Of a stretch of 64,000 bases of DNA, positions 1-64,000 are shown piece after piece. Made by a program: the position numbers and the translations under genes. The DNA comes from Thermoplasmata archaeon (GTDB lineage Archaea > Thermoplasmatota > Thermoplasmata > Lutacidiplasmatales > UBA184): contig DASPVQ010000027.1 in assembly GCA_035622275.1 (NCBI GenBank), forward strand, positions 1 through 64,000, in the 5' to 3' direction. Each line of letters begins with the position of its first letter. Position 1 is the first letter of the stretch. The notes below the pieces were generated by a model that made no database searches, was not told the origin of the DNA, and saw only the letters and a program-made list of their open reading frames with translations.

Positions 1-1101
1 GCCGGGATGCTGGTGATCCTGCACTGCACGGGCTGGATCCCAGCGCAGGCGGAGCTCGGCTACCAATGGCAGGATCTACCCCAGTACTGGTGGAACTACA
101 GCATCACAAGCACGGGTGGTGCATACTCGTTCAACGTGAACGTCTATGACGAGCCGCCTGATACTGGAAATATCTGCAACACAGATCGGCAATACTACGA
201 GGTCCAAGTGGTCAATCAGGCGAACGCCTGTTGGGGAGGCGTGTGTCCTAGCCATACGGATTGGACAGGCGTGTGGAACGAGACGGTCGCGATCTGGTCC
301 CCTCAGGTAATCGATCCGATTCTAACCGCGACCGAGGTTACCCCGTCGATCGTTCAGATTGTGGATTTCAGTAACGTGAACGCAGCCGGAGGATACCCAA
401 ACAACACTATCAGCTATGAGAGCGGAACCTCGTACACTACCACTTCCAGCTTTTGCTACCTGCTCGTCTTTGTCCAGCAATGCAGCAGTGCAAACACGAC
501 AGTGGCAACCAGCACCACCTTCTACGCCCCGGGCCACAATCTGGTCGTCACGCAACAATTCTGGGAGTCCGGCTCCTTGATTTTCGATGCATTCAGTCGC
601 GAGTGGAGTATCATCTCTCTGAACTACTACCAACCCTATGCCTTGCCTGTGAACGAGCCCTCGATCTATCCGAGCAGTGACACGATCGTCCCTGGAAATG
701 CCAGTGAGTATCTGTTGTACGGCTGGGGTGGAGCGGGTAGCGAGAATCAGGGGAGAATGGTGTTCAGCTCAGCCCCGATCGGCGGAAGCGTCACCGTAAG
801 TTCGACGACGAGTAGCTCCCAAGTCAAGGCATTCAATCTGGATGTGGGCGTCGATCTCTACGGCGTCAGCGTCGCGACGACGCTTCTGTCGCTGGACTGG
901 TCTCAGACCAGTAGCAGCACGGTGGCCGATACTCTGAGCTGGGAAGTCTACGGTGACAGCGAGACTGTCCCCGCCTGTTACGTGGTCTACGGCGTGGGTG
1001 GGTTTAGCTCATCCGCGGGATCGACGGCCGATGCCATAGGTATCTGGGAGTACGCTCCCGAAGAGTCCGGAGGAGTCTATTCCTGCCCGGTCCCGGCCTG
1101 A
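1..1101 (+). CDS. Secreted/surface protein, 5'-partial, function unknown
   Basis: The reading frame is open at the left window edge, so the true N-terminus and any signal peptide are probably missing; the first ATG inside the window is at 7. The visible 366 codons are rich in Ser, Thr, Tyr, Gly and Asn, contain several N-glycosylation sequons and no hydrophobic segment long enough to span a membrane. This is the composition of an archaeal extracellular protein. Base composition is clearly less GC-rich than the genes after 2.8 kb. It lies 46 bp before a second secreted protein in the same direction. I recognise no family. Confidence 0.6.
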   Translation, partial: AGMLVILHCTGWIPAQAELGYQWQDLPQYWWNYSITSTGGAYSFNVNVYDEPPDTGNICNTDRQYYEVQVVNQANACWGGVCPSHTDWTGVWNETVAIWSPQVIDPILTATEVTPSIVQIVDFSNVNAAGGYPNNTISYESGTSYTTTSSFCYLLVFVQQCSSANTTVATSTTFYAPGHNLVVTQQFWESGSLIFDAFSREWSIISLNYYQPYALPVNEPSIYPSSDTIVPGNASEYLLYGWGGAGSENQGRMVFSSAPIGGSVTVSSTTSSSQVKAFNLDVGVDLYGVSVATTLLSLDWSQTSSSTVADTLSWEVYGDSETVPACYVVYGVGGFSSSAGSTADAIGIWEYAPEESGGVYSCPVPA

Positions 1102-1147
1102 ATTGCTGATAAGCCCACAAGTCCCCTAATGAGTTCCGTGGCCCCGA

Positions 1148-2449
1148 ATGAGCAGAAATCGACTCGTTGCGGTCATCGTTGCGTTCGCTGTCGTTAGCGC
1201 TGGGAGCGTCGCATCACTCATCGTCTTTCGCGGCCCTGTAACCGCCGGTAACGAGGTGGTCGACGACGGTCCGACACTGTATCAGGCACTAGCCAATCTC
1301 AACACTTCGCTGGAGTCGCTGCCCGGTTCTCCCTGGTTCCCATCCCAAATCTACGGGGTGGCCAGCCCGATCCCAGTCAATCCCAGCTCTTGGGGATGGG
1401 ACGAATACGATGGGACCCTCGCCAGTTGTCAGGCCGCATTCCATGGACTGACCATTTGGAATGGAACGCTGCCCTTGTTCCTCGGCACTTACAATTCTGG
1501 GACAGCGCCGTTCTGGCAAATCGTGTACTTCTCGAATGTCACGCAGCAGCTCGCCGTCGCGACCGATATCCGCGGGGCTCTCGAGGTCTATCCCCCCATC
1601 TCCATGTCGAGCCCGTGCGCTGTAGATTCGGGCCTCGGCTACGAACCTTGGCGCTGGATGCAATTCTGGCCGGTCGATGGATTCCCCGGGGACACTCCCG
1701 TCATGGCGAGCGATGCTTGGAACGTTGTGGCGAAGAGCTACGTTGCGTGGCTCGCGCGCCCGGTCGCGGAGATGTACATTTTTGGAGCCGACCAATTTGG
1801 CTCCGGCCAATCCTCGGCGAATCAAGTGAACTTCTTCACCTGCGGGACCGTCGGCGGCGCCGGGGTAGCTCGGGGCCTCGCGATTTACGGGAGCACCGAC
1901 TCGCCGGACGACTCTGGCAACACGTGGAACTACTCGCTTGGCTGCACGCCTACGAACGACAACTGGACGGCCATCGGCATTCAGATGGACTTCGCCAACT
2001 CCAGCGTGTCGGTGTCCGGAAAGAGTGCCTGGATCTCTCGAGAATTTCAGCTTCGATACCTGCCGCCTTCTCCTCTCTCAGGTCCTGCGTACAACGCCCG
2101 GGGGATCACGAGCTGGATGACACGCGTGTACCTCAACAACAGCGAAGGAATGCCTATGTCCATGGCCTCCCCCGATTGCGAAGTCTGGGTCTCCTCCGTT
2201 TACGGATGTGCCGCGAACAGCTCGGGATGGTATGCTGTGCTGTTGTCTCCGGACGGGAGTTGGGAGGGAACGTTCGGCGAGACGCCGTCGGGTCCGATGT
2301 GGAGTTACCCCGTCCTACCGATCGCGAACAACGAGACCATTGTCCTAGTTGTGCCAGCGACGTGGACTGTCTCGGGCGACGAATTCTCTGTCGGCTCCAC
2401 CACGAGTCAGCTTCCCCTCGGCGGTGCGACCACCCTCGAGTCAGGGTGA
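1148..2449 (+). CDS. Membrane-anchored or secreted protein, function unknown
   Basis: 433 residues. Residues about 6-28 form one hydrophobic segment after a short basic start (MSRNR), a signal peptide or uncleaved anchor. The rest is hydrophilic and rich in Trp, Ser, Asn and Gly, with many NxS/T sequons and scattered cysteines that could form disulfides outside the cell (for example in SCQAAF, SPCAVD and YGCAAN). No catalytic motif or known domain is recognisable. With the preceding gene it forms a co-directional pair in lower-GC DNA, which suggests fast-evolving surface functions or recent acquisition. The ATG start is chosen because it opens directly into the signal-like segment. Confidence 0.65.
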   Translation: MSRNRLVAVIVAFAVVSAGSVASLIVFRGPVTAGNEVVDDGPTLYQALANLNTSLESLPGSPWFPSQIYGVASPIPVNPSSWGWDEYDGTLASCQAAFHGLTIWNGTLPLFLGTYNSGTAPFWQIVYFSNVTQQLAVATDIRGALEVYPPISMSSPCAVDSGLGYEPWRWMQFWPVDGFPGDTPVMASDAWNVVAKSYVAWLARPVAEMYIFGADQFGSGQSSANQVNFFTCGTVGGAGVARGLAIYGSTDSPDDSGNTWNYSLGCTPTNDNWTAIGIQMDFANSSVSVSGKSAWISREFQLRYLPPSPLSGPAYNARGITSWMTRVYLNNSEGMPMSMASPDCEVWVSSVYGCAANSSGWYAVLLSPDGSWEGTFGETPSGPMWSYPVLPIANNETIVLVVPATWTVSGDEFSVGSTTSQLPLGGATTLESG

Positions 2450-2760
2450 AACCCCCGAGTGGGGACCTTCGCGGCAGGCGGCCGAAGTCATGGACCGGCG
2501 CGAGGCCGGCTCACAGCCTGTCTCGCTCGGGAACAGCCGACCGGGATGAGCCGGTCCTGCGGCCCCAACGCTCGACGGCGCGATCACAACCCACCATGGA
2601 CCCCGGCATGCCCAAGCAGGAAGGGCTCGAGGCCGGATCCACCCACGAGCCGGCGAGCGGGTCACGGGGCGGCAGCCGTGCAGGGACATCACCGGGCTCC
2701 AGCTCGCGGAGCAGTTCGAGATCGCCTCGAAGGCTCTATCGCACCGGCGCCGGGGCTCAA
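2450..2760. other. Intergenic stretch without a recognisable gene
   Basis: About 310 bases lie between the second secreted protein and tRNA-Val. Short frames are open on both strands but have biased Arg/Ser/Pro composition and no family resemblance, as expected by chance in GC-rich DNA. I see no repeat, RNA gene or clear promoter. Base composition shifts here from the lower-GC left end to the high-GC body. Confidence 0.5.
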
Positions 2761-2833
2761 TGGGCGCGGCCAGATTCGAACTGGCGACCTTCACCGTGTC
2801 AGGGTGACGTCATAACCGCTAGACTACGCGCCC
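2761..2833 (-). tRNA. tRNA-Val (anticodon GAC)
   Basis: Read on the minus strand, the 7-bp acceptor stem GGGCGCG pairs with CGCGCCC and is followed by discriminator A. The D arm has GTC/GAC, the anticodon stem is TCACC/GGTGA around loop CTGACAC (anticodon GAC), and the T loop is TTCGAAT. No intron is present. The 3' CCA is not encoded and must be added after transcription. Confidence 0.95.
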
Positions 2834-2855
2834 TGCGGCGGCGCACCGACGCTCG

Positions 2856-2864
2856 GCTCTTATG
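2856..2864 (-). promoter_or_regulatory. TATA-like box of tRNA-Val
   Basis: Minus-strand GCATAAGAG is centred about 27 nt before the tRNA 5' end, the usual archaeal TATA spacing. Confidence 0.45.
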
Positions 2865-2879
2865 CGTGTCGGCGCCGGC

Positions 2880-4427
2880 TCAGCCGTACCCGCCCGGAAA
2901 CTGTCCCGGGTCGGGGTGGTCGTTCCAGTTGTAGTAGCCCATCGACTGGCGCTGCGCCTCGGTCGTCTCCTGGCGCAGCCCGCCCTGGAGCGAGCCGTAC
3001 GCCTCCCGGATCTGCTCCTCGATCGAGCGCGCGCGCTGGAGCGCCTCGCGCAGGTGGGACGCCTCGATGAACTCGCTGCCCGCGACGGCCGCGAGGTCGC
3101 CGGCGGTGCGAATGAGGCCGCCGAGTTCTCGGAGGCGCAGCGTGAGCGCGTTGCGCCGCCCATCGAGCGATTCGGCGCGCCGGCGGGCCTCGCGGATCAG
3201 CTCGAGCACGGCGTCGCGGGTGGCGGGCCGGATGCGGCCGTCGACCGCGATCTCCTGCGCGCAGAACTGGGCGAGTCGCATCCGGTTCGTCTCCGAATCG
3301 GGCATCGAGGTCTCGAGCAGCACCTCGTAGCCGCTCCCCGCGATGCGCGAACGCAGCGGCGAGAGGATCCGGTGCAGGTCCTGGATGTTCGCGGCCGCCA
3401 CCAGGATGAAGTCGCACGGGACGCCGTCCACACGGACCGCGGCGCCGCCGGACTGCGGGTTGCGGCCGGTGATCGGGAAGCGCTTCTCCTGCATCGCGGT
3501 CAGGATGTGGCGCTGCAGGTAGCCGAGGTGCGGCAGCTCGTCGAGGAACAGCACGCCGTCGTGCGCCTCGTGGACCGCGCCGGCGATCACGCGCTCGTAG
3601 GGCAGGGTGCCGAGCTGCGGATGTCCACCGTAGGGGTCGTGGCGGACGTCGCCGAGGAGCTCGGTCTCGCTCGCACCGGTCGCCATCACGAACGTGTTGC
3701 GGTCGAGCTTGACGAGGACCTTGCGCGGGCTCTCGTGCTGCAGCGTGCGCCGGCGTTCGAGCGCCCGCTGGTCGAGCACCTTGATCCGGTCACCGGCGCG
3801 TTCGTAGGCCACGACCTCCTCCACACCGTTCCTGAGGCGCGTCGTCCGGACCGTCTCCTGCGGGTTGCCCCCCGGGCTCGCCGTGAGCTCGAGGATCCCA
3901 CCCACCAGGTCCCGGAAGGGATTGCCGCTGCCGGAAATGCCGGGAACGACCTGCTTCAGGTTGTTGCAGCTGGGGCAGTAGCGCTCGGTCGGCAACGAGT
4001 AGAAGCTGCAGCGTGGGCAGCGGTAGCCCAGGCGCTCGGCCACCGAGGCAGGGGCCTCCGTCGGGAGGATCAGCTCGCCTTCGACCGATCGCGCGGCCTC
4101 CCGTTCGCGGTACACCTCCTCGCGTGCCACGACCTCGATGCTCGGCCGCTCGGGGTTCTCCGGGTTGTGGACGACCCGAAGCTCGGTCCGGGGCCGGTCG
4201 AGGTGGAGCGCGAGCGCTTGCGCCGTCATCGACTTGCCGATGCCCGGCGGGCCGACGAGGAGGAGGTGCCGTCGCTGGTAGGCGGCGATCCGGGCGATCT
4301 CGACCGCCTTCTCCTGGCCGATAACCCGCTCGAGCGGATCGGTCGGGATCGGGATCTGGGCGGTCGTCTCGATCTCCTCGACCGCCACGGGCGATCGCCG
4401 GGGGCTCTCCGTCTCGGTGGCGGTCAC
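2880..4427 (-). CDS. LonB-like AAA+ ATPase lacking a protease domain, with zinc-ribbon insert
   Basis: 515 residues. The ATPase core matches archaeal LonB: Walker A GPPGIGKS at 59-66, the Lon-type stretch LLGDVRHDPYGG at about 257-268, Walker B GVLFLDE at 291-297, then sensor/arginine-finger regions. Between Walker A and B, where archaeal LonB carries transmembrane helices, there is a CPRC...CPSC zinc ribbon (C137, C140, C151, C154) and no hydrophobic helix. The C-terminus ends about 200 residues short of a LonB, in a Gly/Tyr/Asn-rich tail, with no Ser-Lys protease domain. It is therefore probably a soluble remodelling ATPase, not a protease. It follows dnaG in the same direction after a hairpin. 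The GTG start lies about 31 nt after a TATA-like TTTTACC. Confidence 0.75.
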   Translation of the reverse strand: MTATETESPRRSPVAVEEIETTAQIPIPTDPLERVIGQEKAVEIARIAAYQRRHLLLVGPPGIGKSMTAQALALHLDRPRTELRVVHNPENPERPSIEVVAREEVYREREAARSVEGELILPTEAPASVAERLGYRCPRCSFYSLPTERYCPSCNNLKQVVPGISGSGNPFRDLVGGILELTASPGGNPQETVRTTRLRNGVEEVVAYERAGDRIKVLDQRALERRRTLQHESPRKVLVKLDRNTFVMATGASETELLGDVRHDPYGGHPQLGTLPYERVIAGAVHEAHDGVLFLDELPHLGYLQRHILTAMQEKRFPITGRNPQSGGAAVRVDGVPCDFILVAAANIQDLHRILSPLRSRIAGSGYEVLLETSMPDSETNRMRLAQFCAQEIAVDGRIRPATRDAVLELIREARRRAESLDGRRNALTLRLRELGGLIRTAGDLAAVAGSEFIEASHLREALQRARSIEEQIREAYGSLQGGLRQETTEAQRQSMGYYNWNDHPDPGQFPGGYG

Positions 4428-4465
4428 GGTCGGTGTCTAGAAGGCCGAGCGCGGGGTAAAAGGTT

Positions 4466-4493
4466 GGCCGCGGGACCCTCGCGTCCCGCGGCC
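4466..4493 (-). terminator. Hairpin between dnaG and the LonB-like gene
   Basis: A perfect 11-bp inverted repeat (GGCCGCGGGAC and its complement) encloses a 6-nt loop. On the minus strand it is followed by AACCTTTTACC. It lies between the dnaG stop and the downstream start, so it may end dnaG transcripts; the T-run could equally be the next gene's TATA box. Confidence 0.5.
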
Positions 4494-4509
4494 GGAGGGA
4501 CGGGGGATC

Positions 4510-5826
4510 TCAGCGCGGGCCGGCGGGACCGCCGAGGTCCGCCTTGGTGAAGACTCGGACCTGCTCCGGGATCTTGCCCACGGGCCCGAGGCGGCTCGCG
4601 ACGACGGTGCCGATCCCCTTCTCCTGGGCCACGTCCACGAGGCGCTGGCTCACGATCCCGTCGAAGACCAGGGCCTTGGCCGGGGTCGAGAGCGCGGCGA
4701 GCGCCTCGTACATCTCCTTGATCGGGGCCTCTCCGACCACGGCGTCGTCCTCCCCGACGAAGAGCGCGCGGGAGGCGTTCTCGATGCCGTTCAGCAACTC
4801 GAAGTAACGCTCGAGGTCGGGCGGCAGCGGCGCCGCGGGGACGGGAGGGGGCGGAGGGGGTGCCCGCATCGGCGGGGGCGGAAGGCGCTCCCGCTCGTCC
4901 CGGCGCGATCCCCCGCCGTTGCGCTCCTCGCGCCGCTCGCGACCTCCGCCCTCGCCGCGCTCCTCGCGCGGCTCGCGCGTGGCCCCGGTCGATTCGAAGC
5001 CGCTCATCTCGAGGTACTGGTTGATCGGGATCTTGTTGCGCAGGCACTTCAACAGCTGCTTCTGCGTGAGCTCCTCGACCTCGCTGCCGCGCGGGGCGCG
5101 CGCGACGAAGTCGACGTCCATCGTCTGGAGCATCTCGCGCAGGATCAGCTCGCCGGCTCGGTCACCGTCGGTGAACGCGGTCACGGTCTTGCCGCGGGAG
5201 AGGTCCTTCACGGTCTGCGGCACGCTCGTGCCCTCGACCGCGATGACGTTCTTGATCCCGCAGCGCAACAGGTTCAGCACGTCCGAGCGCCCCTCGACGA
5301 CGATCAGCGCGTCGGCCTGGTCGACGTTGGGGCCGGCGGGCAGGTGCTCCGGCCCGTAGGTGGTGATCTCGTCGACCTGGACCGCCTTGCGGACGGCCTC
5401 GGTGAGGTCGACGCCCACGCCCTTCGACTCTTCCTGAAGCCGACCGAGGATCTCCTTCGCGCGCTCGACGACCTTCTGGCGCTTGGAGATGCGGATGTCC
5501 TCGACGCTGACGATCTCGATCTTCGCCCGGCACGGGCCGATCCGGTCGACGGTCTCGAGACCGGAGGCGAGGATCGCGGTCTCCACCTGGTCGAGCGAGG
5601 ACGGTATGATGATCTCCCCCTCGCTCTTGCCCTTGCGGCTGTCGATCTCGACCTCGATGCGACCGATGCGGCCGGACTTCTGGAGGTCGCGCAGGTCGAG
5701 TTCGTCCCCGAGCAGACCCTCGGTCTGGCCGAAGACGGCGCCCACGACGTCGGGCTTGTCGATGACGCCCTCGGCGGCGATACGGGCGCGAATTTGGTAC
5801 TTGGCGGCACTGGGGTCGTTGGTCAT
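4510..5826 (-). CDS. dnaG: Archaeal DNA primase DnaG
   Basis: 438 residues from the ATG at 5826; an in-frame start nine codons earlier adds residues unlike the family. Archaeal DnaG has a Toprim domain and works with the exosome and possibly in priming. The Toprim core is visible: VVEGRSD with the catalytic Glu at 178, then FTDGDRAGE with D220 and D222. The N-terminal half (SAAKYQIRARI...GLLGDELDLRDLQKSGRIGRI) matches the archaeal family. A low-complexity insert of Glu/Arg then Pro (about 285-345) separates the Toprim and C-terminal regions, as in other GC-rich archaea. It is upstream of, and co-directional with, the LonB-like ATPase. Confidence 0.93.
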   Translation of the reverse strand: MTNDPSAAKYQIRARIAAEGVIDKPDVVGAVFGQTEGLLGDELDLRDLQKSGRIGRIEVEIDSRKGKSEGEIIIPSSLDQVETAILASGLETVDRIGPCRAKIEIVSVEDIRISKRQKVVERAKEILGRLQEESKGVGVDLTEAVRKAVQVDEITTYGPEHLPAGPNVDQADALIVVEGRSDVLNLLRCGIKNVIAVEGTSVPQTVKDLSRGKTVTAFTDGDRAGELILREMLQTMDVDFVARAPRGSEVEELTQKQLLKCLRNKIPINQYLEMSGFESTGATREPREERGEGGGRERREERNGGGSRRDERERLPPPPMRAPPPPPPVPAAPLPPDLERYFELLNGIENASRALFVGEDDAVVGEAPIKEMYEALAALSTPAKALVFDGIVSQRLVDVAQEKGIGTVVASRLGPVGKIPEQVRVFTKADLGGPAGPR

Positions 5827-6043
5827 GGTTTTCCTTGCTCCGGAGAGGACCACCTCCCGCGGTCGCGGGGGGCCGTCCGGGAGCGGACCTAGCAGCGCCG
5901 AGCGACGCGAGCCGATGCGCGGAGCCTACGACAGACGAAGGGGCGGAGCATGAGTCGTGAGTCCGGGATCTCTCTGCGACGTCCGGGGCGAGCCTCGGTC
6001 CGTCTCCGGGATTGTCCTTCCGCCCGTGTTTAGCCGCGGTGGG

Positions 6044-6051
6044 TATTTAAG
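6044..6051. promoter_or_regulatory. Orphan TATA-like box
   Basis: TATTTAAG reads as a TATA box in both directions. Leftward it would give dnaG a leader of nearly 200 nt; rightward it would transcribe the gap before 6193. Confidence 0.35.
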
Positions 6052-6151
6052 GGCGGAGGTCGGCGCGAACGACGCCGGGCCCGCGCGCCGGAGCGCGACG
6101 GCCGCGTCCGGTCCACCGGCGGTGAAATTCGCGCGGCTGCGAGAGACACTC

Positions 6152-6157
6152 TTTATA
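6152..6157 (+). promoter_or_regulatory. TATA box for the gene at 6193
   Basis: TTTATA is centred 38 nt before the ATG. With the usual 26-nt box-to-start distance the leader would be about 12 nt and would include GGAG. Confidence 0.6.
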
Positions 6158-6192
6158 GCGGGCCCGGATAGGCCGCCTCGGAGCGCAGTTCA

Positions 6193-6864
6193 ATGCCCCG
6201 TCGCTCGCGTCGCGCCGCGCCGGACCCGGACCCGGATGTGCCCGTGGCCGTCACCAAGCCCGAGGACGATTTCGTCTCGGCCCTCAAGAGCGATCTCGCC
6301 CGGACCCAGCAGGCCTCCGACCTCAAGAACGCCGGCGAGGACACTAGCCGACGGGCCAAGCTGAACCAGCGGCTGCTCCAGGACCTGTGGGAGGTCCACA
6401 ACCAGTTCGAGGAGATCGGTGTCCACCTCACGATCGACCCCTCGCAGACCCTCTTCGCGACGTTCGTCGAGTACCCGACGACCTGGAGCTTCAAGGACAA
6501 CTTCGACTTCGGCGCCGTCAAGACGATCGAGGTCGCGGACCGCGCCAGCGGCTGGGTCGGCTTCACCCTGCGGGCGTGGTACTATCGGACGCCCGAGGGA
6601 CGGACGCACCTGCGATCGATCTTCGAGTGGTGCGACGGTGAGAGCTACCACCGCTACTCGGGCTGGATGCGGATGATGAGCCAGGCGGTGCTCTACGACG
6701 CGGCCGAGGAGGAGGTCGACCTCAAGCAGCTCCACCAGGTGCTGCGCGACGTCGTCGTCCACTGGTACGCGGCCCACCTGGAGAAGACGCCCGAGACGTT
6801 CGTCGCCCACCTGAAGGAGAAGTATCCGAAGGGTGCGTCGTACGCGAAGGAATCGTACCGCTGA
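6193..6864 (+). CDS. Conserved-looking soluble protein, function unknown
   Basis: 223 residues. A basic, Pro-rich start (to about residue 20) is followed by a helical region (about 25-70, ending HNQFEEIGVHL). A Trp/Phe/Tyr-rich central part looks like a beta-rich fold (YPTTWSFKDNF, GWVGFTLRAWYYRT), and a helical C-terminus follows. No membrane segment, Cys cluster or nucleotide-binding motif is present. A strong TATA box lies upstream and a perfect hairpin directly downstream, so it is probably transcribed alone, between dnaG and the PolD small subunit. I do not recognise the family. Confidence 0.7.
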   Translation: MPRRSRRAAPDPDPDVPVAVTKPEDDFVSALKSDLARTQQASDLKNAGEDTSRRAKLNQRLLQDLWEVHNQFEEIGVHLTIDPSQTLFATFVEYPTTWSFKDNFDFGAVKTIEVADRASGWVGFTLRAWYYRTPEGRTHLRSIFEWCDGESYHRYSGWMRMMSQAVLYDAAEEEVDLKQLHQVLRDVVVHWYAAHLEKTPETFVAHLKEKYPKGASYAKESYR

Positions 6865-6869
6865 GCCGT

Positions 6870-6899
6870 TTGCGCGCGCGGTCGCGCCCGCGCGCGCAA
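6870..6899 (+). terminator. Hairpin after the gene ending at 6864
   Basis: A 12-bp perfect stem of alternating GC ending in TT/AA, with a 6-nt loop, begins five bases after the stop codon. No T-run follows, so the terminator role is inferred from its position. Confidence 0.45.
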
Positions 6900-6989
6900 G
6901 CCTTGAAATAAGCGCTCCGGCCTCGGCAGCGCCCAGGGACGTCGCGGGCCGGGCCGGTCCCATGGGGCCCGACGACGTCGGGGGATCCG

Positions 6990-8498
6990 GTGGCCAACGA
7001 CCTGCGCGAACACCTGGTCGCGTACTTCGAGGCGCACCACGCGGTCGTGGAGGCGAGCGCGCTGCAGTTGCTCCTCTCGGACCGCCAGCCCCTTGTGCTC
7101 TCGCACGAGCTCCTCGCGGCCCGGCGCGACGCATCGCCGTTCGTGACCCGGGAGATGGTCGAGGCCGCGCTCGCGCTGCGGCATCCGCCCGCGCGCGCCG
7201 CCCCGGCGGAGCTACGGGCGATGGCCCGGCGGGAGGACGCGCTGGCGCCGGTGCCGTTCGCGCTCCTGCGGGAGGGGTTCACCGGGCCGCCCGTCGCGAC
7301 CGACCCGCTCGCGGCGTACGCGGCGCTCTTCCATTCCCGCTACCGCGCGATCGCGCGTCTGTTGCGGGGTCGACCCGAGCTCAGCAACCTTCGTGCGATC
7401 CGCGACCTGCGGCCGGCCGAGGGCAGCGCCTCGATCATCGGGATCGTGCGCGAGGTCCGCACGACGGCCCGCCAGCACCATCTCATCGTCACGCTCGATG
7501 ACGAGACCGGCTCGATCACCGCGCTGGTGCCCAAGGAGTCGCCGGGGGCCCGCCTGACCTACCTCCCCGACGAGATCGTGGGCGTGCGTCTAGAGTTCGC
7601 CCGGGAGCCCGGCCGCATCCCGCGGGTCGTCGCCGTCGAGCGGCCAGAGGTGCCCGCCCAGCGCCCGGTCGGCCGGGCCGCGCGGCCCCGGCGGGCGGTC
7701 TTCCTCTCCGACCTGCACATCGGCAGCCGTTCGTTCCTCGACGAGTGCTGGGCTCACCTCGCCGAGTTCCTTCGAGGTCGGGGTCCGCGCGCCGAGCTCG
7801 CCGGTTCGATCGACCACGTCGTGATCGCCGGCGACCTCGTGGACGGGATCGGCGTCTACCCGCAGCAGGAGCGCGACCTCGCGATCGCGGACGTCGTCGA
7901 GCAGTACGCCGAGCTCGGTCGCCGCCTGCGCGAGCTGCCCGAGCGCCTGACGATCGTCGTTGTCCCGGGCAACCACGACGCGGTCTGCCCGGCCGAGCCC
8001 CAGCCCGCGCTACCGGCGAGCCTGCGCGCCTCGCTCCCCGAGAACGTCCGCTCGCTCGCCAACCCGTCGACCTTCGCCCTCGACGGGGTCGTGGTCGAGG
8101 CCTACCACGGTCGCAGCTTCGACGATTTGATCCCCGCGCTGCCCGGCAGCTCCTACGCGCGTCCCACCGAGGTGATGAAGCGGATGCTCGCGATGCGGCA
8201 TCTCGCGCCGATCTACGGCGACCGGACCCCCCTCGCGCCGCTGCCGCGTGACGGGCTCGTCATCGACCCGGCCCCCGACATCCTCGTGACGGGCCACGCG
8301 CACACCTACGGCGTGGACCGCTACCGGGGCGTCCTCCTCCTCAACGCCTCGACCTGGCAGGCCGAGACCGAGTACCAGCGCATGCGCAACATCTCCCCCG
8401 TGCCGGCCCACGCGGCGGTCGTCGACCTGTCGACCCTCGAACTCGTCTCGCTCGACTTCTCCCACGGGGACCCGGTCCTCGCCAGGGTGGCCGGATGA
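6990..8498 (+). CDS. polB: DNA polymerase D small subunit (DP1), proofreading exonuclease
   Basis: 502 residues from GTG at 6990. DP1 is the 3'-5' exonuclease and clamp-binding subunit of the archaeal replicative polymerase PolD. An N-terminal helical domain is followed by an OB-like region (about 145-215). The calcineurin-like phosphoesterase then shows all metal motifs: DLHIG (241-245), GDLVDG (281-286), GNHD (327-330) and GHAH (435-438). The conserved C-terminal LNASTWQAETEYQRM is present. Length is typical of DP1. The large subunit is not in the window. The stop overlaps the start of cutA by four bases (ATGA). A weak box TTGAAATAAG at about 6904 would give a leader of some 55 nt. Confidence 0.93.
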   Translation: MANDLREHLVAYFEAHHAVVEASALQLLLSDRQPLVLSHELLAARRDASPFVTREMVEAALALRHPPARAAPAELRAMARREDALAPVPFALLREGFTGPPVATDPLAAYAALFHSRYRAIARLLRGRPELSNLRAIRDLRPAEGSASIIGIVREVRTTARQHHLIVTLDDETGSITALVPKESPGARLTYLPDEIVGVRLEFAREPGRIPRVVAVERPEVPAQRPVGRAARPRRAVFLSDLHIGSRSFLDECWAHLAEFLRGRGPRAELAGSIDHVVIAGDLVDGIGVYPQQERDLAIADVVEQYAELGRRLRELPERLTIVVVPGNHDAVCPAEPQPALPASLRASLPENVRSLANPSTFALDGVVVEAYHGRSFDDLIPALPGSSYARPTEVMKRMLAMRHLAPIYGDRTPLAPLPRDGLVIDPAPDILVTGHAHTYGVDRYRGVLLLNASTWQAETEYQRMRNISPVPAHAAVVDLSTLELVSLDFSHGDPVLARVAG

Positions 8499-8962
8499 GC
8501 CCGTACCCCGCCGACCCGGAGTGGGCGCGCGGCCCGATGCGCCTCGTCCTCACCACGTACCCGGGACGGGACCGCGCGCTCTCCGCCATCGGCGGCGTGC
8601 TCGAGCGACGTCTCGCGGCGTGCGGGAGCGTCGTGCCCATCGACTCGCGCTACTGGTGGAAGGGGCGGGTGCTCTCCGAAACCGAGGCGCTCGTCGTCTT
8701 CAAGACGGTCCCCAAGCGGGTCGGCGCGCTCTTCCGGTTCCTCGAGGAGGGGCATCCGTACGAGGTCCCGGAGATCGTCGAGATCGACGTCCCGAGGGCC
8801 ACCGCAGGTTACCTCGCGTACCTCTCCGCGACCCTCGACCGAGCCGTCGCCCGCTCGGCGCCGACTAGGCGTCGGGCAGCACCGCGAGCCCCGGCAGCTC
8901 GAGGCCCTGGACGAACTCGAGCGCGGCGCCGCCCCCCGTCGACACGAACTGGAAGCCGTTGA
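8495..8962 (+). CDS. cutA: CutA-like divalent-cation tolerance protein with C-terminal read-through tail
   Basis: 155 residues. Residues about 14-125 match CutA: RLVLTTYPGRDRA at the N-terminus, LAACGSVVPIDSRYWWKG, the EALVVFKT strand and HPYEVPEIVEIDV. CutA is a small trimeric ferredoxin-fold protein linked to metal tolerance. The family normally ends near residue 125. Here the frame continues about 30 Arg/Pro/Ala-rich residues into the convergent pgk gene, overlapping it by 98 bp. Translation starts by ATGA overlap with polB; an alternative ATG at 8537 would remove a 14-residue leader. Confidence 0.85.
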   Translation: MSPYPADPEWARGPMRLVLTTYPGRDRALSAIGGVLERRLAACGSVVPIDSRYWWKGRVLSETEALVVFKTVPKRVGALFRFLEEGHPYEVPEIVEIDVPRATAGYLAYLSATLDRAVARSAPTRRRAAPRAPAARGPGRTRARRRPPSTRTGSR

Positions 8963-10046
8963 GGACGCCGAGGTCCTCCGCGACGTGGGCGGAATCCCCT
9001 CCGGCGGCCACGTGGTAGCCCGGGATCGCGCCGAGCGCCCCGAGGACCTCGCGGGTGCCGGCGGCGAAGCGCGGGTCCTCGGCCCGCCCGAGCGGCCCGT
9101 TCCAGAAGACGGTCTTGGAGGTGCTGAGCACCTCGCGAAAGCGCGCGCGCGTCGCGGGCCCGATGTCGAGGGCGCGGCCGTCCGACGGGATCGCCTCGAC
9201 CGGATGGACCTCGACGCCCGATCCGTCTGCCCGTTCGACCACGAGATCGCTCGGCAGGACGATCTCGGTGCCGGCGGCGCTCGCCGCATGCCCGAGCTCC
9301 TCGACGGCGGCCAGCAGGTCGGTCTCGACCGGGGAGGCGCCGAGGGGCACGCCGCGCGCCCGCAGGAACGGGAAGGCGAGCGCACCGCCCACCAGGAGCG
9401 AGGTCGCCTTGCCGCAGAAGCTGGTGAGCAGCGGGAGCTTGTCCGCGACCTTCGCGCCCCCGAGGACCACGACGTACGGGGTCTCGGGTCGCCCCATGAG
9501 GCGCGAGAGCTCGCGGATCTCCCGCTCGACGAGCAGACCGGCGACGGAGGGAAGGCGCTGGGGCACCCCCACCGTGGAGGCGTGGGCCCGGTGGACGACG
9601 CCGAAGGCATCCTCGACGAACAGCTCGCCGAGGCGCGCGAGCTGGGCGGCGAACGCGGGATCGTTCGCCTCCTCGCCGGGATGGAAGCGCAGGTTCTCGA
9701 GCAGGAGGAACTGACCGTTCTCGACGCGGGTGCTGAGCTCGAGCGCCCGGACCCCGACGATGTCCTCCGCGAGCGGGACGGGTTGCCCCAGGATCGAGCT
9801 GAGACGGCGCGCGACCGGCTTGAGGGAGAAGCGGGGGTCGTGCCGCCCCTCCGGCCGCCCGAGGTGCGCGAGGAGGATCGTCCGCGCGCCCGAGGATCGC
9901 AGGTGGTTGAGCGTCGGCAGGGCCTCGCGGATCCGCCGGTCGTCCGCGACCTGGCCGGCGGGGTCGAGGGGCACGTTGAAGTCGACGCGGACGAGGACGC
10001 GCCGGCCCCGGACCGCGGCCGAACCGATCCCACGCTTGCCGGCCAT
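8865..10046 (-). CDS. pgk: Phosphoglycerate kinase
   Basis: 393 residues. It interconverts 1,3-bisphosphoglycerate plus ADP with 3-phosphoglycerate plus ATP in the cytosol. The N-terminal substrate-binding signature RVLVRVDFNVPL (about 15-26), the conserved Arg/His region LLAHLGRPEG, LLENLRFHPGEE and FVEDAFGVVHRAHAST are all present. The C-terminal nucleotide domain shows VVLGGAKVADK, FWNGPLG, GGGDSA and STGGGAALEF. Length is normal for single-domain-pair PGKs. A TATA-like CTTAGC lies 25 nt before the ATG, so the mRNA may be leaderless. Its 3' end overlaps the cutA read-through tail. Confidence 0.96.
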   Translation of the reverse strand: MAGKRGIGSAAVRGRRVLVRVDFNVPLDPAGQVADDRRIREALPTLNHLRSSGARTILLAHLGRPEGRHDPRFSLKPVARRLSSILGQPVPLAEDIVGVRALELSTRVENGQFLLLENLRFHPGEEANDPAFAAQLARLGELFVEDAFGVVHRAHASTVGVPQRLPSVAGLLVEREIRELSRLMGRPETPYVVVLGGAKVADKLPLLTSFCGKATSLLVGGALAFPFLRARGVPLGASPVETDLLAAVEELGHAASAAGTEIVLPSDLVVERADGSGVEVHPVEAIPSDGRALDIGPATRARFREVLSTSKTVFWNGPLGRAEDPRFAAGTREVLGALGAIPGYHVAAGGDSAHVAEDLGVLNGFQFVSTGGGAALEFVQGLELPGLAVLPDA

Positions 10047-10068
10047 CGGCCGCGCTACGGTCCCCTTC

Positions 10069-10074
10069 GCTAAG
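10069..10074 (-). promoter_or_regulatory. TATA-like box of pgk
   Basis: Minus-strand CTTAGC is centred 25 nt before the pgk ATG, leaderless spacing. The match to consensus is weak. Confidence 0.35.
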
Positions 10075-11020
10075 ACGGTTGTCGCCCGGCGCCGGGCCGT
10101 CGCGCTGCGGCCAGCTCCGCGACGACGGCGCGCGTGGCGGGGAGATCGATACCGCGAGCCTCGGCGATCCGCAGGATCTCCCCCGAGATCGCGTCGATCT
10201 CGGTCGGTCGACCCCGCTCCACGTCCTGCAGCATGCTCGAGCGATTGGCCGCTGTGGCCTGTAGGATCCGCTCGAGGGCCCGATCGGCCTCCGCGTCGGG
10301 GATCGGCACGCCGGCGGCCGCGGCGGCCCGTTGCGCCTCTCGCAGGAGCGCCCAGGCCCTCGCCCGGAACGGCGCGTCCCGGAGCCGGCCGTTCGGGACG
10401 CGGGCGAGCGCGCTCACCGGGTTGATCGCCGCGTTGACGAGCGCCTTGCGCCAGAGCTCGCGCGCGAGGTCCGGGACGCGACGGACCGGGATCCCTCCGC
10501 TCGCGAGTAGCTCGGCCCAGCGCTGCGTCGAGGGCCCGGCGGCGCCGGCGCGCTCGGTCTCGGAGAGCACGATCTCGCCTTCGCCGGGCTGCTGGACCAC
10601 TCCGATCGCCTGCCAGTGCGCCGGGATCGAGTTGACCGCGCGCACGAGGACCGCCGGCGCTGCAGCCCAGCCCGCCCGCTCGAAGCGCGGCGTGACGTGC
10701 TCGAGGACGCCGAGTCCGTTCTGCGGCAGGAGGGTGGGCTGGGGGAGCGGAACGGCAGCCCCGATCGACGCGATGGCACCGTCGAGGTCGAACGTCTTCA
10801 CGGAGAGCAGGATCGCCTCGGCGTCCGTCGGCGCGCTGAGGGCCGTGGCGGCCCGGACCTCGACGCGCCCCGGCCGTACCCCGGCCACGCGGAGACCGTG
10901 GGCTCGGACCACCCGCACGAGGGGCGCGCGACCGATCAGACAGACGTCGTGGCCGACCACCGCGAGGCGGGCGCCGAGGAGCGAGCCGATCGCCCCGGCG
11001 CCGAAGACGACGACCTTCAC
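10070..11020 (-). CDS. panE: 2-dehydropantoate 2-reductase (ketopantoate reductase family)
   Basis: 316 residues. The family reduces 2-dehydropantoate to pantoate with NAD(P)H for coenzyme A synthesis. The N-terminal Rossmann motif VVFGAGAIGSLLGARLA (about 3-19) and GLRVAG are visible. LSVKTFDLDGAI carries the conserved Lys, and LLPQNGLG the conserved Asn; the C-terminal helical domain has KALVNAAINPVSAL and a Ser-rich SSMLQDVERGRPTEIDAISG. It ends a three-gene minus-strand run with two coiled-coil proteins (14 bp spacing). Other ApbA/PanE-family reductases remain possible. Confidence 0.88.
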   Translation of the reverse strand: MKVVVFGAGAIGSLLGARLAVVGHDVCLIGRAPLVRVVRAHGLRVAGVRPGRVEVRAATALSAPTDAEAILLSVKTFDLDGAIASIGAAVPLPQPTLLPQNGLGVLEHVTPRFERAGWAAAPAVLVRAVNSIPAHWQAIGVVQQPGEGEIVLSETERAGAAGPSTQRWAELLASGGIPVRRVPDLARELWRKALVNAAINPVSALARVPNGRLRDAPFRARAWALLREAQRAAAAAGVPIPDAEADRALERILQATAANRSSMLQDVERGRPTEIDAISGEILRIAEARGIDLPATRAVVAELAAARRPGAGRQPS

Positions 11021-11034
11021 GGCGGCGCCCCGGC

Positions 11035-11265
11035 CTACGGGAAGCGGCGGACGAGGTTCGCGAGCGCCGGATCCTGACCCCAGTCCCGGCGCAGGAGGAT
11101 GAGCAGCCGTTCGTAGTATCGGACCTGTTCGCGCGCCTGCCGGACCTTCAGCTCGAGGTACTCCTCCTCGCGACGCAGGCGCCCGAGCTCGGCGAGAAGA
11201 TCGCGCTCGGTGGCGCGGAGCGTCTCGTGCCTATCGATTGCGGAGTGCGTAACTCGATGCGGCAC
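11035..11265 (-). CDS. Small coiled-coil protein, function unknown
   Basis: 76 residues. Residues about 15-60 are a continuous charged helix with heptad-like Leu/Tyr spacing (LRATERDLLAELGRLRREEE then YLELKVRQAREQVRYYERLL), predicted as coiled coil. It overlaps the end of the upstream coiled-coil gene by 35 bp and precedes panE by 14 bp. The pair may assemble together; this is inference. No known family is recognised. Confidence 0.6.
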   Translation of the reverse strand: MPHRVTHSAIDRHETLRATERDLLAELGRLRREEEYLELKVRQAREQVRYYERLLILLRRDWGQDPALANLVRRFP

Positions 11266-11515
11266 TCATCATCTCCAGCGATGCGTTCGCCCGAACGGAG
11301 GGAAGCGTCGCCTGCACGGCCTCGCTCAGGCGCACGAGATCGCGGCGGACGCGCCGCAGGCGCGCCTCGATCCGCCGACGGTGCTCCCGCACCTCCGCGA
11401 GCGAGCGTTCGAGCACGTCCATCCGGCGACGCCAGTTGTCCCGCTCCTGCACGCTGAGCAGGGTGGAATCGACGTCGACCATCGCGGCCTCCGCACCGGC
11501 CCGTGCGAGAATCAA
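11231..11515 (-). CDS. Small coiled-coil protein, function unknown
   Basis: 94 residues from a TTG start; an ATG at 11482 (MVDVDSTLL) is an equally good candidate. Residues about 22-72 form a long Arg/Glu-rich amphipathic helix. It is the first gene of the minus-strand run coil-coil-panE. It shares a divergent promoter region with mdh, where the near-palindromic GTTTAAAC is 50 nt from this TTG. Prefoldin-like or structural roles are possible but unsupported. Confidence 0.55.
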   Translation of the reverse strand: MILARAGAEAAMVDVDSTLLSVQERDNWRRRMDVLERSLAEVREHRRRIEARLRRVRRDLVRLSEAVQATLPSVRANASLEMMSAASSYALRNR

Positions 11516-11562
11516 GGTTTCGCCCGAGGCGCCACGCCCCGCGCCGAGCCCCGTCGCTGACG

Positions 11563-11568
11563 TTTAAA
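11563..11568. promoter_or_regulatory. TATA box between mdh and the coiled-coil operon
   Basis: TTTAAA inside the palindrome GTTTAAAC is centred 38 nt before the mdh ATG and 50 nt before the divergent gene. It may serve both directions. Confidence 0.55.
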
Positions 11569-11603
11569 CCGACGGGACCGTGGGCCGACGCGGGAGGGGT
11601 CGG

Positions 11604-12566
11604 ATGAGCTACCTGTCGAAGGTCGTTGTGCTCGGTGCGGGGAACATCGGCGGGTCGCTCGCGCAGCGCCTCGCCGAGCGGGACGTCGCCCGCGAGGTCG
11701 TGCTGGTCGACATCATCGACGGGCTCCCGCAGGGCAAGGCGCTCGACATCCAGGAGTCCGCGCCGATCGTCGGATTCTCGACCCGGGTCTCGGGCTCGAC
11801 GTCGCTCGAGGTCGTCGGCGGGGCCGAGGTGGTCATCGAGACCGCCGGGCTCGCGCGCAAGCCCGGTATGAGTCGCTCGGACCTCCTGGAGAAGAACGCG
11901 GCGATCGTACGAGGGCATGCCGAGGCCGTACGGGACCGAGCCCCCCGGGCGGTCGTCATCGTCGTCACGAACCCGGTCGACGTGATGACCTACTTCTTCC
12001 GGCAGGTGAGCGGACTGCCGCCGGCGAGGGTCTTCGGCGAGTCGGGCACGCTCGACACGGCCCGCTTCCGCACCTTCGTCGCCGAAGCGCTGGGGGTCGC
12101 GCCGCGCGACGTCACGGGATTCGTCCTCGGCACCCACGGCGACACGATGGTGCCGATCCTCTCCCTCACGAGCGTGAGCGGCGTGCCGCTCGCGCGCCTG
12201 CTGCCCCCCGACCGGCTCGCGTCGATCGTCGAGCGGACCAAGCAGGGCGGCGGCGAGATCGTGAACCTGCTGAAGATGGGGAGCGCGTTCTACGCGCCGA
12301 CGGCCGCGCAGGCCGAACTGGTCGAGGCGATGGCGACCGACGCCCACCGTCTCGTCCCGGTCGCCGCGCACCTCGACGGGGAGTTCGGCGAGCGTGACGT
12401 CTACATCGGCGTGCCCGTCGTGCTCGGGCGAGCGGGGATCGAGCGGATCGTGGAGGTCGACCTCACGCCCGTCGAGCGCGAGGCGTTCGCCGCGAGCGTG
12501 GCGGCCGTCCGCGCCGACCTGGCCCTGCTGGCCCCCCCCTCCGGTGCCGGCGGGGGCGTGCGGTGA
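11604..12566 (+). CDS. mdh: Malate dehydrogenase (LDH-like family)
   Basis: 320 residues from ATG 11604, preceded by GGGAGGGG; a GTG eight codons earlier lies before this ribosome-binding site. It interconverts malate and oxaloacetate with NAD(P)(H). The Rossmann motif VLGAGNIGG (about 8-16) and Asp of LVDII start the NAD domain. AGLARKPGMSR carries Arg at the substrate-specificity position that marks malate over lactate. VTNPVDVMTYF, FGESGTLDTARFR and the catalytic His in GTHGDTMVP (about 173) follow. It overlaps the ferredoxin gene by four bases (GTGA), so the two are co-translated. Confidence 0.94.
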   Translation: MSYLSKVVVLGAGNIGGSLAQRLAERDVAREVVLVDIIDGLPQGKALDIQESAPIVGFSTRVSGSTSLEVVGGAEVVIETAGLARKPGMSRSDLLEKNAAIVRGHAEAVRDRAPRAVVIVVTNPVDVMTYFFRQVSGLPPARVFGESGTLDTARFRTFVAEALGVAPRDVTGFVLGTHGDTMVPILSLTSVSGVPLARLLPPDRLASIVERTKQGGGEIVNLLKMGSAFYAPTAAQAELVEAMATDAHRLVPVAAHLDGEFGERDVYIGVPVVLGRAGIERIVEVDLTPVEREAFAASVAAVRADLALLAPPSGAGGGVR

Positions 12567-12874
12567 GCGCCGACGCGGCGCCCGCCGCGGTGACGTTTGT
12601 CGAGATCAAGCGCCGCCTCGGCACGCTGCGCTTTTCCACGGACTCCCCGGAACACGCGCACATCACGACCACGCCGGCGATCTGCGCGAAGTGCCCGCAT
12701 TCGTTCTGTACGTTCGTCTGTCCGGCCCAGTGCTACCAGCGGATCGACGGTCGCCTGGTCTTCCGCTACGAGGACTGCGTCGAGTGCGGCGCCTGCGCGA
12801 TCGCCTGCGACCAGGGCTCCGTGACCTGGAACCTGCCGCGCGGTCCGTACGGCGTCCGCTACCGCTACGGCTAG
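12563..12874 (+). CDS. fixX: FixX-like ferredoxin
   Basis: 103 residues. FixX-type ferredoxins usually pass electrons from ETF to quinone with FixABC/ETF-QO. The C-terminal half has ICAKCPHSFCTFVCP and CVECGACAIACDQG, eight cysteines able to hold iron-sulfur clusters. The ending SVTWNLPRGPYGVRYRYG matches FixX (WNYPRGGFGVxYRYG type). No fixABC or etf genes are adjacent; the neighbour is mdh, which overlaps it by four bases. Its partner therefore lies elsewhere. Confidence 0.85.
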   Translation: MSADAAPAAVTFVEIKRRLGTLRFSTDSPEHAHITTTPAICAKCPHSFCTFVCPAQCYQRIDGRLVFRYEDCVECGACAIACDQGSVTWNLPRGPYGVRYRYG

Positions 12875-12925
12875 GGCCGACCGGGCCATCGGGCCGACCC
12901 CGGCCGCGTTCGCGTCGACCCGCAT

Positions 12926-12932
12926 CTTAAAG
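12926..12932 (+). promoter_or_regulatory. TATA box of the XPD gene
   Basis: CTTAAAG is centred 37 nt before tandem ACG codons (12966, 12969) and 91 nt before the first conventional in-frame start (GTG 13020). GGAG at 12957-12960 follows the predicted transcription start near 12955. Confidence 0.55.
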
Positions 12933-12965
12933 CCCCGGTCCCAGGGTCCTCGGGACGGAGCGACC

Positions 12966-15041
12966 ACGACGCCGTCGGCGAGCACCGCCCCGGAGCCCCC
13001 CGCCCTGTTCCCGTACCGGGTGCGACCGGGTCAGGAGGCCGTCCTGCGCGAGGTGATCGCGCTGGCCGAGCGCGGCGGACCGTTGCTGCTCAACGCGCCC
13101 ACGGGCAGCGGCAAGACCGTCGCAACCCTCGCGCCGCTGCTGGAACATGCCGAGCGCGCCGGCCATCGGATCGTCTACCTCGTGCGGACCCACTCCCAGG
13201 AGGTCCAGGTACTGCACGAGGCCCGGACGATCGCGCACCGGCTCGATCGGCCGTTCCTCGCCATCGGCCTGCAGGGGCGCGCGGGTCGCTGCTTCCTGCT
13301 CGAGAACGTTGCCGAGGTCAAGGGCGCCACCGCGGAGGAGCACGGCAAGCTGTGCGCGGACCGCAAGCGGGCGACCGAGCGCGCGATGCAGGGGGAGGCG
13401 CCGCTCGCCCCCCCACCCGAGCTGCCCGAGGGCGGCGAGATCGACCTCACCGACCTCGACGGGTGCCCGTACTACGCCCGCGTCCTCCAGACCGAGCTCG
13501 AGAGCCTCGTCGAGCGGTTCAGCGCCCGGCTGCCGAACCCGACCGAGTTCGAGGGGTTCTGCCGGGAAGAGAACCTGTGCCCGTACGAGCTCTCGAAGAA
13601 GCTCGTCCCGCACGCCCGGCTCGTGACCGCCCCGTACGCCTTCTTCTTCCACCCTCACATCCGCCGCTCGCTGTTCTCCTGGCTGGGCGTCGGCCCCGAG
13701 CGGGTCGATCTGGTGATCGACGAGGCCCACAACCTGCCGAACCACCTGCGCGAGCTCTCGACGGTCGCCCTCCCCCAGGAATCGGTCCGCCGGGCCCGGG
13801 CGGAGGTCGACGAGCGCGGGGACTTCCAGCTGCCGGACGGGCCGAGCGCCACGCGGTTCTTCGACATCGTCGGGGCCGCCGTGGAGGAGCTCGTCCAGGC
13901 GCTCGCGCGGGACGACGATGCCGTGCTGCCGCCCGCGGTGTTCGAGGAGGCCCTGTTGACCGCGCTCGGCGGCACCAGCCACCGGCTCGACACCTGGCTC
14001 GGCGCGCTGGCGACCTGGGGCGAGAACCTGCGCGAGGAGCGACGACGCGAGCGCCACCTCCCGCGCTCCTGGGTCCACACGGTCGCCCTGACGCTGCTGT
14101 CCTGGCCGCAGCTCGAGCCACCCGGGTACGTCAAGGTCGTGACCCGCCGCCCGCGCCCCGCGCTCGAGGCCTACGCCCTCGACGCCTCCGCGCCCGCCCG
14201 TCCGATCCTCGACTGCCACCTGTCCGTCCACATGTCCGGCACCCTCGTCCCGCTCGAGGAGTACCGCGACTCCCTCGGCCTCGGCGCGGGGGCCCGCCTC
14301 GTCGACGTGCCCTCCCACTTCCCGGCCGAGCACCGGCGGTTGCTCTACGACCGGTCGATCACGACCCGCTTCGAGGAGCTCCACGCCGACCCGCGGGCGG
14401 TCGGACGGATCGCCGACCGCCTGGTCGAGGTGCTGCAGTCGCTGCCCGTGAAGACGGCCGTGTTCTTCCCGAGCTTCGAGCTGATGCAGCGGGTGCTCGA
14501 GGCCGGGCTGCAGTCGCAGCTCCCCGGGAACGTCTTCATCGAGTACGCGAAGCTGCCGATGGGCGACCTCTGGCGCTCGATCGAGGGCTGGAAGAAGGAC
14601 CCGGAGGGGACCGTGCTGATCGGCGTCGCCGGCGGCCGGCTCGCCGAGGGGATCGACTACCCCAACGAGGAGCTCGAGGCGGTCGTGCTCGTCGGGATCC
14701 CGTATCCGCGGCCGACGGCCAAGCGCGAGGCCCTGCGCCGCTACCTCGACCTGACCACGGGCAAGGGCTGGGAGTACACGGTCGAGGCGCCGGCGACGCG
14801 GATGATCCTGCAGGCGTGCGGGCGGATGATCCGCTCGGAGCACGACCGCGGGATCGCCATCATCCTCGACCGTCGCGCGGCGGCGTTCGCCGCCCACCTG
14901 CCCGGCCTCGAGCCGATCGAGAACCTGGCCGAGACGACGCACCGCTTCTACGGCCGGCGGGCGCGCTGGTCCCGGACCGCGAGCCGCCCCCCCGGCACCC
15001 CGAGCGCCGCCAGCGCCCGGGACACCGAGCGCAACTCCTAA
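12966..15041 (+). CDS. xpd: XPD/Rad3-type iron-sulfur DNA helicase
   Basis: A 5'-3' SF2 helicase of DNA repair. From GTG 13020 it has 673 residues with APTGSGKT, the iron-sulfur cysteines (in GRCFL, KLCAD, DGCPYY and NLCPYE), VIDEAHNL, GGRLAEGIDYP and QACGRMIRSEHDRG. The conserved motif FPYRVRPGQ, shared with other XPD proteins, begins before that GTG, and no ATG, GTG or TTG lies between it and the upstream stop. I therefore extend to ACG 12966, five bases after GGAG and 37 nt after a TATA box. The start is the uncertain part; some archaeal XPDs do begin near the GTG. The product identity is firm. The heptose operon follows 26 bp downstream. Confidence 0.9.
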   Translation, partial: TTPSASTAPEPPALFPYRVRPGQEAVLREVIALAERGGPLLLNAPTGSGKTVATLAPLLEHAERAGHRIVYLVRTHSQEVQVLHEARTIAHRLDRPFLAIGLQGRAGRCFLLENVAEVKGATAEEHGKLCADRKRATERAMQGEAPLAPPPELPEGGEIDLTDLDGCPYYARVLQTELESLVERFSARLPNPTEFEGFCREENLCPYELSKKLVPHARLVTAPYAFFFHPHIRRSLFSWLGVGPERVDLVIDEAHNLPNHLRELSTVALPQESVRRARAEVDERGDFQLPDGPSATRFFDIVGAAVEELVQALARDDDAVLPPAVFEEALLTALGGTSHRLDTWLGALATWGENLREERRRERHLPRSWVHTVALTLLSWPQLEPPGYVKVVTRRPRPALEAYALDASAPARPILDCHLSVHMSGTLVPLEEYRDSLGLGAGARLVDVPSHFPAEHRRLLYDRSITTRFEELHADPRAVGRIADRLVEVLQSLPVKTAVFFPSFELMQRVLEAGLQSQLPGNVFIEYAKLPMGDLWRSIEGWKKDPEGTVLIGVAGGRLAEGIDYPNEELEAVVLVGIPYPRPTAKREALRRYLDLTTGKGWEYTVEAPATRMILQACGRMIRSEHDRGIAIILDRRAAAFAAHLPGLEPIENLAETTHRFYGRRARWSRTASRPPGTPSAASARDTERNS

Positions 15042-15067
15042 GAGCGCGCCCGGGCGCTCCATCGCGC

Positions 15068-16045
15068 GTGATCATCACCCGCACGCCGCTGCGGATCAGC
15101 TTCATGGGGGGCGGGACCGATCTCCCGTCGTTCTACCGGGCCTACGGTGGCGGCGCGGTCGTTGGCGCGGCGATCGATCGCTACATCCACGTCCTCGTGA
15201 ACGAGAAGTTCGACCGTTCGATCCGGGTCGCCTACTCGCGAACGGAGAACGTCGAGCGGCGCGAGGACCTTCAGCACGAGCTCGTGCGCGAGGCGATGCG
15301 GATCGCCGGCGTCTCGGAGGCCGTCGAGATCCACACGGTCGCCGACATTCCGGGCGAGGGCACCGGTCTCGGCTCGTCCTCCAGCGTGACGGTCGGCCTC
15401 CTCCACGCGCTCCACGCCTTCATGGGCCGCCTCAAGGACCCCTCCGAGCTCGCGAGCGAGGCCTGCCGGATCGAGATCGACATCCTGGGTGGGACGCTGG
15501 GCAAGCAGGACCAGTACATCGCCGCGTTCGGTGGGATCCAGCACTTCGAGTTCCGGCCGGACGACTCCGTCGGCGCGACGCCCCTGCCCCTGTCGACGGC
15601 CGACCGCGAGGCGCTCAGCGACCACCTCTCGCTCTACTATACCGGCATCACGCGGCGGGCGGCGGGAATCCTGAAGGACCAGGAGGCCCGTACCGCCGCG
15701 AACGAGGAGGCGCTCGTGCGCCTGCGCGCGCTCGTCGGCCCGACGCGCGCCGCGGTCCTGCGAGCCGACTGGGCGGAGCTGGGACGCCTGCTCGACGAGG
15801 GCTGGCAGCTGAAGCGGGGGCTCTCCGCGTCGATCTCGAACCCCGAGATCGACGCGCACTTCGCGCGGGCGAAGGCGGCCGGCGCCTTCGGCGGCAAGGT
15901 CACCGGCGCGGGCGGCGGCGGCTTTCTCCTGCTCGTCCACCCGCCCGAACGCAGCCGTGAAATAGCGGCCGCCCTCTCTCCGATGCCGCGCCTCCCCGTG
16001 CGGATCACGCCGGAGGGCTCGCGGATCCTGGGCGTCCATCGATGA
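15068..16045 (+). CDS. hddA: GHMP kinase, probable D-glycero-D-manno-heptose 7-phosphate kinase
   Basis: 325 residues from GTG 15068. HddA phosphorylates heptose 7-phosphate at C1 on the GDP-heptose route used for surface glycans. It shows the GHMP N-terminal substrate loop TPLRISFMGGGTDLPSFY (about 5-22), ATP-binding GEGTGLGSSSSVTVG (about 97-111), the HddA-like GGTLGKQDQYIAAFGG and C-terminal KVTGAGGGGFLLL. The stop overlaps the start of the phosphoheptose isomerase gene by ATGA, which strongly supports the heptose assignment over other sugar kinases. No nucleotidyltransferase (hddC) or phosphatase (gmhB) is in the cluster. Confidence 0.87.
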   Translation: MIITRTPLRISFMGGGTDLPSFYRAYGGGAVVGAAIDRYIHVLVNEKFDRSIRVAYSRTENVERREDLQHELVREAMRIAGVSEAVEIHTVADIPGEGTGLGSSSSVTVGLLHALHAFMGRLKDPSELASEACRIEIDILGGTLGKQDQYIAAFGGIQHFEFRPDDSVGATPLPLSTADREALSDHLSLYYTGITRRAAGILKDQEARTAANEEALVRLRALVGPTRAAVLRADWAELGRLLDEGWQLKRGLSASISNPEIDAHFARAKAAGAFGGKVTGAGGGGFLLLVHPPERSREIAAALSPMPRLPVRITPEGSRILGVHR

Positions 16046-16635
16046 GCGATCTCCCCGGACTCGACGCCTACGCCCGGAGCTACCTGGCCGAGGCGCGGGA
16101 GGCCCTGCGCGACGACTACGTGATCGCCGCGATGCGGCGCATCGTGCCCATCGTGCTCGAGGCCCGCGCCCGCGGCCGGCACGTCTTCCTCTTCGGCAAC
16201 GGGGGGAGCGCCTCGACCGCCTCGCACTTCGTGACGGATCTCGCCAAGGTCGCGCGCCGTGGCGACGCCCCCGCGATCCGGTCGCTCGCGCTCACCGACA
16301 ACATCCCGAGCGTGACCGCCTGGGCGAACGACCGGGACTACGCCTCGATCTTCTCCGAGCAGCTGCGGGCCCTGGGGAGCGCGGGCGATGTCGCGATCGC
16401 GATCTCGGGCAGCGGCAATTCCCCGAACGTCCTCGCCGCGGTGGCGGTCGCTAGCGAGCTCGGCCTGCGCACGATCGGGCTGACCGGCATCGGCGGCGGG
16501 AAGCTGAAGGACCTGGTCGAAGTGCCGGTGGTGGTCCCGTCGGACAGCATGCAGCACGTCGAGGACGTCCACGTGAGCCTCCTCCACCTGTTGACCGCCT
16601 ACCTGCGCGACGAGGGGCCGACCTCGTCCCGATGA
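16042..16635 (+). CDS. gmhA: Phosphoheptose isomerase, SIS domain
   Basis: 197 residues. GmhA converts sedoheptulose 7-phosphate to D-glycero-D-manno-heptose 7-phosphate, the substrate of the preceding kinase. The SIS fold is clear: FLFGNGGSASTASHFVTDL (about 50-68), SLALTDNIPSVTAWAND, IAISGSGNSPNVLAA and VHVSLLHLL near the C-terminus, where GmhA has catalytic residues. Length fits the family. ATGA overlaps join it to hddA upstream and to the CBS gene downstream. Confidence 0.9.
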   Translation: MSDLPGLDAYARSYLAEAREALRDDYVIAAMRRIVPIVLEARARGRHVFLFGNGGSASTASHFVTDLAKVARRGDAPAIRSLALTDNIPSVTAWANDRDYASIFSEQLRALGSAGDVAIAISGSGNSPNVLAAVAVASELGLRTIGLTGIGGGKLKDLVEVPVVVPSDSMQHVEDVHVSLLHLLTAYLRDEGPTSSR

Positions 16636-17474
16636 TCGTCCTCGTCCGGGACTACATGGTGCTCGAGGTCGAGCACCTGCGGGACACGGCGACGATCGGG
16701 GAGGCGATCGACCGACTCTCGAAGAGCCGGCACCACGGCCTGCCCGTCACCGACGCCGCGGGCAAGCTCGTGGGCTTCGTGAGTGCGAAGGAGCTCCTCC
16801 GGCACGCCACCGAGCGCGCGCAGCCGCTGAGCGGCATCCTCCGGCCGGGCACGTACACGGCCCGCCCCGAGACCGGTCTCGACGACGCGGCCCGCATCAT
16901 GTTCCGCTTCGGCCTGCGCGACCTCCCCATCATCGACGTCGACGACCGGTTGTGCGGGATCCTCTCGAATCTCGACATCGTGCGCTCGCACTTCGAGCGG
17001 GCGTCGCCGGCCAAGGCCGATACCCTCAAGCACCTGTTGAGCGAGCGCTACGGTCTGCCGTTCTCCTTCCACCGCGGCCGCGTGACCCTCGAGCGGCTCA
17101 CGCCGACGCAGTGGAAGGTCTTCGAGGACGAGCTCGAGGGCCGTCGCTACGAGCTCGAGCGCGGGTTCGCCGAGCCCGTGCTCGTCGTGCAGAAGGGCGA
17201 CGCCTGGATCCTCGTGGACGGACATCACCGTGCCCTCGCGGCCCGCGAGATGGGCCTCCCGCAGCTCCAGGCGTTCATCCTGACCTGCGACCAGCCCGAG
17301 GCGTTCGGACGGGTCGAGACCGGCTTCGAGCGCCTGGCCCGCGAGCACCACCTGCGCACGATCGACGACATCGAGATCGACCGATCGGCCCACCACCCCC
17401 TCATCGAGGTGACGACCCAGTTGATCCGGCGCTTCGAGGCGGGCGCCGCGCACGACGCCCCCTCCGCCCCGTGA
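16632..17474 (+). CDS. Two-CBS protein with ParB/SerK-like domain
   Basis: 280 residues. Residues about 1-125 form a CBS pair (GLPVTDAAGKLVGFVSAKEL; DLPIIDVDDRLCGILSNLDI), which usually binds adenine nucleotides. Residues about 130-270 resemble the ParB N-terminal/sulfiredoxin fold, with the motif DGHHR at 196-200. The same DGHHR signature occurs in the archaeal ADP-dependent serine kinase SerK, so a small-molecule kinase is possible, as is a regulator. It overlaps gmhA by four bases and ends the XPD-hddA-gmhA run, pointing to a role in heptose or surface-sugar metabolism. Function is not established. Confidence 0.7.
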   Translation: MIVLVRDYMVLEVEHLRDTATIGEAIDRLSKSRHHGLPVTDAAGKLVGFVSAKELLRHATERAQPLSGILRPGTYTARPETGLDDAARIMFRFGLRDLPIIDVDDRLCGILSNLDIVRSHFERASPAKADTLKHLLSERYGLPFSFHRGRVTLERLTPTQWKVFEDELEGRRYELERGFAEPVLVVQKGDAWILVDGHHRALAAREMGLPQLQAFILTCDQPEAFGRVETGFERLAREHHLRTIDDIEIDRSAHHPLIEVTTQLIRRFEAGAAHDAPSAP

Positions 17475-17504
17475 GGGCGGGCGCCGGTCGGTCCTTACCG
17501 ATGC

Positions 17505-17510
17505 GATAAG
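17505..17510 (+). promoter_or_regulatory. TATA-like box before the membrane protein gene
   Basis: GATAAG is centred 35 nt before ATG 17543, right after the heptose operon ends. Confidence 0.4.
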
Positions 17511-17542
17511 AGCGGCGGCGGGGCTCTTGGCCCCGGTCGCGA

Positions 17543-18544
17543 ATGCCGTTCCCCCTCCCGCCCCTCGGGGTCAACGCCTCGCTCGTGCCCTTCGCCGTCG
17601 TCGCGCTCGCGATGATCGCGATCACGATCTTCGTCCTCGGCCAGGTGCTGCCGCGCGACGGCCGCTCGCCGCTCGTCACGCAGATGCTGCTCGCGCTCGC
17701 GGTCCTCGGTGGCGGCAGCGTGCTGCTGCTCGCCCTCGTCTTCGTGTTCCTCAACCCGGACGGGACGAGCGCCTGGACCTGGGTCCTGCTCGCCTTCAAC
17801 TTCATGATGATGGCGCCGGCCGGGATCTGGTTCATCGGCCTCGTGATCTTCCGCGACCGCCGGGTCACGGTCGACGACTGGGCCTGGCCGGTCAGCCTCG
17901 GCCTCGTCACCACCGGCTCGGAGGTGCTGATGGGCCTGCTGTTCGTCGTCGGGGACGCGAACGGTGCCTCGGCCCTCGCGCCGACCTTCGCGCTGGGTCT
18001 CTCGTCCATCTGGTTCTTCTGGTCGATGGCGGCGATCATGGTCGCGTTGTTGCTCTGGGCGCCGCTCGATCCGATCGAACGCGGTGCGCTCGTCACCCTC
18101 ACGCTCGCCGCGGTGATCGGACCGTGGGTGACGGCGTTTCCCATCGTCGGCGGGATCGCGATGACCGTGCTGATGGCCGGCGCCTTCGCCGTGATCGTGC
18201 GGGCGATCACCCAGCGCCGCGCCGTGCGCGCGGAGGAGGCCGGCCTCCTGCTCGGCCTCGCGGCCGCGTTCCTGGCGACCGCCCTCACGGGGCTCGCCCT
18301 CGTCGCGACCGGCGGCACGGTCGCGGCCGTGCTCGCCTTCGGCAGCGTGATGGCCGTCGTGATGGGCGTCGAGATCGCCTACCTCGTGCGGCGCTTCTAC
18401 CTGGGACCGCCCTCGCCTGCCTGGGTCCGCCGGGCCATCTCCCCCGAGGAGGGGGCGCGCCCGGACCTGCGGCGGGCGGTGACGCGGGCCGACGGGCCGG
18501 CCTCCGAGGCGCCGACCGGGCTCTCCGGCGCGGCCGGCCGATAG
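17543..18544 (+). CDS. Polytopic membrane protein, function unknown
   Basis: 333 residues with about nine hydrophobic segments between residues 12 and 290 and a hydrophilic, Arg/Pro/Ala-rich cytoplasmic-looking tail. There are no conserved His pairs for haem, no Cys motif and no transporter signature that I recognise. It is the first gene of the respiratory island and precedes a cupredoxin gene by 77 bp, so a role near the electron-transport chain is plausible but only by position. Confidence 0.7.
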   Translation: MPFPLPPLGVNASLVPFAVVALAMIAITIFVLGQVLPRDGRSPLVTQMLLALAVLGGGSVLLLALVFVFLNPDGTSAWTWVLLAFNFMMMAPAGIWFIGLVIFRDRRVTVDDWAWPVSLGLVTTGSEVLMGLLFVVGDANGASALAPTFALGLSSIWFFWSMAAIMVALLLWAPLDPIERGALVTLTLAAVIGPWVTAFPIVGGIAMTVLMAGAFAVIVRAITQRRAVRAEEAGLLLGLAAAFLATALTGLALVATGGTVAAVLAFGSVMAVVMGVEIAYLVRRFYLGPPSPAWVRRAISPEEGARPDLRRAVTRADGPASEAPTGLSGAAGR

Positions 18545-18621
18545 TGGCGCCCGCTCCGGCTCGGGATTCGTACAACACTCATATCAACGGCGCCAAGGTC
18601 GCACCGCCGTCAGGGGAGACC

Positions 18622-19656
18622 GTGACGGAGCCGCGGGCGCGCCGACTCTCCGGGCCCGCTCGGCGCGCGATGCCCTGGTTCGTGGCCGGCCTCCTGCTGG
18701 CGACCGTCGGGCTCCCGTCGGTCGCCGCGATCGGTCCACTGCCGTTCGCCCCCTCGGTGGGGTTCGGTCACCCCGCCGCGCGGAACTCCTCGGCGCTCGT
18801 CGTCCTCACGGACCGCCCGCGCTTCGTGCCGGACGCGCTGAGCGCGAACGCGAGCGCCACGATCTCCATCGAGCTGTCGAACGCCGGCGCCTACGACCAC
18901 ACGTTCACGCTCTCCAAGGTGCCGAACGTGATCCTGAACACCTCCTGGACGCCGACCGAGCTCGACGCGTTCTTCAACGCGAACGGCTCGCTCGCCAACG
19001 TCACCGTCGCGCCCCACGGCCTCGCGTGGGCGAACGTATCGTTCAACGGCTCGGTCGGCGGCGACTCGTTCGAGTTCGTATCGGTCGTGCCGTTCCAGTT
19101 CCAGGCCGGGATGTGGGGGTTCCTCAACGTCTCGGCCACCGGCCCGGGCATCCAGCTCTCGGAGAACACGACCGACAGCTACCAGTTCGTCCCGGCGGTC
19201 CTCTCCGCCACGCCGACCCACTACCCGGCGGTGCTCGACGTCCTGGTGACCAACACGGGCCAGCTCGGCCACACCTTCACGGTCTCGCCGCTGTCGAACT
19301 ACACGCTCTCGCCGGGGAACTTCTCGAGCACGTTCGCCTCGAACCCGCCGCTCGTGAGCGCGCCGGTCCCGAGCGGGCCGGGCAGCACCGTCTGGGGGAA
19401 CTTCACCGTCCACGCCCCCGGCGTCTACCAGTACATCTGCACGATCAGCGGCCACTTCGCGAACGGCATGACCGGGCTGCTCTACGTGGGCGTGACGGTA
19501 CCGCCGCCCCCGACTCCCCCGTCGACCGCGATCGTGGAGACCTGGGTGCTCATCGGCTCCGGCGCCCTGCTCGGCATCGGCATCGTCGTCACGGCCGTCG
19601 CCTCGTTCGCCGGTCGCTTCCCCGCCACGGGCGGTGGTCACGACCGGCACGAGTGA
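18622..19656 (+). CDS. Exported two-domain cupredoxin, membrane anchored
   Basis: 344 residues from GTG 18622, preceded by CAGGGGAG. A signal-like segment (about 16-38) leads to two plastocyanin-like domains. Domain 1 has the His of YDHTFTL but lacks the usual Cys (FEFVSVVPFQFQ), so it probably binds no type-1 copper. Domain 2 has all ligands: His in LGHTFTV, then Cys, His and Met in YICTISGHFANGM. A Pro-rich linker and one C-terminal transmembrane helix follow. It faces CoxII convergently and probably carries electrons outside the membrane between cytochrome b and the oxidase. That role is inferred. Confidence 0.82.
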   Translation: MTEPRARRLSGPARRAMPWFVAGLLLATVGLPSVAAIGPLPFAPSVGFGHPAARNSSALVVLTDRPRFVPDALSANASATISIELSNAGAYDHTFTLSKVPNVILNTSWTPTELDAFFNANGSLANVTVAPHGLAWANVSFNGSVGGDSFEFVSVVPFQFQAGMWGFLNVSATGPGIQLSENTTDSYQFVPAVLSATPTHYPAVLDVLVTNTGQLGHTFTVSPLSNYTLSPGNFSSTFASNPPLVSAPVPSGPGSTVWGNFTVHAPGVYQYICTISGHFANGMTGLLYVGVTVPPPPTPPSTAIVETWVLIGSGALLGIGIVVTAVASFAGRFPATGGGHDRHE

Positions 19657-19685
19657 GGCGATCGGGGCCCGGGACGTCGGGCGTC

Positions 19686-20153
19686 CTAGGTCACGACGAG
19701 GAACGAGCGCATCGTTCCGTGGAACTCGCCGCAAAACTCCGTGCACTGGATCAGGTAGTGCGTCCCCGCGGCGACGTCGGGCACCGAGAAGGCGAACATG
19801 TTCGTGCGGCCGGGGATCGCGTCGATGCGAACGCCGAGCTGCGGGATATTGAACGAGTGGATCACGTCCGCGCCGGTGACGTTGATCTGGACCTCCGCGC
19901 CCGGAGCGGCCCATAAAGCGCCGCCGCTCACCGTGTTCGTGCTCGCGTCGTACGTCGTGTTGAAGCAGCCGGCCTTCGAGGCGTTGGCGTAGCAGAACTC
20001 CCACCACCACTGGTGGCCGATCACCGTGACGTACTCCGTCGGGTCGCTCGGGAGCGCGTCGAGCTGGTAGAGGAGGATCGTCGAGTAGGCCGCCACCCCG
20101 GCGAGGAGTGCGACCACCGCGAGGGTCCAGGCGACCTCGAGCTTGTTAACCAT
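19686..20153 (-). CDS. coxB: Cytochrome c oxidase subunit II, TM2 and CuA domain part
   Basis: 155 residues. It begins directly with the second transmembrane helix of CoxII (NKLEVAWTLAV), then GHQWWWEF at 46-53 and the CuA site: H99, C137, E139, C141, H145 and M148 (CTEFCGEFHGTM). All copper ligands are present, so electron entry into the oxidase should work. The expected first helix and leader are missing here; they are encoded by the upstream ORF, which overlaps by eight bases (ATGGTTAA) in another frame. Catalytic subunit CoxA is 7 kb away on the opposite strand. Confidence 0.92.
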   Translation of the reverse strand: MVNKLEVAWTLAVVALLAGVAAYSTILLYQLDALPSDPTEYVTVIGHQWWWEFCYANASKAGCFNTTYDASTNTVSGGALWAAPGAEVQINVTGADVIHSFNIPQLGVRIDAIPGRTNMFAFSVPDVAAGTHYLIQCTEFCGEFHGTMRSFLVVT

Positions 20154-20385
20154 ACCGGCGGTTCCTCATGCCCGGATCGCGGAACTTCCAGACGGCGTAG
20201 ACGAGGTAGGCGAAGGTCACGATCGCCCCCGCCACGCTGATGCCGATCATCACCCAGAGCAGCGGGTTGGTGAGTTCCAGGTTCGATTCGGCGGCGGCGA
20301 TCGGGCCCAGGAGCAGCGCGACCGGCACGGCGGCTGCGACGGCCGATCCCCCACTACGGGGATCGCGTTCGCTCACGCGTCGCAC
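20146..20385 (-). CDS. Cytochrome c oxidase subunit II, N-terminal TM1 part (split gene)
   Basis: 79 residues. A short basic start and signal-like segment (about 13-32) lead to SNLELTNPLLWVM and a single transmembrane helix ending YLVYAVWKFRDPG. This is the arrangement of the leader and first helix of CoxII. The stop codon overlaps the coxB ATG by eight bases, and the break falls in the loop between TM1 and TM2. Either CoxII is assembled from two polypeptides, or a frameshift (programmed, mutational or sequencing error) separates them. Confidence 0.72.
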   Translation of the reverse strand: MRRVSERDPRSGGSAVAAAVPVALLLGPIAAAESNLELTNPLLWVMIGISVAGAIVTFAYLVYAVWKFRDPGMRNRRYG

Positions 20386-20523
20386 CGGGGAGCGAAGCTA
20401 CATATCGCCCGCGTACGAACCGGGCACCGGCCCCTCCACCGACCGGGGTCCGCGCCCTGTACGTACGGAGGGGCTTTAGAGGGCGGGCTCCGTCCTCCGC
20501 CCGTTTCGGTCGACGGTGGAGCG

Positions 20524-21246
20524 ATGAGCCTGCGAGGTCCCGAGCGCGCGGCGGTCGCTCTCGCGCTCGCGGTGCTCCTCGTGGGCGGTGCCGCGATCGC
20601 ACTCGTGGACAGCGCGCCCGCGCGCGCGGCGACCGCCGTGCGCACCGACGCGAGCGACGCGGTCTCGGTCACGGCCGTCTCGGGCTTCTCGTTCACGCCC
20701 AACGCGGTCCAGGGCCTTCCGACGAACGCGACGATCACGCTGACGTTCACCGACTCGGACTCGCTCGACCACACGTTCTGGATCATCGGCAAGCAGGGCT
20801 GGGTGATCCCGCCGTCCTACTCCTCCGGCCAGCTCGAGGCGCTCGCGTTCGGCCACCTTCCTCCCGCGCTCGTCGGGGCGAACGCGAGCGCGAACGGCGG
20901 GCAGAACATCACGACCTTCACGTCGCCCTCGGCCCCCGGGTGGTACGAGTTCGTCTGCACCGAACCCGGCCACTTCCAGAACGGCATGTACGGCTTCATC
21001 GCGTTCGGGATGAACCTGCCCGGGAACCTCACCGTCTCGGCCGCGAGCACCAACCCCGGTGCCGCGGTGTTCATCATCGTCGGGGTCATCGTCGGGCTCG
21101 TCGTGATCGCGCTCGTGCTCGGCTTCGTCGTCGGCCGCCGCCGGGGCGCGACCTACGAGATGCCGCCGGAGCGCCTCGGCTACCCGGAGCCGGAGTCGCC
21201 GTCCGAGCCGGAGTCGCCGACCGGCGCCCACGAGCCTCCCGGCTGA
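20524..21246 (+). CDS. Exported single-domain blue copper protein, membrane anchored
   Basis: 240 residues from ATG 20524. An N-terminal signal segment (about 9-30) is followed by one cupredoxin domain with His in LDHTFWI and Cys, His, Met in FVCTEPGHFQNGM, a full type-1 copper set. A transmembrane helix (about 180-205) and a Pro/Glu-rich C-terminal tail follow. The gene is divergent from the split CoxII, which supports a role as electron donor to the oxidase. It resembles sulfocyanin-like or plastocyanin-like carriers; the exact subfamily is not resolved. Confidence 0.85.
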   Translation: MSLRGPERAAVALALAVLLVGGAAIALVDSAPARAATAVRTDASDAVSVTAVSGFSFTPNAVQGLPTNATITLTFTDSDSLDHTFWIIGKQGWVIPPSYSSGQLEALAFGHLPPALVGANASANGGQNITTFTSPSAPGWYEFVCTEPGHFQNGMYGFIAFGMNLPGNLTVSAASTNPGAAVFIIVGVIVGLVVIALVLGFVVGRRRGATYEMPPERLGYPEPESPSEPESPTGAHEPPG

Positions 21247-21283
21247 CGCGCCACCGCAACCCTCAAATCTCGGCAGTCGCATA

Positions 21284-21305
21284 ACCTACGGACCTCGTAG
21301 TAGGT
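21284..21305. promoter_or_regulatory. Palindrome-like operator before the PhoU/AbrB-like gene
   Basis: ACCTAC is followed after seven bases by GTAGTAGGT, ending 14 bp before the ATG at 21320. The right arm is identical to that of the four palindromes at 62244-62370; the left arm is a shortened version. It is a candidate autoregulatory site. Confidence 0.5.
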
Positions 21306-21319
21306 TCGGGGAGACCGAG

Positions 21320-22363
21320 ATGGCATGGGGACAGCCCAACCGGGAGCGCCGCGTGCTGAAGGCGGGCCACTCGTCGATCGCGGTCACGCTGCCGAAACCG
21401 TGGGCCGAGGCGATGAACCTGCGACCGGGCGACCTCGTCGTCTTCGACCAGAACGACGACGGGACGCTCTACCTCAAGCCGGCGCCCGTCCCCGGGGCGG
21501 CGAGCTCGGGCGCGCCGTTCCTCGTCTCGGCCCGGTCCTTCGACACGCCCGGCGTCCTCGAGCGCCTGGTCGTGGGCGCCTACCGTGTCGGGCACGACTC
21601 GATCGAGATCCGCACGGACCTGCCGCTCGCGCCCGACCGGGTGGAGGAACTCCTCGCCGCGGCGCGGGGCCTGCTCGGCGTCTCGGTCGTCGCGCAGGAG
21701 CCGACCCGCGTGGTGCTCCAGAACTTCATCGACCCGTCGAAGTACGGGCTGCCGCAGCTCGTCCAGCGCATGAAGATGATCCTCGTCGCCTTCCTGGAAG
21801 AGGCCGAGGAGGTCATCGCCCGCCGCCAGCGCAGCCGCCGCATCTCGACGCTCGAGGAGGAGAGCACGAAGGTCCTGGCGCTCCTCGTGCGCCAGCTCTT
21901 CCTCGCGAGCCGCGACTGGTCGCTCGCCCGCCGCATCGGCAGCCCCGATCCGCGCCAGCTGCTCGAGTGGCGCGTGGTCGTGCACTCCCTCGAGGAGCTC
22001 GCCCAGCTCTTCAGCGCGAGCCTGCGTACGCTGAGCGACGAGGCGCCGAAGCGCTCCGCCGCCGGCCTCGACGCCCTCGCGCTCGGCCTTCCCGAACTCA
22101 AGATCCAGCTCAAGGCGGTCGTCGAAGCGCTGATGCGGCCCTCGCTCGACCACGCCTGCGAGGTGTACCATGCGACGGACCGCGTCGGCGCCGAGGTGCG
22201 CGCCGCGGCCGACCGTCGCGCCGGCCGGGCTCGCACGTCCGGCCTGCGCTCGGCCTCGGTCCTGCTCGGCCGGGGCGCGACGTGCCTCGGCGTCCTCGCC
22301 GAGATCGCGATCGATCGCGCGGTCTCCTCGGGCACTGAGACCGTGATGGTCGAGGCGGCCTGA
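21320..22363 (+). CDS. phoU: PhoU-family regulator with N-terminal AbrB/SpoVT domain
   Basis: 347 residues. Residues about 8-50 form a swapped-hairpin AbrB/MazE-type DNA-binding domain (RRVLKAGHSSIAVTLPKPWA, LRPGDLVVFDQNDDGTLYLKP). The rest is helical and PhoU-like, in two repeats: about 130-230 and 235-335, with LKIQLKAVVEALM and ATCLGVLAEIAIDRAV. Such archaeal proteins are taken as phosphate-uptake or metal-linked regulators. No pst genes are nearby; neighbours are respiratory and Tat genes. A 22-bp palindrome-like site overlaps its start region. Confidence 0.85.
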   Translation: MAWGQPNRERRVLKAGHSSIAVTLPKPWAEAMNLRPGDLVVFDQNDDGTLYLKPAPVPGAASSGAPFLVSARSFDTPGVLERLVVGAYRVGHDSIEIRTDLPLAPDRVEELLAAARGLLGVSVVAQEPTRVVLQNFIDPSKYGLPQLVQRMKMILVAFLEEAEEVIARRQRSRRISTLEEESTKVLALLVRQLFLASRDWSLARRIGSPDPRQLLEWRVVVHSLEELAQLFSASLRTLSDEAPKRSAAGLDALALGLPELKIQLKAVVEALMRPSLDHACEVYHATDRVGAEVRAAADRRAGRARTSGLRSASVLLGRGATCLGVLAEIAIDRAVSSGTETVMVEAA

Positions 22364-22369
22364 GGCCGG

Positions 22370-22375
22370 TTTATC
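22370..22375 (+). promoter_or_regulatory. TATA-like box upstream of the Tat-Rieske-cytochrome b operon
   Basis: TTTATC lies about 90 nt before tatA. It overlaps CTAC, five bases, GTAG (22375-22387), a short form of the palindrome core seen at 62246-62370. The leader then contains a small stem GCCGCT/AGCGGC. Confidence 0.4.
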
Positions 22376-22464
22376 TACCGGCCGTAGGGACTTTCGGTAC
22401 GAGTCCGGTCGTCCCGTACGAACGCCATATCGGCCGAGGGGCCGCTCGCAGCGGCGAGGCGCCG

Positions 22465-22668
22465 ATGTTCGATTCTCTCGACGATTGGCTGATCATCGCG
22501 GTGGTGGCGGGGATCCTGTTCTACGGCTCGAGCAAGATCCCGCAACTGGCCCACAGCCTGGGGCGCTCGGTGGGCGAGTTCAAGAAGGGCCGGATCGAGG
22601 TCGAGCGCGAGCTGAAGGCGGAACAGGCCGGCGCGGCCGCGCCCGCCGCCTCCGGGCCGGGCCGCTAG
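22465..22668 (+). CDS. tatA: Twin-arginine translocase subunit TatA
   Basis: 67 residues: one N-terminal transmembrane helix (about 8-22), the hinge FYGSSKIPQLA and an amphipathic helix LGRSVGEFKKGRIEVEREL. TatA oligomers form the passage for folded proteins across the membrane. It starts the tatA-tatC-tatA-like-Rieske run, so the likely main cargo is the Rieske iron-sulfur protein. Confidence 0.92.
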   Translation: MFDSLDDWLIIAVVAGILFYGSSKIPQLAHSLGRSVGEFKKGRIEVERELKAEQAGAAAPAASGPGR

Positions 22669-22776
22669 GCGCGAACGCTCCCGCGCGGCATGCTCGAGGA
22701 GTCGAATCCCCGGTGCGATCGAGCCCCCGTGTCGGCGCCGGGCCCCGGGGGCCGGGGGGAGGCGGCCGGGTGACTG

Positions 22777-23613
22777 ATGGGCGAGCTCGATCGGATCCTC
22801 TCGGTGCTCGGCGAGGTCCGGCGTCGCGCGATCCGGATCGGGGTCGTGCTGGCCGGCCTGTTCGGGTTCCTGCTGTTCTTCGAGCTCATCCCTGTCTCGG
22901 TGCGGGTCCTCGGGGTCCGCCTGCCCCTCGCCTACCCCTGGCCGAACCCCTTCTACAACGTCACCGCGCAACTGTTCATCGCGATGCGGCAGTGGATGCT
23001 ACCGTCCAACGTCGAGCTGCTCAACGTCGGTGTCGGCGACTCGATCCTCGTGCAGATGGAGATCGGGCTGCTCGTCGCGCTGATCCTCGGGATGCCGTGG
23101 ATCGTCCACGAGGTCGCGGCGTTCCTGGTGCCCGCGCTGCGTCGCAACGAGCGCCTCCTCCTCCGGCAGATCGGGATCCCGGCGACGGCGCTCTTCGCGA
23201 TCGGTACGGCCGCGGGGATCGTCTTCCTCACGCCGTTCACTTTCCGACTGCTCTTCCGCTACGTCGCGGCGATGGGCCTCGCGCCGGTCCTCGGCGTCCA
23301 GGACTTCGTGACGTTCGCCCTGCTCTACTCGCTCGCCTTCGGCGTGGTCTTCGAGCTGCCGGTCTTCATCTACGCCCTCACGCGGCTCGGCGTGGTCAAG
23401 GCCGGGGCCTGGCGCAAGCACTGGCGCGGCGCGGTCCTGGGCTCGCTTGTCTTCGGCATGATCGTGACGCCGGACAACTCCGGGATCACGATGCTCATCA
23501 TCGCGACCCCGATGATCGGCCTCTACCTCGGTGGCGCCTACTTCGCCGCGCGCTGGGAGGCCCGACAGGAGCCACCGGCGGCACCGCCACGGCTCGCCGC
23601 GGGCGCGGGGTGA
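22777..23613 (+). CDS. tatC: Sec-independent translocase TatC
   Basis: 278 residues with six transmembrane helices. TatC recognises twin-arginine signals. The N-terminal cytoplasmic region carries ELDRILSVLGEVRRRAIRI in place of the usual HLxELRxR. The conserved FxxE-type region appears at IVHEVAAFLVPALRRNER, followed by FGVVFELPVFIYAL and ending with IVTPDNSGITMLIIATPM. Length is normal. ATG 22777 is 8 bases after GGCGGCCGG, and 108 bp separate it from tatA. Confidence 0.93.
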   Translation: MGELDRILSVLGEVRRRAIRIGVVLAGLFGFLLFFELIPVSVRVLGVRLPLAYPWPNPFYNVTAQLFIAMRQWMLPSNVELLNVGVGDSILVQMEIGLLVALILGMPWIVHEVAAFLVPALRRNERLLLRQIGIPATALFAIGTAAGIVFLTPFTFRLLFRYVAAMGLAPVLGVQDFVTFALLYSLAFGVVFELPVFIYALTRLGVVKAGAWRKHWRGAVLGSLVFGMIVTPDNSGITMLIIATPMIGLYLGGAYFAARWEARQEPPAAPPRLAAGAG

Positions 23614-23617
23614 GCTG

Positions 23618-24007
23618 ATGGCGCTCTTCTCGGACATCGACTGGCTCATCGTCCTCGGCGCGGCCGGCCTGCTCCTGTTCGGCAAGGACAACGGCGCGAC
23701 GCTGCGCACGCTCGGGCGCTGGTACGGGCGGGCCGCGCGCCTGAAGCAGGAGCTGCTCGAGGAGTTCTCGAAGGCGGCCGATCTACCGGTGGCACCCGCC
23801 GGCGCCCGCTCGATCCGCGGCGCCCTCCTCGGTCTCGACGCTCCGGCCGCCTCCGTCCGCGGGATTCCCGCCGCGGTGACCGTCGCGCCTCGGCCCTCCG
23901 CGCCCCCCCTCGCCCCCGCCTGGGGGCCATGGACGGGCGGGGCGCCGGTCCCGACGTGGTCGATGACCGTCCCCATCGAGGTGCCCGAGGAGGCCGCCCG
24001 CCCGTGA
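23618..24007 (+). CDS. Second TatA/TatB-like protein with long tail
   Basis: 129 residues from ATG 23618, four bases after the tatC stop. One N-terminal helix (about 7-22), LLLFGKDN in the hinge position and a basic amphipathic helix (ATLRTLGRWYGRAARLKQEL) give the TatA/B architecture. The Pro of the FGxxKLP hinge is absent. A Pro/Ala-rich tail of about 70 residues follows. It may act as TatB or a specialised TatA. It overlaps the next small gene by GTGA. Confidence 0.75.
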   Translation: MALFSDIDWLIVLGAAGLLLFGKDNGATLRTLGRWYGRAARLKQELLEEFSKAADLPVAPAGARSIRGALLGLDAPAASVRGIPAAVTVAPRPSAPPLAPAWGPWTGGAPVPTWSMTVPIEVPEEAARP

Positions 24008-24192
24008 GCGCGCTGACGCCCGAGCAGGTCGTGACGCTCACGGAGATCCTCGTGATCCTGATGGGGATCGGGATCACCTGGGCGGTCTACCTCGGCAGCG
24101 ATCGGGCGGAGCTGCCCGGCGATGCGACGGTCCCGGACCCGAACGACGTCGACGATGCGCGGCCCGACACGCGCGGGAGGACCCTGCGGTGA
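24004..24192 (+). CDS. Small single-span membrane protein, function unknown
   Basis: 62 residues from GTG 24004 (four-base overlap with the upstream gene). One transmembrane helix (about 10-32, TLTEILVILMGIGITWAVYL) is followed by an acidic, Asp/Pro-rich tail. It is translationally coupled to the Rieske gene, whose start overlaps its stop. A small subunit of the cytochrome b complex is a reasonable guess. Confidence 0.65.
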   Translation: MSALTPEQVVTLTEILVILMGIGITWAVYLGSDRAELPGDATVPDPNDVDDARPDTRGRTLR

Positions 24193-25013
24193 TGGGCCTC
24201 TCCGACTGCCCGGCCTCCTGCCCGTACCTCGCGGACCGCCCGGCGGCCCTCGACTTCCCGGTGGGCCAGATCCGGCGCTTGGCGGCGATCGACCCCGAGG
24301 ACGACGTCGACGAGACCAAGCGGAACGTCCTCAAGCTCCTCGCGGTCGCGGGGATCGTCGGGGCCGGGGTCGGCGGCCTGGTCGGCGGGACGCTCCAGTA
24401 CGTCCAGCCGCCGACGGTCGGCCTGACGAGCTACCCGAAGACGCAGCTGCTCGACGTCGACGGGAGCCCGCTGTCCGTCTCGAAGGTCGAGAGCGAGTAC
24501 AACGTCGACACCGCCGATCTCTACCTGTTCAACTACCCGCTGCGCAACGAGCCGAACTTCCTGCTCAACCTGGCGCCCGCGAACGGACAGGCGCCCTCGC
24601 CCACGAACCCGGGGGCCTGGCAGGTGCCGAGCGGCGTCGGGACGAACGGCTCGATCGTCGCTTACAGCGCGATCTGCCAGCACCTCGGATGCCCCGCGCC
24701 GGCGATCTCCTACTACCCGCCGGGCACCTGCTCGCGGACCTTCAACGGGCAGCCGTTCTACATCCACTGCTCCTGCCACGGCTCGACCTACAATCCGGCG
24801 AACGGGGCGTCGAACCTGACCGGACCGGCCGTGCTGCCGCTGCCGCAGGTGATCCTGACCGTCGAGGACGGCGACCTCTACGCGACCGGCATCACACCGT
24901 CGAGCCCGCCGGTGAACGGGCACCTCAACACGCTCCAGGGCGACTACGGGGTCGGGTCCTCCTCGCAGCTCGCCAAGGAGAGCCCCGTGATCCTCTGCAG
25001 CTTCCCGTCGTAG
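24189..25013 (+). CDS. Rieske iron-sulfur protein of a cytochrome bc-type complex
   Basis: 274 residues from GTG 24189, or 273 from the adjacent ATG 24192. It carries the 2Fe-2S cluster that takes electrons from quinol. After a cytoplasmic leader with CPASCPY there is TKRNVLKLLAVAGIVGAG, a Tat-like signal/anchor helix with Lys-Arg instead of Arg-Arg. The cluster motifs are CQHLGC (C163, H165, C168) and CSCHGS (C194, C196, H197), the classical ligands plus disulfide cysteines. Between them lies an extended insert of about 25 residues. Cytochrome b follows, 13 bp downstream. Confidence 0.93.
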   Translation: MMGLSDCPASCPYLADRPAALDFPVGQIRRLAAIDPEDDVDETKRNVLKLLAVAGIVGAGVGGLVGGTLQYVQPPTVGLTSYPKTQLLDVDGSPLSVSKVESEYNVDTADLYLFNYPLRNEPNFLLNLAPANGQAPSPTNPGAWQVPSGVGTNGSIVAYSAICQHLGCPAPAISYYPPGTCSRTFNGQPFYIHCSCHGSTYNPANGASNLTGPAVLPLPQVILTVEDGDLYATGITPSSPPVNGHLNTLQGDYGVGSSSQLAKESPVILCSFPS

Positions 25014-25019
25014 GAGGTC
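25014..25019 (+). promoter_or_regulatory. Shine-Dalgarno of cytochrome b
   Basis: GGAGGT lies seven bases before ATG 25027, just after the Rieske stop. It is one of the clearest ribosome-binding sites in the window and fixes the start. Confidence 0.7.
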
Positions 25020-25026
25020 GCCGGAC

Positions 25027-26382
25027 ATGTCGTTCACGAACTGGTACAACCGAACCCTGAACCGGCTCTGGGGGTTCGTCGAGGACCGCACCGCGATGCG
25101 GAAGTGGGCCCTGCGGCCCCAGCCCGAGTTCACCTTCAAACCGTCCTACTGGACCGGCGCGTTCGTCGCGGTCGCGTTCTTCTACCAGGTCCTGTCCGGG
25201 CTGCTGCTCCTGCTCTACTACCAGCCGAGCACGAACACGACCCTGACCGCCTGCGGCCAGCCGGTCGGCACGCAGTCGATCGCCCCGGCCGCCTGGTGCT
25301 CGACCTACTACATCGTCCACTCGGTGCCGATGGGCCAGCTCCTGCTCTCGAGCCACCTCTACGGCGCCTATGCGATGATCTTCCTCATGTTCGTCCACTT
25401 CTACCGCGGCTACTACCTCGGCGTCTACAAGGCGCCGCGCGAATTCTCCTGGATGCTCGGCACCCTCCTGATGATCACGACCCTCGGGATGGGGTTCACC
25501 GGATACCTCCTGCCGTACACCCAGATCTCGTACAACGCCACCAACGTCGGGCTCGTGCTCGCGCTGCGACTGCCGACCGTCGGGCCGCTCCTCGGACCCC
25601 TGATCCTGTCGGACGGGACGAGCCAGGGCCTGCTCTCGCGCATGTTCGCCGCGCACGTGCTGCTCCTGCCGCTCGCGCTCGGGGCGCTCCTCTACGCCCA
25701 CATCGCCTTGTTCGAGTCGCACGGGATCGCGCCCCCGGCCACCTCCGACCCGCTCCAGCGTCGGCGCTACACCGAGAAGGAGGACAAGCAGCACGTCCCG
25801 TTCGTCCCCCACATCCTGTGGTACACCCTGAAGTGGGGCCTCCTCTACGTCGGGGTGCTGTTCGGGATCGCCGCGCTCTGGCCGTGGACCCTCCCGACGT
25901 ACGTCGGCAACGTTGCGGCCGCCGCGGTCGTTACGGAGCCGGACTGGTACTTCCTGTGGCTGTTCAAGTTCGTCGATTTCCAGGGGGTCACCCCCGTCCT
26001 CGCGGTCGGCGTGACCACCGTGCTGATCGCCTACGTGCTGTTCCTGCCGTTCCTCGACCGCTCGACGCGGACGCACCCGCGCGATCGGCCGTTCTTCATC
26101 TGGCTCGCGACGAGCCTGCTCGGCTTCTTCATCCTCATGACCGTCTGGGGCGGCGAGACGCCCGGGGTCCAGATCGTCCCCATCTCGATCGCCGAGACGA
26201 TCGGGCCGGTCTTCGCGGTGAACGCCCTCGTCACGCTCCTGTTCTACTGGCGCTACCGCCGCAGCTACCAGCGCCGGCTCGCCGCGCGCGAGAGCGCCCT
26301 CGCCGGGATCGCGCCGGCCCCACCGCTCACCCCGATGCCCGCGCCCACCCGGGCCTCCACGGAGGCGACGGCCGTTGAGTAG
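25027..26382 (+). CDS. Cytochrome b of a bc/b6f-type quinol-oxidising complex
   Basis: 451 residues in one polypeptide covering both the cytochrome b6-like N-terminal and subunit IV-like C-terminal parts. Haem ligands are H110/H124 and H210/H225; the 14-residue gap in the second pair is the b6-type spacing. The quinol-site motif is EPDWY (304-308), a variant of PEWY. About eight to nine transmembrane helices are visible. With the Rieske protein upstream it forms the quinol oxidase half of the chain. No cytochrome c1 or f gene is present, so electrons probably go to a cupredoxin. The next gene starts at a TTG overlapping this stop (TTGAGTAG). Confidence 0.94.
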   Translation: MSFTNWYNRTLNRLWGFVEDRTAMRKWALRPQPEFTFKPSYWTGAFVAVAFFYQVLSGLLLLLYYQPSTNTTLTACGQPVGTQSIAPAAWCSTYYIVHSVPMGQLLLSSHLYGAYAMIFLMFVHFYRGYYLGVYKAPREFSWMLGTLLMITTLGMGFTGYLLPYTQISYNATNVGLVLALRLPTVGPLLGPLILSDGTSQGLLSRMFAAHVLLLPLALGALLYAHIALFESHGIAPPATSDPLQRRRYTEKEDKQHVPFVPHILWYTLKWGLLYVGVLFGIAALWPWTLPTYVGNVAAAAVVTEPDWYFLWLFKFVDFQGVTPVLAVGVTTVLIAYVLFLPFLDRSTRTHPRDRPFFIWLATSLLGFFILMTVWGGETPGVQIVPISIAETIGPVFAVNALVTLLFYWRYRRSYQRRLAARESALAGIAPAPPLTPMPAPTRASTEATAVE

Positions 26383-26635
26383 CTCGGAGGCGCCGCGCTG
26401 GCGGACCGGCTGGCTGTGGGGGATCCTCGCCGCGCTCCTCGTGGTCGGGACCGTCGGCTCGGCGACGGTGGTCTACGGTTTCCTGGGCGTGGAAAGCGGG
26501 GGCGTCCTCTTTGCGATCCCCCTCGTCGTCGGCGCGCTCGTCGCCGCGCTCGCCTTCCTGTTCCTCGCCGGCATCCTGTACCGCGTCGACCGCTACCGCG
26601 GTGCGACCGCTCGGAGGATCGAGTTCTTTGAGTAG
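26375..26635 (+). CDS. Small two-span membrane protein of the respiratory operon
   Basis: 86 residues from TTG 26375, overlapping the cytochrome b stop by eight bases. Two hydrophobic helices (about 12-38 and 44-68) are joined by a short loop, with a basic C-terminus. It lies between cytochrome b and CoxA and may be an accessory oxidase subunit. No motif is recognisable. Confidence 0.65.
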   Translation: MSSSEAPRWRTGWLWGILAALLVVGTVGSATVVYGFLGVESGGVLFAIPLVVGALVAALAFLFLAGILYRVDRYRGATARRIEFFE

Positions 26636-27002
26636 CGAGGTGGTCGACCGCGCCGCGATCCGTCGGCTGCGCCGGCGACTCCTGGCGATCTACGACGGGG
26701 TGACCTACCTCATGCTCGTCGGCATCGCCGTCCTGCTCGTCTACTCGATCGAGCTCGGTTCGCTGACGAGCCCCGGAGCGCAGGAGTCGTTCGGGATCGC
26801 GCTCGCGCTCATGTTCCTCATGTCGACCGTGATCGTCCACATCGTGGACCGGACCTACCGGGTCTGGCCGCTCGGCCGCCGGATCCATCCGACCCCGCCC
26901 GGGCCCGTGACGGTCGAGGCGCAGGTCCGCTTCGTCAAGGTGCTGATCTTCGTGATCGCCGCGGCCGGGATCGCCTACTTCCTCGGGGCGCTGCTCGCAT
27001 GA
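26628..27002 (+). CDS. Small three-span membrane protein of the respiratory operon
   Basis: 124 residues from TTG 26628; its junction with the upstream gene is again TTGAGTAG, an eight-base overlap. Three hydrophobic helices are visible (about 22-42, 54-74 and 99-122), with a basic loop [16 protein letters not shown]. It overlaps coxA by ATGA. Position suggests an oxidase subunit, possibly standing in for subunit III or IV, but no sequence similarity shows this. Confidence 0.65.
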
Positions 27003-28687
27003 CCGATCTCACCGAGCCGGTCACCGCGATCGTGCTGATCGCCGGGCTCGCGACGTTCCTGCTCTGGGTGTTCACCTACCACGGGACCTGGCTCGTCCCG
27101 ACGATGAAGAAGTGGCTGTTCACGACCGATCACCAGCGCATCGGCCTGATGTACATCGTCACCGGCATCCTGTTCTTCTTCATCGGCGGGATCTACGCGG
27201 TGCTCATCCGCACCGACCTCGGCCTGGTCCAGGGCCTCGGGTTGGACCCGCAGACGACGCTCGGCATCACGCCGGACGTCTACTCGACCCTGTTCACGAT
27301 GCACGGCGTGCTGATGATCTTCATGTTCATCATGCCGACCCTCGCCGGCTTCGGCAACTACCTCGTTCCCTCGATGATCGGCTCGCGGGAGATGGCGCTC
27401 CCGCGGATCAACGCGATCGCCTTCTGGATGCTCCCGCCCGCCGGCGTGATCCTGATCCTGTCGAACGCCTACGCCGGCTGGACCGGCTACGTCCCGCTCT
27501 CGATCGAGACGTTCGGGCCGAACCCGTACGGTGTCGATCTCTGGATCCTCGGCCTGCACATCCTCACGATCTCCTCGATGCTCGGGGCGATCAACTTCCT
27601 CGTCACGATCCTCAAGCATCGCGCGCCGGGCGTCCACTACTGGAACATGCCGCTGTTCGTCTGGGCGACCCTGATCAACTCGGTCCTCCTCATCTTCGCG
27701 CTGCCGTCGCTCTCGATCGCCCTCACCTTCGTGCTGTCCGATCGCAACTTCGGCACGCACATCCTCGCGGCGGTGAACGGCACGCCCCTCGGCGGCGCGC
27801 TGCTCTACCAGAACATCTTCTGGTTCTTCGCCCACCCCGAGGTCTACATCATGGTCCTGCCGGCGTTCGGCCTGGTCTCCACGATCATCCCGAAGCTCGC
27901 GCGCAAGGACATCTTCGGCTACGGCGCGATGGCGATCAGCCTCGGCGCCTTCGCCGTGCTCTCCTTCGCGGTCTGGGAGCACCACATGTTCGTAACGGGG
28001 ATCGCGACGAACGTCCGGTTCGTCTTCATGCTCGCCACGATGGCGATCGCGGTCCCGTCCGCCGTCAAGACGTTCAACTGGATCGCGACCCTCTGGGGCG
28101 GCCGCATCTGGATGGCGGTGCCGATGTGGTTCTGCGTCGCGTTCATCACCGGCTTCGTGATCGGCGGGCTCTCCGGCCTCCTGCTCGCGTCGATCCCGAT
28201 CGACTATCTCTACCACGGGACGTACTTCGTGGTGGCCCACTTCCACTACATCCTGCTCGGCGGGACGCTGATGGCGATCTTCGCCGGGATCTACTTCTAC
28301 TTCCCGATCATCACCAAGCGCTGGTACAGCCAGCGCCTCGGCCATCTGCACTTCCTCCTGACCTACGTCGGGATCAACCTGCTGTTGTTCCCGATGTTCA
28401 TCCTCGGCGCCGAGGGGATGCCGCGGCGGGTCTACACCTACCTGTGGGCCGGGAACTTCCAGGCGCTCAACTTCCTATCGACACTCGGTGCGTACATCCT
28501 CGGGATAGGTCAGCTCGTGTTCGTCTTCAACATGGTCTACAGCTACTTCGCGGGCCAGCCCGTGACGAGCCCCGATCCCTGGGGCGAGGAGCTCGCGGTC
28601 CGCATGAGCGGGCCGGCCCACCCGCTCCCCTCACGCCTGCCGACCCCGGGGCCGACGCCGACCGCGGCTTCCGCCGAGGGCCCGTAG
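26999..28687 (+). CDS. coxA: Haem-copper oxidase subunit I (cytochrome c oxidase type)
   Basis: 562 residues, about 12 helices. It reduces O2 to water and pumps protons. Haem and copper ligands are visible: H102 (TMHGVLM), H279 of AHPEVY with cross-linking Tyr 283, H328-H329 (WEHHMF), H414 and H416 (AHFHY). K-channel Lys 357 (PSAVKTFNW) and Glu 281 place it with A1-type oxidases. At the usual D-channel entrance Asp there is Glu 131 (GSREMALPR). It overlaps the upstream small gene by ATGA and is followed by the haem A synthesis genes. CoxII is encoded separately at 19.7-20.4 kb; subunit III is not recognised. Confidence 0.96.
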
Positions 28688-28693
28688 AGGACC

Positions 28694-29275
28694 GTGCGCG
28701 GCCACGACCTCTTCCGGATCGCCGCCCTCGTCACCGTGGTGCTCTGCTACACGACGATCATCCTCGGCGGCAACGTCATCACGACCGACAACGGACTGGC
28801 CTGCCCGTCGTGGCCGACGTGCTTCGGGAACGGGAACTACCTGCCCAGCGTCTCGGGGGGCGCGGCGATCGAGTGGAGCCACCGGGTCTCCGCGTTCTTT
28901 CTGAGCGTGAGCTCGCTCGTCCTCTCCGGGCTCGCGCTCGCCTACGAGCGGGGCCGTCGGGTCCTCCTGCGCCTTGCCGTCGGGGCGCTCGCGCTCGTCG
29001 TCACCGAGGCGCTCCTCGGCGGGGTCGTGATCCACTCCTCCCTCGACCCCGGCATCGTCCTGCTGCATCTCGGGATCGCGACGGCGCTCTTCGGCATGCT
29101 GCTGGTCCTCGCGCTGCTCGCCAACCTGAAGGAGATGCCCCGGCGCTGGATCGATTGGGCCCGCCGCGCCGCCGAGGAAGGACCCGCGGCCCGGGTGCGG
29201 TCGAGCGGCACGGCCGATCGCGCCCCCGCGGGCCCGGCCGAGCCCGGCCGGCCGGCCCGCGTCCCGGGAGGCTGA
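28694..29275 (+). CDS. ctaA: Haem A synthase, short archaeal type
   Basis: 193 residues from GTG 28694. CtaA oxidises haem O to haem A for the oxidase. Bacterial CtaA has eight helices; this one has four, as in archaeal half-size forms. Conserved His residues are in EWSHR (about residue 58) and LLHLG, and a Cys pair is in ACPSWPTC on the outer loop. A hydrophilic Ala/Pro/Arg tail of about 45 residues ends the protein. It lies six bases after coxA and 23 before ctaB. Confidence 0.9.
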   Translation: MRGHDLFRIAALVTVVLCYTTIILGGNVITTDNGLACPSWPTCFGNGNYLPSVSGGAAIEWSHRVSAFFLSVSSLVLSGLALAYERGRRVLLRLAVGALALVVTEALLGGVVIHSSLDPGIVLLHLGIATALFGMLLVLALLANLKEMPRRWIDWARRAAEEGPAARVRSSGTADRAPAGPAEPGRPARVPGG

Positions 29276-29298
29276 GCGGCCCCCGGGCCGGAACGGCG

Positions 29299-30225
29299 AT
29301 GGCCGACGCGACCGCGACCGGCCCGCCCTCCTCTCGCCGGGCCCTCTTGGCGGACGTCGTCGCGCTCACGAAGCCCGGCATCACGGCCCTGATCTGCCTG
29401 GTCGCGGTCGGCGGGTTCCTGCTCGCCGCGCCGGGCGCGGTGGCGTTCGGTCGCCTCGGGCTCCTGGTGGCGACCGGCGCGGCGGCCTCCGCCGGCTCGG
29501 CGATGCTGAACCACTACCTCGACCGGGACCTGGACGCGCGGATGCGACGCACCCAGCACCGCCCGCTCCCCGAGGCGCGGATCGCGCCCTCGGGCGTCGT
29601 GGCCGCCGGCGGGATCGCGCTGCTCGCCGGCGGCGTCGCCGCCGCGAGCCTGCTGCTCAACCCGCTCACCGGCCTATCGATCCTGCTCGGCGGGCTCACC
29701 TACGTCGTCGTCTACACGGCCTGGCTCAAGCGCCGCTCGAGCTGGAACATCGTGATCGGGGGGTTCGCCGGCAGCGCCCCGGCCCTCGCGGGCGGAGCGG
29801 CCGCGCTCGGGACCTGGAGCCCGGCGGTGATCGCGTTCGCGCTGCTCGTCTTCCTGTGGACGCCGCCCCACTTCTGGAGCCTCGCGCTCCTCCTCAAGGA
29901 CGACTACGCGCGGGCCGGGCTCCCGATGCTGCCGCGCATGGACGACGCGGCGTACTCCGCGCGCGTGGTCGTGGTCTCCGCGGGCCTGCTGGTCCCCGCG
30001 ACGCTCGCGATCGGGCTCACCGGGGCGCTCGCCTGGCCGGTCCTCGCGGTCCTGCTCGCGCTTGGCGCCGGCTTCGTCCTGGTGACGAGCCCGCTCTGGC
30101 ACGGTGCGAGCCGGGCGGTGGCGCGCCGGGGCTTCCTGTACTCGGGACCGTACCTGCTCGGCGTCGTGGTGGCGATCGTCGCGAACGCGCCGCTCCTGCG
30201 GCTCGGGCTCGGGCCGGCGTTCTAG
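29299..30225 (+). CDS. ctaB: Protohaem IX farnesyltransferase (haem O synthase)
   Basis: 308 residues from ATG 29299. It transfers farnesyl to haem B, giving haem O for CtaA. The UbiA-type motif is NHYLDRDLDARMRRTQHRPLP (about 70-90) with the Asp pair for Mg-diphosphate. The second motif region is YTAWLKRRSSWNIVIGG, and WTPPHFWSLALLLKDDY is characteristic of CtaB. About nine transmembrane helices are visible. It ends the oxidase-haem operon. Confidence 0.94.
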   Translation: MADATATGPPSSRRALLADVVALTKPGITALICLVAVGGFLLAAPGAVAFGRLGLLVATGAAASAGSAMLNHYLDRDLDARMRRTQHRPLPEARIAPSGVVAAGGIALLAGGVAAASLLLNPLTGLSILLGGLTYVVVYTAWLKRRSSWNIVIGGFAGSAPALAGGAAALGTWSPAVIAFALLVFLWTPPHFWSLALLLKDDYARAGLPMLPRMDDAAYSARVVVVSAGLLVPATLAIGLTGALAWPVLAVLLALGAGFVLVTSPLWHGASRAVARRGFLYSGPYLLGVVVAIVANAPLLRLGLGPAF

Positions 30226-30251
30226 CCGAGCGCTCCGGTGCGCACGTCGAG

Positions 30252-30257
30252 CTTATC
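30252..30257 (+). promoter_or_regulatory. TATA box for the gene at 30283
   Basis: CTTATC is centred 28 nt before ATG 30283, leaderless spacing. This favours that start over a GTG at 30238, which lies upstream of the box. Confidence 0.5.
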
Positions 30258-30282
30258 TCGGGAGCCGGACCTCACTGCGTCG

Positions 30283-30996
30283 ATGCCCGAGACGGAGCCC
30301 CGGAGCTCGGAGTCCGACCGGCTCCGCGCGGCCGAGAACGTCCTCAAGCGCCTCGGGTTCTCCCGCGTGCCGCCCGCCCGCCGCGAGGGCGAGGGCGGCG
30401 CCGCCTTCTGGGTCCAGGAGGCGGGGGTCCCTCGCCGGACGTTCCCGGTGTTCGTGCCGCTGGCGAGCCCGGCGAGCGACGACCGGATCGAGGAGTGGGC
30501 GAGCGCCGCGAGCGGCGCCCACGGCCTGGGTCGCCGCGCGATCTTCGTCGTGCCGAGCGACCGCGCGGCCGACGAGGCGTGGGCGCGCCTCTCCCGGCGC
30601 CCGGGCACCACGATCGACAACGAGGTCTCGGTCCTCGTGGTCCCGACCGGCGTCCGTGCCCCGCCCGAGGCGGGCCACTTCCATCTCCGGATCGCCGAGC
30701 CCCGCGAGATCCTCGCGCTCGCCACCGGGATCGTGGTCGGCCTGTTCCGCCGGGCGCGGGCGTCGGACGAGCCGGGCCAGGTCGACTTCGAGGAGCTCCT
30801 CGCGCTGTTGAAGGCCCGCTTCGGCGTCGACGTCCACCGCTCCCTCGGCGTCAAGAGCGACGAGGACGCGCTGTACCTGCTCTACCAGCTCGCGCTCCGC
30901 GACGCCTACGCGCCCGGCGACCCCGGCACGAACCTCCACCTGCTCGTGCTCAAGCCCACGGGGCCCGCGGCCCGGCTCCCGTGGTTCGCCGGCTAG
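30283..30996 (+). CDS. Soluble protein, function unknown
   Basis: 237 residues. The N-terminal half contains a helix (SDRLRAAENVLKRLGFSRV) and alternating hydrophobic strands. Features are FWVQEAGVPRRTFPVFVP, RRAIFVVPSDRAADEAW and VLVVPTG. The C-terminal half is helical (DFEELLALLKARFGVDV, DEDALYLLYQLALRDAY). There is no signal, membrane helix or metal motif. It has its own promoter and separates the oxidase operon from a small membrane-protein gene. I recognise no family. Confidence 0.65.
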   Translation: MPETEPRSSESDRLRAAENVLKRLGFSRVPPARREGEGGAAFWVQEAGVPRRTFPVFVPLASPASDDRIEEWASAASGAHGLGRRAIFVVPSDRAADEAWARLSRRPGTTIDNEVSVLVVPTGVRAPPEAGHFHLRIAEPREILALATGIVVGLFRRARASDEPGQVDFEELLALLKARFGVDVHRSLGVKSDEDALYLLYQLALRDAYAPGDPGTNLHLLVLKPTGPAARLPWFAG

Positions 30997-31013
30997 CCCG
31001 GACGAACCGAGCC

Positions 31014-31019
31014 GATATG
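31014..31019 (+). promoter_or_regulatory. TATA-like box for the gene at 31052
   Basis: GATATG is centred 36 nt before ATG 31052, the spacing of the short-leader promoters in this window. Confidence 0.4.
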
Positions 31020-31051
31020 AAGCCGAGACCGCTCGGCCCGACCGGGGCCCG

Positions 31052-31234
31052 ATGAGCGCGCCGGCCGGCTTCCGCACGCCGTACGCCCGCTCGCCCGGGA
31101 GCTCGATGCCCGGCCCGGAGGTCGGGCCCGAGGAGGGTAAGCGCGACCTGTGGGGGTTCTTCTGGCTGACCCTCGCCAACACGGCGATCATCTCGGCGGC
31201 GGGGATCGGCGTCTGGCTGTACCTCCACCACTAG
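31052..31234 (+). CDS. Small single-span membrane protein, function unknown
   Basis: 60 residues. A Pro/Gly/Ser-rich N-terminal half (to about 28) is followed by KRDLWGFFWLTLANTAIISA and one transmembrane helix ending WLYLHH. Proteins of this kind are often minor subunits of respiratory complexes, and it sits at the end of the respiratory island. The specific partner is unknown. Confidence 0.6.
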   Translation: MSAPAGFRTPYARSPGSSMPGPEVGPEEGKRDLWGFFWLTLANTAIISAAGIGVWLYLHH

Positions 31235-31271
31235 CGCGCGGGGCGCGGCGCGCGCACCGCTTCGGGAAACC

Positions 31272-31277
31272 ATTATC
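31272..31277 (+). promoter_or_regulatory. TATA-like box of tRNA-Pro
   Basis: ATTATC is centred about 40 nt before the tRNA, predicting a short 5' leader removed by RNase P. Confidence 0.4.
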
Positions 31278-31313
31278 AGCGCCGTCCGGGTCCGCGCGCC
31301 GCCGGCGCGGCAC

Positions 31314-31388
31314 GGGGCCGTGGGGTAGCTTGGACCATCCTTCTTGCTTGGGGTGCAAGAGACTCCGATTCAAATTCGGACGGCCCCA
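31314..31388 (+). tRNA. tRNA-Pro (anticodon GGG)
   Basis: Acceptor GGGGCCG pairs with CGGCCCC, with discriminator A. The anticodon stem TCTTGC/GCAAGA encloses loop TTGGGGT, giving anticodon GGG for CCC/CCU codons. The T stem is TCCGA/TCGGA with loop TTCAAAT. It is 75 nt with no intron and no encoded CCA. The rlmE gene starts 54 bp downstream in the same direction. Confidence 0.95.
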
Positions 31389-31442
31389 TCCTCCCCGCCG
31401 GTCCGGCGCCCGGCTCATGTAGCCGGTCCCGTTCGGCCCGCG

Positions 31443-32093
31443 ATGCCCCGGCGGTTCGTCGCCGAGCGCCGTCGCGACCCGTACTACCGCGCCGCGCAGC
31501 GCGACGGACTGCGCAGCCGCGCCGCGTTCAAGCTCGCGTACCTCGACGACCGATACCACCTGCTTCGCCCCGGCGCCCGGGTGCTCGACCTCGGCGCGGC
31601 GCCCGGCGGCTGGTCGGTGGTCGCCGCCGCGCGAGTCGCTCCGCGCGGGCACGTCGTCGCGGTCGACCTTCGGCCGATCGAACCGATCGCCGGCGTTACG
31701 GTCGTGCGCGGTCGCGTGGGCGACCCCGCGCTGCGGGCCCGGCTCGGTACCGAGCCGTTCGACCTCGTCCTCAGCGACCTCTCGCCCCGGATCAGCGGGG
31801 CGTACGCCACCGACCACGCCCGCAGCATCGGGCTGGTGCGGGAGGCGCTCGCGCTCGCGAACGAGGTGCTGCGCGCGGGCGGGGCGTTCGTTGCGAAGGC
31901 GTTCGACGGGGACCTGTTGGCCGAACTCGAAGCCGAGCTCGCCCAGCGCTTCGCCGAGGTGCGCCGCACGAAACCGCCCGCCTCCCGCGAGCCTTCGTCG
32001 GAGATCTACGTGGTCGGACTCGGTCGGCGCACGCGTCGTGCCGCACCCCCTTCCGGGGGCCGGGACCCCGTCCCTCCGGGGGCCGATATATAG
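31443..32093 (+). CDS. rlmE: FtsJ/RlmE-type ribose 2'-O-methyltransferase
   Basis: 216 residues from ATG 31443; frames extending earlier run through the tRNA. The family methylates U2552-equivalent ribose in large-subunit rRNA using SAM. The SAM-binding motif VLDLGAAPGGWSVVAA is near residues 49-64. The K-D-K-E tetrad is visible: Lys in RAAFKLAYLDDRY, Asp in LVLSDLSPRISG, Lys in FVAKAFDGD and Glu in EPSSEIYVVG. Length fits archaeal RlmE. It could share a transcript with tRNA-Pro. Confidence 0.92.
   Translation: MPRRFVAERRRDPYYRAAQRDGLRSRAAFKLAYLDDRYHLLRPGARVLDLGAAPGGWSVVAAARVAPRGHVVAVDLRPIEPIAGVTVVRGRVGDPALRARLGTEPFDLVLSDLSPRISGAYATDHARSIGLVREALALANEVLRAGGAFVAKAFDGDLLAELEAELAQRFAEVRRTKPPASREPSSEIYVVGLGRRTRRAAPPSGGRDPVPPGADI
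32087..32092 (+). promoter_or_regulatory. TATA box for the TIM-barrel gene
   Basis: TATATA is centred 51 nt before GTG 32140 and overlaps the rlmE stop codon. It is one of the best consensus matches in the window. Confidence 0.55.
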
Positions 32094-32139
32094 GACCGCC
32101 TCTTCCCGCGGGTCCACCGTTTTCGAGGTCTGGTTACTC

Positions 32140-33330
32140 GTGATCCGGTTCGGACCTGCGGGGATCCCGCTCTCGTGCAAGGGGCGGACGCTCCGGGACG
32201 GGATCGCCGACGTCCACCATCTCGGGCTCACCGCGATGGAGGTCCAATTCATCAAGGTCAACCCGCTCACGCGGATCGCGCTCGACGAGGAGATCGGCAA
32301 GCTCCCGCGCGAGATCCCGCTGCAGCTGATCATGAACGTCGGCGCCGGCGACCACGATGGCGGGACGCCGTCGCTCGGGGCCTTCGCGACGCCGGTGAAG
32401 AAGCGCGACTCGCTGACCACGCTCACCTGGAGCCTCGCGAAGGACCACGCCGACCTCGCGCAGACCAAGGCGCTCGCGCGCGCCCTCGACGTCGACCTGA
32501 CGCTCCACGCGCCCTACTACGTCGACTTCTTCGGCTCGAGCGACGCGCGCGAGCAATCCACGCGCCAGATCCAGTGGGCCGGGGTGCTCGCCCAGGGCCT
32601 CGGCGCGCGCCTCGCCGTGACCCACCTCGGCTTCTACGGCGGCGGGGAGCGCGCCGACTCGATCCAGGAGCTCACCCACATCGTGGGCGACCTGTCCGAC
32701 TGGCTCGCCAAGTTCTCCCGCGGCACCGTGCGCCTCGCGATCGAACCGAGCGGGCACCCCGACGTCTTCGGTTCGCGCGAGGAGGTCCTCGACCTGGTGC
32801 GGCGCGTCAAGGGGACGGTCCCGGTGCTGAACCTGCCGCATCTCGCCGCGCGGGAACGGCGACCGTTCGACGAGGTCGGCGACCTCGAGCCCCTGGTCAA
32901 GGAGTTCGTCGCCGCGACCAGCGGCCCGCTCTACCTCAACTTCTCGGGCGTCGAGTTCTACGGGTCCGGGGAGTTCCGCCTCACCCCGATCAAGCGCGGC
33001 CTGCTGCGCTTCGACCCGCTCGCGGAGCTGCTCGCGGAGCGGGACTACGACGTGAGCGTGATCTCGAGCTCGCCGCTCCTCGAGCACGACGCGATGTACA
33101 TGAAGCTGCTCTACGAGCGGGCGCTGACGCGCCGCTACGCGCGCCTGCACGCGCCGCCCGCGCCCAAGCCGGCGAAGAAGCCGGCGGGCGCGTCGCCCGC
33201 GCCCGAGCGGGCCCGCCCGGTCGTGCGGGCCGCCGCGAAGCGCGCCCGGCCGGCCCCGCGGCCCCGGCCGGCGGCCGCACGGCCGGCGCGCCGCCAGGAG
33301 GGACGCCACCGTGGCGCGCGCCGCCGATAG
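32140..33330 (+). CDS. Endonuclease-IV-like TIM-barrel protein with basic tail
   Basis: 396 residues from GTG 32140. Residues about 1-335 look like an AP endonuclease IV/xylose-isomerase-like TIM barrel: IRFGPAGIPLSCKG, LTLHAPYYVDFFG, LAVTHLGFYGG, RLAIEPSGHPDVFG and LNLPHLAARERR carry the expected His/Glu/Asp metal positions. Members cut DNA at abasic sites, so repair is likely; exact activity is unproven. The last 55 residues are Lys/Arg/Pro/Ala-rich, like a histone tail, and may bind nucleic acid. The 3' end overlaps the PHI gene by 20 bp. Confidence 0.8.
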   Translation: MIRFGPAGIPLSCKGRTLRDGIADVHHLGLTAMEVQFIKVNPLTRIALDEEIGKLPREIPLQLIMNVGAGDHDGGTPSLGAFATPVKKRDSLTTLTWSLAKDHADLAQTKALARALDVDLTLHAPYYVDFFGSSDAREQSTRQIQWAGVLAQGLGARLAVTHLGFYGGGERADSIQELTHIVGDLSDWLAKFSRGTVRLAIEPSGHPDVFGSREEVLDLVRRVKGTVPVLNLPHLAARERRPFDEVGDLEPLVKEFVAATSGPLYLNFSGVEFYGSGEFRLTPIKRGLLRFDPLAELLAERDYDVSVISSSPLLEHDAMYMKLLYERALTRRYARLHAPPAPKPAKKPAGASPAPERARPVVRAAAKRARPAPRPRPAAARPARRQEGRHRGARRR

Positions 33331-33880
33331 CGCTCCGGCGTTCTCCCGCGCGCAGCGTTACATCGCCGAGCGGGTCTCCGACGCGCTCGACCGCCTCGAT
33401 CCCGCGACGATCCACCGGGTCGTCGAGCTCATCGCGCGCGCCCCGGCGACGTTCGCCTACGGCGCCGGGCGCAGCGGCATCGTCGCGCGAGCCTTCGCGA
33501 TGCGCCTCGTCCAGCTCGGGCTCACCGCCTACGTCATCGGCGAGAGCGTCACGCCGATCGTCCGCCGGGGCGACGCGGTCGTCATCCTGTCGGGGCGGGG
33601 CGAGAGCTACTCGTCGATCCAGACCGCGAACATCGTGAGGCGCGAGGGCGCCGAGCTCATCGTGATCACGGGCCACGCGACCTCCAAGCTCGCGCACATC
33701 GCGACCGCGCTCCTGCCGATCGGCTTCCCCGAGGATGCGGAGCGGCCGCGCTGGGCCCCGCTCGGCACCCTGTTCGAGTCGGCGGGCCTGCGCCTGACCG
33801 ACGCGATCGTCGCCGAGCTGATGGTCGTGCGCGGCGAGACCGAGGAGTCGATGCGCCGGCGCCACGCGATCATGGTGTAG
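33311..33880 (+). CDS. hxlB: 6-phospho-3-hexuloisomerase, SIS domain
   Basis: 189 residues from GTG 33311. PHI interconverts hexulose 6-phosphate and fructose 6-phosphate; in archaea this leads to ribulose 5-phosphate and formaldehyde fixation or release. The SIS motifs are FAYGAGRSGIVARAFAMRLVQLG (about 48-70, written here as its core), VIGESVTPIVRRGDAVVILSG and the C-terminal LTDAIVAELM. Its usual partner, hexulose-6-phosphate synthase, is not in the window. It overlaps the TIM-barrel gene by 20 bp and is followed by a hairpin. Confidence 0.86.
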   Translation: MARAADSAPAFSRAQRYIAERVSDALDRLDPATIHRVVELIARAPATFAYGAGRSGIVARAFAMRLVQLGLTAYVIGESVTPIVRRGDAVVILSGRGESYSSIQTANIVRREGAELIVITGHATSKLAHIATALLPIGFPEDAERPRWAPLGTLFESAGLRLTDAIVAELMVVRGETEESMRRRHAIMV

Positions 33881-33906
33881 GGCGCGCGGTCGCGACGCCG
33901 CGCGCC
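33881..33906 (+). terminator. Hairpin after hxlB
   Basis: GGCGCGCGG and CCGCGCGCC form a perfect 9-bp stem with an 8-nt loop immediately after the stop codon. No T-run follows; the terminator role is positional inference. Confidence 0.45.
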
Positions 33907-33912
33907 CCAAGG

Positions 33913-33918
33913 GTTAAG
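33913..33918 (+). promoter_or_regulatory. TATA-like box of pdaD
   Basis: GTTAAG is centred 27 nt before GTG 33942, so the transcript is probably leaderless. Confidence 0.5.
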
Positions 33919-33941
33919 GGTCGACTCGTCTCCTCGCGCGC

Positions 33942-34442
33942 GTGCCCGCCCGTGCGGCGCCGGCCGCGCAGACCCTCGTGCCCGTGCCGACCCGCTTCTT
34001 CGTCACCAGCGGCAAGGGGATCAACAAGACGAGCGAGCTGAACGCCTTCGATCTCGCGCTCCTCCAGGCCGGCATCGGCGAGCAGAACCTCGTCAGCGTC
34101 TCCTCGGTCCTCCCGATCGGGATCCGCCAGATCGATCGCGTCCCGATCGCGCGCGGCGCGATCACCCACGCGGTGCTCGCGCGCTACTCCGGCGGCGAGG
34201 GCGAGGTGATCAGCGCGGGCATCGCCTACGGGTTCCGCACCGACGGGGAGGGCGGCTACGTCGCCGAGGGGCACCTGCACGGCACCCAGAAGTCGCTCAA
34301 GGAGTTCCTGCGCTGGCGCATGCAGGAGATCGCCCATTTCCGGGGCGTGGAGCTGCGGCGGATCCACTACCGGACCGAGGAGCTGTCGATCCCGATGGAC
34401 CACTACGGCGTCTGCATCGCCGCCTGCGTCTTCCTTCCCTAG
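33942..34442 (+). CDS. pdaD: Pyruvoyl-dependent arginine decarboxylase
   Basis: 166 residues. It decarboxylates arginine to agmatine for archaeal polyamine synthesis. The proenzyme cleaves itself between two serines to create the pyruvoyl group. The site is VSVSSVLP, with S54-S55 as the expected pair. FFVTSGKG at the N-terminus and IAYGFRTDGEGGYVAE and YGVCIAACVFLP at the C-terminus match the family. It has its own leaderless-type promoter and is convergent with the SCP2 gene. Confidence 0.93.
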   Translation: MPARAAPAAQTLVPVPTRFFVTSGKGINKTSELNAFDLALLQAGIGEQNLVSVSSVLPIGIRQIDRVPIARGAITHAVLARYSGGEGEVISAGIAYGFRTDGEGGYVAEGHLHGTQKSLKEFLRWRMQEIAHFRGVELRRIHYRTEELSIPMDHYGVCIAACVFLP

Positions 34443-34456
34443 CGCGCCGGGCCGCG

Positions 34457-34792
34457 CTACAAGAGCTTGCGGAAGAGCAGTTTGTCCTCGAGGCTACCCT
34501 CGATCGCGAGCCGCCGGGTCACGAGCGCCTTCATCGGCCCGATCTCCTTGTGCACGAGGCCGTTGAACGTCGCGACGTCGGTGACGATCGTGACGTCGGC
34601 GCCGTTCGCGCCGCCGCTGCGCAGGTTGGTGAGGCGCCCGTCCCTGAGGTCGACCGCGTAGCTCCCCACGTCGGTGAGCCGGATGCGGATCGTGCGGGCG
34701 AGGCCGTGGAGCTCCTCGGCCATCGCCGGCGTGGCCGCGGCCTTGCGGTTGAACCGGTCGACGAGCGAGGCGAGCGTCTCCTCCACCGTCAT
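34457..34792 (-). CDS. SCP2-like sterol/lipid-binding domain protein
   Basis: 111 residues. One SCP2 domain is recognisable: an N-terminal helix (LASLVDRFNRKAAA), strands with IRIRLTDVGSYAVDLRDG and the C-terminal half ADVTIVTDVATFNGLVHKEIG. The end is LAIEGSLEDKLLFRKLL. Such domains bind hydrophobic ligands such as acyl chains or isoprenoids. Its ATG overlaps the RNase HII stop (ATGA), so the two are co-translated, though no functional link is obvious. Confidence 0.83.
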   Translation of the reverse strand: MTVEETLASLVDRFNRKAAATPAMAEELHGLARTIRIRLTDVGSYAVDLRDGRLTNLRSGGANGADVTIVTDVATFNGLVHKEIGPMKALVTRRLAIEGSLEDKLLFRKLL

Positions 34793-35454
34793 GGCCCGAA
34801 GCGATCGAGGGTCCGAGCCGGCCGAGCGCGTTTAACCCTTTGCACCGTTTCCCAGGACCGGCGCATCCACTCCGGGATCGACCCGCCGTCGCGGGCATGG
34901 CGCGCCACGCACGCCTGCGTGACGGGGTCGGACGGATAGCCGCTGCCCATCGGTTCGTCGACGGCTCGGCGCAGCGCCTCGAGCGCGGCGTCGCGGCGGA
35001 CCTTCGCGACGACCGACGCGGCGCTCACGACCGGGATGTCCTGGTCCGCGTGGTGCCGGCTGACGATGCGGGTGGGCGCGCCGACCCGGGCGGCGAGGCG
35101 GCGGCCGAAGCGCGCCGCGTCGACGTCGCAGGCGTCCACGTACGCGACGTCGGGGCGGAACTCGCGGACGAGGTCGGCGAACGTCTCGAGCTCGAGCTCG
35201 TTGAGGCCGCCGCGCGCGACGTAGCGGTCGATGGCGCGCGGCGCGAGCTCGACCGCGCGCTCCTCGCCCACGCCGCCCAGCCGGGCATAGACGTCCGCGC
35301 GCGCGACGGGGCTCAGCCGCTTGGAGTCGCGCACGCCGAGCGCGCGCAGCGGCCCCTCGCGATCCTCCTCGCAGCAGAAGCCGCCGACGACGAGGGGCCC
35401 GAGGACGCTCCCGCGACCGGCCTCGTCGATCCCGAGGACGCGGCGCCCCGTCGT
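34789..35454 (-). CDS. rnhB: Ribonuclease HII, apparently starting at ACG
   Basis: RNase HII removes ribonucleotides from RNA:DNA hybrids. The catalytic motif GIDEAGRGSVLGPLVVGGF lies upstream of the first conventional start (GTG 35334, before RDSKRLSP), which would yield an inactive protein. Reading back in frame, no ATG, GTG or TTG exists. ACG ACG at 35454-35449 follows GGAG by four bases and is 37 nt from a TATA box; I start there (221 residues). Other catalytic regions are VAYVDACDVDAARFG, VSRHHADQDIPVVSAASVVAKV and GSGYPSDP. The identity is firm and the ACG start is inferred. Confidence 0.88.
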   Translation of the reverse strand, partial: TTGRRVLGIDEAGRGSVLGPLVVGGFCCEEDREGPLRALGVRDSKRLSPVARADVYARLGGVGEERAVELAPRAIDRYVARGGLNELELETFADLVREFRPDVAYVDACDVDAARFGRRLAARVGAPTRIVSRHHADQDIPVVSAASVVAKVRRDAALEALRRAVDEPMGSGYPSDPVTQACVARHARDGGSIPEWMRRSWETVQRVKRARPARTLDRFGP

Positions 35455-35487
35455 CCGGCTCCCCCGCGGGCCGTAACGGCCTGAGGG

Positions 35488-35494
35488 GTTAAAC
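35488..35494. promoter_or_regulatory. Bidirectional TATA box between rnhB and the aldolase gene
   Basis: GTTAAAC, inside GGGTTAAACCC-like symmetry, is centred 26 nt before GTG 35517 (aldolase) and 37 nt before the tandem ACG of rnhB. Confidence 0.55.
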
Positions 35495-35516
35495 CCGCGG
35501 GCGCTTGACCTCCGGC

Positions 35517-36416
35517 GTGCGGCTCGACGGGCTCGTGGTGCCGGCCCTCACGCTCTTCTCCGCCGATGGCGAGCTCGACGCCGGCCGCAACGCGCGCTTC
35601 GCGCGCGAGTTGGCCGACGCCCGGGTCGACCACCTCTTCGTGTTGGGCTCGGCCGGTGAGTTCCCGTCGATCACCGACGCGGAGCGCGCGCGCTATCTCG
35701 ACGCGGTGGTCGACAGCCTGCCGGGCCGCACCGACGCCTGGGTCGGCTGCGGCGCGCCGTCCACCCGCCAGGCGGTCCGCTTCGCGAGCGATGCGGAGGG
35801 CGCCGGCGCCGCGGCGGTGGTCGCGGTGCCCCCGTACTATCTGCATCCCACGCCCGAGGCCGTCGACCGTTACTATCGGGCGATCCGGGCGGCCGTGAAG
35901 ATCCCGCTCTTCGCCTACAACATCCCGTCGCTCGTCGGGTACGCGCTCGATCCGGCGCGCCTTCACGCGCTCGCCCGCGACGGCACGCTCGCCGGTACGA
36001 AGGACACCTCGGGCGCGCTCGGGAGCGTCACGTCGTTCCTCGAGGGAGCCCCGGCCGGCTTCGCGGTGTTCCCCGGGGACGACGCGCTCGCCGCTGAGTC
36101 GATCCGCCGCGGCGCCGCCGGGGCCGTGATGGGGATCGCGAACATCGTCCCCAAGCTCTGCCGTGAGCTGGTCGGCGCCGCCCGCGCGGGCGACTGGGGG
36201 CCGGCTGCCGAGCGCCAGGCGCTGGTCGACCGACTCGTCGAGGTAATCCGCGCCGGGCCGTTCCCCTCGGTCGACAAGTTCCTCGCCGCGGAGCTGCGAG
36301 GCGTGGACGTCGGCTACCGGGCGCCGTACGACCCGCTGTCGGCCGTCGAGGAGCGCGCGGTCCGCGCCCGGCTGGATCCCCTGCGCGACGCCCTGCGACC
36401 GTTCCTGTCCGGGTGA
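35517..36416 (+). CDS. kdgA: DapA-family aldolase, probable 2-keto-3-deoxygluconate aldolase
   Basis: 299 residues from GTG 35517; the earlier TTG 35505 would lie before the predicted transcription start. The family makes a Schiff base with pyruvate. The loop LGSAGEFPSIT (about 40-50), catalytic Tyr in PLFAYNIPSLVGY and Schiff-base Lys in LAGTKDTSG are present. The glucose dehydrogenase gene starts four bases downstream, which favours KDG/KDPG aldolase of the archaeal Entner-Doudoroff route over dihydrodipicolinate synthase. Sequence alone does not fully separate these. Confidence 0.82.
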   Translation: MRLDGLVVPALTLFSADGELDAGRNARFARELADARVDHLFVLGSAGEFPSITDAERARYLDAVVDSLPGRTDAWVGCGAPSTRQAVRFASDAEGAGAAAVVAVPPYYLHPTPEAVDRYYRAIRAAVKIPLFAYNIPSLVGYALDPARLHALARDGTLAGTKDTSGALGSVTSFLEGAPAGFAVFPGDDALAAESIRRGAAGAVMGIANIVPKLCRELVGAARAGDWGPAAERQALVDRLVEVIRAGPFPSVDKFLAAELRGVDVGYRAPYDPLSAVEERAVRARLDPLRDALRPFLSG

Positions 36417-36420
36417 GCCC

Positions 36421-37536
36421 TTGCGCGCGATCGTCGTGCGCCCGCCGGCGCCCGGGGCCTCGCTCGAGGACGTGACAGGGCCGACGCTCGGGCCGGGCAC
36501 GCTGCGGGTCCGGGTCCTCGAGGTCGGCGTCTGTGGAACCGACCACGACATCGTCGCCGGCAAGTATGGCCAGGCGCCGGCCGGCGCCGGCTACCTCGTG
36601 CTCGGTCACGAGAACCTCGGCGAGGTGGCCGAGGTCGCCGACGGGGTGGTCGGGTTCTCGGTCGGCGACACCGTCGTCGCGACCGTGCGGCGCGGCTGCG
36701 GACGGTGCCGCTTCTGCTTCGCGAACCGCTCGGACTTCTGCGAGACCGGCGGCTTCACCGAGCGCGGGATCTCCGGCGCCCACGGCTACATGGCCGAGGA
36801 GTACGTGGAGGTCCCCGAGTACCTCGTCGCGGTCCCGCCCGAACTGCGGCGGGTGGCGGTGCTGCTCGAGCCGCTCAGCGTCGTGGAAAAGGCGATCCTG
36901 ATGGGCCAGCGCGTGCTCGACCGCAAGGAGCCGAGCCCGGGGTTCCCCCGGACGGCCGCGTCGACCGCGCTCGTCGCCGGGACCGGCGCCGTCGGGATGC
37001 TCGCCGCCTTCGTCCTGCGTCTCCGGGGCTACGAGGTCACGGGCGTCGACCGGCACGATGCGTCGCCGGCGGTCGACCTGCTCGCGACGATCGGCGCCCG
37101 GCACGCGAACGTCGTCGGAGGGCTGGGCACGCTCGGCGGCGCGCGCTTCGACCTCGTGGTCGAGGCGACCGGCTCGGTGCCGCTCGACTTCGACCTGGTG
37201 GACGTGCTCGCCCCGAACGGCGTGCTCGTGCTCACCGGCATCCCGGACGCCGACGCCCCCCCGACGTCCGTTCCGGGCGGGGCGATCTTCCGCGGGATCG
37301 TCCTGCACAACCAGGCCGTGGTGGGCTCGGTGAACGCGAACCGCACCTACTTCGAGACCGGGCTCGCGGACCTCGGCGCGTTCGAGGCGCGCTGGCCCGG
37401 CGCGGTCGACCGGATGATCTCCTCCCGTCGCCCGCTCGAGCGATGGGCGGAGGTACTCCTCGGCCGCGCGGGCGGGACGGTGAAGAACGTCCTCACCATC
37501 GCCGGTGCGGCGCCCGCGCCCTCGAGCGCGCGATAA
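36421..37536 (+). CDS. gdh: Archaeal glucose/galactose 1-dehydrogenase (zinc MDR family)
   Basis: 371 residues from TTG 36421. It oxidises glucose to gluconolactone with NAD(P). Catalytic zinc residues are Cys in GVCGTDHDIV (about 38) and His in LGHENLGEV. The structural zinc lobe has CGRCRFCFANRSDFC. The nucleotide domain is ALVAGTGAVGMLAAFVLRL, and VNANRTYFETGLADL near the C-terminus is typical of archaeal GDH. It is coupled to the aldolase gene four bases upstream; together they give two steps of non-phosphorylative Entner-Doudoroff catabolism. The dehydratase is not in the window. Confidence 0.9.
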   Translation: MRAIVVRPPAPGASLEDVTGPTLGPGTLRVRVLEVGVCGTDHDIVAGKYGQAPAGAGYLVLGHENLGEVAEVADGVVGFSVGDTVVATVRRGCGRCRFCFANRSDFCETGGFTERGISGAHGYMAEEYVEVPEYLVAVPPELRRVAVLLEPLSVVEKAILMGQRVLDRKEPSPGFPRTAASTALVAGTGAVGMLAAFVLRLRGYEVTGVDRHDASPAVDLLATIGARHANVVGGLGTLGGARFDLVVEATGSVPLDFDLVDVLAPNGVLVLTGIPDADAPPTSVPGGAIFRGIVLHNQAVVGSVNANRTYFETGLADLGAFEARWPGAVDRMISSRRPLERWAEVLLGRAGGTVKNVLTIAGAAPAPSSAR

Positions 37537-37540
37537 ACCT

Positions 37541-37548
37541 CTTATACC
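37541..37548 (+). promoter_or_regulatory. TATA box of the S8e operon
   Basis: CTTATACC is centred 36 nt before ATG 37580. The predicted short leader contains CCGGAG as a possible ribosome-binding site. Confidence 0.6.
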
Positions 37549-37579
37549 GCACCCCGCTCGCACGGCCCTCCGGAGTCGG

Positions 37580-37978
37580 ATGGGGATCTGGCAGGGCCGC
37601 TCGCGTCGCAAGCGCACCGGCGGACGCCTGCGGCCGATCCGCAAGAAGCGCCGGTTCGAGATCAGCCGCGAGCTCCAGCACGCGACGATCGGTCCGGGCA
37701 CCGTGAAGCCGTACCGCATCCGCGGGGCGAACTCGAAGCTGCGGATCCTGACGACGCAGACGATCAACGTCTACGACCCGGCCACGAAGTCGATGCGGCC
37801 CGCGAAGGTGATCACGGTCCGCGAGAATCCCGCGAACCCGAACTTCGTCCAGCGCAACATCATCACCCGGGGCGCGATCCTGGAGACCGACGTCGGCCTG
37901 GTGCGCGTCCGCTCTCGGCCGGGGCAGGACGGCGTCCTCAACGGCATCCGAATCGGCGCCGCCACGCCGCCGGCGTAA
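37580..37978 (+). CDS. rps8e: Ribosomal protein S8e
   Basis: 132 residues, archaeal length. MGIWQGRSRRKRTGGRL at the N-terminus, RNIITRGAILETDVG and VRVRSRPGQDGVLNG at the C-terminus are diagnostic. It is a small-subunit protein shared by archaea and eukaryotes. It begins a three-gene operon with SRP19 (19 bp later) and a GPN GTPase. Confidence 0.97.
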   Translation: MGIWQGRSRRKRTGGRLRPIRKKRRFEISRELQHATIGPGTVKPYRIRGANSKLRILTTQTINVYDPATKSMRPAKVITVRENPANPNFVQRNIITRGAILETDVGLVRVRSRPGQDGVLNGIRIGAATPPA

Positions 37979-37997
37979 GCGACCGGCCGGGGCCGCG

Positions 37998-38297
37998 ATG
38001 CCCGACCATTTCTACGTCTATCCGGCCTACCTCGGTCGGGGCCTCAGCCGGCGGGCGGGCCGCCGTTTGCCCGAGAGCGAGGCCGTGGCCGACGCGACCG
38101 CCGAGGAGATCGCGCAGGCGGCCCAGCGGCTCGGCTACAGGGCCGAGCTCGAGTCCGCGAAGCAGTACCCGCGACGCTTCTTCGCCTACGAGGGGCGGGT
38201 CAAGGTCACGAAGCGGGCCGGCACGACCAAGACCACGTTGTTGCGGGCGCTCGCGGCGGAGGTCCGCCGCCACCGCCCGGCCTCGGCGAAGAAGTGA
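37998..38297 (+). CDS. srp19: Signal recognition particle 19 kDa protein
   Basis: 99 residues. SRP19 binds 7S RNA and helps SRP54 assemble. FYVYPAYLGRGLSRRAGRRLPE (residues about 5-26, core shown), AAQRLGYRAELESAKQYPRR and GRVKVTKRAGTTKTTLLR match the family. The stop overlaps the GTG of the next gene (GTGA). Confidence 0.94.
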   Translation: MPDHFYVYPAYLGRGLSRRAGRRLPESEAVADATAEEIAQAAQRLGYRAELESAKQYPRRFFAYEGRVKVTKRAGTTKTTLLRALAAEVRRHRPASAKK

Positions 38298-39091
38298 CGA
38301 TGGACGAGCCGGGCACGATCTACTTCGCCGGCACGGCGGGGGCGGGCAAGACCTCGTTCGTCCGCGCGTTCGCCGACTGGATGCACTCGGCCGGGTACGA
38401 ATCGACGATCGTCAACCTGGACCCGGGCAGCGAGTCGAAGAGCCTCGAGCCGGCGGTCGACATCCGCGAGTGGGTGCGCCTGGACGACCTGCAGGACGAG
38501 TACGGGCTCGGGCCGAACGGGGCCCAGATCGCGGCCGCCGACATGATCGCGCTCAAGATCTTCGACGTGAAGCAGGCGATCGACGAGCTACGCACCGACT
38601 ACGTGCTGGTCGACACGCCCGGCCAGATCGAGCTGTTCGCCTTTCGCGAGGCGTCCCGGGCGATCGTCGACGCGCTGAGCGGCGACCGGTCCCTGATCGC
38701 CTTCCTGTTCGACCCGGCGCTCGCGCGCTCGGCCTCGGGCTTCGTCTCGCTGCTGCTGCTCAGCGCCACCGTCGAGTTCCGCTTCCGGCTGCCGATGCTG
38801 AACGTGCTCGCGAAGGCGGACGTCCTCACCGCCGAGCAGCTCGCGGAGATCCGCGGCTGGGGAGAGGACCCCTCGGCCCTCCATGATGCCGTATCGCGCG
38901 ACGCGCCGACCCCCGACGTGCAGCTCTCGACCGAGATCGTCCGCGCGATCGAGGTGCTGGGCCCGCTGAGCGGCCTCGTCCCGACCTCGGCGAAGGAGGG
39001 GACCGGCCTCGAGGCGTTCTACCAGGGCGCCCAGCGCGTCTTCGGCGGCGGCGAGGACCTCGAGCCCTCGCACGCGCCCGCGTCGGACTGA
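38294..39091 (+). CDS. GPN-loop GTPase
   Basis: 265 residues from GTG 38294, or 263 from ATG 38300. Archaeal GPN GTPases are dimeric GTPases related to factors for RNA polymerase assembly. Walker A is GTAGAGKT (about 13-20). The signature Gly-Pro-Asn loop is GLGPNGA, followed by VDTPGQIELF (G3), NVLAKADVL (NKxD-like) and PTSAKEGTG (G5). Location after S8e and SRP19 fits an information-processing operon. Confidence 0.92.
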   Translation: MTMDEPGTIYFAGTAGAGKTSFVRAFADWMHSAGYESTIVNLDPGSESKSLEPAVDIREWVRLDDLQDEYGLGPNGAQIAAADMIALKIFDVKQAIDELRTDYVLVDTPGQIELFAFREASRAIVDALSGDRSLIAFLFDPALARSASGFVSLLLLSATVEFRFRLPMLNVLAKADVLTAEQLAEIRGWGEDPSALHDAVSRDAPTPDVQLSTEIVRAIEVLGPLSGLVPTSAKEGTGLEAFYQGAQRVFGGGEDLEPSHAPASD

Positions 39092-39096
39092 GCGGA

Positions 39097-39393
39097 TCAG
39101 CCCTCCGTGAAGAACAGGCCCATGCCGGCGGAGGCGGACTCCTCGTCCTCCTTGATGCGGCGGTAGACGCGCTCGGCATCCGCCGGCTTCGCGCCCAGGG
39201 GGCCGAGGAGCTCGTCCGCGCGACGGACCGCCTCGGGCCCGCCCTCGAGCAGCACGTACAGCGCGTCGGCGGGGCCGCTCAGGGTGCTCGCATCGCGGAT
39301 CGTCTGGCTCTGCCGCGAGAGCTGGTCGTCCCGCAGCGCGGCCTCCAGCGCGCCGCGCTGCGCGCTGGGGAGGAGGTACAGGGTCCAGGCCAT
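39097..39393 (-). CDS. Small soluble protein, function unknown
   Basis: 98 residues. A short hydrophobic N-terminus (MAWTLYLLPSAQ) leads into charged helices. ALYVLLEGGPEAVRRADELLG resembles a strand plus helix of a small alpha/beta fold, and the C-terminus DEESASAGMGLFFTEG is acidic. It is convergent with the GPN gene (five bases between stops). A box CTATAT at about 39414 is 23 nt upstream. No family is recognised. Confidence 0.6.
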   Translation of the reverse strand: MAWTLYLLPSAQRGALEAALRDDQLSRQSQTIRDASTLSGPADALYVLLEGGPEAVRRADELLGPLGAKPADAERVYRRIKEDEESASAGMGLFFTEG

Positions 39394-39470
39394 GCGGCGG
39401 GCGACCGACCCGGCCTATATGGGTTCGCGGGGCCGTTAGGCAGATACGGGGCTCCGCCGGTCCTCCGGGG

Positions 39471-40184
39471 GTGTTCGCCTCGACCACCGAGGGACCGGTG
39501 CTCCTGATCGGGGTCGCGCACGTCGTCGACCTCGAGAGTCCGCTGCGCCGTCTGCTCGCGGACCGGACGCTCGATGCGATCGCGATCGAGCTCGACCCGG
39601 AGCGGGCCGCCTCGCTCCTCGGCGATGGCGCGACGTCGGGTCCGTCCCGCGGACCCGCCTTCGCCCGGCTCTGGGCGCACGTCCAGCGTCGCCTCGGCGA
39701 TCAGATCGGTGGCGGGCCGCCGGGGGCGGAGATGAAGGTCGCCGCGCGCCTCGCGGCCGAGCGGCGCCTGCCGCTGTTCCTGATCGACGACCCGATCGGC
39801 ACGACCCTGGCGCGGCTCGTGCGGTCGATGCCGCTCCGAGAGCGCGTGGCGCTCCTCGTCGGCGCGTTCGTCGCGCTGTTCGTGCCGGCCCGGCTCGTCG
39901 AACGGGAGATCGACCGCTACGTGGAGAGCCCCGAGGCCTACACGGAGGAGTTGCGGCGGGCGAGCCCCACGATCGCGCACGTCCTGCTCGACGAGCGCAA
40001 CGAGCACATGGCCGAGCGCCTCGCGACGCTGCGGGGCCGCGGGTACGGTCGCCTCGCCGCCGTGGTCGGCGACGCGCACCTTTCCGGGCTCGGCTCGGCG
40101 CTGCGGCGTCGCGGAGTGCCGATCGAGTCGATCCCGTTCCGCGCCCTGCGGGAGCCTACAGTACCGTCGATGCCTTCGACGTGA
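39471..40184 (+). CDS. TraB/PrgY-like domain protein
   Basis: 237 residues from GTG 39471. TraB-family signatures are GVAHVVDLESPLR at the N-terminus, IAIELDPERAA, the Glu/His motif DERNEHMAERL and VVGDAHLSGLG. One hydrophobic stretch (RVALLVGAFVALFVPARL, about 125-142) may touch the membrane. Full-length archaeal PrgY homologues carry more C-terminal helices, so this is a short form. The molecular activity of the family is unsettled. Its 3' end overlaps the convergent mrp gene by 29 bp. Confidence 0.8.
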   Translation: MFASTTEGPVLLIGVAHVVDLESPLRRLLADRTLDAIAIELDPERAASLLGDGATSGPSRGPAFARLWAHVQRRLGDQIGGGPPGAEMKVAARLAAERRLPLFLIDDPIGTTLARLVRSMPLRERVALLVGAFVALFVPARLVEREIDRYVESPEAYTEELRRASPTIAHVLLDERNEHMAERLATLRGRGYGRLAAVVGDAHLSGLGSALRRRGVPIESIPFRALREPTVPSMPST

Positions 40185-41028
40185 TCGCGTCGACGGCGGC
40201 GCCGACCGAGTCCGCGAGGGCGGCGAGCTCGGGGGAGGCGTACTGCTCGAGTCGGCCCTCGTCGGCGAGGGCGGAGATCGCCGGGGCGAGCGGCAGCCGG
40301 GCCAGCAGCGGGATGCCGTACTCCTCCGCGACCGTCGCGACGTGGCCCTCGCCGAACAGCGGGATGCGCTCGCCGCAATGCGGGCAGGTGATCCAGCTCA
40401 TGTTCTCGACGACGCCGAGGAGGGCGACGTGGAGGTCGCGGGCCATGTTCATCGCCTTCTTCACGATCAGCGCGGCGAGGTCCTGCGGGGTCAGCACGAA
40501 GACCATCCCGTCGATCGGGATCGTCTGGAACACGGTGAGCGGCACGTCGCTGGTCCCCGGCGGCATGTCGATGAGCAGGTAGTCGAGCGGCCCCCAGTGG
40601 ACGCCCCCGAAGAACTGGGTGATGAGCCGCGTGACGAGCGGACCCCGCCAGATCACGGGCGCCTGCTCGTCCTCGACCATGAACTGGGAGGAGACGATCG
40701 GCATGCCCGAGCGCGTCCGCACCGGCTCGATCCCTTCGCCGCGGTCCGTGAGCGGGCCCTTGAGCCCCAGCAGCTTGGGGATCGACGGTCCGGTGATGTC
40801 CGCGTCGAGGATTCCGACCGCCCGGCCGCGGCGCCCGAGCTCGGCGGCGAGCAGCGCGGTCACCGATGACTTACCGACCCCGCCCTTGCCGCTGCCGACC
40901 GCGACCACGTGGCGGATCGCCCCCTTGTCCATCCGCTGGAGGAGTCCACCGGGGCGGCCCCGGGGGGGACCCGCCGCCGACGGGCTGGAGGTCGGGCGCA
41001 TCGCGCCCGGGCCCGATGGCGCGCTCAC
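40156..41028 (-). CDS. mrp: Mrp/NBP35-family iron-sulfur cluster carrier ATPase
   Basis: 290 residues; an ATG 27 bases inside is an alternative start. It has deviant Walker A GSGKGGVGKSSVT (about 45-57), Walker A' DADITGPSIPKLLG and LIDMPPGTSDVPL. The Cys pair TCPHCGE near residue 215 would hold a bridging iron-sulfur cluster in the dimer. Mrp proteins pass clusters to apoproteins; here XPD, UDG and Rieske are candidate clients. It is divergent from the acyl-CoA synthetase, with the shared TATATAAC 26 nt upstream. Confidence 0.93.
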   Translation of the reverse strand: MSAPSGPGAMRPTSSPSAAGPPRGRPGGLLQRMDKGAIRHVVAVGSGKGGVGKSSVTALLAAELGRRGRAVGILDADITGPSIPKLLGLKGPLTDRGEGIEPVRTRSGMPIVSSQFMVEDEQAPVIWRGPLVTRLITQFFGGVHWGPLDYLLIDMPPGTSDVPLTVFQTIPIDGMVFVLTPQDLAALIVKKAMNMARDLHVALLGVVENMSWITCPHCGERIPLFGEGHVATVAEEYGIPLLARLPLAPAISALADEGRLEQYASPELAALADSVGAAVDAITSKASTVL

Positions 41029-41050
41029 GTTCGAAGGACGCCGGAGTGGC

Positions 41051-41058
41051 TATATAAC
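41051..41058. promoter_or_regulatory. TATA box between mrp and the acyl-CoA synthetase gene
   Basis: TATATAAC is centred 26 nt before mrp and 41 nt before ATG 41095. It could serve both directions. Confidence 0.55.
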
Positions 41059-41094
41059 GGGCGGCTGGGTCGCCGCCCCGCGAGGTCGCGCGCG

Positions 41095-43314
41095 ATGACC
41101 GTCGGGCGATCCTCGGCGCTGGACGAGATCTTCCGGCCGCGATCGATCGCCGTGATCGGCGCGTCCAACCGCCCCGGCACCGTCGGCGCGAGCCTCTTCC
41201 GCAACGTCCTCGGCGCCGGCTACCGGGGCGTCGCCTACCCGGTCAACCCCCGATGGGAGAGCGTCTCGGGGGTCCGCTGCTACCGCCGGGTGGCGGACCT
41301 CCCCGACGTCGCGGAGCTCGCGGTCGTCATCGTCCGCGCACCGGAGGTACCGGCGATCGTCGACGAGCTCGGCGCCGCCGGCACGCGCGGCGCGATCGTC
41401 ATCTCCTCCGGTTTCGGGGAGGTGGGCGCCCCGGGCCCGCGGCTCGAGGCCGAGCTGGTCGACCGGGCCCGGCGCCACCGCATGTCGCTGGTCGGCCCGA
41501 ACTGCTTCGGCGTACTGAACACGGACCCCGAGGTCGGGCTCAACGCCACATTCAGCGAGGACCTGCCGCCGCGCGGCAACATCGCCTTCGTCTCGCAGAG
41601 CGGCGCGCTCTGTGCCGGCATCCTGCAGTACGGCATCGCGGAGCGGATCGGCTTCTCCCGGTTCGTCTCCGTCGGAAACCGCGCCGGGGTCGACGAGAAC
41701 GACCTGCTCGCGTCGCTGGCGGACGACGCGGCCACCCGCGTGGTCCTGCTCTACATGGAGAGCCTCGCGAACGGCCGACGCTTCCTCGAGGTCGCGCAGG
41801 AAGTAACGGAGCACAAGCCGGTCCTCATCATCAAGAGCGGGCGCACGCCGGTCGGGGAGCGAGCGGCGCGCAGCCACACCGGCTCGCTCGCGCAGTCCGG
41901 CCGGGACCAGCTCTACGATGCGCTCTTCGAGCAGGCGGGCGTGCTGCGGGCGGACACGATCGCGGACCTGTTCCGCATGGCCAAGGTGTTCAGCTCGGGT
42001 GTGCGCCTGGACGGACCGCGCCTCGCGATCCTGACCAACTCCGGTGGGCCGGGGATCGTGGCCGCGGACGCCGCCGCGCGCCAGCACCTCGAGCTGCCGA
42101 CGCCGTCGGCCGCGCTTCGGTCGGCCCTCGCCCGGAGGCTCTCGCCGTCCGCCGCGCTCAGCAACCCCCTCGACATGACCGCGGACGCCGGACCGGAGCA
42201 GTACCGCGAGGCACTGCACCGGCTCCTGTCCGAGCCGACGATCCACGGCGCGCTCGTGATCGCGACGCCGACCGGCACGCTGACCGGCGCGGAGGCCGCC
42301 CGCGCGATCCGCCAGGGCCGCGGCGCGAGCCGCAAGGCCGTGACGGCGTGCCTCTTCGGCCTCACCGACCTGTCGAAGGAGGTCGCCGATCTCGAGGCCC
42401 ACGGCATTCCCACGTTCACGTTCCCGGAGGAGGCCATCCAGGGCCTGGGCAGCCTCGCGCGCTACCGGGCCTGGGGCGCGCGGCCCCGGACGCCCGTGCG
42501 CTCGTTCCCCGTCGACCGCGCCAGGGTGCGACGTGCGCTCGCCCGCGCGCGCGCCTCGGGCGCGACGGTCCTCCCGGAGTACCTCGCGCGCTCGATCCTG
42601 TCGGCCTACGGCCTGCGCTTCCCCGAGTCCCACCGGGTCCGAACGCTCGACCAAGCCCTCTCGGCGGCGAAGGAGCTCGGCTACCCGGTCGTGCTGAAGG
42701 TCGCCTCGCCCGACATCTCGCACAAGACGGACGTCGGCGGCGTCGCCCTCGGCCTCGAGGGCGCGGAGAGTCTCTCGGAGGCCTGGACGCGGATGGGCGC
42801 GACGCTCTCGACCCGGGCCCCGCGAGCGCGGATCGTCGGCTTCGAGGTCGAGGCGCAGGTCCCGTCGGGCACCGAGGTGCTCGTCGGCGTCCAGCGAGAC
42901 CCGAACTTCGGCCCGATCCTCGTCTTCGGGCTCGGGGGGATCTACGTCGAGGTGCTGCGCGACGTGACGTTCCGGCTCGCGCCGCTGCGGGCGCTCTCCG
43001 CCCGGCGGATGATCTCCTCGGTGCGCGGCTTCCCGATCCTCGAGGGCGTGCGCGGCGGGCCGCCCGGCGACCTCGCGGCGCTCGCGGAGGCCATCGAACG
43101 GGTCAGCCAGCTCGCGACGGAGCTGGACGCCGTGAGCGAGCTCGACCTCAACCCACTGATCGTGCGACCCGTCGGCGAGGGCGTCGTCGCGGTCGACGCG
43201 CGGCTCGTGCTCGCACCGTCTTCCAGATCGGGACCGTCCGCTTCAGCCGGTCGATCAGGAAGCGGGTCGCCGCGAACGCGGGGGCGCGGTGGGCGGCCGC
43301 CGCCCCGACGATGA
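41095..43314 (+). CDS. acdAB: ADP-forming acetate/acyl-CoA ligase, fused alpha-beta
   Basis: 739 residues from ATG 41095. It makes ATP from acyl-CoA, ADP and phosphate. The CoA-binding domain starts SIAVIGASNRPGTVGASLFRN. The ligase domains show GPNCFGVLN, FVSQSGALCAG and phosphorylated-His candidate H261 in ARSHTGSLAQ. The C-terminal ATP-grasp (beta) part has GYPVVLKVASPDISHKTDVGG and ends at ELDLNPLIV...AVDARLVLAP (about 705). The last 35 residues are Ser/Gly/Arg-rich read-through into the convergent moaE, overlapping it by 167 bp. Substrate range cannot be read from sequence. Confidence 0.93.
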   Translation: MTVGRSSALDEIFRPRSIAVIGASNRPGTVGASLFRNVLGAGYRGVAYPVNPRWESVSGVRCYRRVADLPDVAELAVVIVRAPEVPAIVDELGAAGTRGAIVISSGFGEVGAPGPRLEAELVDRARRHRMSLVGPNCFGVLNTDPEVGLNATFSEDLPPRGNIAFVSQSGALCAGILQYGIAERIGFSRFVSVGNRAGVDENDLLASLADDAATRVVLLYMESLANGRRFLEVAQEVTEHKPVLIIKSGRTPVGERAARSHTGSLAQSGRDQLYDALFEQAGVLRADTIADLFRMAKVFSSGVRLDGPRLAILTNSGGPGIVAADAAARQHLELPTPSAALRSALARRLSPSAALSNPLDMTADAGPEQYREALHRLLSEPTIHGALVIATPTGTLTGAEAARAIRQGRGASRKAVTACLFGLTDLSKEVADLEAHGIPTFTFPEEAIQGLGSLARYRAWGARPRTPVRSFPVDRARVRRALARARASGATVLPEYLARSILSAYGLRFPESHRVRTLDQALSAAKELGYPVVLKVASPDISHKTDVGGVALGLEGAESLSEAWTRMGATLSTRAPRARIVGFEVEAQVPSGTEVLVGVQRDPNFGPILVFGLGGIYVEVLRDVTFRLAPLRALSARRMISSVRGFPILEGVRGGPPGDLAALAEAIERVSQLATELDAVSELDLNPLIVRPVGEGVVAVDARLVLAPSSRSGPSASAGRSGSGSPRTRGRGGRPPPRR

Positions 43315-43588
43315 CCGCGATCTCCCCCGAGGCGACCCGACCCACGCGGTGCCACAGCACCGTCCGCTCGACGCCGTAGCGTGTCCGGGCGGCGCGATCG
43401 AGCGCCGCGAGCACGTGGAGGGCCGGGGCGAGATGGACCTCGTAGTCGAGCGCGAGGACGCGCCGGCGACCCGTACCGTCGGCGCGCACGCGCCCGGCGA
43501 ACAGTACGACGCCGCCGAGGCCCGGGGACTCGAGCTCCCGGGCCGCGGTCGCGAGCGATAAACGGCGTGCGGTGAGGCGGTGCGACAC
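43148..43588 (-). CDS. moaE: Molybdopterin synthase large subunit MoaE
   Basis: 146 residues from GTG 43588, one base after the moaD stop. With MoaD it converts precursor Z to molybdopterin. Motifs: VVLFAGRVR, LDYEVHLAPA, WHRVGRVASGEIAVIV and RFLIDRLKRTVPIWK with the active Lys residues. The family ends at PIWK plus a few residues (near 43214). Here a 22-residue Arg-rich tail reads into acdAB, whose conserved end is at the same place. A molybdenum or tungsten enzyme must exist elsewhere. Confidence 0.88.
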   Translation of the reverse strand: MSHRLTARRLSLATAARELESPGLGGVVLFAGRVRADGTGRRRVLALDYEVHLAPALHVLAALDRAARTRYGVERTVLWHRVGRVASGEIAVIVGAAAAHRAPAFAATRFLIDRLKRTVPIWKTVRARAARRPRRRPRRRVARSVG

Positions 43589-43589
43589 G

Positions 43590-43847
43590 CTAGCCACCGC
43601 CGTAGGGGGGGTGGACCGCGAACTCATCCCCCGCGCGCAGGCGCTCGCTCCCGCGGCCGAGGTACGCTCCGTTGCGGACGAGGCGGGCGGTGCGCAGCAC
43701 GCGAGAGAGGGCCGGATAGGCGACGCCGAGCGCGCGCACTAGCTCGTCGGCCCGCACCCCCTCCGGGGCAACGGGCCAGTCGAGCTGGGCGCGGCCGACC
43801 GCGGTCCGCGCGGTCGAGAAGAGGAGCACGCGCACCGTGCCGACCAT
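43590..43847 (-). CDS. moaD: Molybdopterin synthase sulfur carrier MoaD
   Basis: 85 residues from ATG 43847. Ubiquitin-like fold: VRVLLFSTARTAVG at the start, LVRALGVAYPALSRVL in the helix, and the C-terminus FAVHPPYGGG ends in Gly-Gly, the site of thiocarboxylate. It may also be a general ubiquitin-like modifier (SAMP) as in other archaea. moaE starts one base before the end of its stop region. Confidence 0.87.
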   Translation of the reverse strand: MVGTVRVLLFSTARTAVGRAQLDWPVAPEGVRADELVRALGVAYPALSRVLRTARLVRNGAYLGRGSERLRAGDEFAVHPPYGGG

Positions 43848-43906
43848 CGCGCCGCCAGTCCGACGGCCGTCTAAGCGTTCTCGGCGGCGCGCGTGCCGCA
43901 CAACCG

Positions 43907-43914
43907 CTTAATAC
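43907..43914 (+). promoter_or_regulatory. TATA box of korAB
   Basis: CTTAATAC is centred about 26 nt before ATG 43936, predicting a leaderless transcript. Confidence 0.55.
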
Positions 43915-43935
43915 GCACGCCCGATAGAAGCGCGG

Positions 43936-45687
43936 ATGCCGGATCTCGCGGTGCGCGCCGGCGGCCAGGCCGGCGATGGGATCGCCTCGATCGGCGAGTC
44001 GATCGCCCGGTGCCTGTCGCGCATGGGCTGGCACGTCTTCGCGCTCAATGCCTACCAGTCCGTGATCCGCGGGGGCCACGTCTGGTTCCAGGCCCGCGCG
44101 TCGGACCCGCGTCCCTACTCGCAGGGGGACCGGGCCGACGTCCTCTATGCGCTCGACAAGCAGACGGTGTCGATCCATGCGCCGTCCCTGCGCGCGGGCG
44201 GCACGGTGATCTACGACCCCGAGAAGTTCGCGGTGGCGGAGTCGGATCTGCCGGCGGGCGTGCGGGCCCTCGGGGTCCCGACGCTCGAGATCGCCCGCAA
44301 GTACACCAGCCAGTCGATCCTGCAGAACGCAGGCGGCATGGGGGCGGCCGCCTTCCTCGCCGGGATCCCGCTCGAGCTCCTCCAGGAGGTCCTGAAGGAC
44401 TCCTTCGGCAAGAAAGCCGGCGAGATCGCCGACTGGAACCTCGGCGCCGCCGCCGCCGGCTTCGCGTTCGCCGCGTCGCATGCCTCGGCGAGCGAGCACG
44501 CGCTCGCGCGCCGGGGGGCCCCGAAGCTCCTGATGAACGGCAACGCCGCCATCGCGCTCGGCGCGGCCGCCGCGGGTTGCAAGTTCCTCGCCCAGTACCC
44601 CATGACGCCCGCGTCCTCGATCATGCACTGGATGGCGGCGCACGCCCAGAGCCTCGGCGTCGTCGTGAAGCAGGCGGAGGACGAGCTCGCGGCGATCAAC
44701 ATGGCGATCGGCGCGTCGTTCGGCGGAGTGCGGGCGATGACCGCGACGAGCGGGGGAGGGTTCTCGCTCATGGTCGAGGCGCTCGGAATGGCCGGGATGA
44801 CCGAGACCCCGCTCGTCGTCGTCGAGTCGCAGCGCGCCGGTCCGTCGACCGGTCTGCCGACGAAGACCGAGCAGGGCGATCTCAACCTCATGCTCGGCGC
44901 GGGCCAGAGCGAGTTCCCGCGGGCGATCCTCGCACCGAGCCATCCGGCCGAGGCCTACCGCGCGGCGATCCGCGCCTTCGAACTCGCGGAGGACTGGCAG
45001 ACCCCGATCCTCGTCGCGAGCGACCTCCATCTCTCGGAGAACATGGCGACGGTCGACCGGGAGGAGATCCCGACCGCGGTGCCCGTGCGCTCGCTCTTCA
45101 CCGTCGAGCCGAACGGCCATGACTACCACCGCTACCAGTACACCGATAGCGGCGTCTCGCCCCGCGCGATCCCGGGGCAGCCGGGCCTGCAGTTCGTCGC
45201 GGGCTCCGATGAGCACGACGAGCGCGGCCATCTCATCTCCGACGTGAAGTCGGGCATCCCGGTCTGGGTCACGGAACGCCAGCGCATGATGGACAAGCGC
45301 ATGCGCAAGCTCCACGGGATCCTCGCGGCCGCCGAGCCGCCGGCCTGGGAAGGGCCGGCGAGCGCCGACCTGACGTTCGTCGCCTGGGGCTCCACCATCG
45401 GCGCGATCCGGGACGCGCGGGAGATGCTGGCCGCGCAGGGCCGAGCCACGAACCTGCTGCACTTCCCGACCGTCTATCCGCTCGACCCCGAGCGGGTACG
45501 CGCGGAGCTATCGAAGTCTCGGCGCACCCTGCTCGTCGAGGCGAACTACTCCGGACAGTTCGGCCGCCTGATCCGGGCCGAGACCGGGGTCGAGCTCGCC
45601 GAGCGGTTCCTCAAGTACGACGGCGAGCCGTTCTACCCGCACGAGATCGTGGCGCGGGCGCTCGAGGTGATCGGTCATGGCGGATAG
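43936..45687 (+). CDS. korA: 2-oxoacid:ferredoxin oxidoreductase, fused gamma-alpha subunit
   Basis: 583 residues. It oxidatively decarboxylates a 2-oxoacid, probably 2-oxoglutarate, to acyl-CoA with ferredoxin. The N-terminal gamma domain (about 1-180) begins VRAGGQAGDGIASIGESIA. The alpha domain (about 195-583) shows NGNAAIALGAAAAGCKFLAQYPMTP (core given), ATSGGGFSLMVEALGMAG, VVESQRAGPSTGLPTKTEQGD and the C-terminal transketolase-like segment. The two-subunit KorAB form is complete with the next gene, which overlaps by 11 bp. Branched or pyruvate substrates cannot be excluded. Confidence 0.92.
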   Translation: MPDLAVRAGGQAGDGIASIGESIARCLSRMGWHVFALNAYQSVIRGGHVWFQARASDPRPYSQGDRADVLYALDKQTVSIHAPSLRAGGTVIYDPEKFAVAESDLPAGVRALGVPTLEIARKYTSQSILQNAGGMGAAAFLAGIPLELLQEVLKDSFGKKAGEIADWNLGAAAAGFAFAASHASASEHALARRGAPKLLMNGNAAIALGAAAAGCKFLAQYPMTPASSIMHWMAAHAQSLGVVVKQAEDELAAINMAIGASFGGVRAMTATSGGGFSLMVEALGMAGMTETPLVVVESQRAGPSTGLPTKTEQGDLNLMLGAGQSEFPRAILAPSHPAEAYRAAIRAFELAEDWQTPILVASDLHLSENMATVDREEIPTAVPVRSLFTVEPNGHDYHRYQYTDSGVSPRAIPGQPGLQFVAGSDEHDERGHLISDVKSGIPVWVTERQRMMDKRMRKLHGILAAAEPPAWEGPASADLTFVAWGSTIGAIRDAREMLAAQGRATNLLHFPTVYPLDPERVRAELSKSRRTLLVEANYSGQFGRLIRAETGVELAERFLKYDGEPFYPHEIVARALEVIGHGG

Positions 45688-46576
45688 CGCCGCGCGCGCG
45701 GTCGGTGTGCCGACCGGGCCCGCGCTGCCGGTGGTCGGCAAGTCCGACACCAAGCCCACGTGGTGTCCGGGCTGCGGCGACTTCGGGGTCGTCGCGGCGG
45801 TCGAAGCGGCGCTCAAGCGCCTCGGGATCCCGTCGTACAACGTGGTGATCGTCTCGGGGATCGGCTGCTCGTCCAACCTGCCGCACTTCCTCTCGTCCTA
45901 CGGCTACCACGGCATCCACGGTCGGGTCCTCCCGGTGGCCGAAGGCATCCGCTGGGCGAACCACGGCCTCACCGTCATCGGCACGGGGGGCGACGGGGAC
46001 GGCTTCGGGATCGGGGCCGGTCACTTCGTCCACGCGATGCGGCGCAACGTCGACCTCACCTACGTCACGATGGACAACCAGATCTACGGGCTCACGACCG
46101 GCCAGGCGAGCCCGACCTCGCAGATGGGCCAGAAGACGAAGTCGACGCCGACCGGCGTGATCGAGCATCCGATCGACCCGATCTCGCTCGCGCTCGCGAG
46201 CGGGGCGACCTACGTCGCCCGCGGCTTCTCCGGCGACGTCAAGCAGTTGACCGAGCTCGTCGCCGGCGGGATCCAGCACAAGGGCTTCGCGTTCGTCGAC
46301 GTCTTCAGCCCGTGCGTCACCTACAACAAGCTAAACACCTTCGACTTCTTCCGCCAGCGCGTCTACAAGCTCGAGAGCGCTGGCCACGACCCGAGCGACA
46401 TCGTGGCCGCCTGGCAGCGTTCGCTCGAGTGGGGCGACAAGATCCCGATCGGGCTGTTCTACCGCACCGACCGTCCCTCCTACGAGGACCTCGAGCCGGT
46501 GCTCCAGGCCGGCCCGCTCGCCCAGCAGCCGGCCGGCCTTGCGGGCCACGAGAACGTGCTGGACGAGTTCGTCTAG
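45677..46576 (+). CDS. korB: 2-oxoacid:ferredoxin oxidoreductase beta subunit
   Basis: 299 residues. It binds thiamine diphosphate and an iron-sulfur cluster. WCPGCGDFGV near residue 28 and GIGCSSNLPHF supply cysteines. The TPP/Mg motif is GTGGDGDGFGIGAGH...TMDNQIYGLTTGQ, and a further Cys is in FSPCVTYNKLNT. Length matches KorB. It overlaps korA by 11 bp and is convergent with the following membrane-protein gene. Confidence 0.94.
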   Translation: MADSAARAVGVPTGPALPVVGKSDTKPTWCPGCGDFGVVAAVEAALKRLGIPSYNVVIVSGIGCSSNLPHFLSSYGYHGIHGRVLPVAEGIRWANHGLTVIGTGGDGDGFGIGAGHFVHAMRRNVDLTYVTMDNQIYGLTTGQASPTSQMGQKTKSTPTGVIEHPIDPISLALASGATYVARGFSGDVKQLTELVAGGIQHKGFAFVDVFSPCVTYNKLNTFDFFRQRVYKLESAGHDPSDIVAAWQRSLEWGDKIPIGLFYRTDRPSYEDLEPVLQAGPLAQQPAGLAGHENVLDEFV

Positions 46577-46590
46577 CGCGGTCGATCGGC

Positions 46591-48648
46591 CTAGCCGAGG
46601 TCGATCTGGAAGAGGTAGGCGTCCCCGTCCTGGAACCAGAGCGGGAACGCCGTCGGATCCGCCAGCAGGGGCGCCGGAGAGAACGGCGGCCAGAGGACCG
46701 TGTTGGCGCCGGTGACGATCAGGAACCCGGCGTCGAGCGAGGCGAGCGCGTCCCGTCCGCTGCCGTTCAGCGTGGCATTCGATAGCTGGCTGACGACGAG
46801 GCGGTACGACGCGTTCGACCACTGCCAACCCGGGACGAGCGGATAGAGCAGGACCACGTTCGCAACGTAGCCGGGGAGGAAACCGGCCGCGCTCCCCGGG
46901 GCGATCACCACCCGCGCCCCGGCGGGAAGGTGCCCGGCGGCGTAGCCGAACAGGGCGAAGTCGCCGGCGCTCACGTTCCCGAAGTCCGTGTAGAGCTCGG
47001 AGAGGACGGGGGGCAGGGCGGTCGTCGTGAGCACCGCGCCCGGCACGATGACGATCACCGCGATCCCGATGGCGATGGCCCCGCGCGGCAGGACGGAGCG
47101 GCGGACCGGCCGGGCCACCGAGCGGGGCGGTGCCGGCGGCCGATCGGCCGCGAACGCCCGCTCGAGCGCCAGCACGAGCGGAAGGGCCGCGACGAAGCCG
47201 TAGAGCGTGAACAGCCAGATCGACAGCTCCGCCGCGCTCGACACATCCGCGAAGCGAACCGCCGGTCCGAAGCCGGCGGAGCTCGCCCACAGCACCCCGA
47301 GCAGCGCGACGATCACGACGGCGGCGACGAGCGCGAAGCGACGGAACGGCGCGAGGTAGCGGGCGAGCCCGGAGCGGCTCCCCGCCACCACGAGCAGCCC
47401 GAGGCCGATCGTGAGCAGGATCGCGAGCTCGAGCCGCAGCGTCGGGACGGGTGAGAGCCAGACGTCGGTCGCGCGGAACAGGTAGGGATCGATCCCGCCG
47501 ACGAACTGTGCGCCGTTGATGCCCGGAAAGGTCCCGGCCGGAGGGCCGGCCGCTCCCAGGGTGAGCCCGGGGCTGTTCCATCCCTGGGCCAGCACGTAGA
47601 AGGTGGGCGCGAGCGGGAGGAGCGCCGCGCCGACCGTGATCGCCCATCGCCCCAGGCGCACCGCGAACTCTCGCCAGCTGCCGAAAGGGCCGAGCGCGGC
47701 GAGGACGAGGAACGTGAGCAATAGCCACTGGGCCCCGACGGGATTCATCGCTGCCGAGTAGCCCACGAGCAGGCCGAAGGCGAGCGCGCCCGTCCACCGA
47801 TCCTCCGGCGCCGGGGAGGGTCGGACCGCCTCGCCGGCGAGGAGGAGCACCAGCGGGAAGGCGAACACGAAGTCATTGCTCCCGCCGACGAGCACCCGGG
47901 TCCACGACGCCACCGACGCGAGGAAGATCGCACCCGCGACGCCGGCGATCTCGGTCCCGAAGGCGCGGCGGGCGAAGGCGAACCCGCCGAGCGGCGCGAG
48001 CCCGAGGAACAGCGGCGTCACGAGCAGGCTCGTACGCGCCGCCGGTAGGCCGAAGTCCAGCTGGGCCCAGGCGAGCCAGACGGTCGTGCCCTGAGGGTAG
48101 AGCAGGCCGAGAGGGGCGTACGGCCGGAACGACAGCGGGATCGATCCGTGCTGCAGGAGGAGGGCGACGTAGGTCGTGAGGAGGCTGGCATCGAACGTGT
48201 TGCCGGTCGCGACGGGCAGCGCGATCGAGAGCTCGTAGGCGAAGAGCGCGAGCGCGCTCGCGAACGCGACGGCGCTCGGCCCGCTGAGGCCGATCCGCTT
48301 GGCCCAGGTCCGGTCGGGCCGCCCGCCGCCCCGGCCCCGGTGGATCGCCCGGGCGACGACCGCGAGCGCCGCCGCGACCGGCACCGCCAGGACGACCGGC
48401 GCGACGAAGGCCCCGATCGGCAGCGCCGCGAGCAGGTACATCGCCGCCCCGCCGAGATAGAAGTCGAGCAGGAGCCGTTCGATGAGGCCGAGCGAGCGCC
48501 ACATCGCGACCCAGCGCTCCGTGAACCGGCGCACGAACTCGCCGAGGAACGCGGCGGCCGCGGCCCAGGCGAGCAGCTCGAGGGCCCACGCGACCCCGTT
48601 CGGGCCGGGCAGGGTCACGCCCTCGCTAACGGCGTGCCCTAATAGCAA
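46591..48648 (-). CDS. Large polytopic membrane protein, possible GT-C glycosyltransferase
   Basis: 685 residues from TTG 48648, which lies 24 nt from a TATA box. About 13 transmembrane helices run to residue 530, with the first outer loop containing TGNTFDASLLTTYVALL, an acidic residue placed as in GT-C enzymes. The C-terminal 150 residues are hydrophilic and outside, with NxS/T sequons. It is divergent from a flippase gene, which fits assembly of surface glycans. The glycosyltransferase call rests on architecture and neighbours only. Confidence 0.65.
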   Translation of the reverse strand: MLLGHAVSEGVTLPGPNGVAWALELLAWAAAAAFLGEFVRRFTERWVAMWRSLGLIERLLLDFYLGGAAMYLLAALPIGAFVAPVVLAVPVAAALAVVARAIHRGRGGGRPDRTWAKRIGLSGPSAVAFASALALFAYELSIALPVATGNTFDASLLTTYVALLLQHGSIPLSFRPYAPLGLLYPQGTTVWLAWAQLDFGLPAARTSLLVTPLFLGLAPLGGFAFARRAFGTEIAGVAGAIFLASVASWTRVLVGGSNDFVFAFPLVLLLAGEAVRPSPAPEDRWTGALAFGLLVGYSAAMNPVGAQWLLLTFLVLAALGPFGSWREFAVRLGRWAITVGAALLPLAPTFYVLAQGWNSPGLTLGAAGPPAGTFPGINGAQFVGGIDPYLFRATDVWLSPVPTLRLELAILLTIGLGLLVVAGSRSGLARYLAPFRRFALVAAVVIVALLGVLWASSAGFGPAVRFADVSSAAELSIWLFTLYGFVAALPLVLALERAFAADRPPAPPRSVARPVRRSVLPRGAIAIGIAVIVIVPGAVLTTTALPPVLSELYTDFGNVSAGDFALFGYAAGHLPAGARVVIAPGSAAGFLPGYVANVVLLYPLVPGWQWSNASYRLVVSQLSNATLNGSGRDALASLDAGFLIVTGANTVLWPPFSPAPLLADPTAFPLWFQDGDAYLFQIDLG

Positions 48649-48668
48649 CGTGCCGCCGAAGCGCTACG

Positions 48669-48676
48669 TATTTACC
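48669..48676. promoter_or_regulatory. Bidirectional TATA box between membrane enzyme and flippase
   Basis: TATTTACC (TAAATA on the other strand) is centred 24 nt before the minus-strand TTG and 40 nt before TTG 48712. Confidence 0.5.
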
Positions 48677-48711
48677 GCCGGTCGACCCGACCGACGGCCG
48701 GGCGACCGGAA

Positions 48712-50265
48712 TTGTCGACTGCGTCCGGGGCCCGCGACGGCCTCTCGAGCGTCACCCGAGGCACGCTCTTCCTCCTGATCGCGACGCTCTGCTACGTCGG
48801 GCTCAACTTCGTCGCCCGCGTGATCATCACCCACACGATCTCGACGGAAGAGTGGAGCTCGTTCTCCCTCGGACTCACGATCATCGGGGTCGTCGGCTCG
48901 ATCGGCGCGCTCGGGCTCACGAACGCCGTCGCCCGAGGGCTTCCCTACGCGCACTCCGACGACGAGCGGCGCGGGATCGTCCGAGGTTCCGTGGTGATCA
49001 GCGTCGCCTCCGCGGCCATCTCCTCGATCGGCCTATTCCTCCTCGGGCCGGAGCTCGCCGGCCATCTCGGGCTTCCCGATCTGGGGCCGACGTTCGAGCT
49101 GTTCCCGCTGGCGGTCGCGACGTCCGTCGTCATCGGGATCATCGCGGCGATCTTCCAGGGCTACGAGGACGTCACGCCGAACGCCCTCTTCGTGCAGATC
49201 CTCACGCCGGGCTTCTTCGTCGCCTTCCTCGGCATCGCCGCGATCCTCCCGTCCCGGCTCACGTTCGAGGCCGCGCTCGTCGCCTACGTCGCCGGGAACG
49301 TCGCCGCGCTCCTGCTCGCCGTCGGCTACGCGCTCCAGCGGCTCGGCCACCTCTTGCCGGCGGGCCCGCGCGCGCCGGGGGCGGTGGGCCGCCTGATGAA
49401 CTTCGCGGTCCCGCTGTTCTTCGTCGGACTGTTGGGAACCTTGACCGGGGGCGGCGACTCGCTCGTCCTCGGCGCCTACCATGCCGCCGAGTTCGGCTAC
49501 TACAGCAACGCCCTCACCCTCGCGCGCCTGCTCCAGGTCGGGATCGGCGCGGCCGCCTACATCTTCCTGCCGGTCGCGGCCCGGGCGCTCCGGCAGAAGG
49601 ACAACTCGACGATCGAGCTGACCTACGTGACCGTGACGAAATGGATGATCCTGTTCTCGCTGCCGCTCTTCCTGCTGTTCTTCGTCCTGCCCGGCCCGTC
49701 GCTCGAGTTCGTCTACGGCGCGCAGTACTCGCACGCGACCCTTCCGCTGCAGATCACCGTGCTCGGGGCGTTCGTGACGACGGTCCTGGGGCCCGCGGCC
49801 AACGCCCAGGTCGCCTTCGGCCAGGCCCGCCTGCTGGCCTACAACGCCGGGATCGCGGCCGCCGTCGACGTCGGTCTCGCGTTCGTCCTCGTCCCGGCCT
49901 TCGGCATGAACGGCGCCGCCATCGCTTGGACGATCGCCAACGCGAGCTACACGGCGCTCTCCCTCATCGAGCTCGCGGTCCTCACGCACGTCCACCCGTT
50001 CCGGCCCCACTTCTTGGTGCCCCTGGTCGTGACGGCGGTACCGGTCGGGGCGGTCCTTTCGCTCGCGCCGGTCCACTACCCGCTGTGGTCGCTGCCCGTG
50101 ATCGGGGTCGCGATCGCCGGTCTATTCGTCCTCGTCGTACTCGCGACGCGGAGCATTGACGAGGGCGACCGGCTGCTGCTCGGAGCGTTCGAGGGGCTCG
50201 TCGGCCGTCCCCTGCCCACCCTGCGGCGCATCGGGCGCGCGGGCGTCCGTCGTCCCAACCGCTGA
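48712..50265 (+). CDS. Polysaccharide/lipid-linked oligosaccharide flippase (Wzx/MviN-like)
   Basis: 517 residues from TTG 48712 with about 14 transmembrane helices. It follows the MOP-superfamily pattern: an N-terminal GTLFLLIATLCYVGLNFVARV, repeated GxxGL and Ala/Gly-rich helices, and IFQGYEDVTPNALFVQI in the fourth-helix region. Such proteins flip glycan-linked isoprenoid lipids across the membrane. The divergent large membrane enzyme supports this. Its last 48 codons overlap the convergent small membrane gene. Confidence 0.85.
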   Translation: MSTASGARDGLSSVTRGTLFLLIATLCYVGLNFVARVIITHTISTEEWSSFSLGLTIIGVVGSIGALGLTNAVARGLPYAHSDDERRGIVRGSVVISVASAAISSIGLFLLGPELAGHLGLPDLGPTFELFPLAVATSVVIGIIAAIFQGYEDVTPNALFVQILTPGFFVAFLGIAAILPSRLTFEAALVAYVAGNVAALLLAVGYALQRLGHLLPAGPRAPGAVGRLMNFAVPLFFVGLLGTLTGGGDSLVLGAYHAAEFGYYSNALTLARLLQVGIGAAAYIFLPVAARALRQKDNSTIELTYVTVTKWMILFSLPLFLLFFVLPGPSLEFVYGAQYSHATLPLQITVLGAFVTTVLGPAANAQVAFGQARLLAYNAGIAAAVDVGLAFVLVPAFGMNGAAIAWTIANASYTALSLIELAVLTHVHPFRPHFLVPLVVTAVPVGAVLSLAPVHYPLWSLPVIGVAIAGLFVLVVLATRSIDEGDRLLLGAFEGLVGRPLPTLRRIGRAGVRRPNR

Positions 50266-50520
50266 GGCCGGTCCGGGCGATCTCGACTCGCGCGCGTGAT
50301 CGAGCAGCAGCAGGACGACCCCGCCGGCGAGCAGGAAGAAGACGAATTCGGCGAGCGTGTTCGCGACGGCGACCGCCCCCGCCGCGTCGATCACCGCGGT
50401 GACGACGAGCAGCATCAGCGCGGCCGCGATCGGGTAGCGCGAGTCGAGGCGTGCCCACTGCGAGTAGACCATGTAGGCCAGCAGGAGCGCGAGGAAGACG
50501 GGGACGTACGGGAATCCCAC
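50122..50520 (-). CDS. Small multi-span membrane protein, function unknown
   Basis: 132 residues. Three to four hydrophobic helices (about 5-20, 28-50 and 55-75) are followed by a hydrophilic tail rich in Ala, Asp and Gln. The helical part ends near 50290; the remaining tail is read through the antisense 3' end of the flippase gene (144 bp overlap) and may not be conserved. A TATA-like GTTATAC at 50565 is 45 nt upstream. Confidence 0.55.
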   Translation of the reverse strand: MGFPYVPVFLALLLAYMVYSQWARLDSRYPIAAALMLLVVTAVIDAAGAVAVANTLAEFVFFLLAGGVVLLLLDHARESRSPGPASAVGTTDARAPDAPQGGQGTADEPLERSEQQPVALVNAPRREYDEDE

Positions 50521-50607
50521 GTCGGCCCGCAGCGCCGTCGAGGACGTAACGTTGGGCGGTCGTATAACCGCGGGACCGGCCGGCGCCGAGAACGTTCGTG
50601 GGACAGG

Positions 50608-50614
50608 CTTATAG
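50608..50614 (+). promoter_or_regulatory. TATA box for the gene at 50664
   Basis: CTTATAG is centred 53 nt before ATG 50664. A GTG at 50598 lies upstream of this box and is therefore unlikely to be the start. Confidence 0.5.
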
Positions 50615-50663
50615 TCGGCCGGCCATCATCCCCGACTCGGGACGCCCCGACGGCGTCCAGGTT

Positions 50664-51218
50664 ATGGCTCGATCGCACGCGACCTCCCGCGTGGTGCCGA
50701 TAGCGCTCGGCCTCGCGATGCTGGGGATCATCATCGCGGCGGCGCTCTCCCCCAACACCGGGGCCGTGCCGGCGCAGGGGTACTGCCAGTACAACCAGTG
50801 CATCGCGGGGACCTCGATCCCGTGGTGGGTGGTCGCCGTGATCGCGATCGTCGTGGTCGCTGCCCTCGGCGCGGCGCTCTTCCTCATGCGCCGTCGCCGC
50901 CCCCCGAGCGGCGTGCGCCCGTACGCGGGCGCGGCCGGTGGCGGGGCCGCCGCTGGCGGACCGGCCCCGCCGGGCGGAGCGGCGCCGGCCCAGCCGGAGT
51001 ACCTGGAGACGGCCGAGGACGTGGGCTCGGCCCCACCGGTGCCCGCGGGCGCGGTCGCCGGGGCCGGTGCCGGCGCCGCTTCGGGCGCGGCGGCGAAGGG
51101 CGCCCAGGAACCGGACATCGATTCGCTGATGGCCGAGCTCGACAAGATCAGCACCGAGATCCTCAAGCGGCCGAAGACGCCGCCCGAGGGTGGCGGCGAC
51201 ACCGGTGGCACGAGCTGA
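50664..51218 (+). CDS. Membrane protein with low-complexity cytoplasmic tail, function unknown
   Basis: 184 residues from ATG 50664. Two helices (about 11-28 and 51-72) bracket a short outer loop with two Cys (GYCQYNQCIAG), possibly a disulfide. A basic RRRRPP stop-transfer leads to a Gly/Ala/Pro-rich linker and a C-terminal helix DIDSLMAELDKISTEILKRP. Function is unknown; the architecture suggests tethering. Confidence 0.65.
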   Translation: MARSHATSRVVPIALGLAMLGIIIAAALSPNTGAVPAQGYCQYNQCIAGTSIPWWVVAVIAIVVVAALGAALFLMRRRRPPSGVRPYAGAAGGGAAAGGPAPPGGAAPAQPEYLETAEDVGSAPPVPAGAVAGAGAGAASGAAAKGAQEPDIDSLMAELDKISTEILKRPKTPPEGGGDTGGTS

Positions 51219-51236
51219 GCTCGTCGACCCCCGCTC

Positions 51237-51242
51237 CTTAAG
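51237..51242 (+). promoter_or_regulatory. TATA-like box for the gene at 51267
   Basis: CTTAAG is centred 27 nt before ATG 51267, leaderless spacing. Confidence 0.45.
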
Positions 51243-51266
51243 AGCCGGCGGCCGGTCGTTTCCGGG

Positions 51267-51521
51267 ATGCCGAGCGATCCACGTGCGGCGGAGGAGGAGC
51301 GGCTGCTGGACGCGCTGCGCCTCGCCGTGCACGGCGCGCCGCGTCCGCCCCGGGAGATCGAGGTCGGCATCGCGCTGTCGATCGCGCTCGGTCGCCGTCG
51401 TCCGTCGGTCGCGTGCGGGGGGTGCCAGAACCCGCTCGACTTCGAAGGGATCCCCGCGCGGACGAACGCCCGGCTCGGCGAGCCGTTCCGCCTGATCTGG
51501 GACGCGCCGGCGACCGCGTAG
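51267..51521 (+). CDS. Small soluble protein, function unknown
   Basis: 84 residues. A helix (RAAEEERLLDALRLAVHG) is followed by PREIEVGIALSIALGRRRPS and one CGGC pair in VACGGCQNPLDFEGIPARTN. A metal- or disulfide-forming role of the two cysteines is possible. It precedes a DedA-family gene by 34 bp with no obvious second promoter, so they may be co-transcribed. Confidence 0.6.
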   Translation: MPSDPRAAEEERLLDALRLAVHGAPRPPREIEVGIALSIALGRRRPSVACGGCQNPLDFEGIPARTNARLGEPFRLIWDAPATA

Positions 51522-51555
51522 CCCCGGCGGAAGACGGCCGCGAGGTCCACCGAGC

Positions 51556-52236
51556 GTGACGTTCTCCCTCATCGGCTCCCTGATCGACGGGATCACGCTG
51601 GTCCTCGGCACGATCGGCCTCCCCGGCCTCTTCGCGCTCATGGTGGTCGAGAGCTTCGGAATCCCGCCGATCCCGAGCGAGGTGATCCTGCCGTTCGCCG
51701 GCTTCCTGGTCGCGGAGGGGACGTACCCGCTCGTCGATGCCACCGCCCTCGCCCTGGCCGGAGGGCTCGTCGGCGCCTTCGCGGCCTACGCCGTCGGCCG
51801 GTGGTGGCGCTCCCGCCTCATCGGCTGGGGCCTCGGCGCGGTGCGCATCCGCCCCGAAGACCTCGACCGGGTCGACCGGTGGTTCGCGGAACGGGGGGAG
51901 GCGACGGTCGCGATCGCCCGGGTCGTGCCGATCGTCCGCAGCTACGTGAGCTATCCGGCGGGGACCGCCCGCATGAGCCCGGTCCGCTTCGGTGCCTACA
52001 CGCTGCTCGGTTCCGCCCCGTGGACGATCGGCCTCCTCTTCGCCGGCGTCGCCCTCGGCGCGGACTGGTACCTCCTCGAGGCCTACCTCGCGCCGCTCGA
52101 CTACGCCTTCGTCGCTCTCCTGGTCGCCGGGGCGGGCTACGTGGGGCTGCTCGCCGCCGGCCGCATCACCCCGGGCTGGCCTCCGCGGCGCCGCGCCCGC
52201 GCGTCGGATCCCGACCCTCCGGCCGGCCCCGGGTAG
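51556..52236 (+). CDS. DedA-family membrane protein
   Basis: 226 residues from GTG 51556. DedA proteins move or flip polyprenyl-phosphate and other lipids. Conserved features are ESFGIPPIPSEVILPFAGFL near the N-terminus (residues about 32-51), the glycine-rich GGLVGAFAAYAVGRWW and the Arg motif VAIARVVPIVRSYVSYPAGTARM. GSAPWTIGLLFAGVALG and about five helices complete it. It is directly back-to-back with pyrC, with stops on adjacent bases. Confidence 0.87.
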   Translation: MTFSLIGSLIDGITLVLGTIGLPGLFALMVVESFGIPPIPSEVILPFAGFLVAEGTYPLVDATALALAGGLVGAFAAYAVGRWWRSRLIGWGLGAVRIRPEDLDRVDRWFAERGEATVAIARVVPIVRSYVSYPAGTARMSPVRFGAYTLLGSAPWTIGLLFAGVALGADWYLLEAYLAPLDYAFVALLVAGAGYVGLLAAGRITPGWPPRRRARASDPDPPAGPG

Positions 52237-53586
52237 CTAGCGCGACGCCGCCGGCGACGGGGGCCGCGCATAGTCCGGCCGCACGACGCGGCCGGTCGGC
52301 GACCCGACGTACTCACCGGCCTCGACGATCCGCTCCCCGTCGCGGTAGTGTTCGCGGGGAAGGACCGCTTCCCACCCCTCGAACGGCGTCCAGCCGCAGG
52401 CGCTGTGCAGGTGCGCTCCGGCGAGCCGGCGTCGAGCGCGGAAGTCGACGACGACGAGATGCGCCCGGTGGCCGGGAGCGAGGCGGCCCATCGGTTGACC
52501 GAGCCAGCGCGCCGGCCGATCGATCGCCGCCCGGACCAGGGTGCCGAGGTCGAGGGCGCCGGCCCGGACGCGCTCCAGTAGGAGCGGCAGCATCGTCTCG
52601 ACCCCCGGGACGCCGCTCGGCGCCCGGTCGAACGGCGCGTCCTTCTCCGCGGCCGGGTGGGGCGCGTGATCGCTGGCGAGGAACGGGATCTCTCCTTGAG
52701 CGAACGCGGTCCAGAGGGCCCCCCGCTCCCGCTCGGCGCGCAACGGAGGATTGACCTTGAAGCGGCCGCCGGTCCCCGAGGCATCGGAGAGCAGGAGGTG
52801 GTGCGGCGTTACCTCGGAGGCGGCCGCGACGCCTACCGCCCGGCGGAGCGCGGTGACGCTCGTGATGTGCGCGACGTTGCATCGGAGCGACGGGGGTGCG
52901 CTCGCGAGCCGATCGATCGCGGCGAGCTCGGCAGCGATCGGTCGGACGGCGTTCCAACCGACCGGGTCCGCGGCGGACGTCCCGGCCGAAAAGCGGTCCG
53001 GATCCTCTGCATGGACCGAGAGGGCGAGCCCGGTCTCCGCCACGCGCCCGAAGAGCCCGGGCAGGCCGGCCGGGAGCGGCGCCCGCTCGATCCCCGTGGT
53101 CGGACTCAGGTACATCTTGAAGCCGCCGGCGAAGCGACCCAGCGACTCGATCGCCGCCGACTCCGAGGCCGCCGCGTAGAGGAGCACGTCGATCGCGGCG
53201 CGGCCGGGCACGCGCGCGGCCTTCTCCTCCAGTCGCTCGCGGTCGGTCACCGGCGGGAGCGTGTTCGGCATGTCCGCGATCAGCCCCACGCCCCCGATCG
53301 CGGCCGCGATCGTACCGGTCGCGAAGCTCTCGGCCGCCAGCGGACCGCCGGGGTCGCGAAAGTGAACGTGGAGGTCGGTGGCCGCCGGCAGGATCACGGC
53401 GTCCCCGAGGTCGCGCCGGGGCGCGCCGGTCCGCACCTTGCCGACCGACGCGATGCGCCCGTCGTCGCCGATCGCGATCTCGACCGGCTCGAGCCGGCCG
53501 TGGACGAGCGCACGGCCGGCCAGGATCAGCGAGGTCCCCACCGTCTCGGCGGGAGCCTCGGCCCGTCTCCGCCGAGCGGGTGCCAT
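52237..53586 (-). CDS. pyrC: Dihydroorotase
   Basis: 449 residues from ATG 53586. It closes carbamoyl-aspartate to dihydroorotate in pyrimidine synthesis. Metal residues: DLHVHFRDPG (about 70), the LSVHAED His, CNVAHIT and EVTPHHLLL His, and LASDHAPH Asp near residue 305. FKMYLSPTTG occupies the bridging Lys region, with Lys present but in a shifted local context. AEKDAPFDRAPSGVPGVETMLPLL is typical of class I enzymes (core given). A TATA box lies 26 nt upstream. Confidence 0.92.
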   Translation of the reverse strand: MAPARRRRAEAPAETVGTSLILAGRALVHGRLEPVEIAIGDDGRIASVGKVRTGAPRRDLGDAVILPAATDLHVHFRDPGGPLAAESFATGTIAAAIGGVGLIADMPNTLPPVTDRERLEEKAARVPGRAAIDVLLYAAASESAAIESLGRFAGGFKMYLSPTTGIERAPLPAGLPGLFGRVAETGLALSVHAEDPDRFSAGTSAADPVGWNAVRPIAAELAAIDRLASAPPSLRCNVAHITSVTALRRAVGVAAASEVTPHHLLLSDASGTGGRFKVNPPLRAERERGALWTAFAQGEIPFLASDHAPHPAAEKDAPFDRAPSGVPGVETMLPLLLERVRAGALDLGTLVRAAIDRPARWLGQPMGRLAPGHRAHLVVVDFRARRRLAGAHLHSACGWTPFEGWEAVLPREHYRDGERIVEAGEYVGSPTGRVVRPDYARPPSPAASR

Positions 53587-53608
53587 CGCCGCTCGGACGC
53601 CGGTCCCG

Positions 53609-53615
53609 ATAAAGA
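53609..53615 (-). promoter_or_regulatory. TATA box of pyrC
   Basis: Minus-strand CTTTATC is centred 26 nt before the pyrC ATG, a leaderless-type promoter. purM diverges from the same region with its own GCTATC at 53639. Confidence 0.55.
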
Positions 53616-53638
53616 AGGAGTGCCTGCGCTCCGGGACG

Positions 53639-53644
53639 CTATCT
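53639..53644 (+). promoter_or_regulatory. TATA-like box of purM
   Basis: GCTATC is centred 26 nt before GTG 53667, leaderless spacing, 25 bp from the divergent pyrC box. Confidence 0.4.
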
Positions 53645-53666
53645 CCTCGGTGCGGATTCGCCCGGC

Positions 53667-54728
53667 GTGGACGATCCCCCCGCCGGCGCGCCCGGCTGGA
53701 CGTACGCGCGCAGTGGGGTGGACGTCGGAGCCCGCGGGCAGGCGCTGGCGGCGTTCCTCGCCGAGGTCCGGTACCGGGCGCGGCCCGATCACGGCCGACC
53801 GGTCCGGGCCCCGGGCCATTACGCCGGTCTCGTTCGGATCGGTCGCGAGACGCTCGCGGTGACCACCGACACGGTGGGCACGAAGGTGCAGCTCGCCGAG
53901 CGGCTCGGGCGATGGGAGGAGGTCGGCGAGGACCTCGTCGGGGCCAACGTCAACGACCTCGCTTCGGTCGGCGCGCGACCGGCCGGCCTCGTGGACACGA
54001 TCCTGTGCGCCCGCCCGGAGCCGGCGGTCTTCGCCGCCCTCGGCCGGGGCCTCGACCGGGGACTGCGCGCGGCCGGATGCTCCCTGCTCGGCGGCGAGAC
54101 CGCGGTCGTCCCTTCGATCGTCCAGGGGATCGATCTCGGGGGCACCGCGGTGGGATTCTTCCCTCGGGGCCGTCGGCCCGTGCTCGGCGAGCGGATCCGG
54201 CCGGGCGACGCCCTGCTCGGCATCCCCTCGAACGGTCTGCACGCGAACGGCTTCACCCTGGTTCGGCGACTGCTCGAGGAGCGTTCGGTCGACCTCGCTC
54301 GCCCCCGGCCCGGGGCCGCCGTCCCCCTGGGTGAGGAGCTGCTCGCGCCGACCCGGATCTACACCGGTGCGGCCGAGGCGATCGCCGCGCGGCCCGAGAC
54401 GCACGGTCTCGCGCATCTGAGCGGCGGCGGGGTCCGCAACCTCGTGCGCCTGCACGCGCGGGTGGCCTTCGTGCTGGAGCGCTGGCCCCCGCCGCCCCCG
54501 CTCTTCGACTGGCTCCAGCGGCTCGGCGAGATCGCCGACGCCGAGATGTTCCGGACCTTCAACATGGGGATCGGCTTCGTCCTCGCGGTCGCGCCGACGC
54601 ATCTTGCCGAGACGCGCCGCCGGATAGCGCGCGCCGGCGCGCCGGACGCGGTCGTCATCGGCCACGTGGAGCGGGGTCGCGGCGTCCGGGTCCCGAGCCG
54701 CGGTCTCTCGTTCGAAGGCTACGACTAG
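53667..54728 (+). CDS. purM: Phosphoribosylformylglycinamidine cyclo-ligase
   Basis: 353 residues from GTG 53667. It forms aminoimidazole ribotide in purine synthesis using ATP. Motifs: YARSGVDVGAR, VTTDTVGTKVQLAE (about 70-83), VGANVNDLASVGARPAGLVD, LLGGETAVVPSI, GIPSNGLHANGFTLVR and LAHLSGGGVRNLVRL. The C-terminal AEMFRTFNMGIGFVLAV is conserved. Divergent pyrC shares the promoter region, grouping purine and pyrimidine synthesis. Confidence 0.94.
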   Translation: MDDPPAGAPGWTYARSGVDVGARGQALAAFLAEVRYRARPDHGRPVRAPGHYAGLVRIGRETLAVTTDTVGTKVQLAERLGRWEEVGEDLVGANVNDLASVGARPAGLVDTILCARPEPAVFAALGRGLDRGLRAAGCSLLGGETAVVPSIVQGIDLGGTAVGFFPRGRRPVLGERIRPGDALLGIPSNGLHANGFTLVRRLLEERSVDLARPRPGAAVPLGEELLAPTRIYTGAAEAIAARPETHGLAHLSGGGVRNLVRLHARVAFVLERWPPPPPLFDWLQRLGEIADAEMFRTFNMGIGFVLAVAPTHLAETRRRIARAGAPDAVVIGHVERGRGVRVPSRGLSFEGYD

Positions 54729-54760
54729 CGAGCAGCGGGCGGCGCGCGCGCGGCCAAACG

Positions 54761-54768
54761 ATTATCCC
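54761..54768 (+). promoter_or_regulatory. TATA-like box for the transporter gene
   Basis: GATTATCC is centred 26 nt before GTG 54790. Confidence 0.5.
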
Positions 54769-54789
54769 GCATCCTCCCTAGCGCGCGGC

Positions 54790-55734
54790 GTGCCCGCCGG
54801 CCGAGCGTACCTGGGCTCGGCCGTCGGCTTCCCCCTGCTCGCCGCGTTCCTGTGGGCGCTGTACTACATCCTCGTCCTCGCCGCGACCCCGCGGTCGAAC
54901 CCGTCGGCGGTGTTCGTCTACCCGTTCCTGTTCGGCGGGGTCGCCTACGCCGCCTGGACGGGGATCCGCGGCGACGGCGCGGCCTTCCTCGCCCTCTGGC
55001 GCAGTCCGGCGGCCTGGCTGAGGGTGGGCCTGCTTCTCGGCATGCAGCTCTCGGTGCTCGCGGGGACCTACCTCATCGGCCCGGTCGACGTCTCGCTGCT
55101 GTCGTTGATCGGGGACGTGGTGATCACCCCGATCTTCGTCGCCGCGGCGTTCCTGGAGTACCGCGACCGCCTCGGATCGATCGTGCTGTGGACCGGCATG
55201 ATCCTGTGCGCCCTCGGGGGAGCGTTGGCGATCGTCGGCAGCGGCAGCGTCGCGGCGGTCCGGGGCTGGGGCTACCTGCTCGTGATCACCATCCCGCTCA
55301 CCGTCGCCGGCTACTTTCTCGGGTCCGCGCGCGAGGGGGAGCGCACTTCCCTGAGCGCGGTCGTCGCGCAGTCGATGCTGGCCGCCGGAATCGTCGGGGT
55401 CGCGATCAGTCCGCTGCTCCCCGGCGGAACGGCGGGGCTCGCGCTCGTCGATCCGACCCCGCTGCTGCTGCTCGTCGTCACGGGCCTGACGAGCTTCTTC
55501 GTCGCGCCGCTGCTCTACTTCGACGCGATCCACCGGGCCGGATACGTCGTGCCCCCCCTGTTGATGACCGGTATCCCCGTGTTCGCGGGGATCCTGAGCT
55601 GGGGCATCCTATCGATCCCGATCCCGGCCCTCGGTCTCGTGGGAATCCCGGTCGCGGTCGGGGGCGCGATCCTCGCGCTGCGCGCGGAGACCGCCGCGCC
55701 CTCTCGAGCGGCCGCGGGCTCGCCGCCGGGCTAG
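54790..55734 (+). CDS. EamA/DMT-type transporter
   Basis: 314 residues with ten transmembrane helices in two repeats of five, the drug/metabolite transporter pattern. The first repeat has ALYYILVLAATPRSNPSAVFVYP and IGPVDVSLLSLIGDVVITPIF; the second has VLGSAREGERTS-type loop residues and YFDAIHRAGYVVPPLLMTGIPVFA. Substrate cannot be read. It ends with a four-base convergent overlap with polB DNA polymerase. Confidence 0.78.
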   Translation: MPAGRAYLGSAVGFPLLAAFLWALYYILVLAATPRSNPSAVFVYPFLFGGVAYAAWTGIRGDGAAFLALWRSPAAWLRVGLLLGMQLSVLAGTYLIGPVDVSLLSLIGDVVITPIFVAAAFLEYRDRLGSIVLWTGMILCALGGALAIVGSGSVAAVRGWGYLLVITIPLTVAGYFLGSAREGERTSLSAVVAQSMLAAGIVGVAISPLLPGGTAGLALVDPTPLLLLVVTGLTSFFVAPLLYFDAIHRAGYVVPPLLMTGIPVFAGILSWGILSIPIPALGLVGIPVAVGGAILALRAETAAPSRAAAGSPPG

Positions 55735-58190
55735 GTCCAGTCACTGAGCTGGCGGTTGGTGGTCCGTCGTCGCCCCGCGCGCCCGACGTCGCTGGCGGGC
55801 GTGTCGAGCGTCGCCGGTGCTCCCGGCTCGGCGGGCTCCGTCGCGGGATCCGGCGATCCGAGCCGGCGCTGGTGGCTGCCGCGCAGGAGCGATGCGGCGT
55901 CCCAGTCGAAGACCTCGGTCACTCGTGCGAGCGTCTGCGCGACGCGGTCGGCATAGTACTCCCAGTCCGGCTGCTTGGCGAACGGGCGCCCCTCGATCCA
56001 GGGCTCGACCTCCTGCGGGCTCTTGCGCGAGTCGGTGACGATCCAGGCCACGCGCATCCCGGGGATCACGTCATAGCCCTCCTGCTGCAGCTGCCGGAAC
56101 ACGCGGAGGAAGGGGAGCGCGTCCCGGGTCGCGGCGTTGTACTCGCCCTCGGCACGGACCGAGCGGGCGATCACGAGCCGCTCGGGCGGCACCGCGCGCT
56201 CGCGAACGGCCTGGACGAGCTCGCGCGATCGCCGGACCGCCGCGTCGGTGTCGCCCTTGAGCACGAGGTCGAAGACCTCGAGCAGCGCATCGGACTGGTA
56301 GTCGAAGGCGTCGGATCGTCGCGTCTCGTAGCCCCGGATGACCACCTCGTCCCGGGGCCACACGGCGTGGCCGACGTACCGCTTCTTCGCGCCGTGCGAG
56401 AACAGCGCCTCGTAGACCGACTGGAACTCGAAGGTGACGCCCTCGCGCGTGAACCGCCGCGCGACCGCCTCGCCGAACTCCTTCGCGCCCTCGAGGGACG
56501 CCACCGGCGAGCGGACGAACACGCTGTCGGTGTCGGAGTAGACGACCTCGTGCCCGTCGGCCTCGAGCTCGCCGATGATCGAGGTGATCGCCGCACGCGC
56601 GAACGACGTGATCGCCGAGCCGATGTCCTTGTTCGTGAACCGGTAGAAGCTGGACGCGAGGACGCCGTAGAACGAGTTCATCAGGATCTTGACCGCGTTC
56701 TGAAGCCCGTCGTAGTACGCCCCCAGCTCGGGGGTCTCGGCCGACCGGCCGAGCTGGCGGAACCGCTCGCGGTCGGCGAGCAGGCCGGCGAGGATCCCCG
56801 GGATGATGCCAGGACGGACCTCCGCCGAGAGGAACCGGGCGCCGGACGGAGCGACCGTCGTGCCCTCGGGCGAGAGCGTGGTGAAGCAGAGGTTGTGGGA
56901 GATGATGATCGACGGGTACATCGACTTGAAGTCGAGCACCACGACCCACGGATAGAGCCCGGCGCGGATCGCGTGGACGTAGCCGCCCTCGATCGGAGCG
57001 TCCCGGCCGAGGCGGTGCGTTGGCGGCACCCCGACGGAGCGGGCGTCGGCCGCCGGGATCAGCATCGCGTCGATGAACAGCGACGTCCGGCCGTTCAGCC
57101 CCTCCTCGAGCGGCAGCCGGGCGACGGTCGCCAGGTCGGCGGCCTTCTCCATCGCGCGCAGCCTGGCGAGGATGCGCAGGGCGAGGTCCGCGTCGTGCTC
57201 GCAGTACTCCATGACGCGCCCGGGGTCGCGCCGCCACTCCTCGGAGATGTTGCGGCGGTCGACGTCGAGCTTCGTGTCGTTCAGCAGGACCCGCGCGACG
57301 TACTGGAGGCTCTCCTGCTTCGGGCGCAGGTCCCGACGGGCGGACCACCAGGCGTCCGCGACGATGCGGCCGGTGATCTTCCAGAGGCGATCGTTCGAGC
57401 TGCGCGGCTCGCCCTTCTCCCGGCCGAGCGCCAGCGGCGGCAGGCCCAGCGCCTCGGCGCGCTCGACCAGCAGCGGCAGGTCGTAGCCGCCGATGTTGTA
57501 CCCCGTGATCACGTCCGGGTCCTCCTCCCGGACGATCCGAACGAACTCCTCGAGGATGGCGCGCTCCTCGATCTGACCGATGCGGAACGTCCGACGGGGC
57601 CGATCGGCGCCGTCCGCGACCCCGCAGATCGTGAAGATCGTGCGCTCACGGATCGCGTTCTCGATGTCGAAGGAGAGGACGCGCAGCGACGGGCGGAACG
57701 GCTCGGCCGGTCCGATCTCCCGCCGGTCCGTGACGACCCGCACGACGCAGGGGACCGTGTAGCGCGCCCGGATCTCCTCGGGCTCGTCCTCGGCGTCGAA
57801 CGCGAGCGTGAGCCCGAGGCGCCGGTCGTAGAGGAAGCGGTGAACGAAGGGGATGTCGCAGGCGAGGACGCTGGCGTCGTCGCCCTTGCGACGGTACCGG
57901 TCCCGGTACTCGGGCACCAGCCACGGACGGTGCAGGGTCACCCGGATCGCCGCGCGGTCCCGCCCACCGACCCAGGTGGTGAGACCCTCGACGCCGACGA
58001 TCTCCGGGTCGGCGGCGAGGCGCGCGCGGTCGTCGTCGGTCGGCTCCGCCAGAATGAAGTACGGCCGGAACCCGTAGTAGCGAGCGACCATCGACTCGCC
58101 CTCGCGCGTGCGGCCGAACAGCTCGACGACGACGCCGTCGTCGACGGCCTGGTACGAACCTTCGAGGAAAAACAGCTCGACCGCTCGCAC
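55731..58190 (-). CDS. Family B DNA polymerase
   Basis: 819 residues from GTG 58190. Archaeal PolB with 3'-5' exonuclease. Exo I DIE at 175-177 (SFDIENAI), Exo II GYNIGGYDLP near 230-239, Exo III YCEHDADLAL at 329-338. Polymerase motif A DFKSMYPSI at 420-428, motif B KILMNSFYGV at 501-510, motif C YSDTDS at 551-556. All catalytic carboxylates are present, so both activities should be intact. The hydrophilic tail after about 780 is variable. Its TATA box GTTAAAC (58212-58218) includes the stop codon of the upstream UDG gene and is 25 nt from the start. Confidence 0.95.
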   Translation of the reverse strand: MRAVELFFLEGSYQAVDDGVVVELFGRTREGESMVARYYGFRPYFILAEPTDDDRARLAADPEIVGVEGLTTWVGGRDRAAIRVTLHRPWLVPEYRDRYRRKGDDASVLACDIPFVHRFLYDRRLGLTLAFDAEDEPEEIRARYTVPCVVRVVTDRREIGPAEPFRPSLRVLSFDIENAIRERTIFTICGVADGADRPRRTFRIGQIEERAILEEFVRIVREEDPDVITGYNIGGYDLPLLVERAEALGLPPLALGREKGEPRSSNDRLWKITGRIVADAWWSARRDLRPKQESLQYVARVLLNDTKLDVDRRNISEEWRRDPGRVMEYCEHDADLALRILARLRAMEKAADLATVARLPLEEGLNGRTSLFIDAMLIPAADARSVGVPPTHRLGRDAPIEGGYVHAIRAGLYPWVVVLDFKSMYPSIIISHNLCFTTLSPEGTTVAPSGARFLSAEVRPGIIPGILAGLLADRERFRQLGRSAETPELGAYYDGLQNAVKILMNSFYGVLASSFYRFTNKDIGSAITSFARAAITSIIGELEADGHEVVYSDTDSVFVRSPVASLEGAKEFGEAVARRFTREGVTFEFQSVYEALFSHGAKKRYVGHAVWPRDEVVIRGYETRRSDAFDYQSDALLEVFDLVLKGDTDAAVRRSRELVQAVRERAVPPERLVIARSVRAEGEYNAATRDALPFLRVFRQLQQEGYDVIPGMRVAWIVTDSRKSPQEVEPWIEGRPFAKQPDWEYYADRVAQTLARVTEVFDWDAASLLRGSHQRRLGSPDPATEPAEPGAPATLDTPASDVGRAGRRRTTNRQLSDWT

Positions 58191-58211
58191 GCTCCGGCGA
58201 GCCCGGGACGA

Positions 58212-58218
58212 GTTAAAC
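58212..58218 (-). promoter_or_regulatory. TATA box of DNA polymerase B
   Basis: Minus-strand GTTTAAC is centred 25 nt before the polymerase GTG and contains the TAA stop of the preceding UDG gene. Confidence 0.5.
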
Positions 58219-58827
58219 GGGTTGCGCGGGCGTCTCGCGCAGCCAGCGCCCGAGACGCTCGACGTCGGCGCCCCAGCGCGCGGCGAGCTGTCGCGAGCGC
58301 AGCGCGGCCGCGGGGTGGATCATCGGGAAGATTGGCCCACGTCCGGCGGTGCGGGGTCGGCCGGCGGCCTGCAGCATCGCCGGAGCGGAGGGGTCCAGCA
58401 CCCGGAGCGCGTGGGCGCCGAGGGTCACGAGCCGCTCGGGCGCGAGCAGGTCGAGCTGTCGCTCGAGGTACGGCCGGCAAGCGCTCGCCGCTCGCGGCTC
58501 GAACCGATTGGCGGGCGGGCGGCACTTGATGAGGTTGAGGACGCCGAAGTCGCCCGCCGCCAGTCCCAGGGATCGGATCGCCTCATCGAGCCGTCGCCCG
58601 GACCGTCCCACGAACGGGAGACCCGTCGCATCCTCCGCGGCCCCGGGCGCTTCCCCGACGAACACGATCCGGGGGGCGAGCCCTCCGCGGTAAACCACCG
58701 CATGGGTGCGCGAACGCCCCAGCGGGCACTTCTGGCACGTCGCGATCTCCCGGGAGAGCGCGCGCCACCGCCGACGCCATCCGGCAGGCGGTCTCGTCCG
58801 CGGTCCACCGGCGTACGTGCCCATCAT
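58213..58827 (-). CDS. udg: Uracil-DNA glycosylase, family 4 (iron-sulfur)
   Basis: 204 residues from ATG 58827; an ATG directly after it, and a longer frame reaching into the S12 promoter, are less likely. It removes uracil from DNA. The four cluster cysteines are in ATCQKCPLG, LIKCRPPANR and SACRPYLERQ. Motif A is GEAPGAAEDATGLPFVG and motif B is MIHPAAAL. It is upstream of and co-directional with polymerase B (22 bp), a natural repair-replication pair. Confidence 0.92.
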   Translation of the reverse strand: MMGTYAGGPRTRPPAGWRRRWRALSREIATCQKCPLGRSRTHAVVYRGGLAPRIVFVGEAPGAAEDATGLPFVGRSGRRLDEAIRSLGLAAGDFGVLNLIKCRPPANRFEPRAASACRPYLERQLDLLAPERLVTLGAHALRVLDPSAPAMLQAAGRPRTAGRGPIFPMIHPAAALRSRQLAARWGADVERLGRWLRETPAQPV

Positions 58828-58878
58828 CGCGGCGCGAGACGGCCGGCGGCACTTACGCGCTCGCTCGCCGGGACGCAC

Positions 58879-58888
58879 CTTAAATAGG
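58879..58888 (+). promoter_or_regulatory. TATA box of the S12-S7-EF-2 operon
   Basis: CTTAAATAGG is centred 36 nt before ATG 58920. It is a close match to the archaeal consensus for a highly expressed operon. Confidence 0.65.
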
Positions 58889-58919
58889 GGTACCCTGTGG
58901 CTCGGCCTCTCCGCCGATT

Positions 58920-59354
58920 ATGCCGCCGCCGTCGGGCCTCAACACCGCCGGGCGACTCGCCGCCCTCCGCCAGCGGCGACGCTGGTCCGACCGGTACTAC
59001 AAGCGGCGCACGCTCCACCTCAAGGAGCGCTCCGATCCGCTCGAGGGAGCTCCGCAGGCCCGCGGGATCGTGATCGAGAAGGTCGGCGTCGAGGCCAAGC
59101 AACCGAACTCCGCGATCCGCAAGTGCATCAAGGTCCAGCTGATCAAGAACGGGCGCCAGGTCACGGCGTTCGCCGTCGGCGACGGGGCGATCAACTTCAT
59201 CGACGAGCACGACGAGGTCCTCGTCGAGGGCATCGGCGGCCGCATGGGGCGGTCGTACGGCGACATCCCCGGGGTGCGCTACAAGGTGATCCAGGTCAAC
59301 GGCGTCTCGCTCGATGAGCTCGTACGCGGCCGCAAGGAGAAGCCGGCCCGATGA
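58920..59354 (+). CDS. rps12: Ribosomal protein S12 (uS12)
   Basis: 144 residues, archaeal length. It lies at the decoding centre. [17 protein letters not shown] starts the protein, with [19 protein letters not shown] (loop carrying the conserved Pro/Asn/Ser) and [17 protein letters not shown]. The stop overlaps the S7 start by ATGA. Confidence 0.97.
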
Positions 59355-60013
59355 GCGGCGATCCGGTGCCGATCCCCCCGGCCGAGCCGACCGGCGAGGA
59401 CGTCGGTCCTATCGTCCAGCGTCCCCAGCCAGCGGCTCCGCCCCCGTTCCCCGTGCCCCCGCTGTTCGGCAAGTACCCGTTCGAGGGGGTCGAGGTCCAC
59501 GACCCCGGGCTCGTGCCGTACCTGTATCTGCACGCGGTCTACGCGCCCCACACGGAGGGGCGTCTCTCGGGGAAGCCGTTCCTCAAGACGCGCATGCACC
59601 TGGTCGAGCGGCTGGCGAACCACCTGATGAAGGGCGGCAAGTTCACCGGCAAGAAGTCGAAGGCGCTCGCGACGGTGCGCAGCGCGTTCGACGAGCTCGC
59701 GAAGCGAGAGGGGGCGAACCCACTGCAGCTCCTGGTCGACGCGGTCGAGAACGCCGCGCCGCGCGAGGAGGTCACGCGGCTCCAGTTCGGCGGGATCAGC
59801 GTCCCGCGGGCGGTGGATGCCTCGCCCGCCCGGCGGCTGAACGTGGCGATTCGCAACCTCGCCCTCGGCGCGATCCAGGCCTCGCGCAAGTCCACGAAGC
59901 CGATCCACACCTGCCTCGCGGACGAGATCGCGCTGGCCGCGAAGGGCAACCTGTCGAGCTTCGCCGTGGGTCGCAAGGAAGAGGTCGAACGCGTCGCCCA
60001 GTCGGCCCGCTGA
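59351..60013 (+). CDS. rps7: Ribosomal protein S7 (uS7)
   Basis: 220 residues. A Pro-rich N-terminal extension of about 40 residues precedes the conserved domain [43 protein letters not shown] and the C-terminal [28 protein letters not shown] are typical of archaeal uS7 (cores shown in parts). It is a head protein of the 30S subunit, translated by ATGA overlap with S12; EF-2 follows 22 bp later. Confidence 0.96.
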
Positions 60014-60019
60014 GGCCGC

Positions 60020-60026
60020 AAGGAGG
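60020..60026 (+). promoter_or_regulatory. Shine-Dalgarno of EF-2
   Basis: AAGGAGG lies nine bases before GTG 60036. It is a full anti-16S match and fixes the GTG start. Confidence 0.75.
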
Positions 60027-60035
60027 GACAGCACC

Positions 60036-62237
60036 GTGACGCATATCCGGGCGGAGTTGGCGAAGGCCATCCCCGAGATGATGCACCAGGTCGACAAGAT
60101 CCGCAACATCGGGATCGTCGCTCACATCCATCACGGCAAGACGACCCTCAGCGACAACCTCCTCGCCGCCGCCGGCATGATCTCGAACGAGCTCGCCGGA
60201 AAGCAGTTGCTGCTCAACTTCGACGAGCAAGAGCAGGCGCGCCTCCTCACGATCAACAACGCCGACGTCTCGATCGTCCACGAGTACGAGAAATCGAACT
60301 ACCTGATCAACCTCATCGACACGCCGGGCCACGTCGACTTCGGCGGGGACGTCACGCGCGCGATGCGCGCGGTCGACGGGGCGGTCGTCGTCGTCTGCGC
60401 GGTCGAGGGCGTCATGGCACAGACCGAGACGGTGCTGCGCCAGGCGCTCCGCGAGAAGGTCAAGCCGGTCCTGTTCATCAACAAGGTCGACCGAGCGATC
60501 AAGGAGCTCCAGCTGACGCCGGAATCACTGCAGCGGCGCTTCGCGACGATCATCTCCGAGGTCAACGAGCTGATACGGCGCATGGCCCCCGAGGAGTTCG
60601 TCGACGCCTGGAGCGTCGACCCGCGCGACGGGTCCGTCGCCTTCGGCTCCGGCTATGAGAACTGGGCGATCAGCGTGCCGTACATGCAGCGGACCGGCGT
60701 GAAGTTTCCCGACATCATCGAGTACGTCACGAGCGGCCGGTCGAAGGAGATCGCGCAGCGCGCGAAGATCAACGACGTGATCTTCGACATGGTGGTCAAG
60801 CACCTTCCCAGCCCGCGCGTCGCGCAGCAGTACCGCATCCCGAACATCTGGCGGGGCGACATCGGCTCGCCGATCGGTCAGGCGATGCTCGCGACGGATG
60901 CCGCGGGCCCGACGGCGTTCATGGTCACCGACATCACCATGGACCCGAACGCCGGCGAGATCGCGACCGGCCGGGTCTTCTCCGGCAAGCTGCAGAAGGG
61001 CATGGAGCTGCAGATCATCGGGACCAAGATCAAGAACCGGATCCAGCACGTCTCGCTCTTCATGGGCCCCGAGCGGCTGATGGTCGAGGAGGTCACGGCC
61101 GGCAACATCGGCGCGGTCATCGGCCTCACGGACGCGTTCGCGGGGACGACCACGTCGACGGCCGTGGACATGGTGCCGTTCGAGGAGATCCGGCACGTCT
61201 CGGAGCCGGTCGTCACGGTCGCGATCGAGCCCAAGCGGATGGCCGATCTGCCCAAGCTGATCGAGACGATGCGCAAGGTCGCCAAGGAGGACGCGAGCCT
61301 GCGGGTCGAGATCAACCCCGAAACGGGGGAGCACCTGCTGAGCGGGATGGGCGAGCTCCACCTCGAGATCACCCAGTACCGGATCGTCAACGACTACAAG
61401 GTCGAGATCGAGTCGTCCAAGCCGATCGTCGTCTACCGCGAGCTCGTCCAGCATCCGGGCGGCCCGTTCGAGGGCAAGTCCCCGAACAAGCACAACCGCT
61501 TCTACCTCGAGGTGGAGCCGCTCCCGATGCCGGTCGTCCAGGCGATCAAGGACGGCGAGGTCCCCCAGGGCAAGTCGTTCAAGGACGTCAAGACCCTCGT
61601 CACCAAGCTCGAGGGGCTGGGGATCCCGCGGGACGAGGGCCGGGGGATCGTCGCGGTCGAGGGGACGAACGTCCTGTTCGACGTCACGAAGGGCATCCAG
61701 TACCTCAACGAGACGATGGACCTCATCGTCGACGCGTTCAAGGAGGCGATGAACCGCGGCCCGCTCGCGAACGAGAAGGTCTACGGCCTCAAGGTCCGAC
61801 TCGTCGACGCCAAGCTCCACGAGGACTCGATCCACCGCGGTCCGGCCCAGACGATCCCCGCCGCCCGGTCCGGGATGTACGGCGCGATGGTGCTCGCCGA
61901 CCGGATCCTGCTCGAGCCGTTCCAGAAGGTGACGGTGAACGTCCCGCAGGAGGTGCTCGCCGGCGCGACCCGGGAGCTCCAGCGTCGCCGCGGCGAGATC
62001 CTCGACATGACGAGCGTCGGCGACCTGCAGACGATCACGGCGAAGGTCCCGGTCGCCGAGATGTTCGGCTTCGCCTCCGACATCCGCAGCGCGACCGCCG
62101 GCAAGGTGCTCTGGTCGACCGAGTCGATGGGCTTCGAGCCGGTGCCGGTCGAGCTCCAGCCCGGCGTGGTCGCGGAGATCCGCCAGCGCCGGGGGCTCAA
62201 GCCCGAACCCTACGACGCGGCCTACTACGCCGGGTGA
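60036..62237 (+). CDS. fusA: Translation elongation factor 2
   Basis: 733 residues. EF-2 drives ribosome translocation with GTP. G3 DTPGHVDF (95-102) and G4 NKVD are standard, and the diphthamide loop LHEDSIHRGPAQ carries the modifiable His 600. Two motifs are unusual: G1 is AHIHHGKTT, with His 32 in place of the near-universal Asp, and the G2/switch-I motif RGITI is RLLTI (69-73). The rest aligns with archaeal EF-2 through to the C-terminal RPEPYDAxYYA-type ending. A strong Shine-Dalgarno precedes the GTG. Only one EF-2 is in the window. Confidence 0.95.
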   Translation: MTHIRAELAKAIPEMMHQVDKIRNIGIVAHIHHGKTTLSDNLLAAAGMISNELAGKQLLLNFDEQEQARLLTINNADVSIVHEYEKSNYLINLIDTPGHVDFGGDVTRAMRAVDGAVVVVCAVEGVMAQTETVLRQALREKVKPVLFINKVDRAIKELQLTPESLQRRFATIISEVNELIRRMAPEEFVDAWSVDPRDGSVAFGSGYENWAISVPYMQRTGVKFPDIIEYVTSGRSKEIAQRAKINDVIFDMVVKHLPSPRVAQQYRIPNIWRGDIGSPIGQAMLATDAAGPTAFMVTDITMDPNAGEIATGRVFSGKLQKGMELQIIGTKIKNRIQHVSLFMGPERLMVEEVTAGNIGAVIGLTDAFAGTTTSTAVDMVPFEEIRHVSEPVVTVAIEPKRMADLPKLIETMRKVAKEDASLRVEINPETGEHLLSGMGELHLEITQYRIVNDYKVEIESSKPIVVYRELVQHPGGPFEGKSPNKHNRFYLEVEPLPMPVVQAIKDGEVPQGKSFKDVKTLVTKLEGLGIPRDEGRGIVAVEGTNVLFDVTKGIQYLNETMDLIVDAFKEAMNRGPLANEKVYGLKVRLVDAKLHEDSIHRGPAQTIPAARSGMYGAMVLADRILLEPFQKVTVNVPQEVLAGATRELQRRRGEILDMTSVGDLQTITAKVPVAEMFGFASDIRSATAGKVLWSTESMGFEPVPVELQPGVVAEIRQRRGLKPEPYDAAYYAG

Positions 62238-62243
62238 GCCAGT

Positions 62244-62370
62244 TCCTACTACGAACTGTAGTAGCTACTTCCTTCCTTTCTTACTACGTACCGTAGTAGC
62301 TACGGCGGACATCACCTACTACGATCCGTAGTAGGTTACGTCCCAATACCTACTACGACGCATAGTAGGT
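62244..62370. repeat. Array of four 23-bp palindromes
   Basis: Four copies start near 62244, 62279, 62314 and 62348. Each has arms of ACCTACTAC and GTAGTAGGT (with outer changes in copies 1 and 2 and one inner change in copy 4) around a 5-base spacer that always begins with G. Linkers are 12, 12 and 11 bases, giving a 34-35 bp period. The array fills a convergent gap between EF-2 and ogt and is clearly AT-richer than its surroundings. Copy 3 is perfect. A related site lies at 21284-21305. Confidence 0.9.
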
Positions 62371-62411
62371 AAGCGAACCGTTCGGCGCCGGGCGCGGGGA
62401 TGGGCCGCGGT

Positions 62412-62993
62412 TCACGCCGTCGCGGAGGAGACGTCGAGCGTCCGCTGGGAGCGGTCCCGCGGCCCTTCGGCGGAGCGGGAGCGGATCGGCCAGGCACCCT
62501 CGTGGTCGAGGAGCCAGCGCTTCCTCCAGAGGCCCAGTCCGTAACCGGTGATCGAGCCCCCGGTGCCGATCACGCGATGGCAGGGGATCACGATCGGTAT
62601 CGGATTGCGGGCCATGGCGCCGCCCACGGCCCGGGCGGACCCGCCGTAGCCGGCCCGACGGGCCAGCTCGGCGTAGGTGAGGGTCTGCCCCGCCCCGACG
62701 CCGCGCAGGGTCGCCCAGACGGTGCGGTCGAACTCGGAGGCGGTGTCCGGATCGACCTCGAGCTCGAAGCCGCGGCGGTCGCCGCGGAAGTACTCCTGGA
62801 GCTGGCGGGGCGGGCTGCCGGCGGGGAACGGCGCCTTGCGCCGGGCCGCACCGACCGGCGTACCGGTCTGGGCCACGCCGTTCTCGAGGAGGTCCACGAC
62901 CCGCACGGTCGAACCGCGATAGGCGACGCGGAACGTACCGATCGGCGTGGGGACGTCCGCGAACTCGACGGAGAGGTCCACGGGCCGCGACAC
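62412..62993 (-). CDS. ogt: Methylated-DNA-protein cysteine methyltransferase
   Basis: 193 residues. It repairs O6-alkylguanine by suicidal transfer to its own Cys. The active site IVIPCHRVIG (about 145-154) and the GYGLGLWRKRWLLDHEGA ending are intact. DRTVWATLRGVGAGQTLTYAELARRAG forms the helix-turn-helix DNA-binding part (core shown), with Asn of MARNPIPIVI conserved. An N-terminal domain of about 75 residues is present as in Ogt. Its 3' end faces the palindrome array. Confidence 0.93.
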   Translation of the reverse strand: MSRPVDLSVEFADVPTPIGTFRVAYRGSTVRVVDLLENGVAQTGTPVGAARRKAPFPAGSPPRQLQEYFRGDRRGFELEVDPDTASEFDRTVWATLRGVGAGQTLTYAELARRAGYGGSARAVGGAMARNPIPIVIPCHRVIGTGGSITGYGLGLWRKRWLLDHEGAWPIRSRSAEGPRDRSQRTLDVSSATA

Positions 62994-63015
62994 GCTGTCC
63001 TGCCTTATCTGCCTT

Positions 63016-63735
63016 CTAGTCCGCGGCGGGAGAGGTCGCGAAACGCTCCCCGCCGGCGACGGACTCGAGGCCCGTCGGCCCGATGCGGAACTCGGCCGAG
63101 GCCTCGGGCCGGCTCCGGTGCTTCACGAGGACCGCCCGCCGCCGCGCGCCGGCGAGGCGCTCGAAGCGCAGGATCGTCTTCGCCGCGTGGTTCAGGAACG
63201 ATCCGCCGAGGGGCTCGAGGGTCCCCGCGCTCACGCTGCGCCAGACCTGGTTCGTGAGGACGACCGGGACCTCGGCCTGCAGGGCCGTCGCGACGAGCTC
63301 GGCGAGCTCCAGGCTGAGCGCCTGTCGCGCCTCGTCCTCGTCCGATCCCGACAGCGAGAGCCGGTAGTAGTAGGTCGCCGAGTCGACGACGATCAGGCCG
63401 ACCGGACGCTGGCCCTCCCGGGTGAGCGCGCAGGCGGTCGCGATCGCCCGCCCCTGCTCGGCGAGGTCGCGCGGCGTGGACAGGAGGATGCGGTGCAGCA
63501 GTCGCTCGAGCTCGTCGCCCGCGATCGCCCGGAGCCGGTCGACGCTCACCCCCTCGGTGTCGACGTAGAAGACCCAGCGGTCCTCCCGCGCGGCCCGGAC
63601 CGCGAGCTCGAGGCAGAACAGCGTCTTGCCGCTCCCGCCCTCCCCGTAGATCTCGGTAAGGCAGTCGGTCTCGAGCCCCCCGCCGAGGAGGCCGTCGATC
63701 GATCCGATCCCCGTCGGCCAGCGCTCGGTCGGCAC
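63016..63735 (-). CDS. radB: RadB, RecA-family recombination protein
   Basis: 239 residues from GTG 63735. RadB is the short euryarchaeal RadA paralogue without the N-terminal domain. Walker A is GEGGSGKT (31-38) and Walker B region is VGLIVVDSATYYYRL. The L1/L2-like part is VPVVLTNQVWRSV, and GGSFLNHAAKTILRFERL is near the C-terminus. A TATA-like CATTAAG is 29 nt upstream and contains the stop codon of the preceding gene, as for polymerase B. Confidence 0.92.
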   Translation of the reverse strand: MPTERWPTGIGSIDGLLGGGLETDCLTEIYGEGGSGKTLFCLELAVRAAREDRWVFYVDTEGVSVDRLRAIAGDELERLLHRILLSTPRDLAEQGRAIATACALTREGQRPVGLIVVDSATYYYRLSLSGSDEDEARQALSLELAELVATALQAEVPVVLTNQVWRSVSAGTLEPLGGSFLNHAAKTILRFERLAGARRRAVLVKHRSRPEASAEFRIGPTGLESVAGGERFATSPAAD

Positions 63736-63760
63736 GCGGCTCGCGAGAGGGTCGAGGCGC

Positions 63761-63767
63761 CTTAATG
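63761..63767 (-). promoter_or_regulatory. TATA-like box of radB
   Basis: Minus-strand CATTAAG is centred 29 nt before the radB GTG and includes the TAA stop of the RNase-J-like gene. Confidence 0.45.
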
Positions 63768-64000
63768 GCTCGGAGCGCGCGCCGCGCTCCCGATGCGGTA
63801 GGCTCTCCCGAGCTCGGGAGCGCGCACGGGGACGTCGGCGGACCCGAACGCTTCCGGATGCTCGGTGTGGATCGGGTAGACCGAGCGGGGCGCGACCGAG
63901 CGGACGATGTCGGCGAGCTCGGGCGCCGAGGCGTGGCCGCTCGCGTGCATCTGGTGGAACGCGAGCCCGAAGTGATCGAGCCAGTTGTGGAGCACCCGAT
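63762..64000 (-). CDS. RNase-J/beta-CASP-like metallo-beta-lactamase protein, C-terminal fragment
   Basis: About 79 codons are visible; the frame is open to the right edge, so the N-terminal part lies outside. The fragment has HQMHASGHASAPELADIV followed by PRSVYPIHTEHPEAFG, the conserved C-terminal His motifs of beta-CASP ribonucleases such as RNase J. The end YRIGS is also typical. Role in RNA processing is inferred from this short piece. radB follows 26 bp downstream. Confidence 0.75.
   Translation of the reverse strand, partial: RVLHNWLDHFGLAFHQMHASGHASAPELADIVRSVAPRSVYPIHTEHPEAFGSADVPVRAPELGRAYRIGSAARAPSH

Follow-up and report, generated by a model that had tools for sequence, protein, structure and literature searches.

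An array of palindromic sites at a single locus beyond the EF-2 gene of Lutacidiplasmatales archaea has a core in common with probable BlaI-type operators

Sequence-specific sites confined to one locus and lying outside promoters often mark chromosome-level functions, and we know of no such single-locus, non-promoter site in Thermoplasmatota. In bacteria, the parS sites of the ParB system are palindromic and clustered in one chromosomal region. In archaea, palindromic SegB sites with a proposed role in chromosome organization are found in Sulfolobales, where the motif TCTAGASTCTAGA occurs at some 40-50 dispersed sites, most of them within genes (PMC12284271). Here we describe an array of palindromes in a 64,000-nucleotide stretch of DNA, the whole of which we call the window, from a soil archaeon of the order Lutacidiplasmatales, and follow it through close relatives of this host. 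Like parS, the sites are clustered in one chromosomal region; from those of SegB they differ in having another sequence and in forming one cluster instead of many scattered sites. Moreover, the array lies where an ordinary gene switch is not expected.

The first-pass annotation of the window, made from its letters, had pointed out four 23-bp palindromes with a regular period in the AT-richer gap between two converging genes. This layout was borne out: the unit starts are 35, 35, and 34 bp apart with linkers of 12, 12, and 11 bp, and the 5-base spacer begins with G in all four units. The gap is bounded by the end of EF-2 (62237, forward strand) and that of an ogt/MGMT-like gene (62412, reverse strand), its GC content is 55% (47% in the array itself) against 71% for the window, and no gene start adjoins the array, as had also been said. 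Only the quoted arms needed correction, since ACCTACTAC and GTAGTAGGT are exact in unit 3 alone while units 1, 2, and 4 deviate at 2, 3, and 1 positions, respectively. The features of the locus are listed in the table.

Table. Coordinates of the array and of its neighbours in the window
Feature	Coordinates	Strand	Remarks
EF-2 (aEF-2), left neighbour of the array	60036..62237	+	Final gene of the S12-S7-EF-2 cluster
EF-2 last codons (..CCTACTACGCCGGGTGA), half-site resembling array units	62221..62237	+	
Palindromic unit 1	62244..62266	.	TCCTACTAC-GAACT-GTAGTAGCT; PWM score 37.3
Palindromic unit 2	62279..62301	.	TCTTACTAC-GTACC-GTAGTAGCT; PWM score 33.3
Palindromic unit 3	62314..62336	.	ACCTACTAC-GATCC-GTAGTAGGT, exact to consensus; PWM score 36.9
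Palindromic unit 4	62348..62370	.	ACCTACTAC-GACGC-ATAGTAGGT; PWM score 35.1
O6-methylguanine-DNA methyltransferase-like gene (ogt/MGMT-like), right neighbour, convergent	62412..62993	-	Pfam DNA_binding_1
RadB-like recombinase (Rad51/RecA family), gene next to ogt	63016..63735	-	

The four-unit array is real and not a product of chance. The window holds 15 matches with up to three mismatches to the pattern, against 1.65 expected in shuffled sequence. With a PWM built from 59 units, the window's own four included, these four scored 33-37 bits, and first-order random sequence, 1.7 Mb in all, reached 7.8 at best. When the same PWM was run over three long contigs from three genomes, the array units scored 25-37 bits and nothing else in 748 kb exceeded 4. 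In the host genome (1.73 Mb) the array is the sole place with no more than one mismatch to the pattern, and matches with two mismatches showed no excess over a reversed-pattern control. Recurrence of the pattern after many genes, which had been proposed as a sign of transcription terminators, was thus not what we found.

Most genomes of the same genus carry one cluster of 1-5 units after EF-2, once per genome, these counts coming partly from fragmented MAGs in which some contig ends are close to the array. Such an array is also carried by SubAcS9-61 (locus L160), a Lutacidiplasmatales MAG listed in PMC9287336, and the ogt-RadB block downstream of the array is kept in most relatives. The EF-2/ogt gap of G007, G010, G013, G018, G019, and G028 holds no array units. 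Outside the window genus, a strict two-unit pattern had no match among 106 genomes of the order and 293 of the phylum, but such a pattern misses arrays as degenerate as those of g29, the sister genus in which the EF-2 context led us to arrays (G081, G082, and G086). On an EF-2 protein tree, some inner branches of which are poorly supported, the arrays group in one clade made up of the core of the window genus and g29, with a loss in G013/G019. G024, which falls outside this clade, has a single unit overlapping the EF-2 stop codon. Absence from close relatives had been named as an argument against a conserved function; it applies to one branch, in which the array was lost and is dispensable (G013/G019), whereas most of the clade has kept it.

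Comparison of the units gave the consensus W-A-S-Y-TACTAC-RNNNY-GTAGTA-R-S-T-W. The TACTAC and GTAGTA positions are nearly fixed, the flanks follow W-A-S-Y, and the 5-bp centre reads R-NNN-Y in 52 of the 59 archaeal units. The linkers, on the other hand, diverge freely and do not align among relatives, and units are loosely spaced, at 30-90 bp with linkers of about 10-70 bp; past a first peak at 30-36 bp we saw no helical phasing. A CRISPR-like array, with identical repeats and spacers of constant length, does not fit, as the repeat centres vary and the spacing ranges over 30-90 bp. We then looked at the two arms as partners in a stem and found no compensatory covariation: at no variable stem position did the frequency of Watson-Crick pairs depart from the shuffle expectation and, particularly, stem position 2/22 was near independence (CG 27, CC 11, GG 10, GC 6). 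Partner positions that do not covary make the units look like double-stranded DNA half-sites for a protein dimer rather than RNA hairpins. The suggestion that the palindromes are an iterated protein-binding site is therefore supported, as a prediction, by the single locus, the clade-wide conservation of the core, and the independence of the half-sites.

The 3′ end of the EF-2 gene resembles the units. In most genomes EF-2 ends in codons TACTACnnnGGnTAG/TGA, a half-site, and four relatives (G023, G024, G081, and G082) have a full unit overlapping the stop codon. As judged from these two observations, the palindrome-like EF-2 3′ end was probably the founder from which the array grew. Its present neighbours are nevertheless not essential. 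In G033 other genes part EF-2 from the array by 5.6 kb, and the array is intact, its units still scoring 28-36 bits. The inserted segment (L109:1045-6150) encodes a winged-helix-like protein and two long proteins that look secreted, along with small neighbouring ORFs; no integrase was recognized by eye among them. On the other side, a methyltransferase-like gene lies between array and ogt in G030, and about 0.4 kb separates them in G017; in both genomes ogt is displaced, not lost. In all three genomes the array remains between converging frames despite the changed neighbours. The array thus needs neither EF-2 nor ogt alongside, and its persistence through insertions on either side favours a neighbour-independent role of this single locus over that of an EF-2 terminator.

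To find comparable sites elsewhere, 84,980 genomes were scanned with the two-unit pattern. Besides the archaeal clade, the scan returned a large set of actinobacterial loci. In 36 out of 36 of these (L118, L126, L144, and L172 among them), from Actinomadura, Actinoallomurus, and Aeromicrobium, sites with the core TACTAC-N5-GTAGTA lie within 400 bp upstream of the start of cydA. The R..Y centre is present in 47 of the 48 distinct Actinomadura/Actinoallomurus sites, but in only 7 of 15 from Aeromicrobium. At L172, the sole Aeromicrobium locus whose neighbour was read, a gene of the Penicillinase_R (BlaI) family is divergent to cydA, and the tandem sites upstream of cydA in the three genera probably constitute a BlaI-type cyd regulon. 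Twenty loci on viral contigs with the two-unit pattern, judged on site sequences and GC content only, look like unrelated repeats, and the matches in Parabacteroides, Methanothermococcus, and others were set aside by eye as unrelated repeats or other operators, genes having been read for few of them.

A strong Penicillinase_R (BlaI-type) protein is encoded once in 34 of the 37 genomes of the window genus. Its alignment with the Aeromicrobium protein covers 103 positions at 36% identity, and both proteins contain AYTTVxT. From this resemblance of proteins and sites, the clade's own BlaI-like protein may be put forward, tentatively, as a candidate binder of the array. The array core also resembles what we take to be the BlaI operator of Mycobacterium tuberculosis, a likeness that we did not use as a test; the sequence of that operator is not quoted in the literature texts we searched. 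The protein is present in array-less relatives as well, including g25 and g28, and its AYTTVAT stretch is unchanged in G013/G019, where the array was lost. Autoregulation through the array motif is not supported: the blaI loci carry no array-type site, and a different conserved motif, GTWCGWACNNGTNCGTTC, stands in the blaI promoter. In most genomes of the window genus this motif is found ahead of the BlaI-like gene (L210, about 1430-1447; G000:C2:47049-47066), directly preceding a TTAA box, and is likely a separate operator. Directly downstream of the gene, in G000 (L210:1874-2770), there is an M48/M56-type (BlaR1-like) peptidase, the same gene arrangement as in bacterial blaI-blaR pairs.

The explanation we consider reasonably probable is that the units are clustered sites on double-stranded DNA, with one half-site for each subunit of a homodimer, and that the cluster probably arose from the EF-2 3′ end and is selected at one locus. 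A palindrome-like end of the EF-2 gene would have multiplied into an array, which selection would keep at one chromosomal locus in one Lutacidiplasmatales clade, and a homodimeric DNA-binding protein would read the units. We infer that this protein may be a dimeric winged-helix protein, most likely of BlaI/MecI-type specificity, and that the bound cluster may act as a neighbour-independent nucleoprotein locus rather than serve a flanking gene as operator. The cluster occurs once in the genome, lies away from promoters, and persists when its neighbours change, all of which points to a locus-marking role. What the bound array might be is more conjectural; a chromosome anchor or a parS-like mark is a tentative proposal. 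The stronger claim, that it would be a new, ParB-independent archaeal anchor or centromere-like locus whose BlaI-type sites evolved from the EF-2 3′ end and are bound by a recruited repressor-fold protein, we regard as unlikely at present. Should the binder prove to be of BlaI type, a bacterial repressor fold would have been put to a use beyond the control of promoters. Although the hosts are uncultured, the short and conserved array can easily be tested in vitro.

The main rival to a neighbour-independent DNA locus is a protein-bound roadblock, in which the occupied sites would halt RNA polymerase arriving from EF-2 and from ogt/RadB and so insulate the converging operons. The convergent gap retained in the three genomes with a changed neighbour is in accordance with it, as is the fact that the array sits where the S12-S7-EF-2 cluster ends. 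We find the roadblock doubtful, however: convergent gaps are presumably numerous, yet a genome has only one such array; relatives that lack it get by with some 20-190 bp between EF-2 and ogt; and the array of G033 no longer follows EF-2. Less probable still is an operator or decoy cluster that titrates or locally regulates the BlaI-like repressor of the clade. The identity of the core to that of the sites beside the BlaI gene in Aeromicrobium and the occurrence of the protein in nearly all genomes of the window genus would fit such a cluster, but no promoter was recognized at the array, the convergent gap contains no gene start, the blaI promoter has its own motif, and the loss of the array in G013/G019 left the AYTTVAT stretch as it was.

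The first-pass annotation had offered tandem RNA hairpins that end EF-2 transcripts as its alternative, and a terminator, processing, or stability element in the EF-2 3′ UTR would agree with the folding of the gap on the EF-2 strand, which is better than that of shuffles (-73.2 kcal/mol, z -4.1). Good folding is, nonetheless, expected of any palindrome. Core substitutions on the EF-2 strand also favour G.U over A.C (20 vs 6, p about 0.009 with related units counted as if independent); this excess would fit an RNA reading, but a transcription-linked C-to-T bias could produce the same. Since covariation is absent from every stem position, so that base identity and not pairing is conserved, since a sigma-70/terminator consensus scan found no terminator-like site (no stem with a U tract) at the array, and since the intact array of G033 is 5.6 kb from EF-2, hairpins are disfavoured and in our opinion improbable.

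Inverted arms round a variable centre are also the form of recombinase core sites, which the array resembles. It is very improbable, however, that the units are scars of a tyrosine recombinase or casposon-like element that repeatedly used the EF-2 3′ end as attachment or target site and left tandem copies, even with a unit-like gene end and a full unit over the stop codon in four genomes: scars would drift, yet here the arms are under strong constraint and it is the centre that varies freely; the linkers, about 10-70 bp, leave too little room for elements; and no integrase was recognized by eye in the G033 insertion. The gene beside the array is the same one that thaumarchaeal casposons target, ef-2 being apparently their commonest target (PMC6563490), which would speak for scars. 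A casposon insertion leaves a large element flanked by direct target duplications of 14-15 bp (PMC6614799), in contrast to the short palindromes and short linkers of the array, and the casposon target in Aciduliprofundum is tRNA-Pro, not EF-2 (PMC6614799; PMC6563490).

Finally, we return to the known systems that a neighbour-independent, protein-bound locus most resembles. With regard to parS, five genomes with the array (G000, G001, G002, G026, and G029) gave no ParB_N match, and matches are weak or borderline in a few others (e.g., G022, G027, and G033). Within the sampled genus, the top two ParB_N matches come from array-less genomes (G018:C2:106312-106584 and G019:C115:26905-27177). In G001 and G029 the array and the main orc1/cdc6 gene are 67-70 kb apart; the EF-2/orc1 linkage is also present in the array-less G019, where EF-2 keeps its orientation and a distance to orc1 of about 110 kb. 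GC skew was flat, with no origin or terminus signal that would place the array. A further comparison is with BlaI/MecI/CopY-type operators. The sites upstream of cydA and those of the archaeal array have in common the core TACTAC-5 bp-GTAGTA and a tandem arrangement, the R..Y rule extends to the Actinomadura group, and the site starts in Actinomadura are 34 bp apart, near the 34-35 bp of the archaeon. They differ in that the cydA sites are directly upstream of a gene, whereas the archaeal array stands at convergent gene ends and has additional constrained flanks (A-S-Y).
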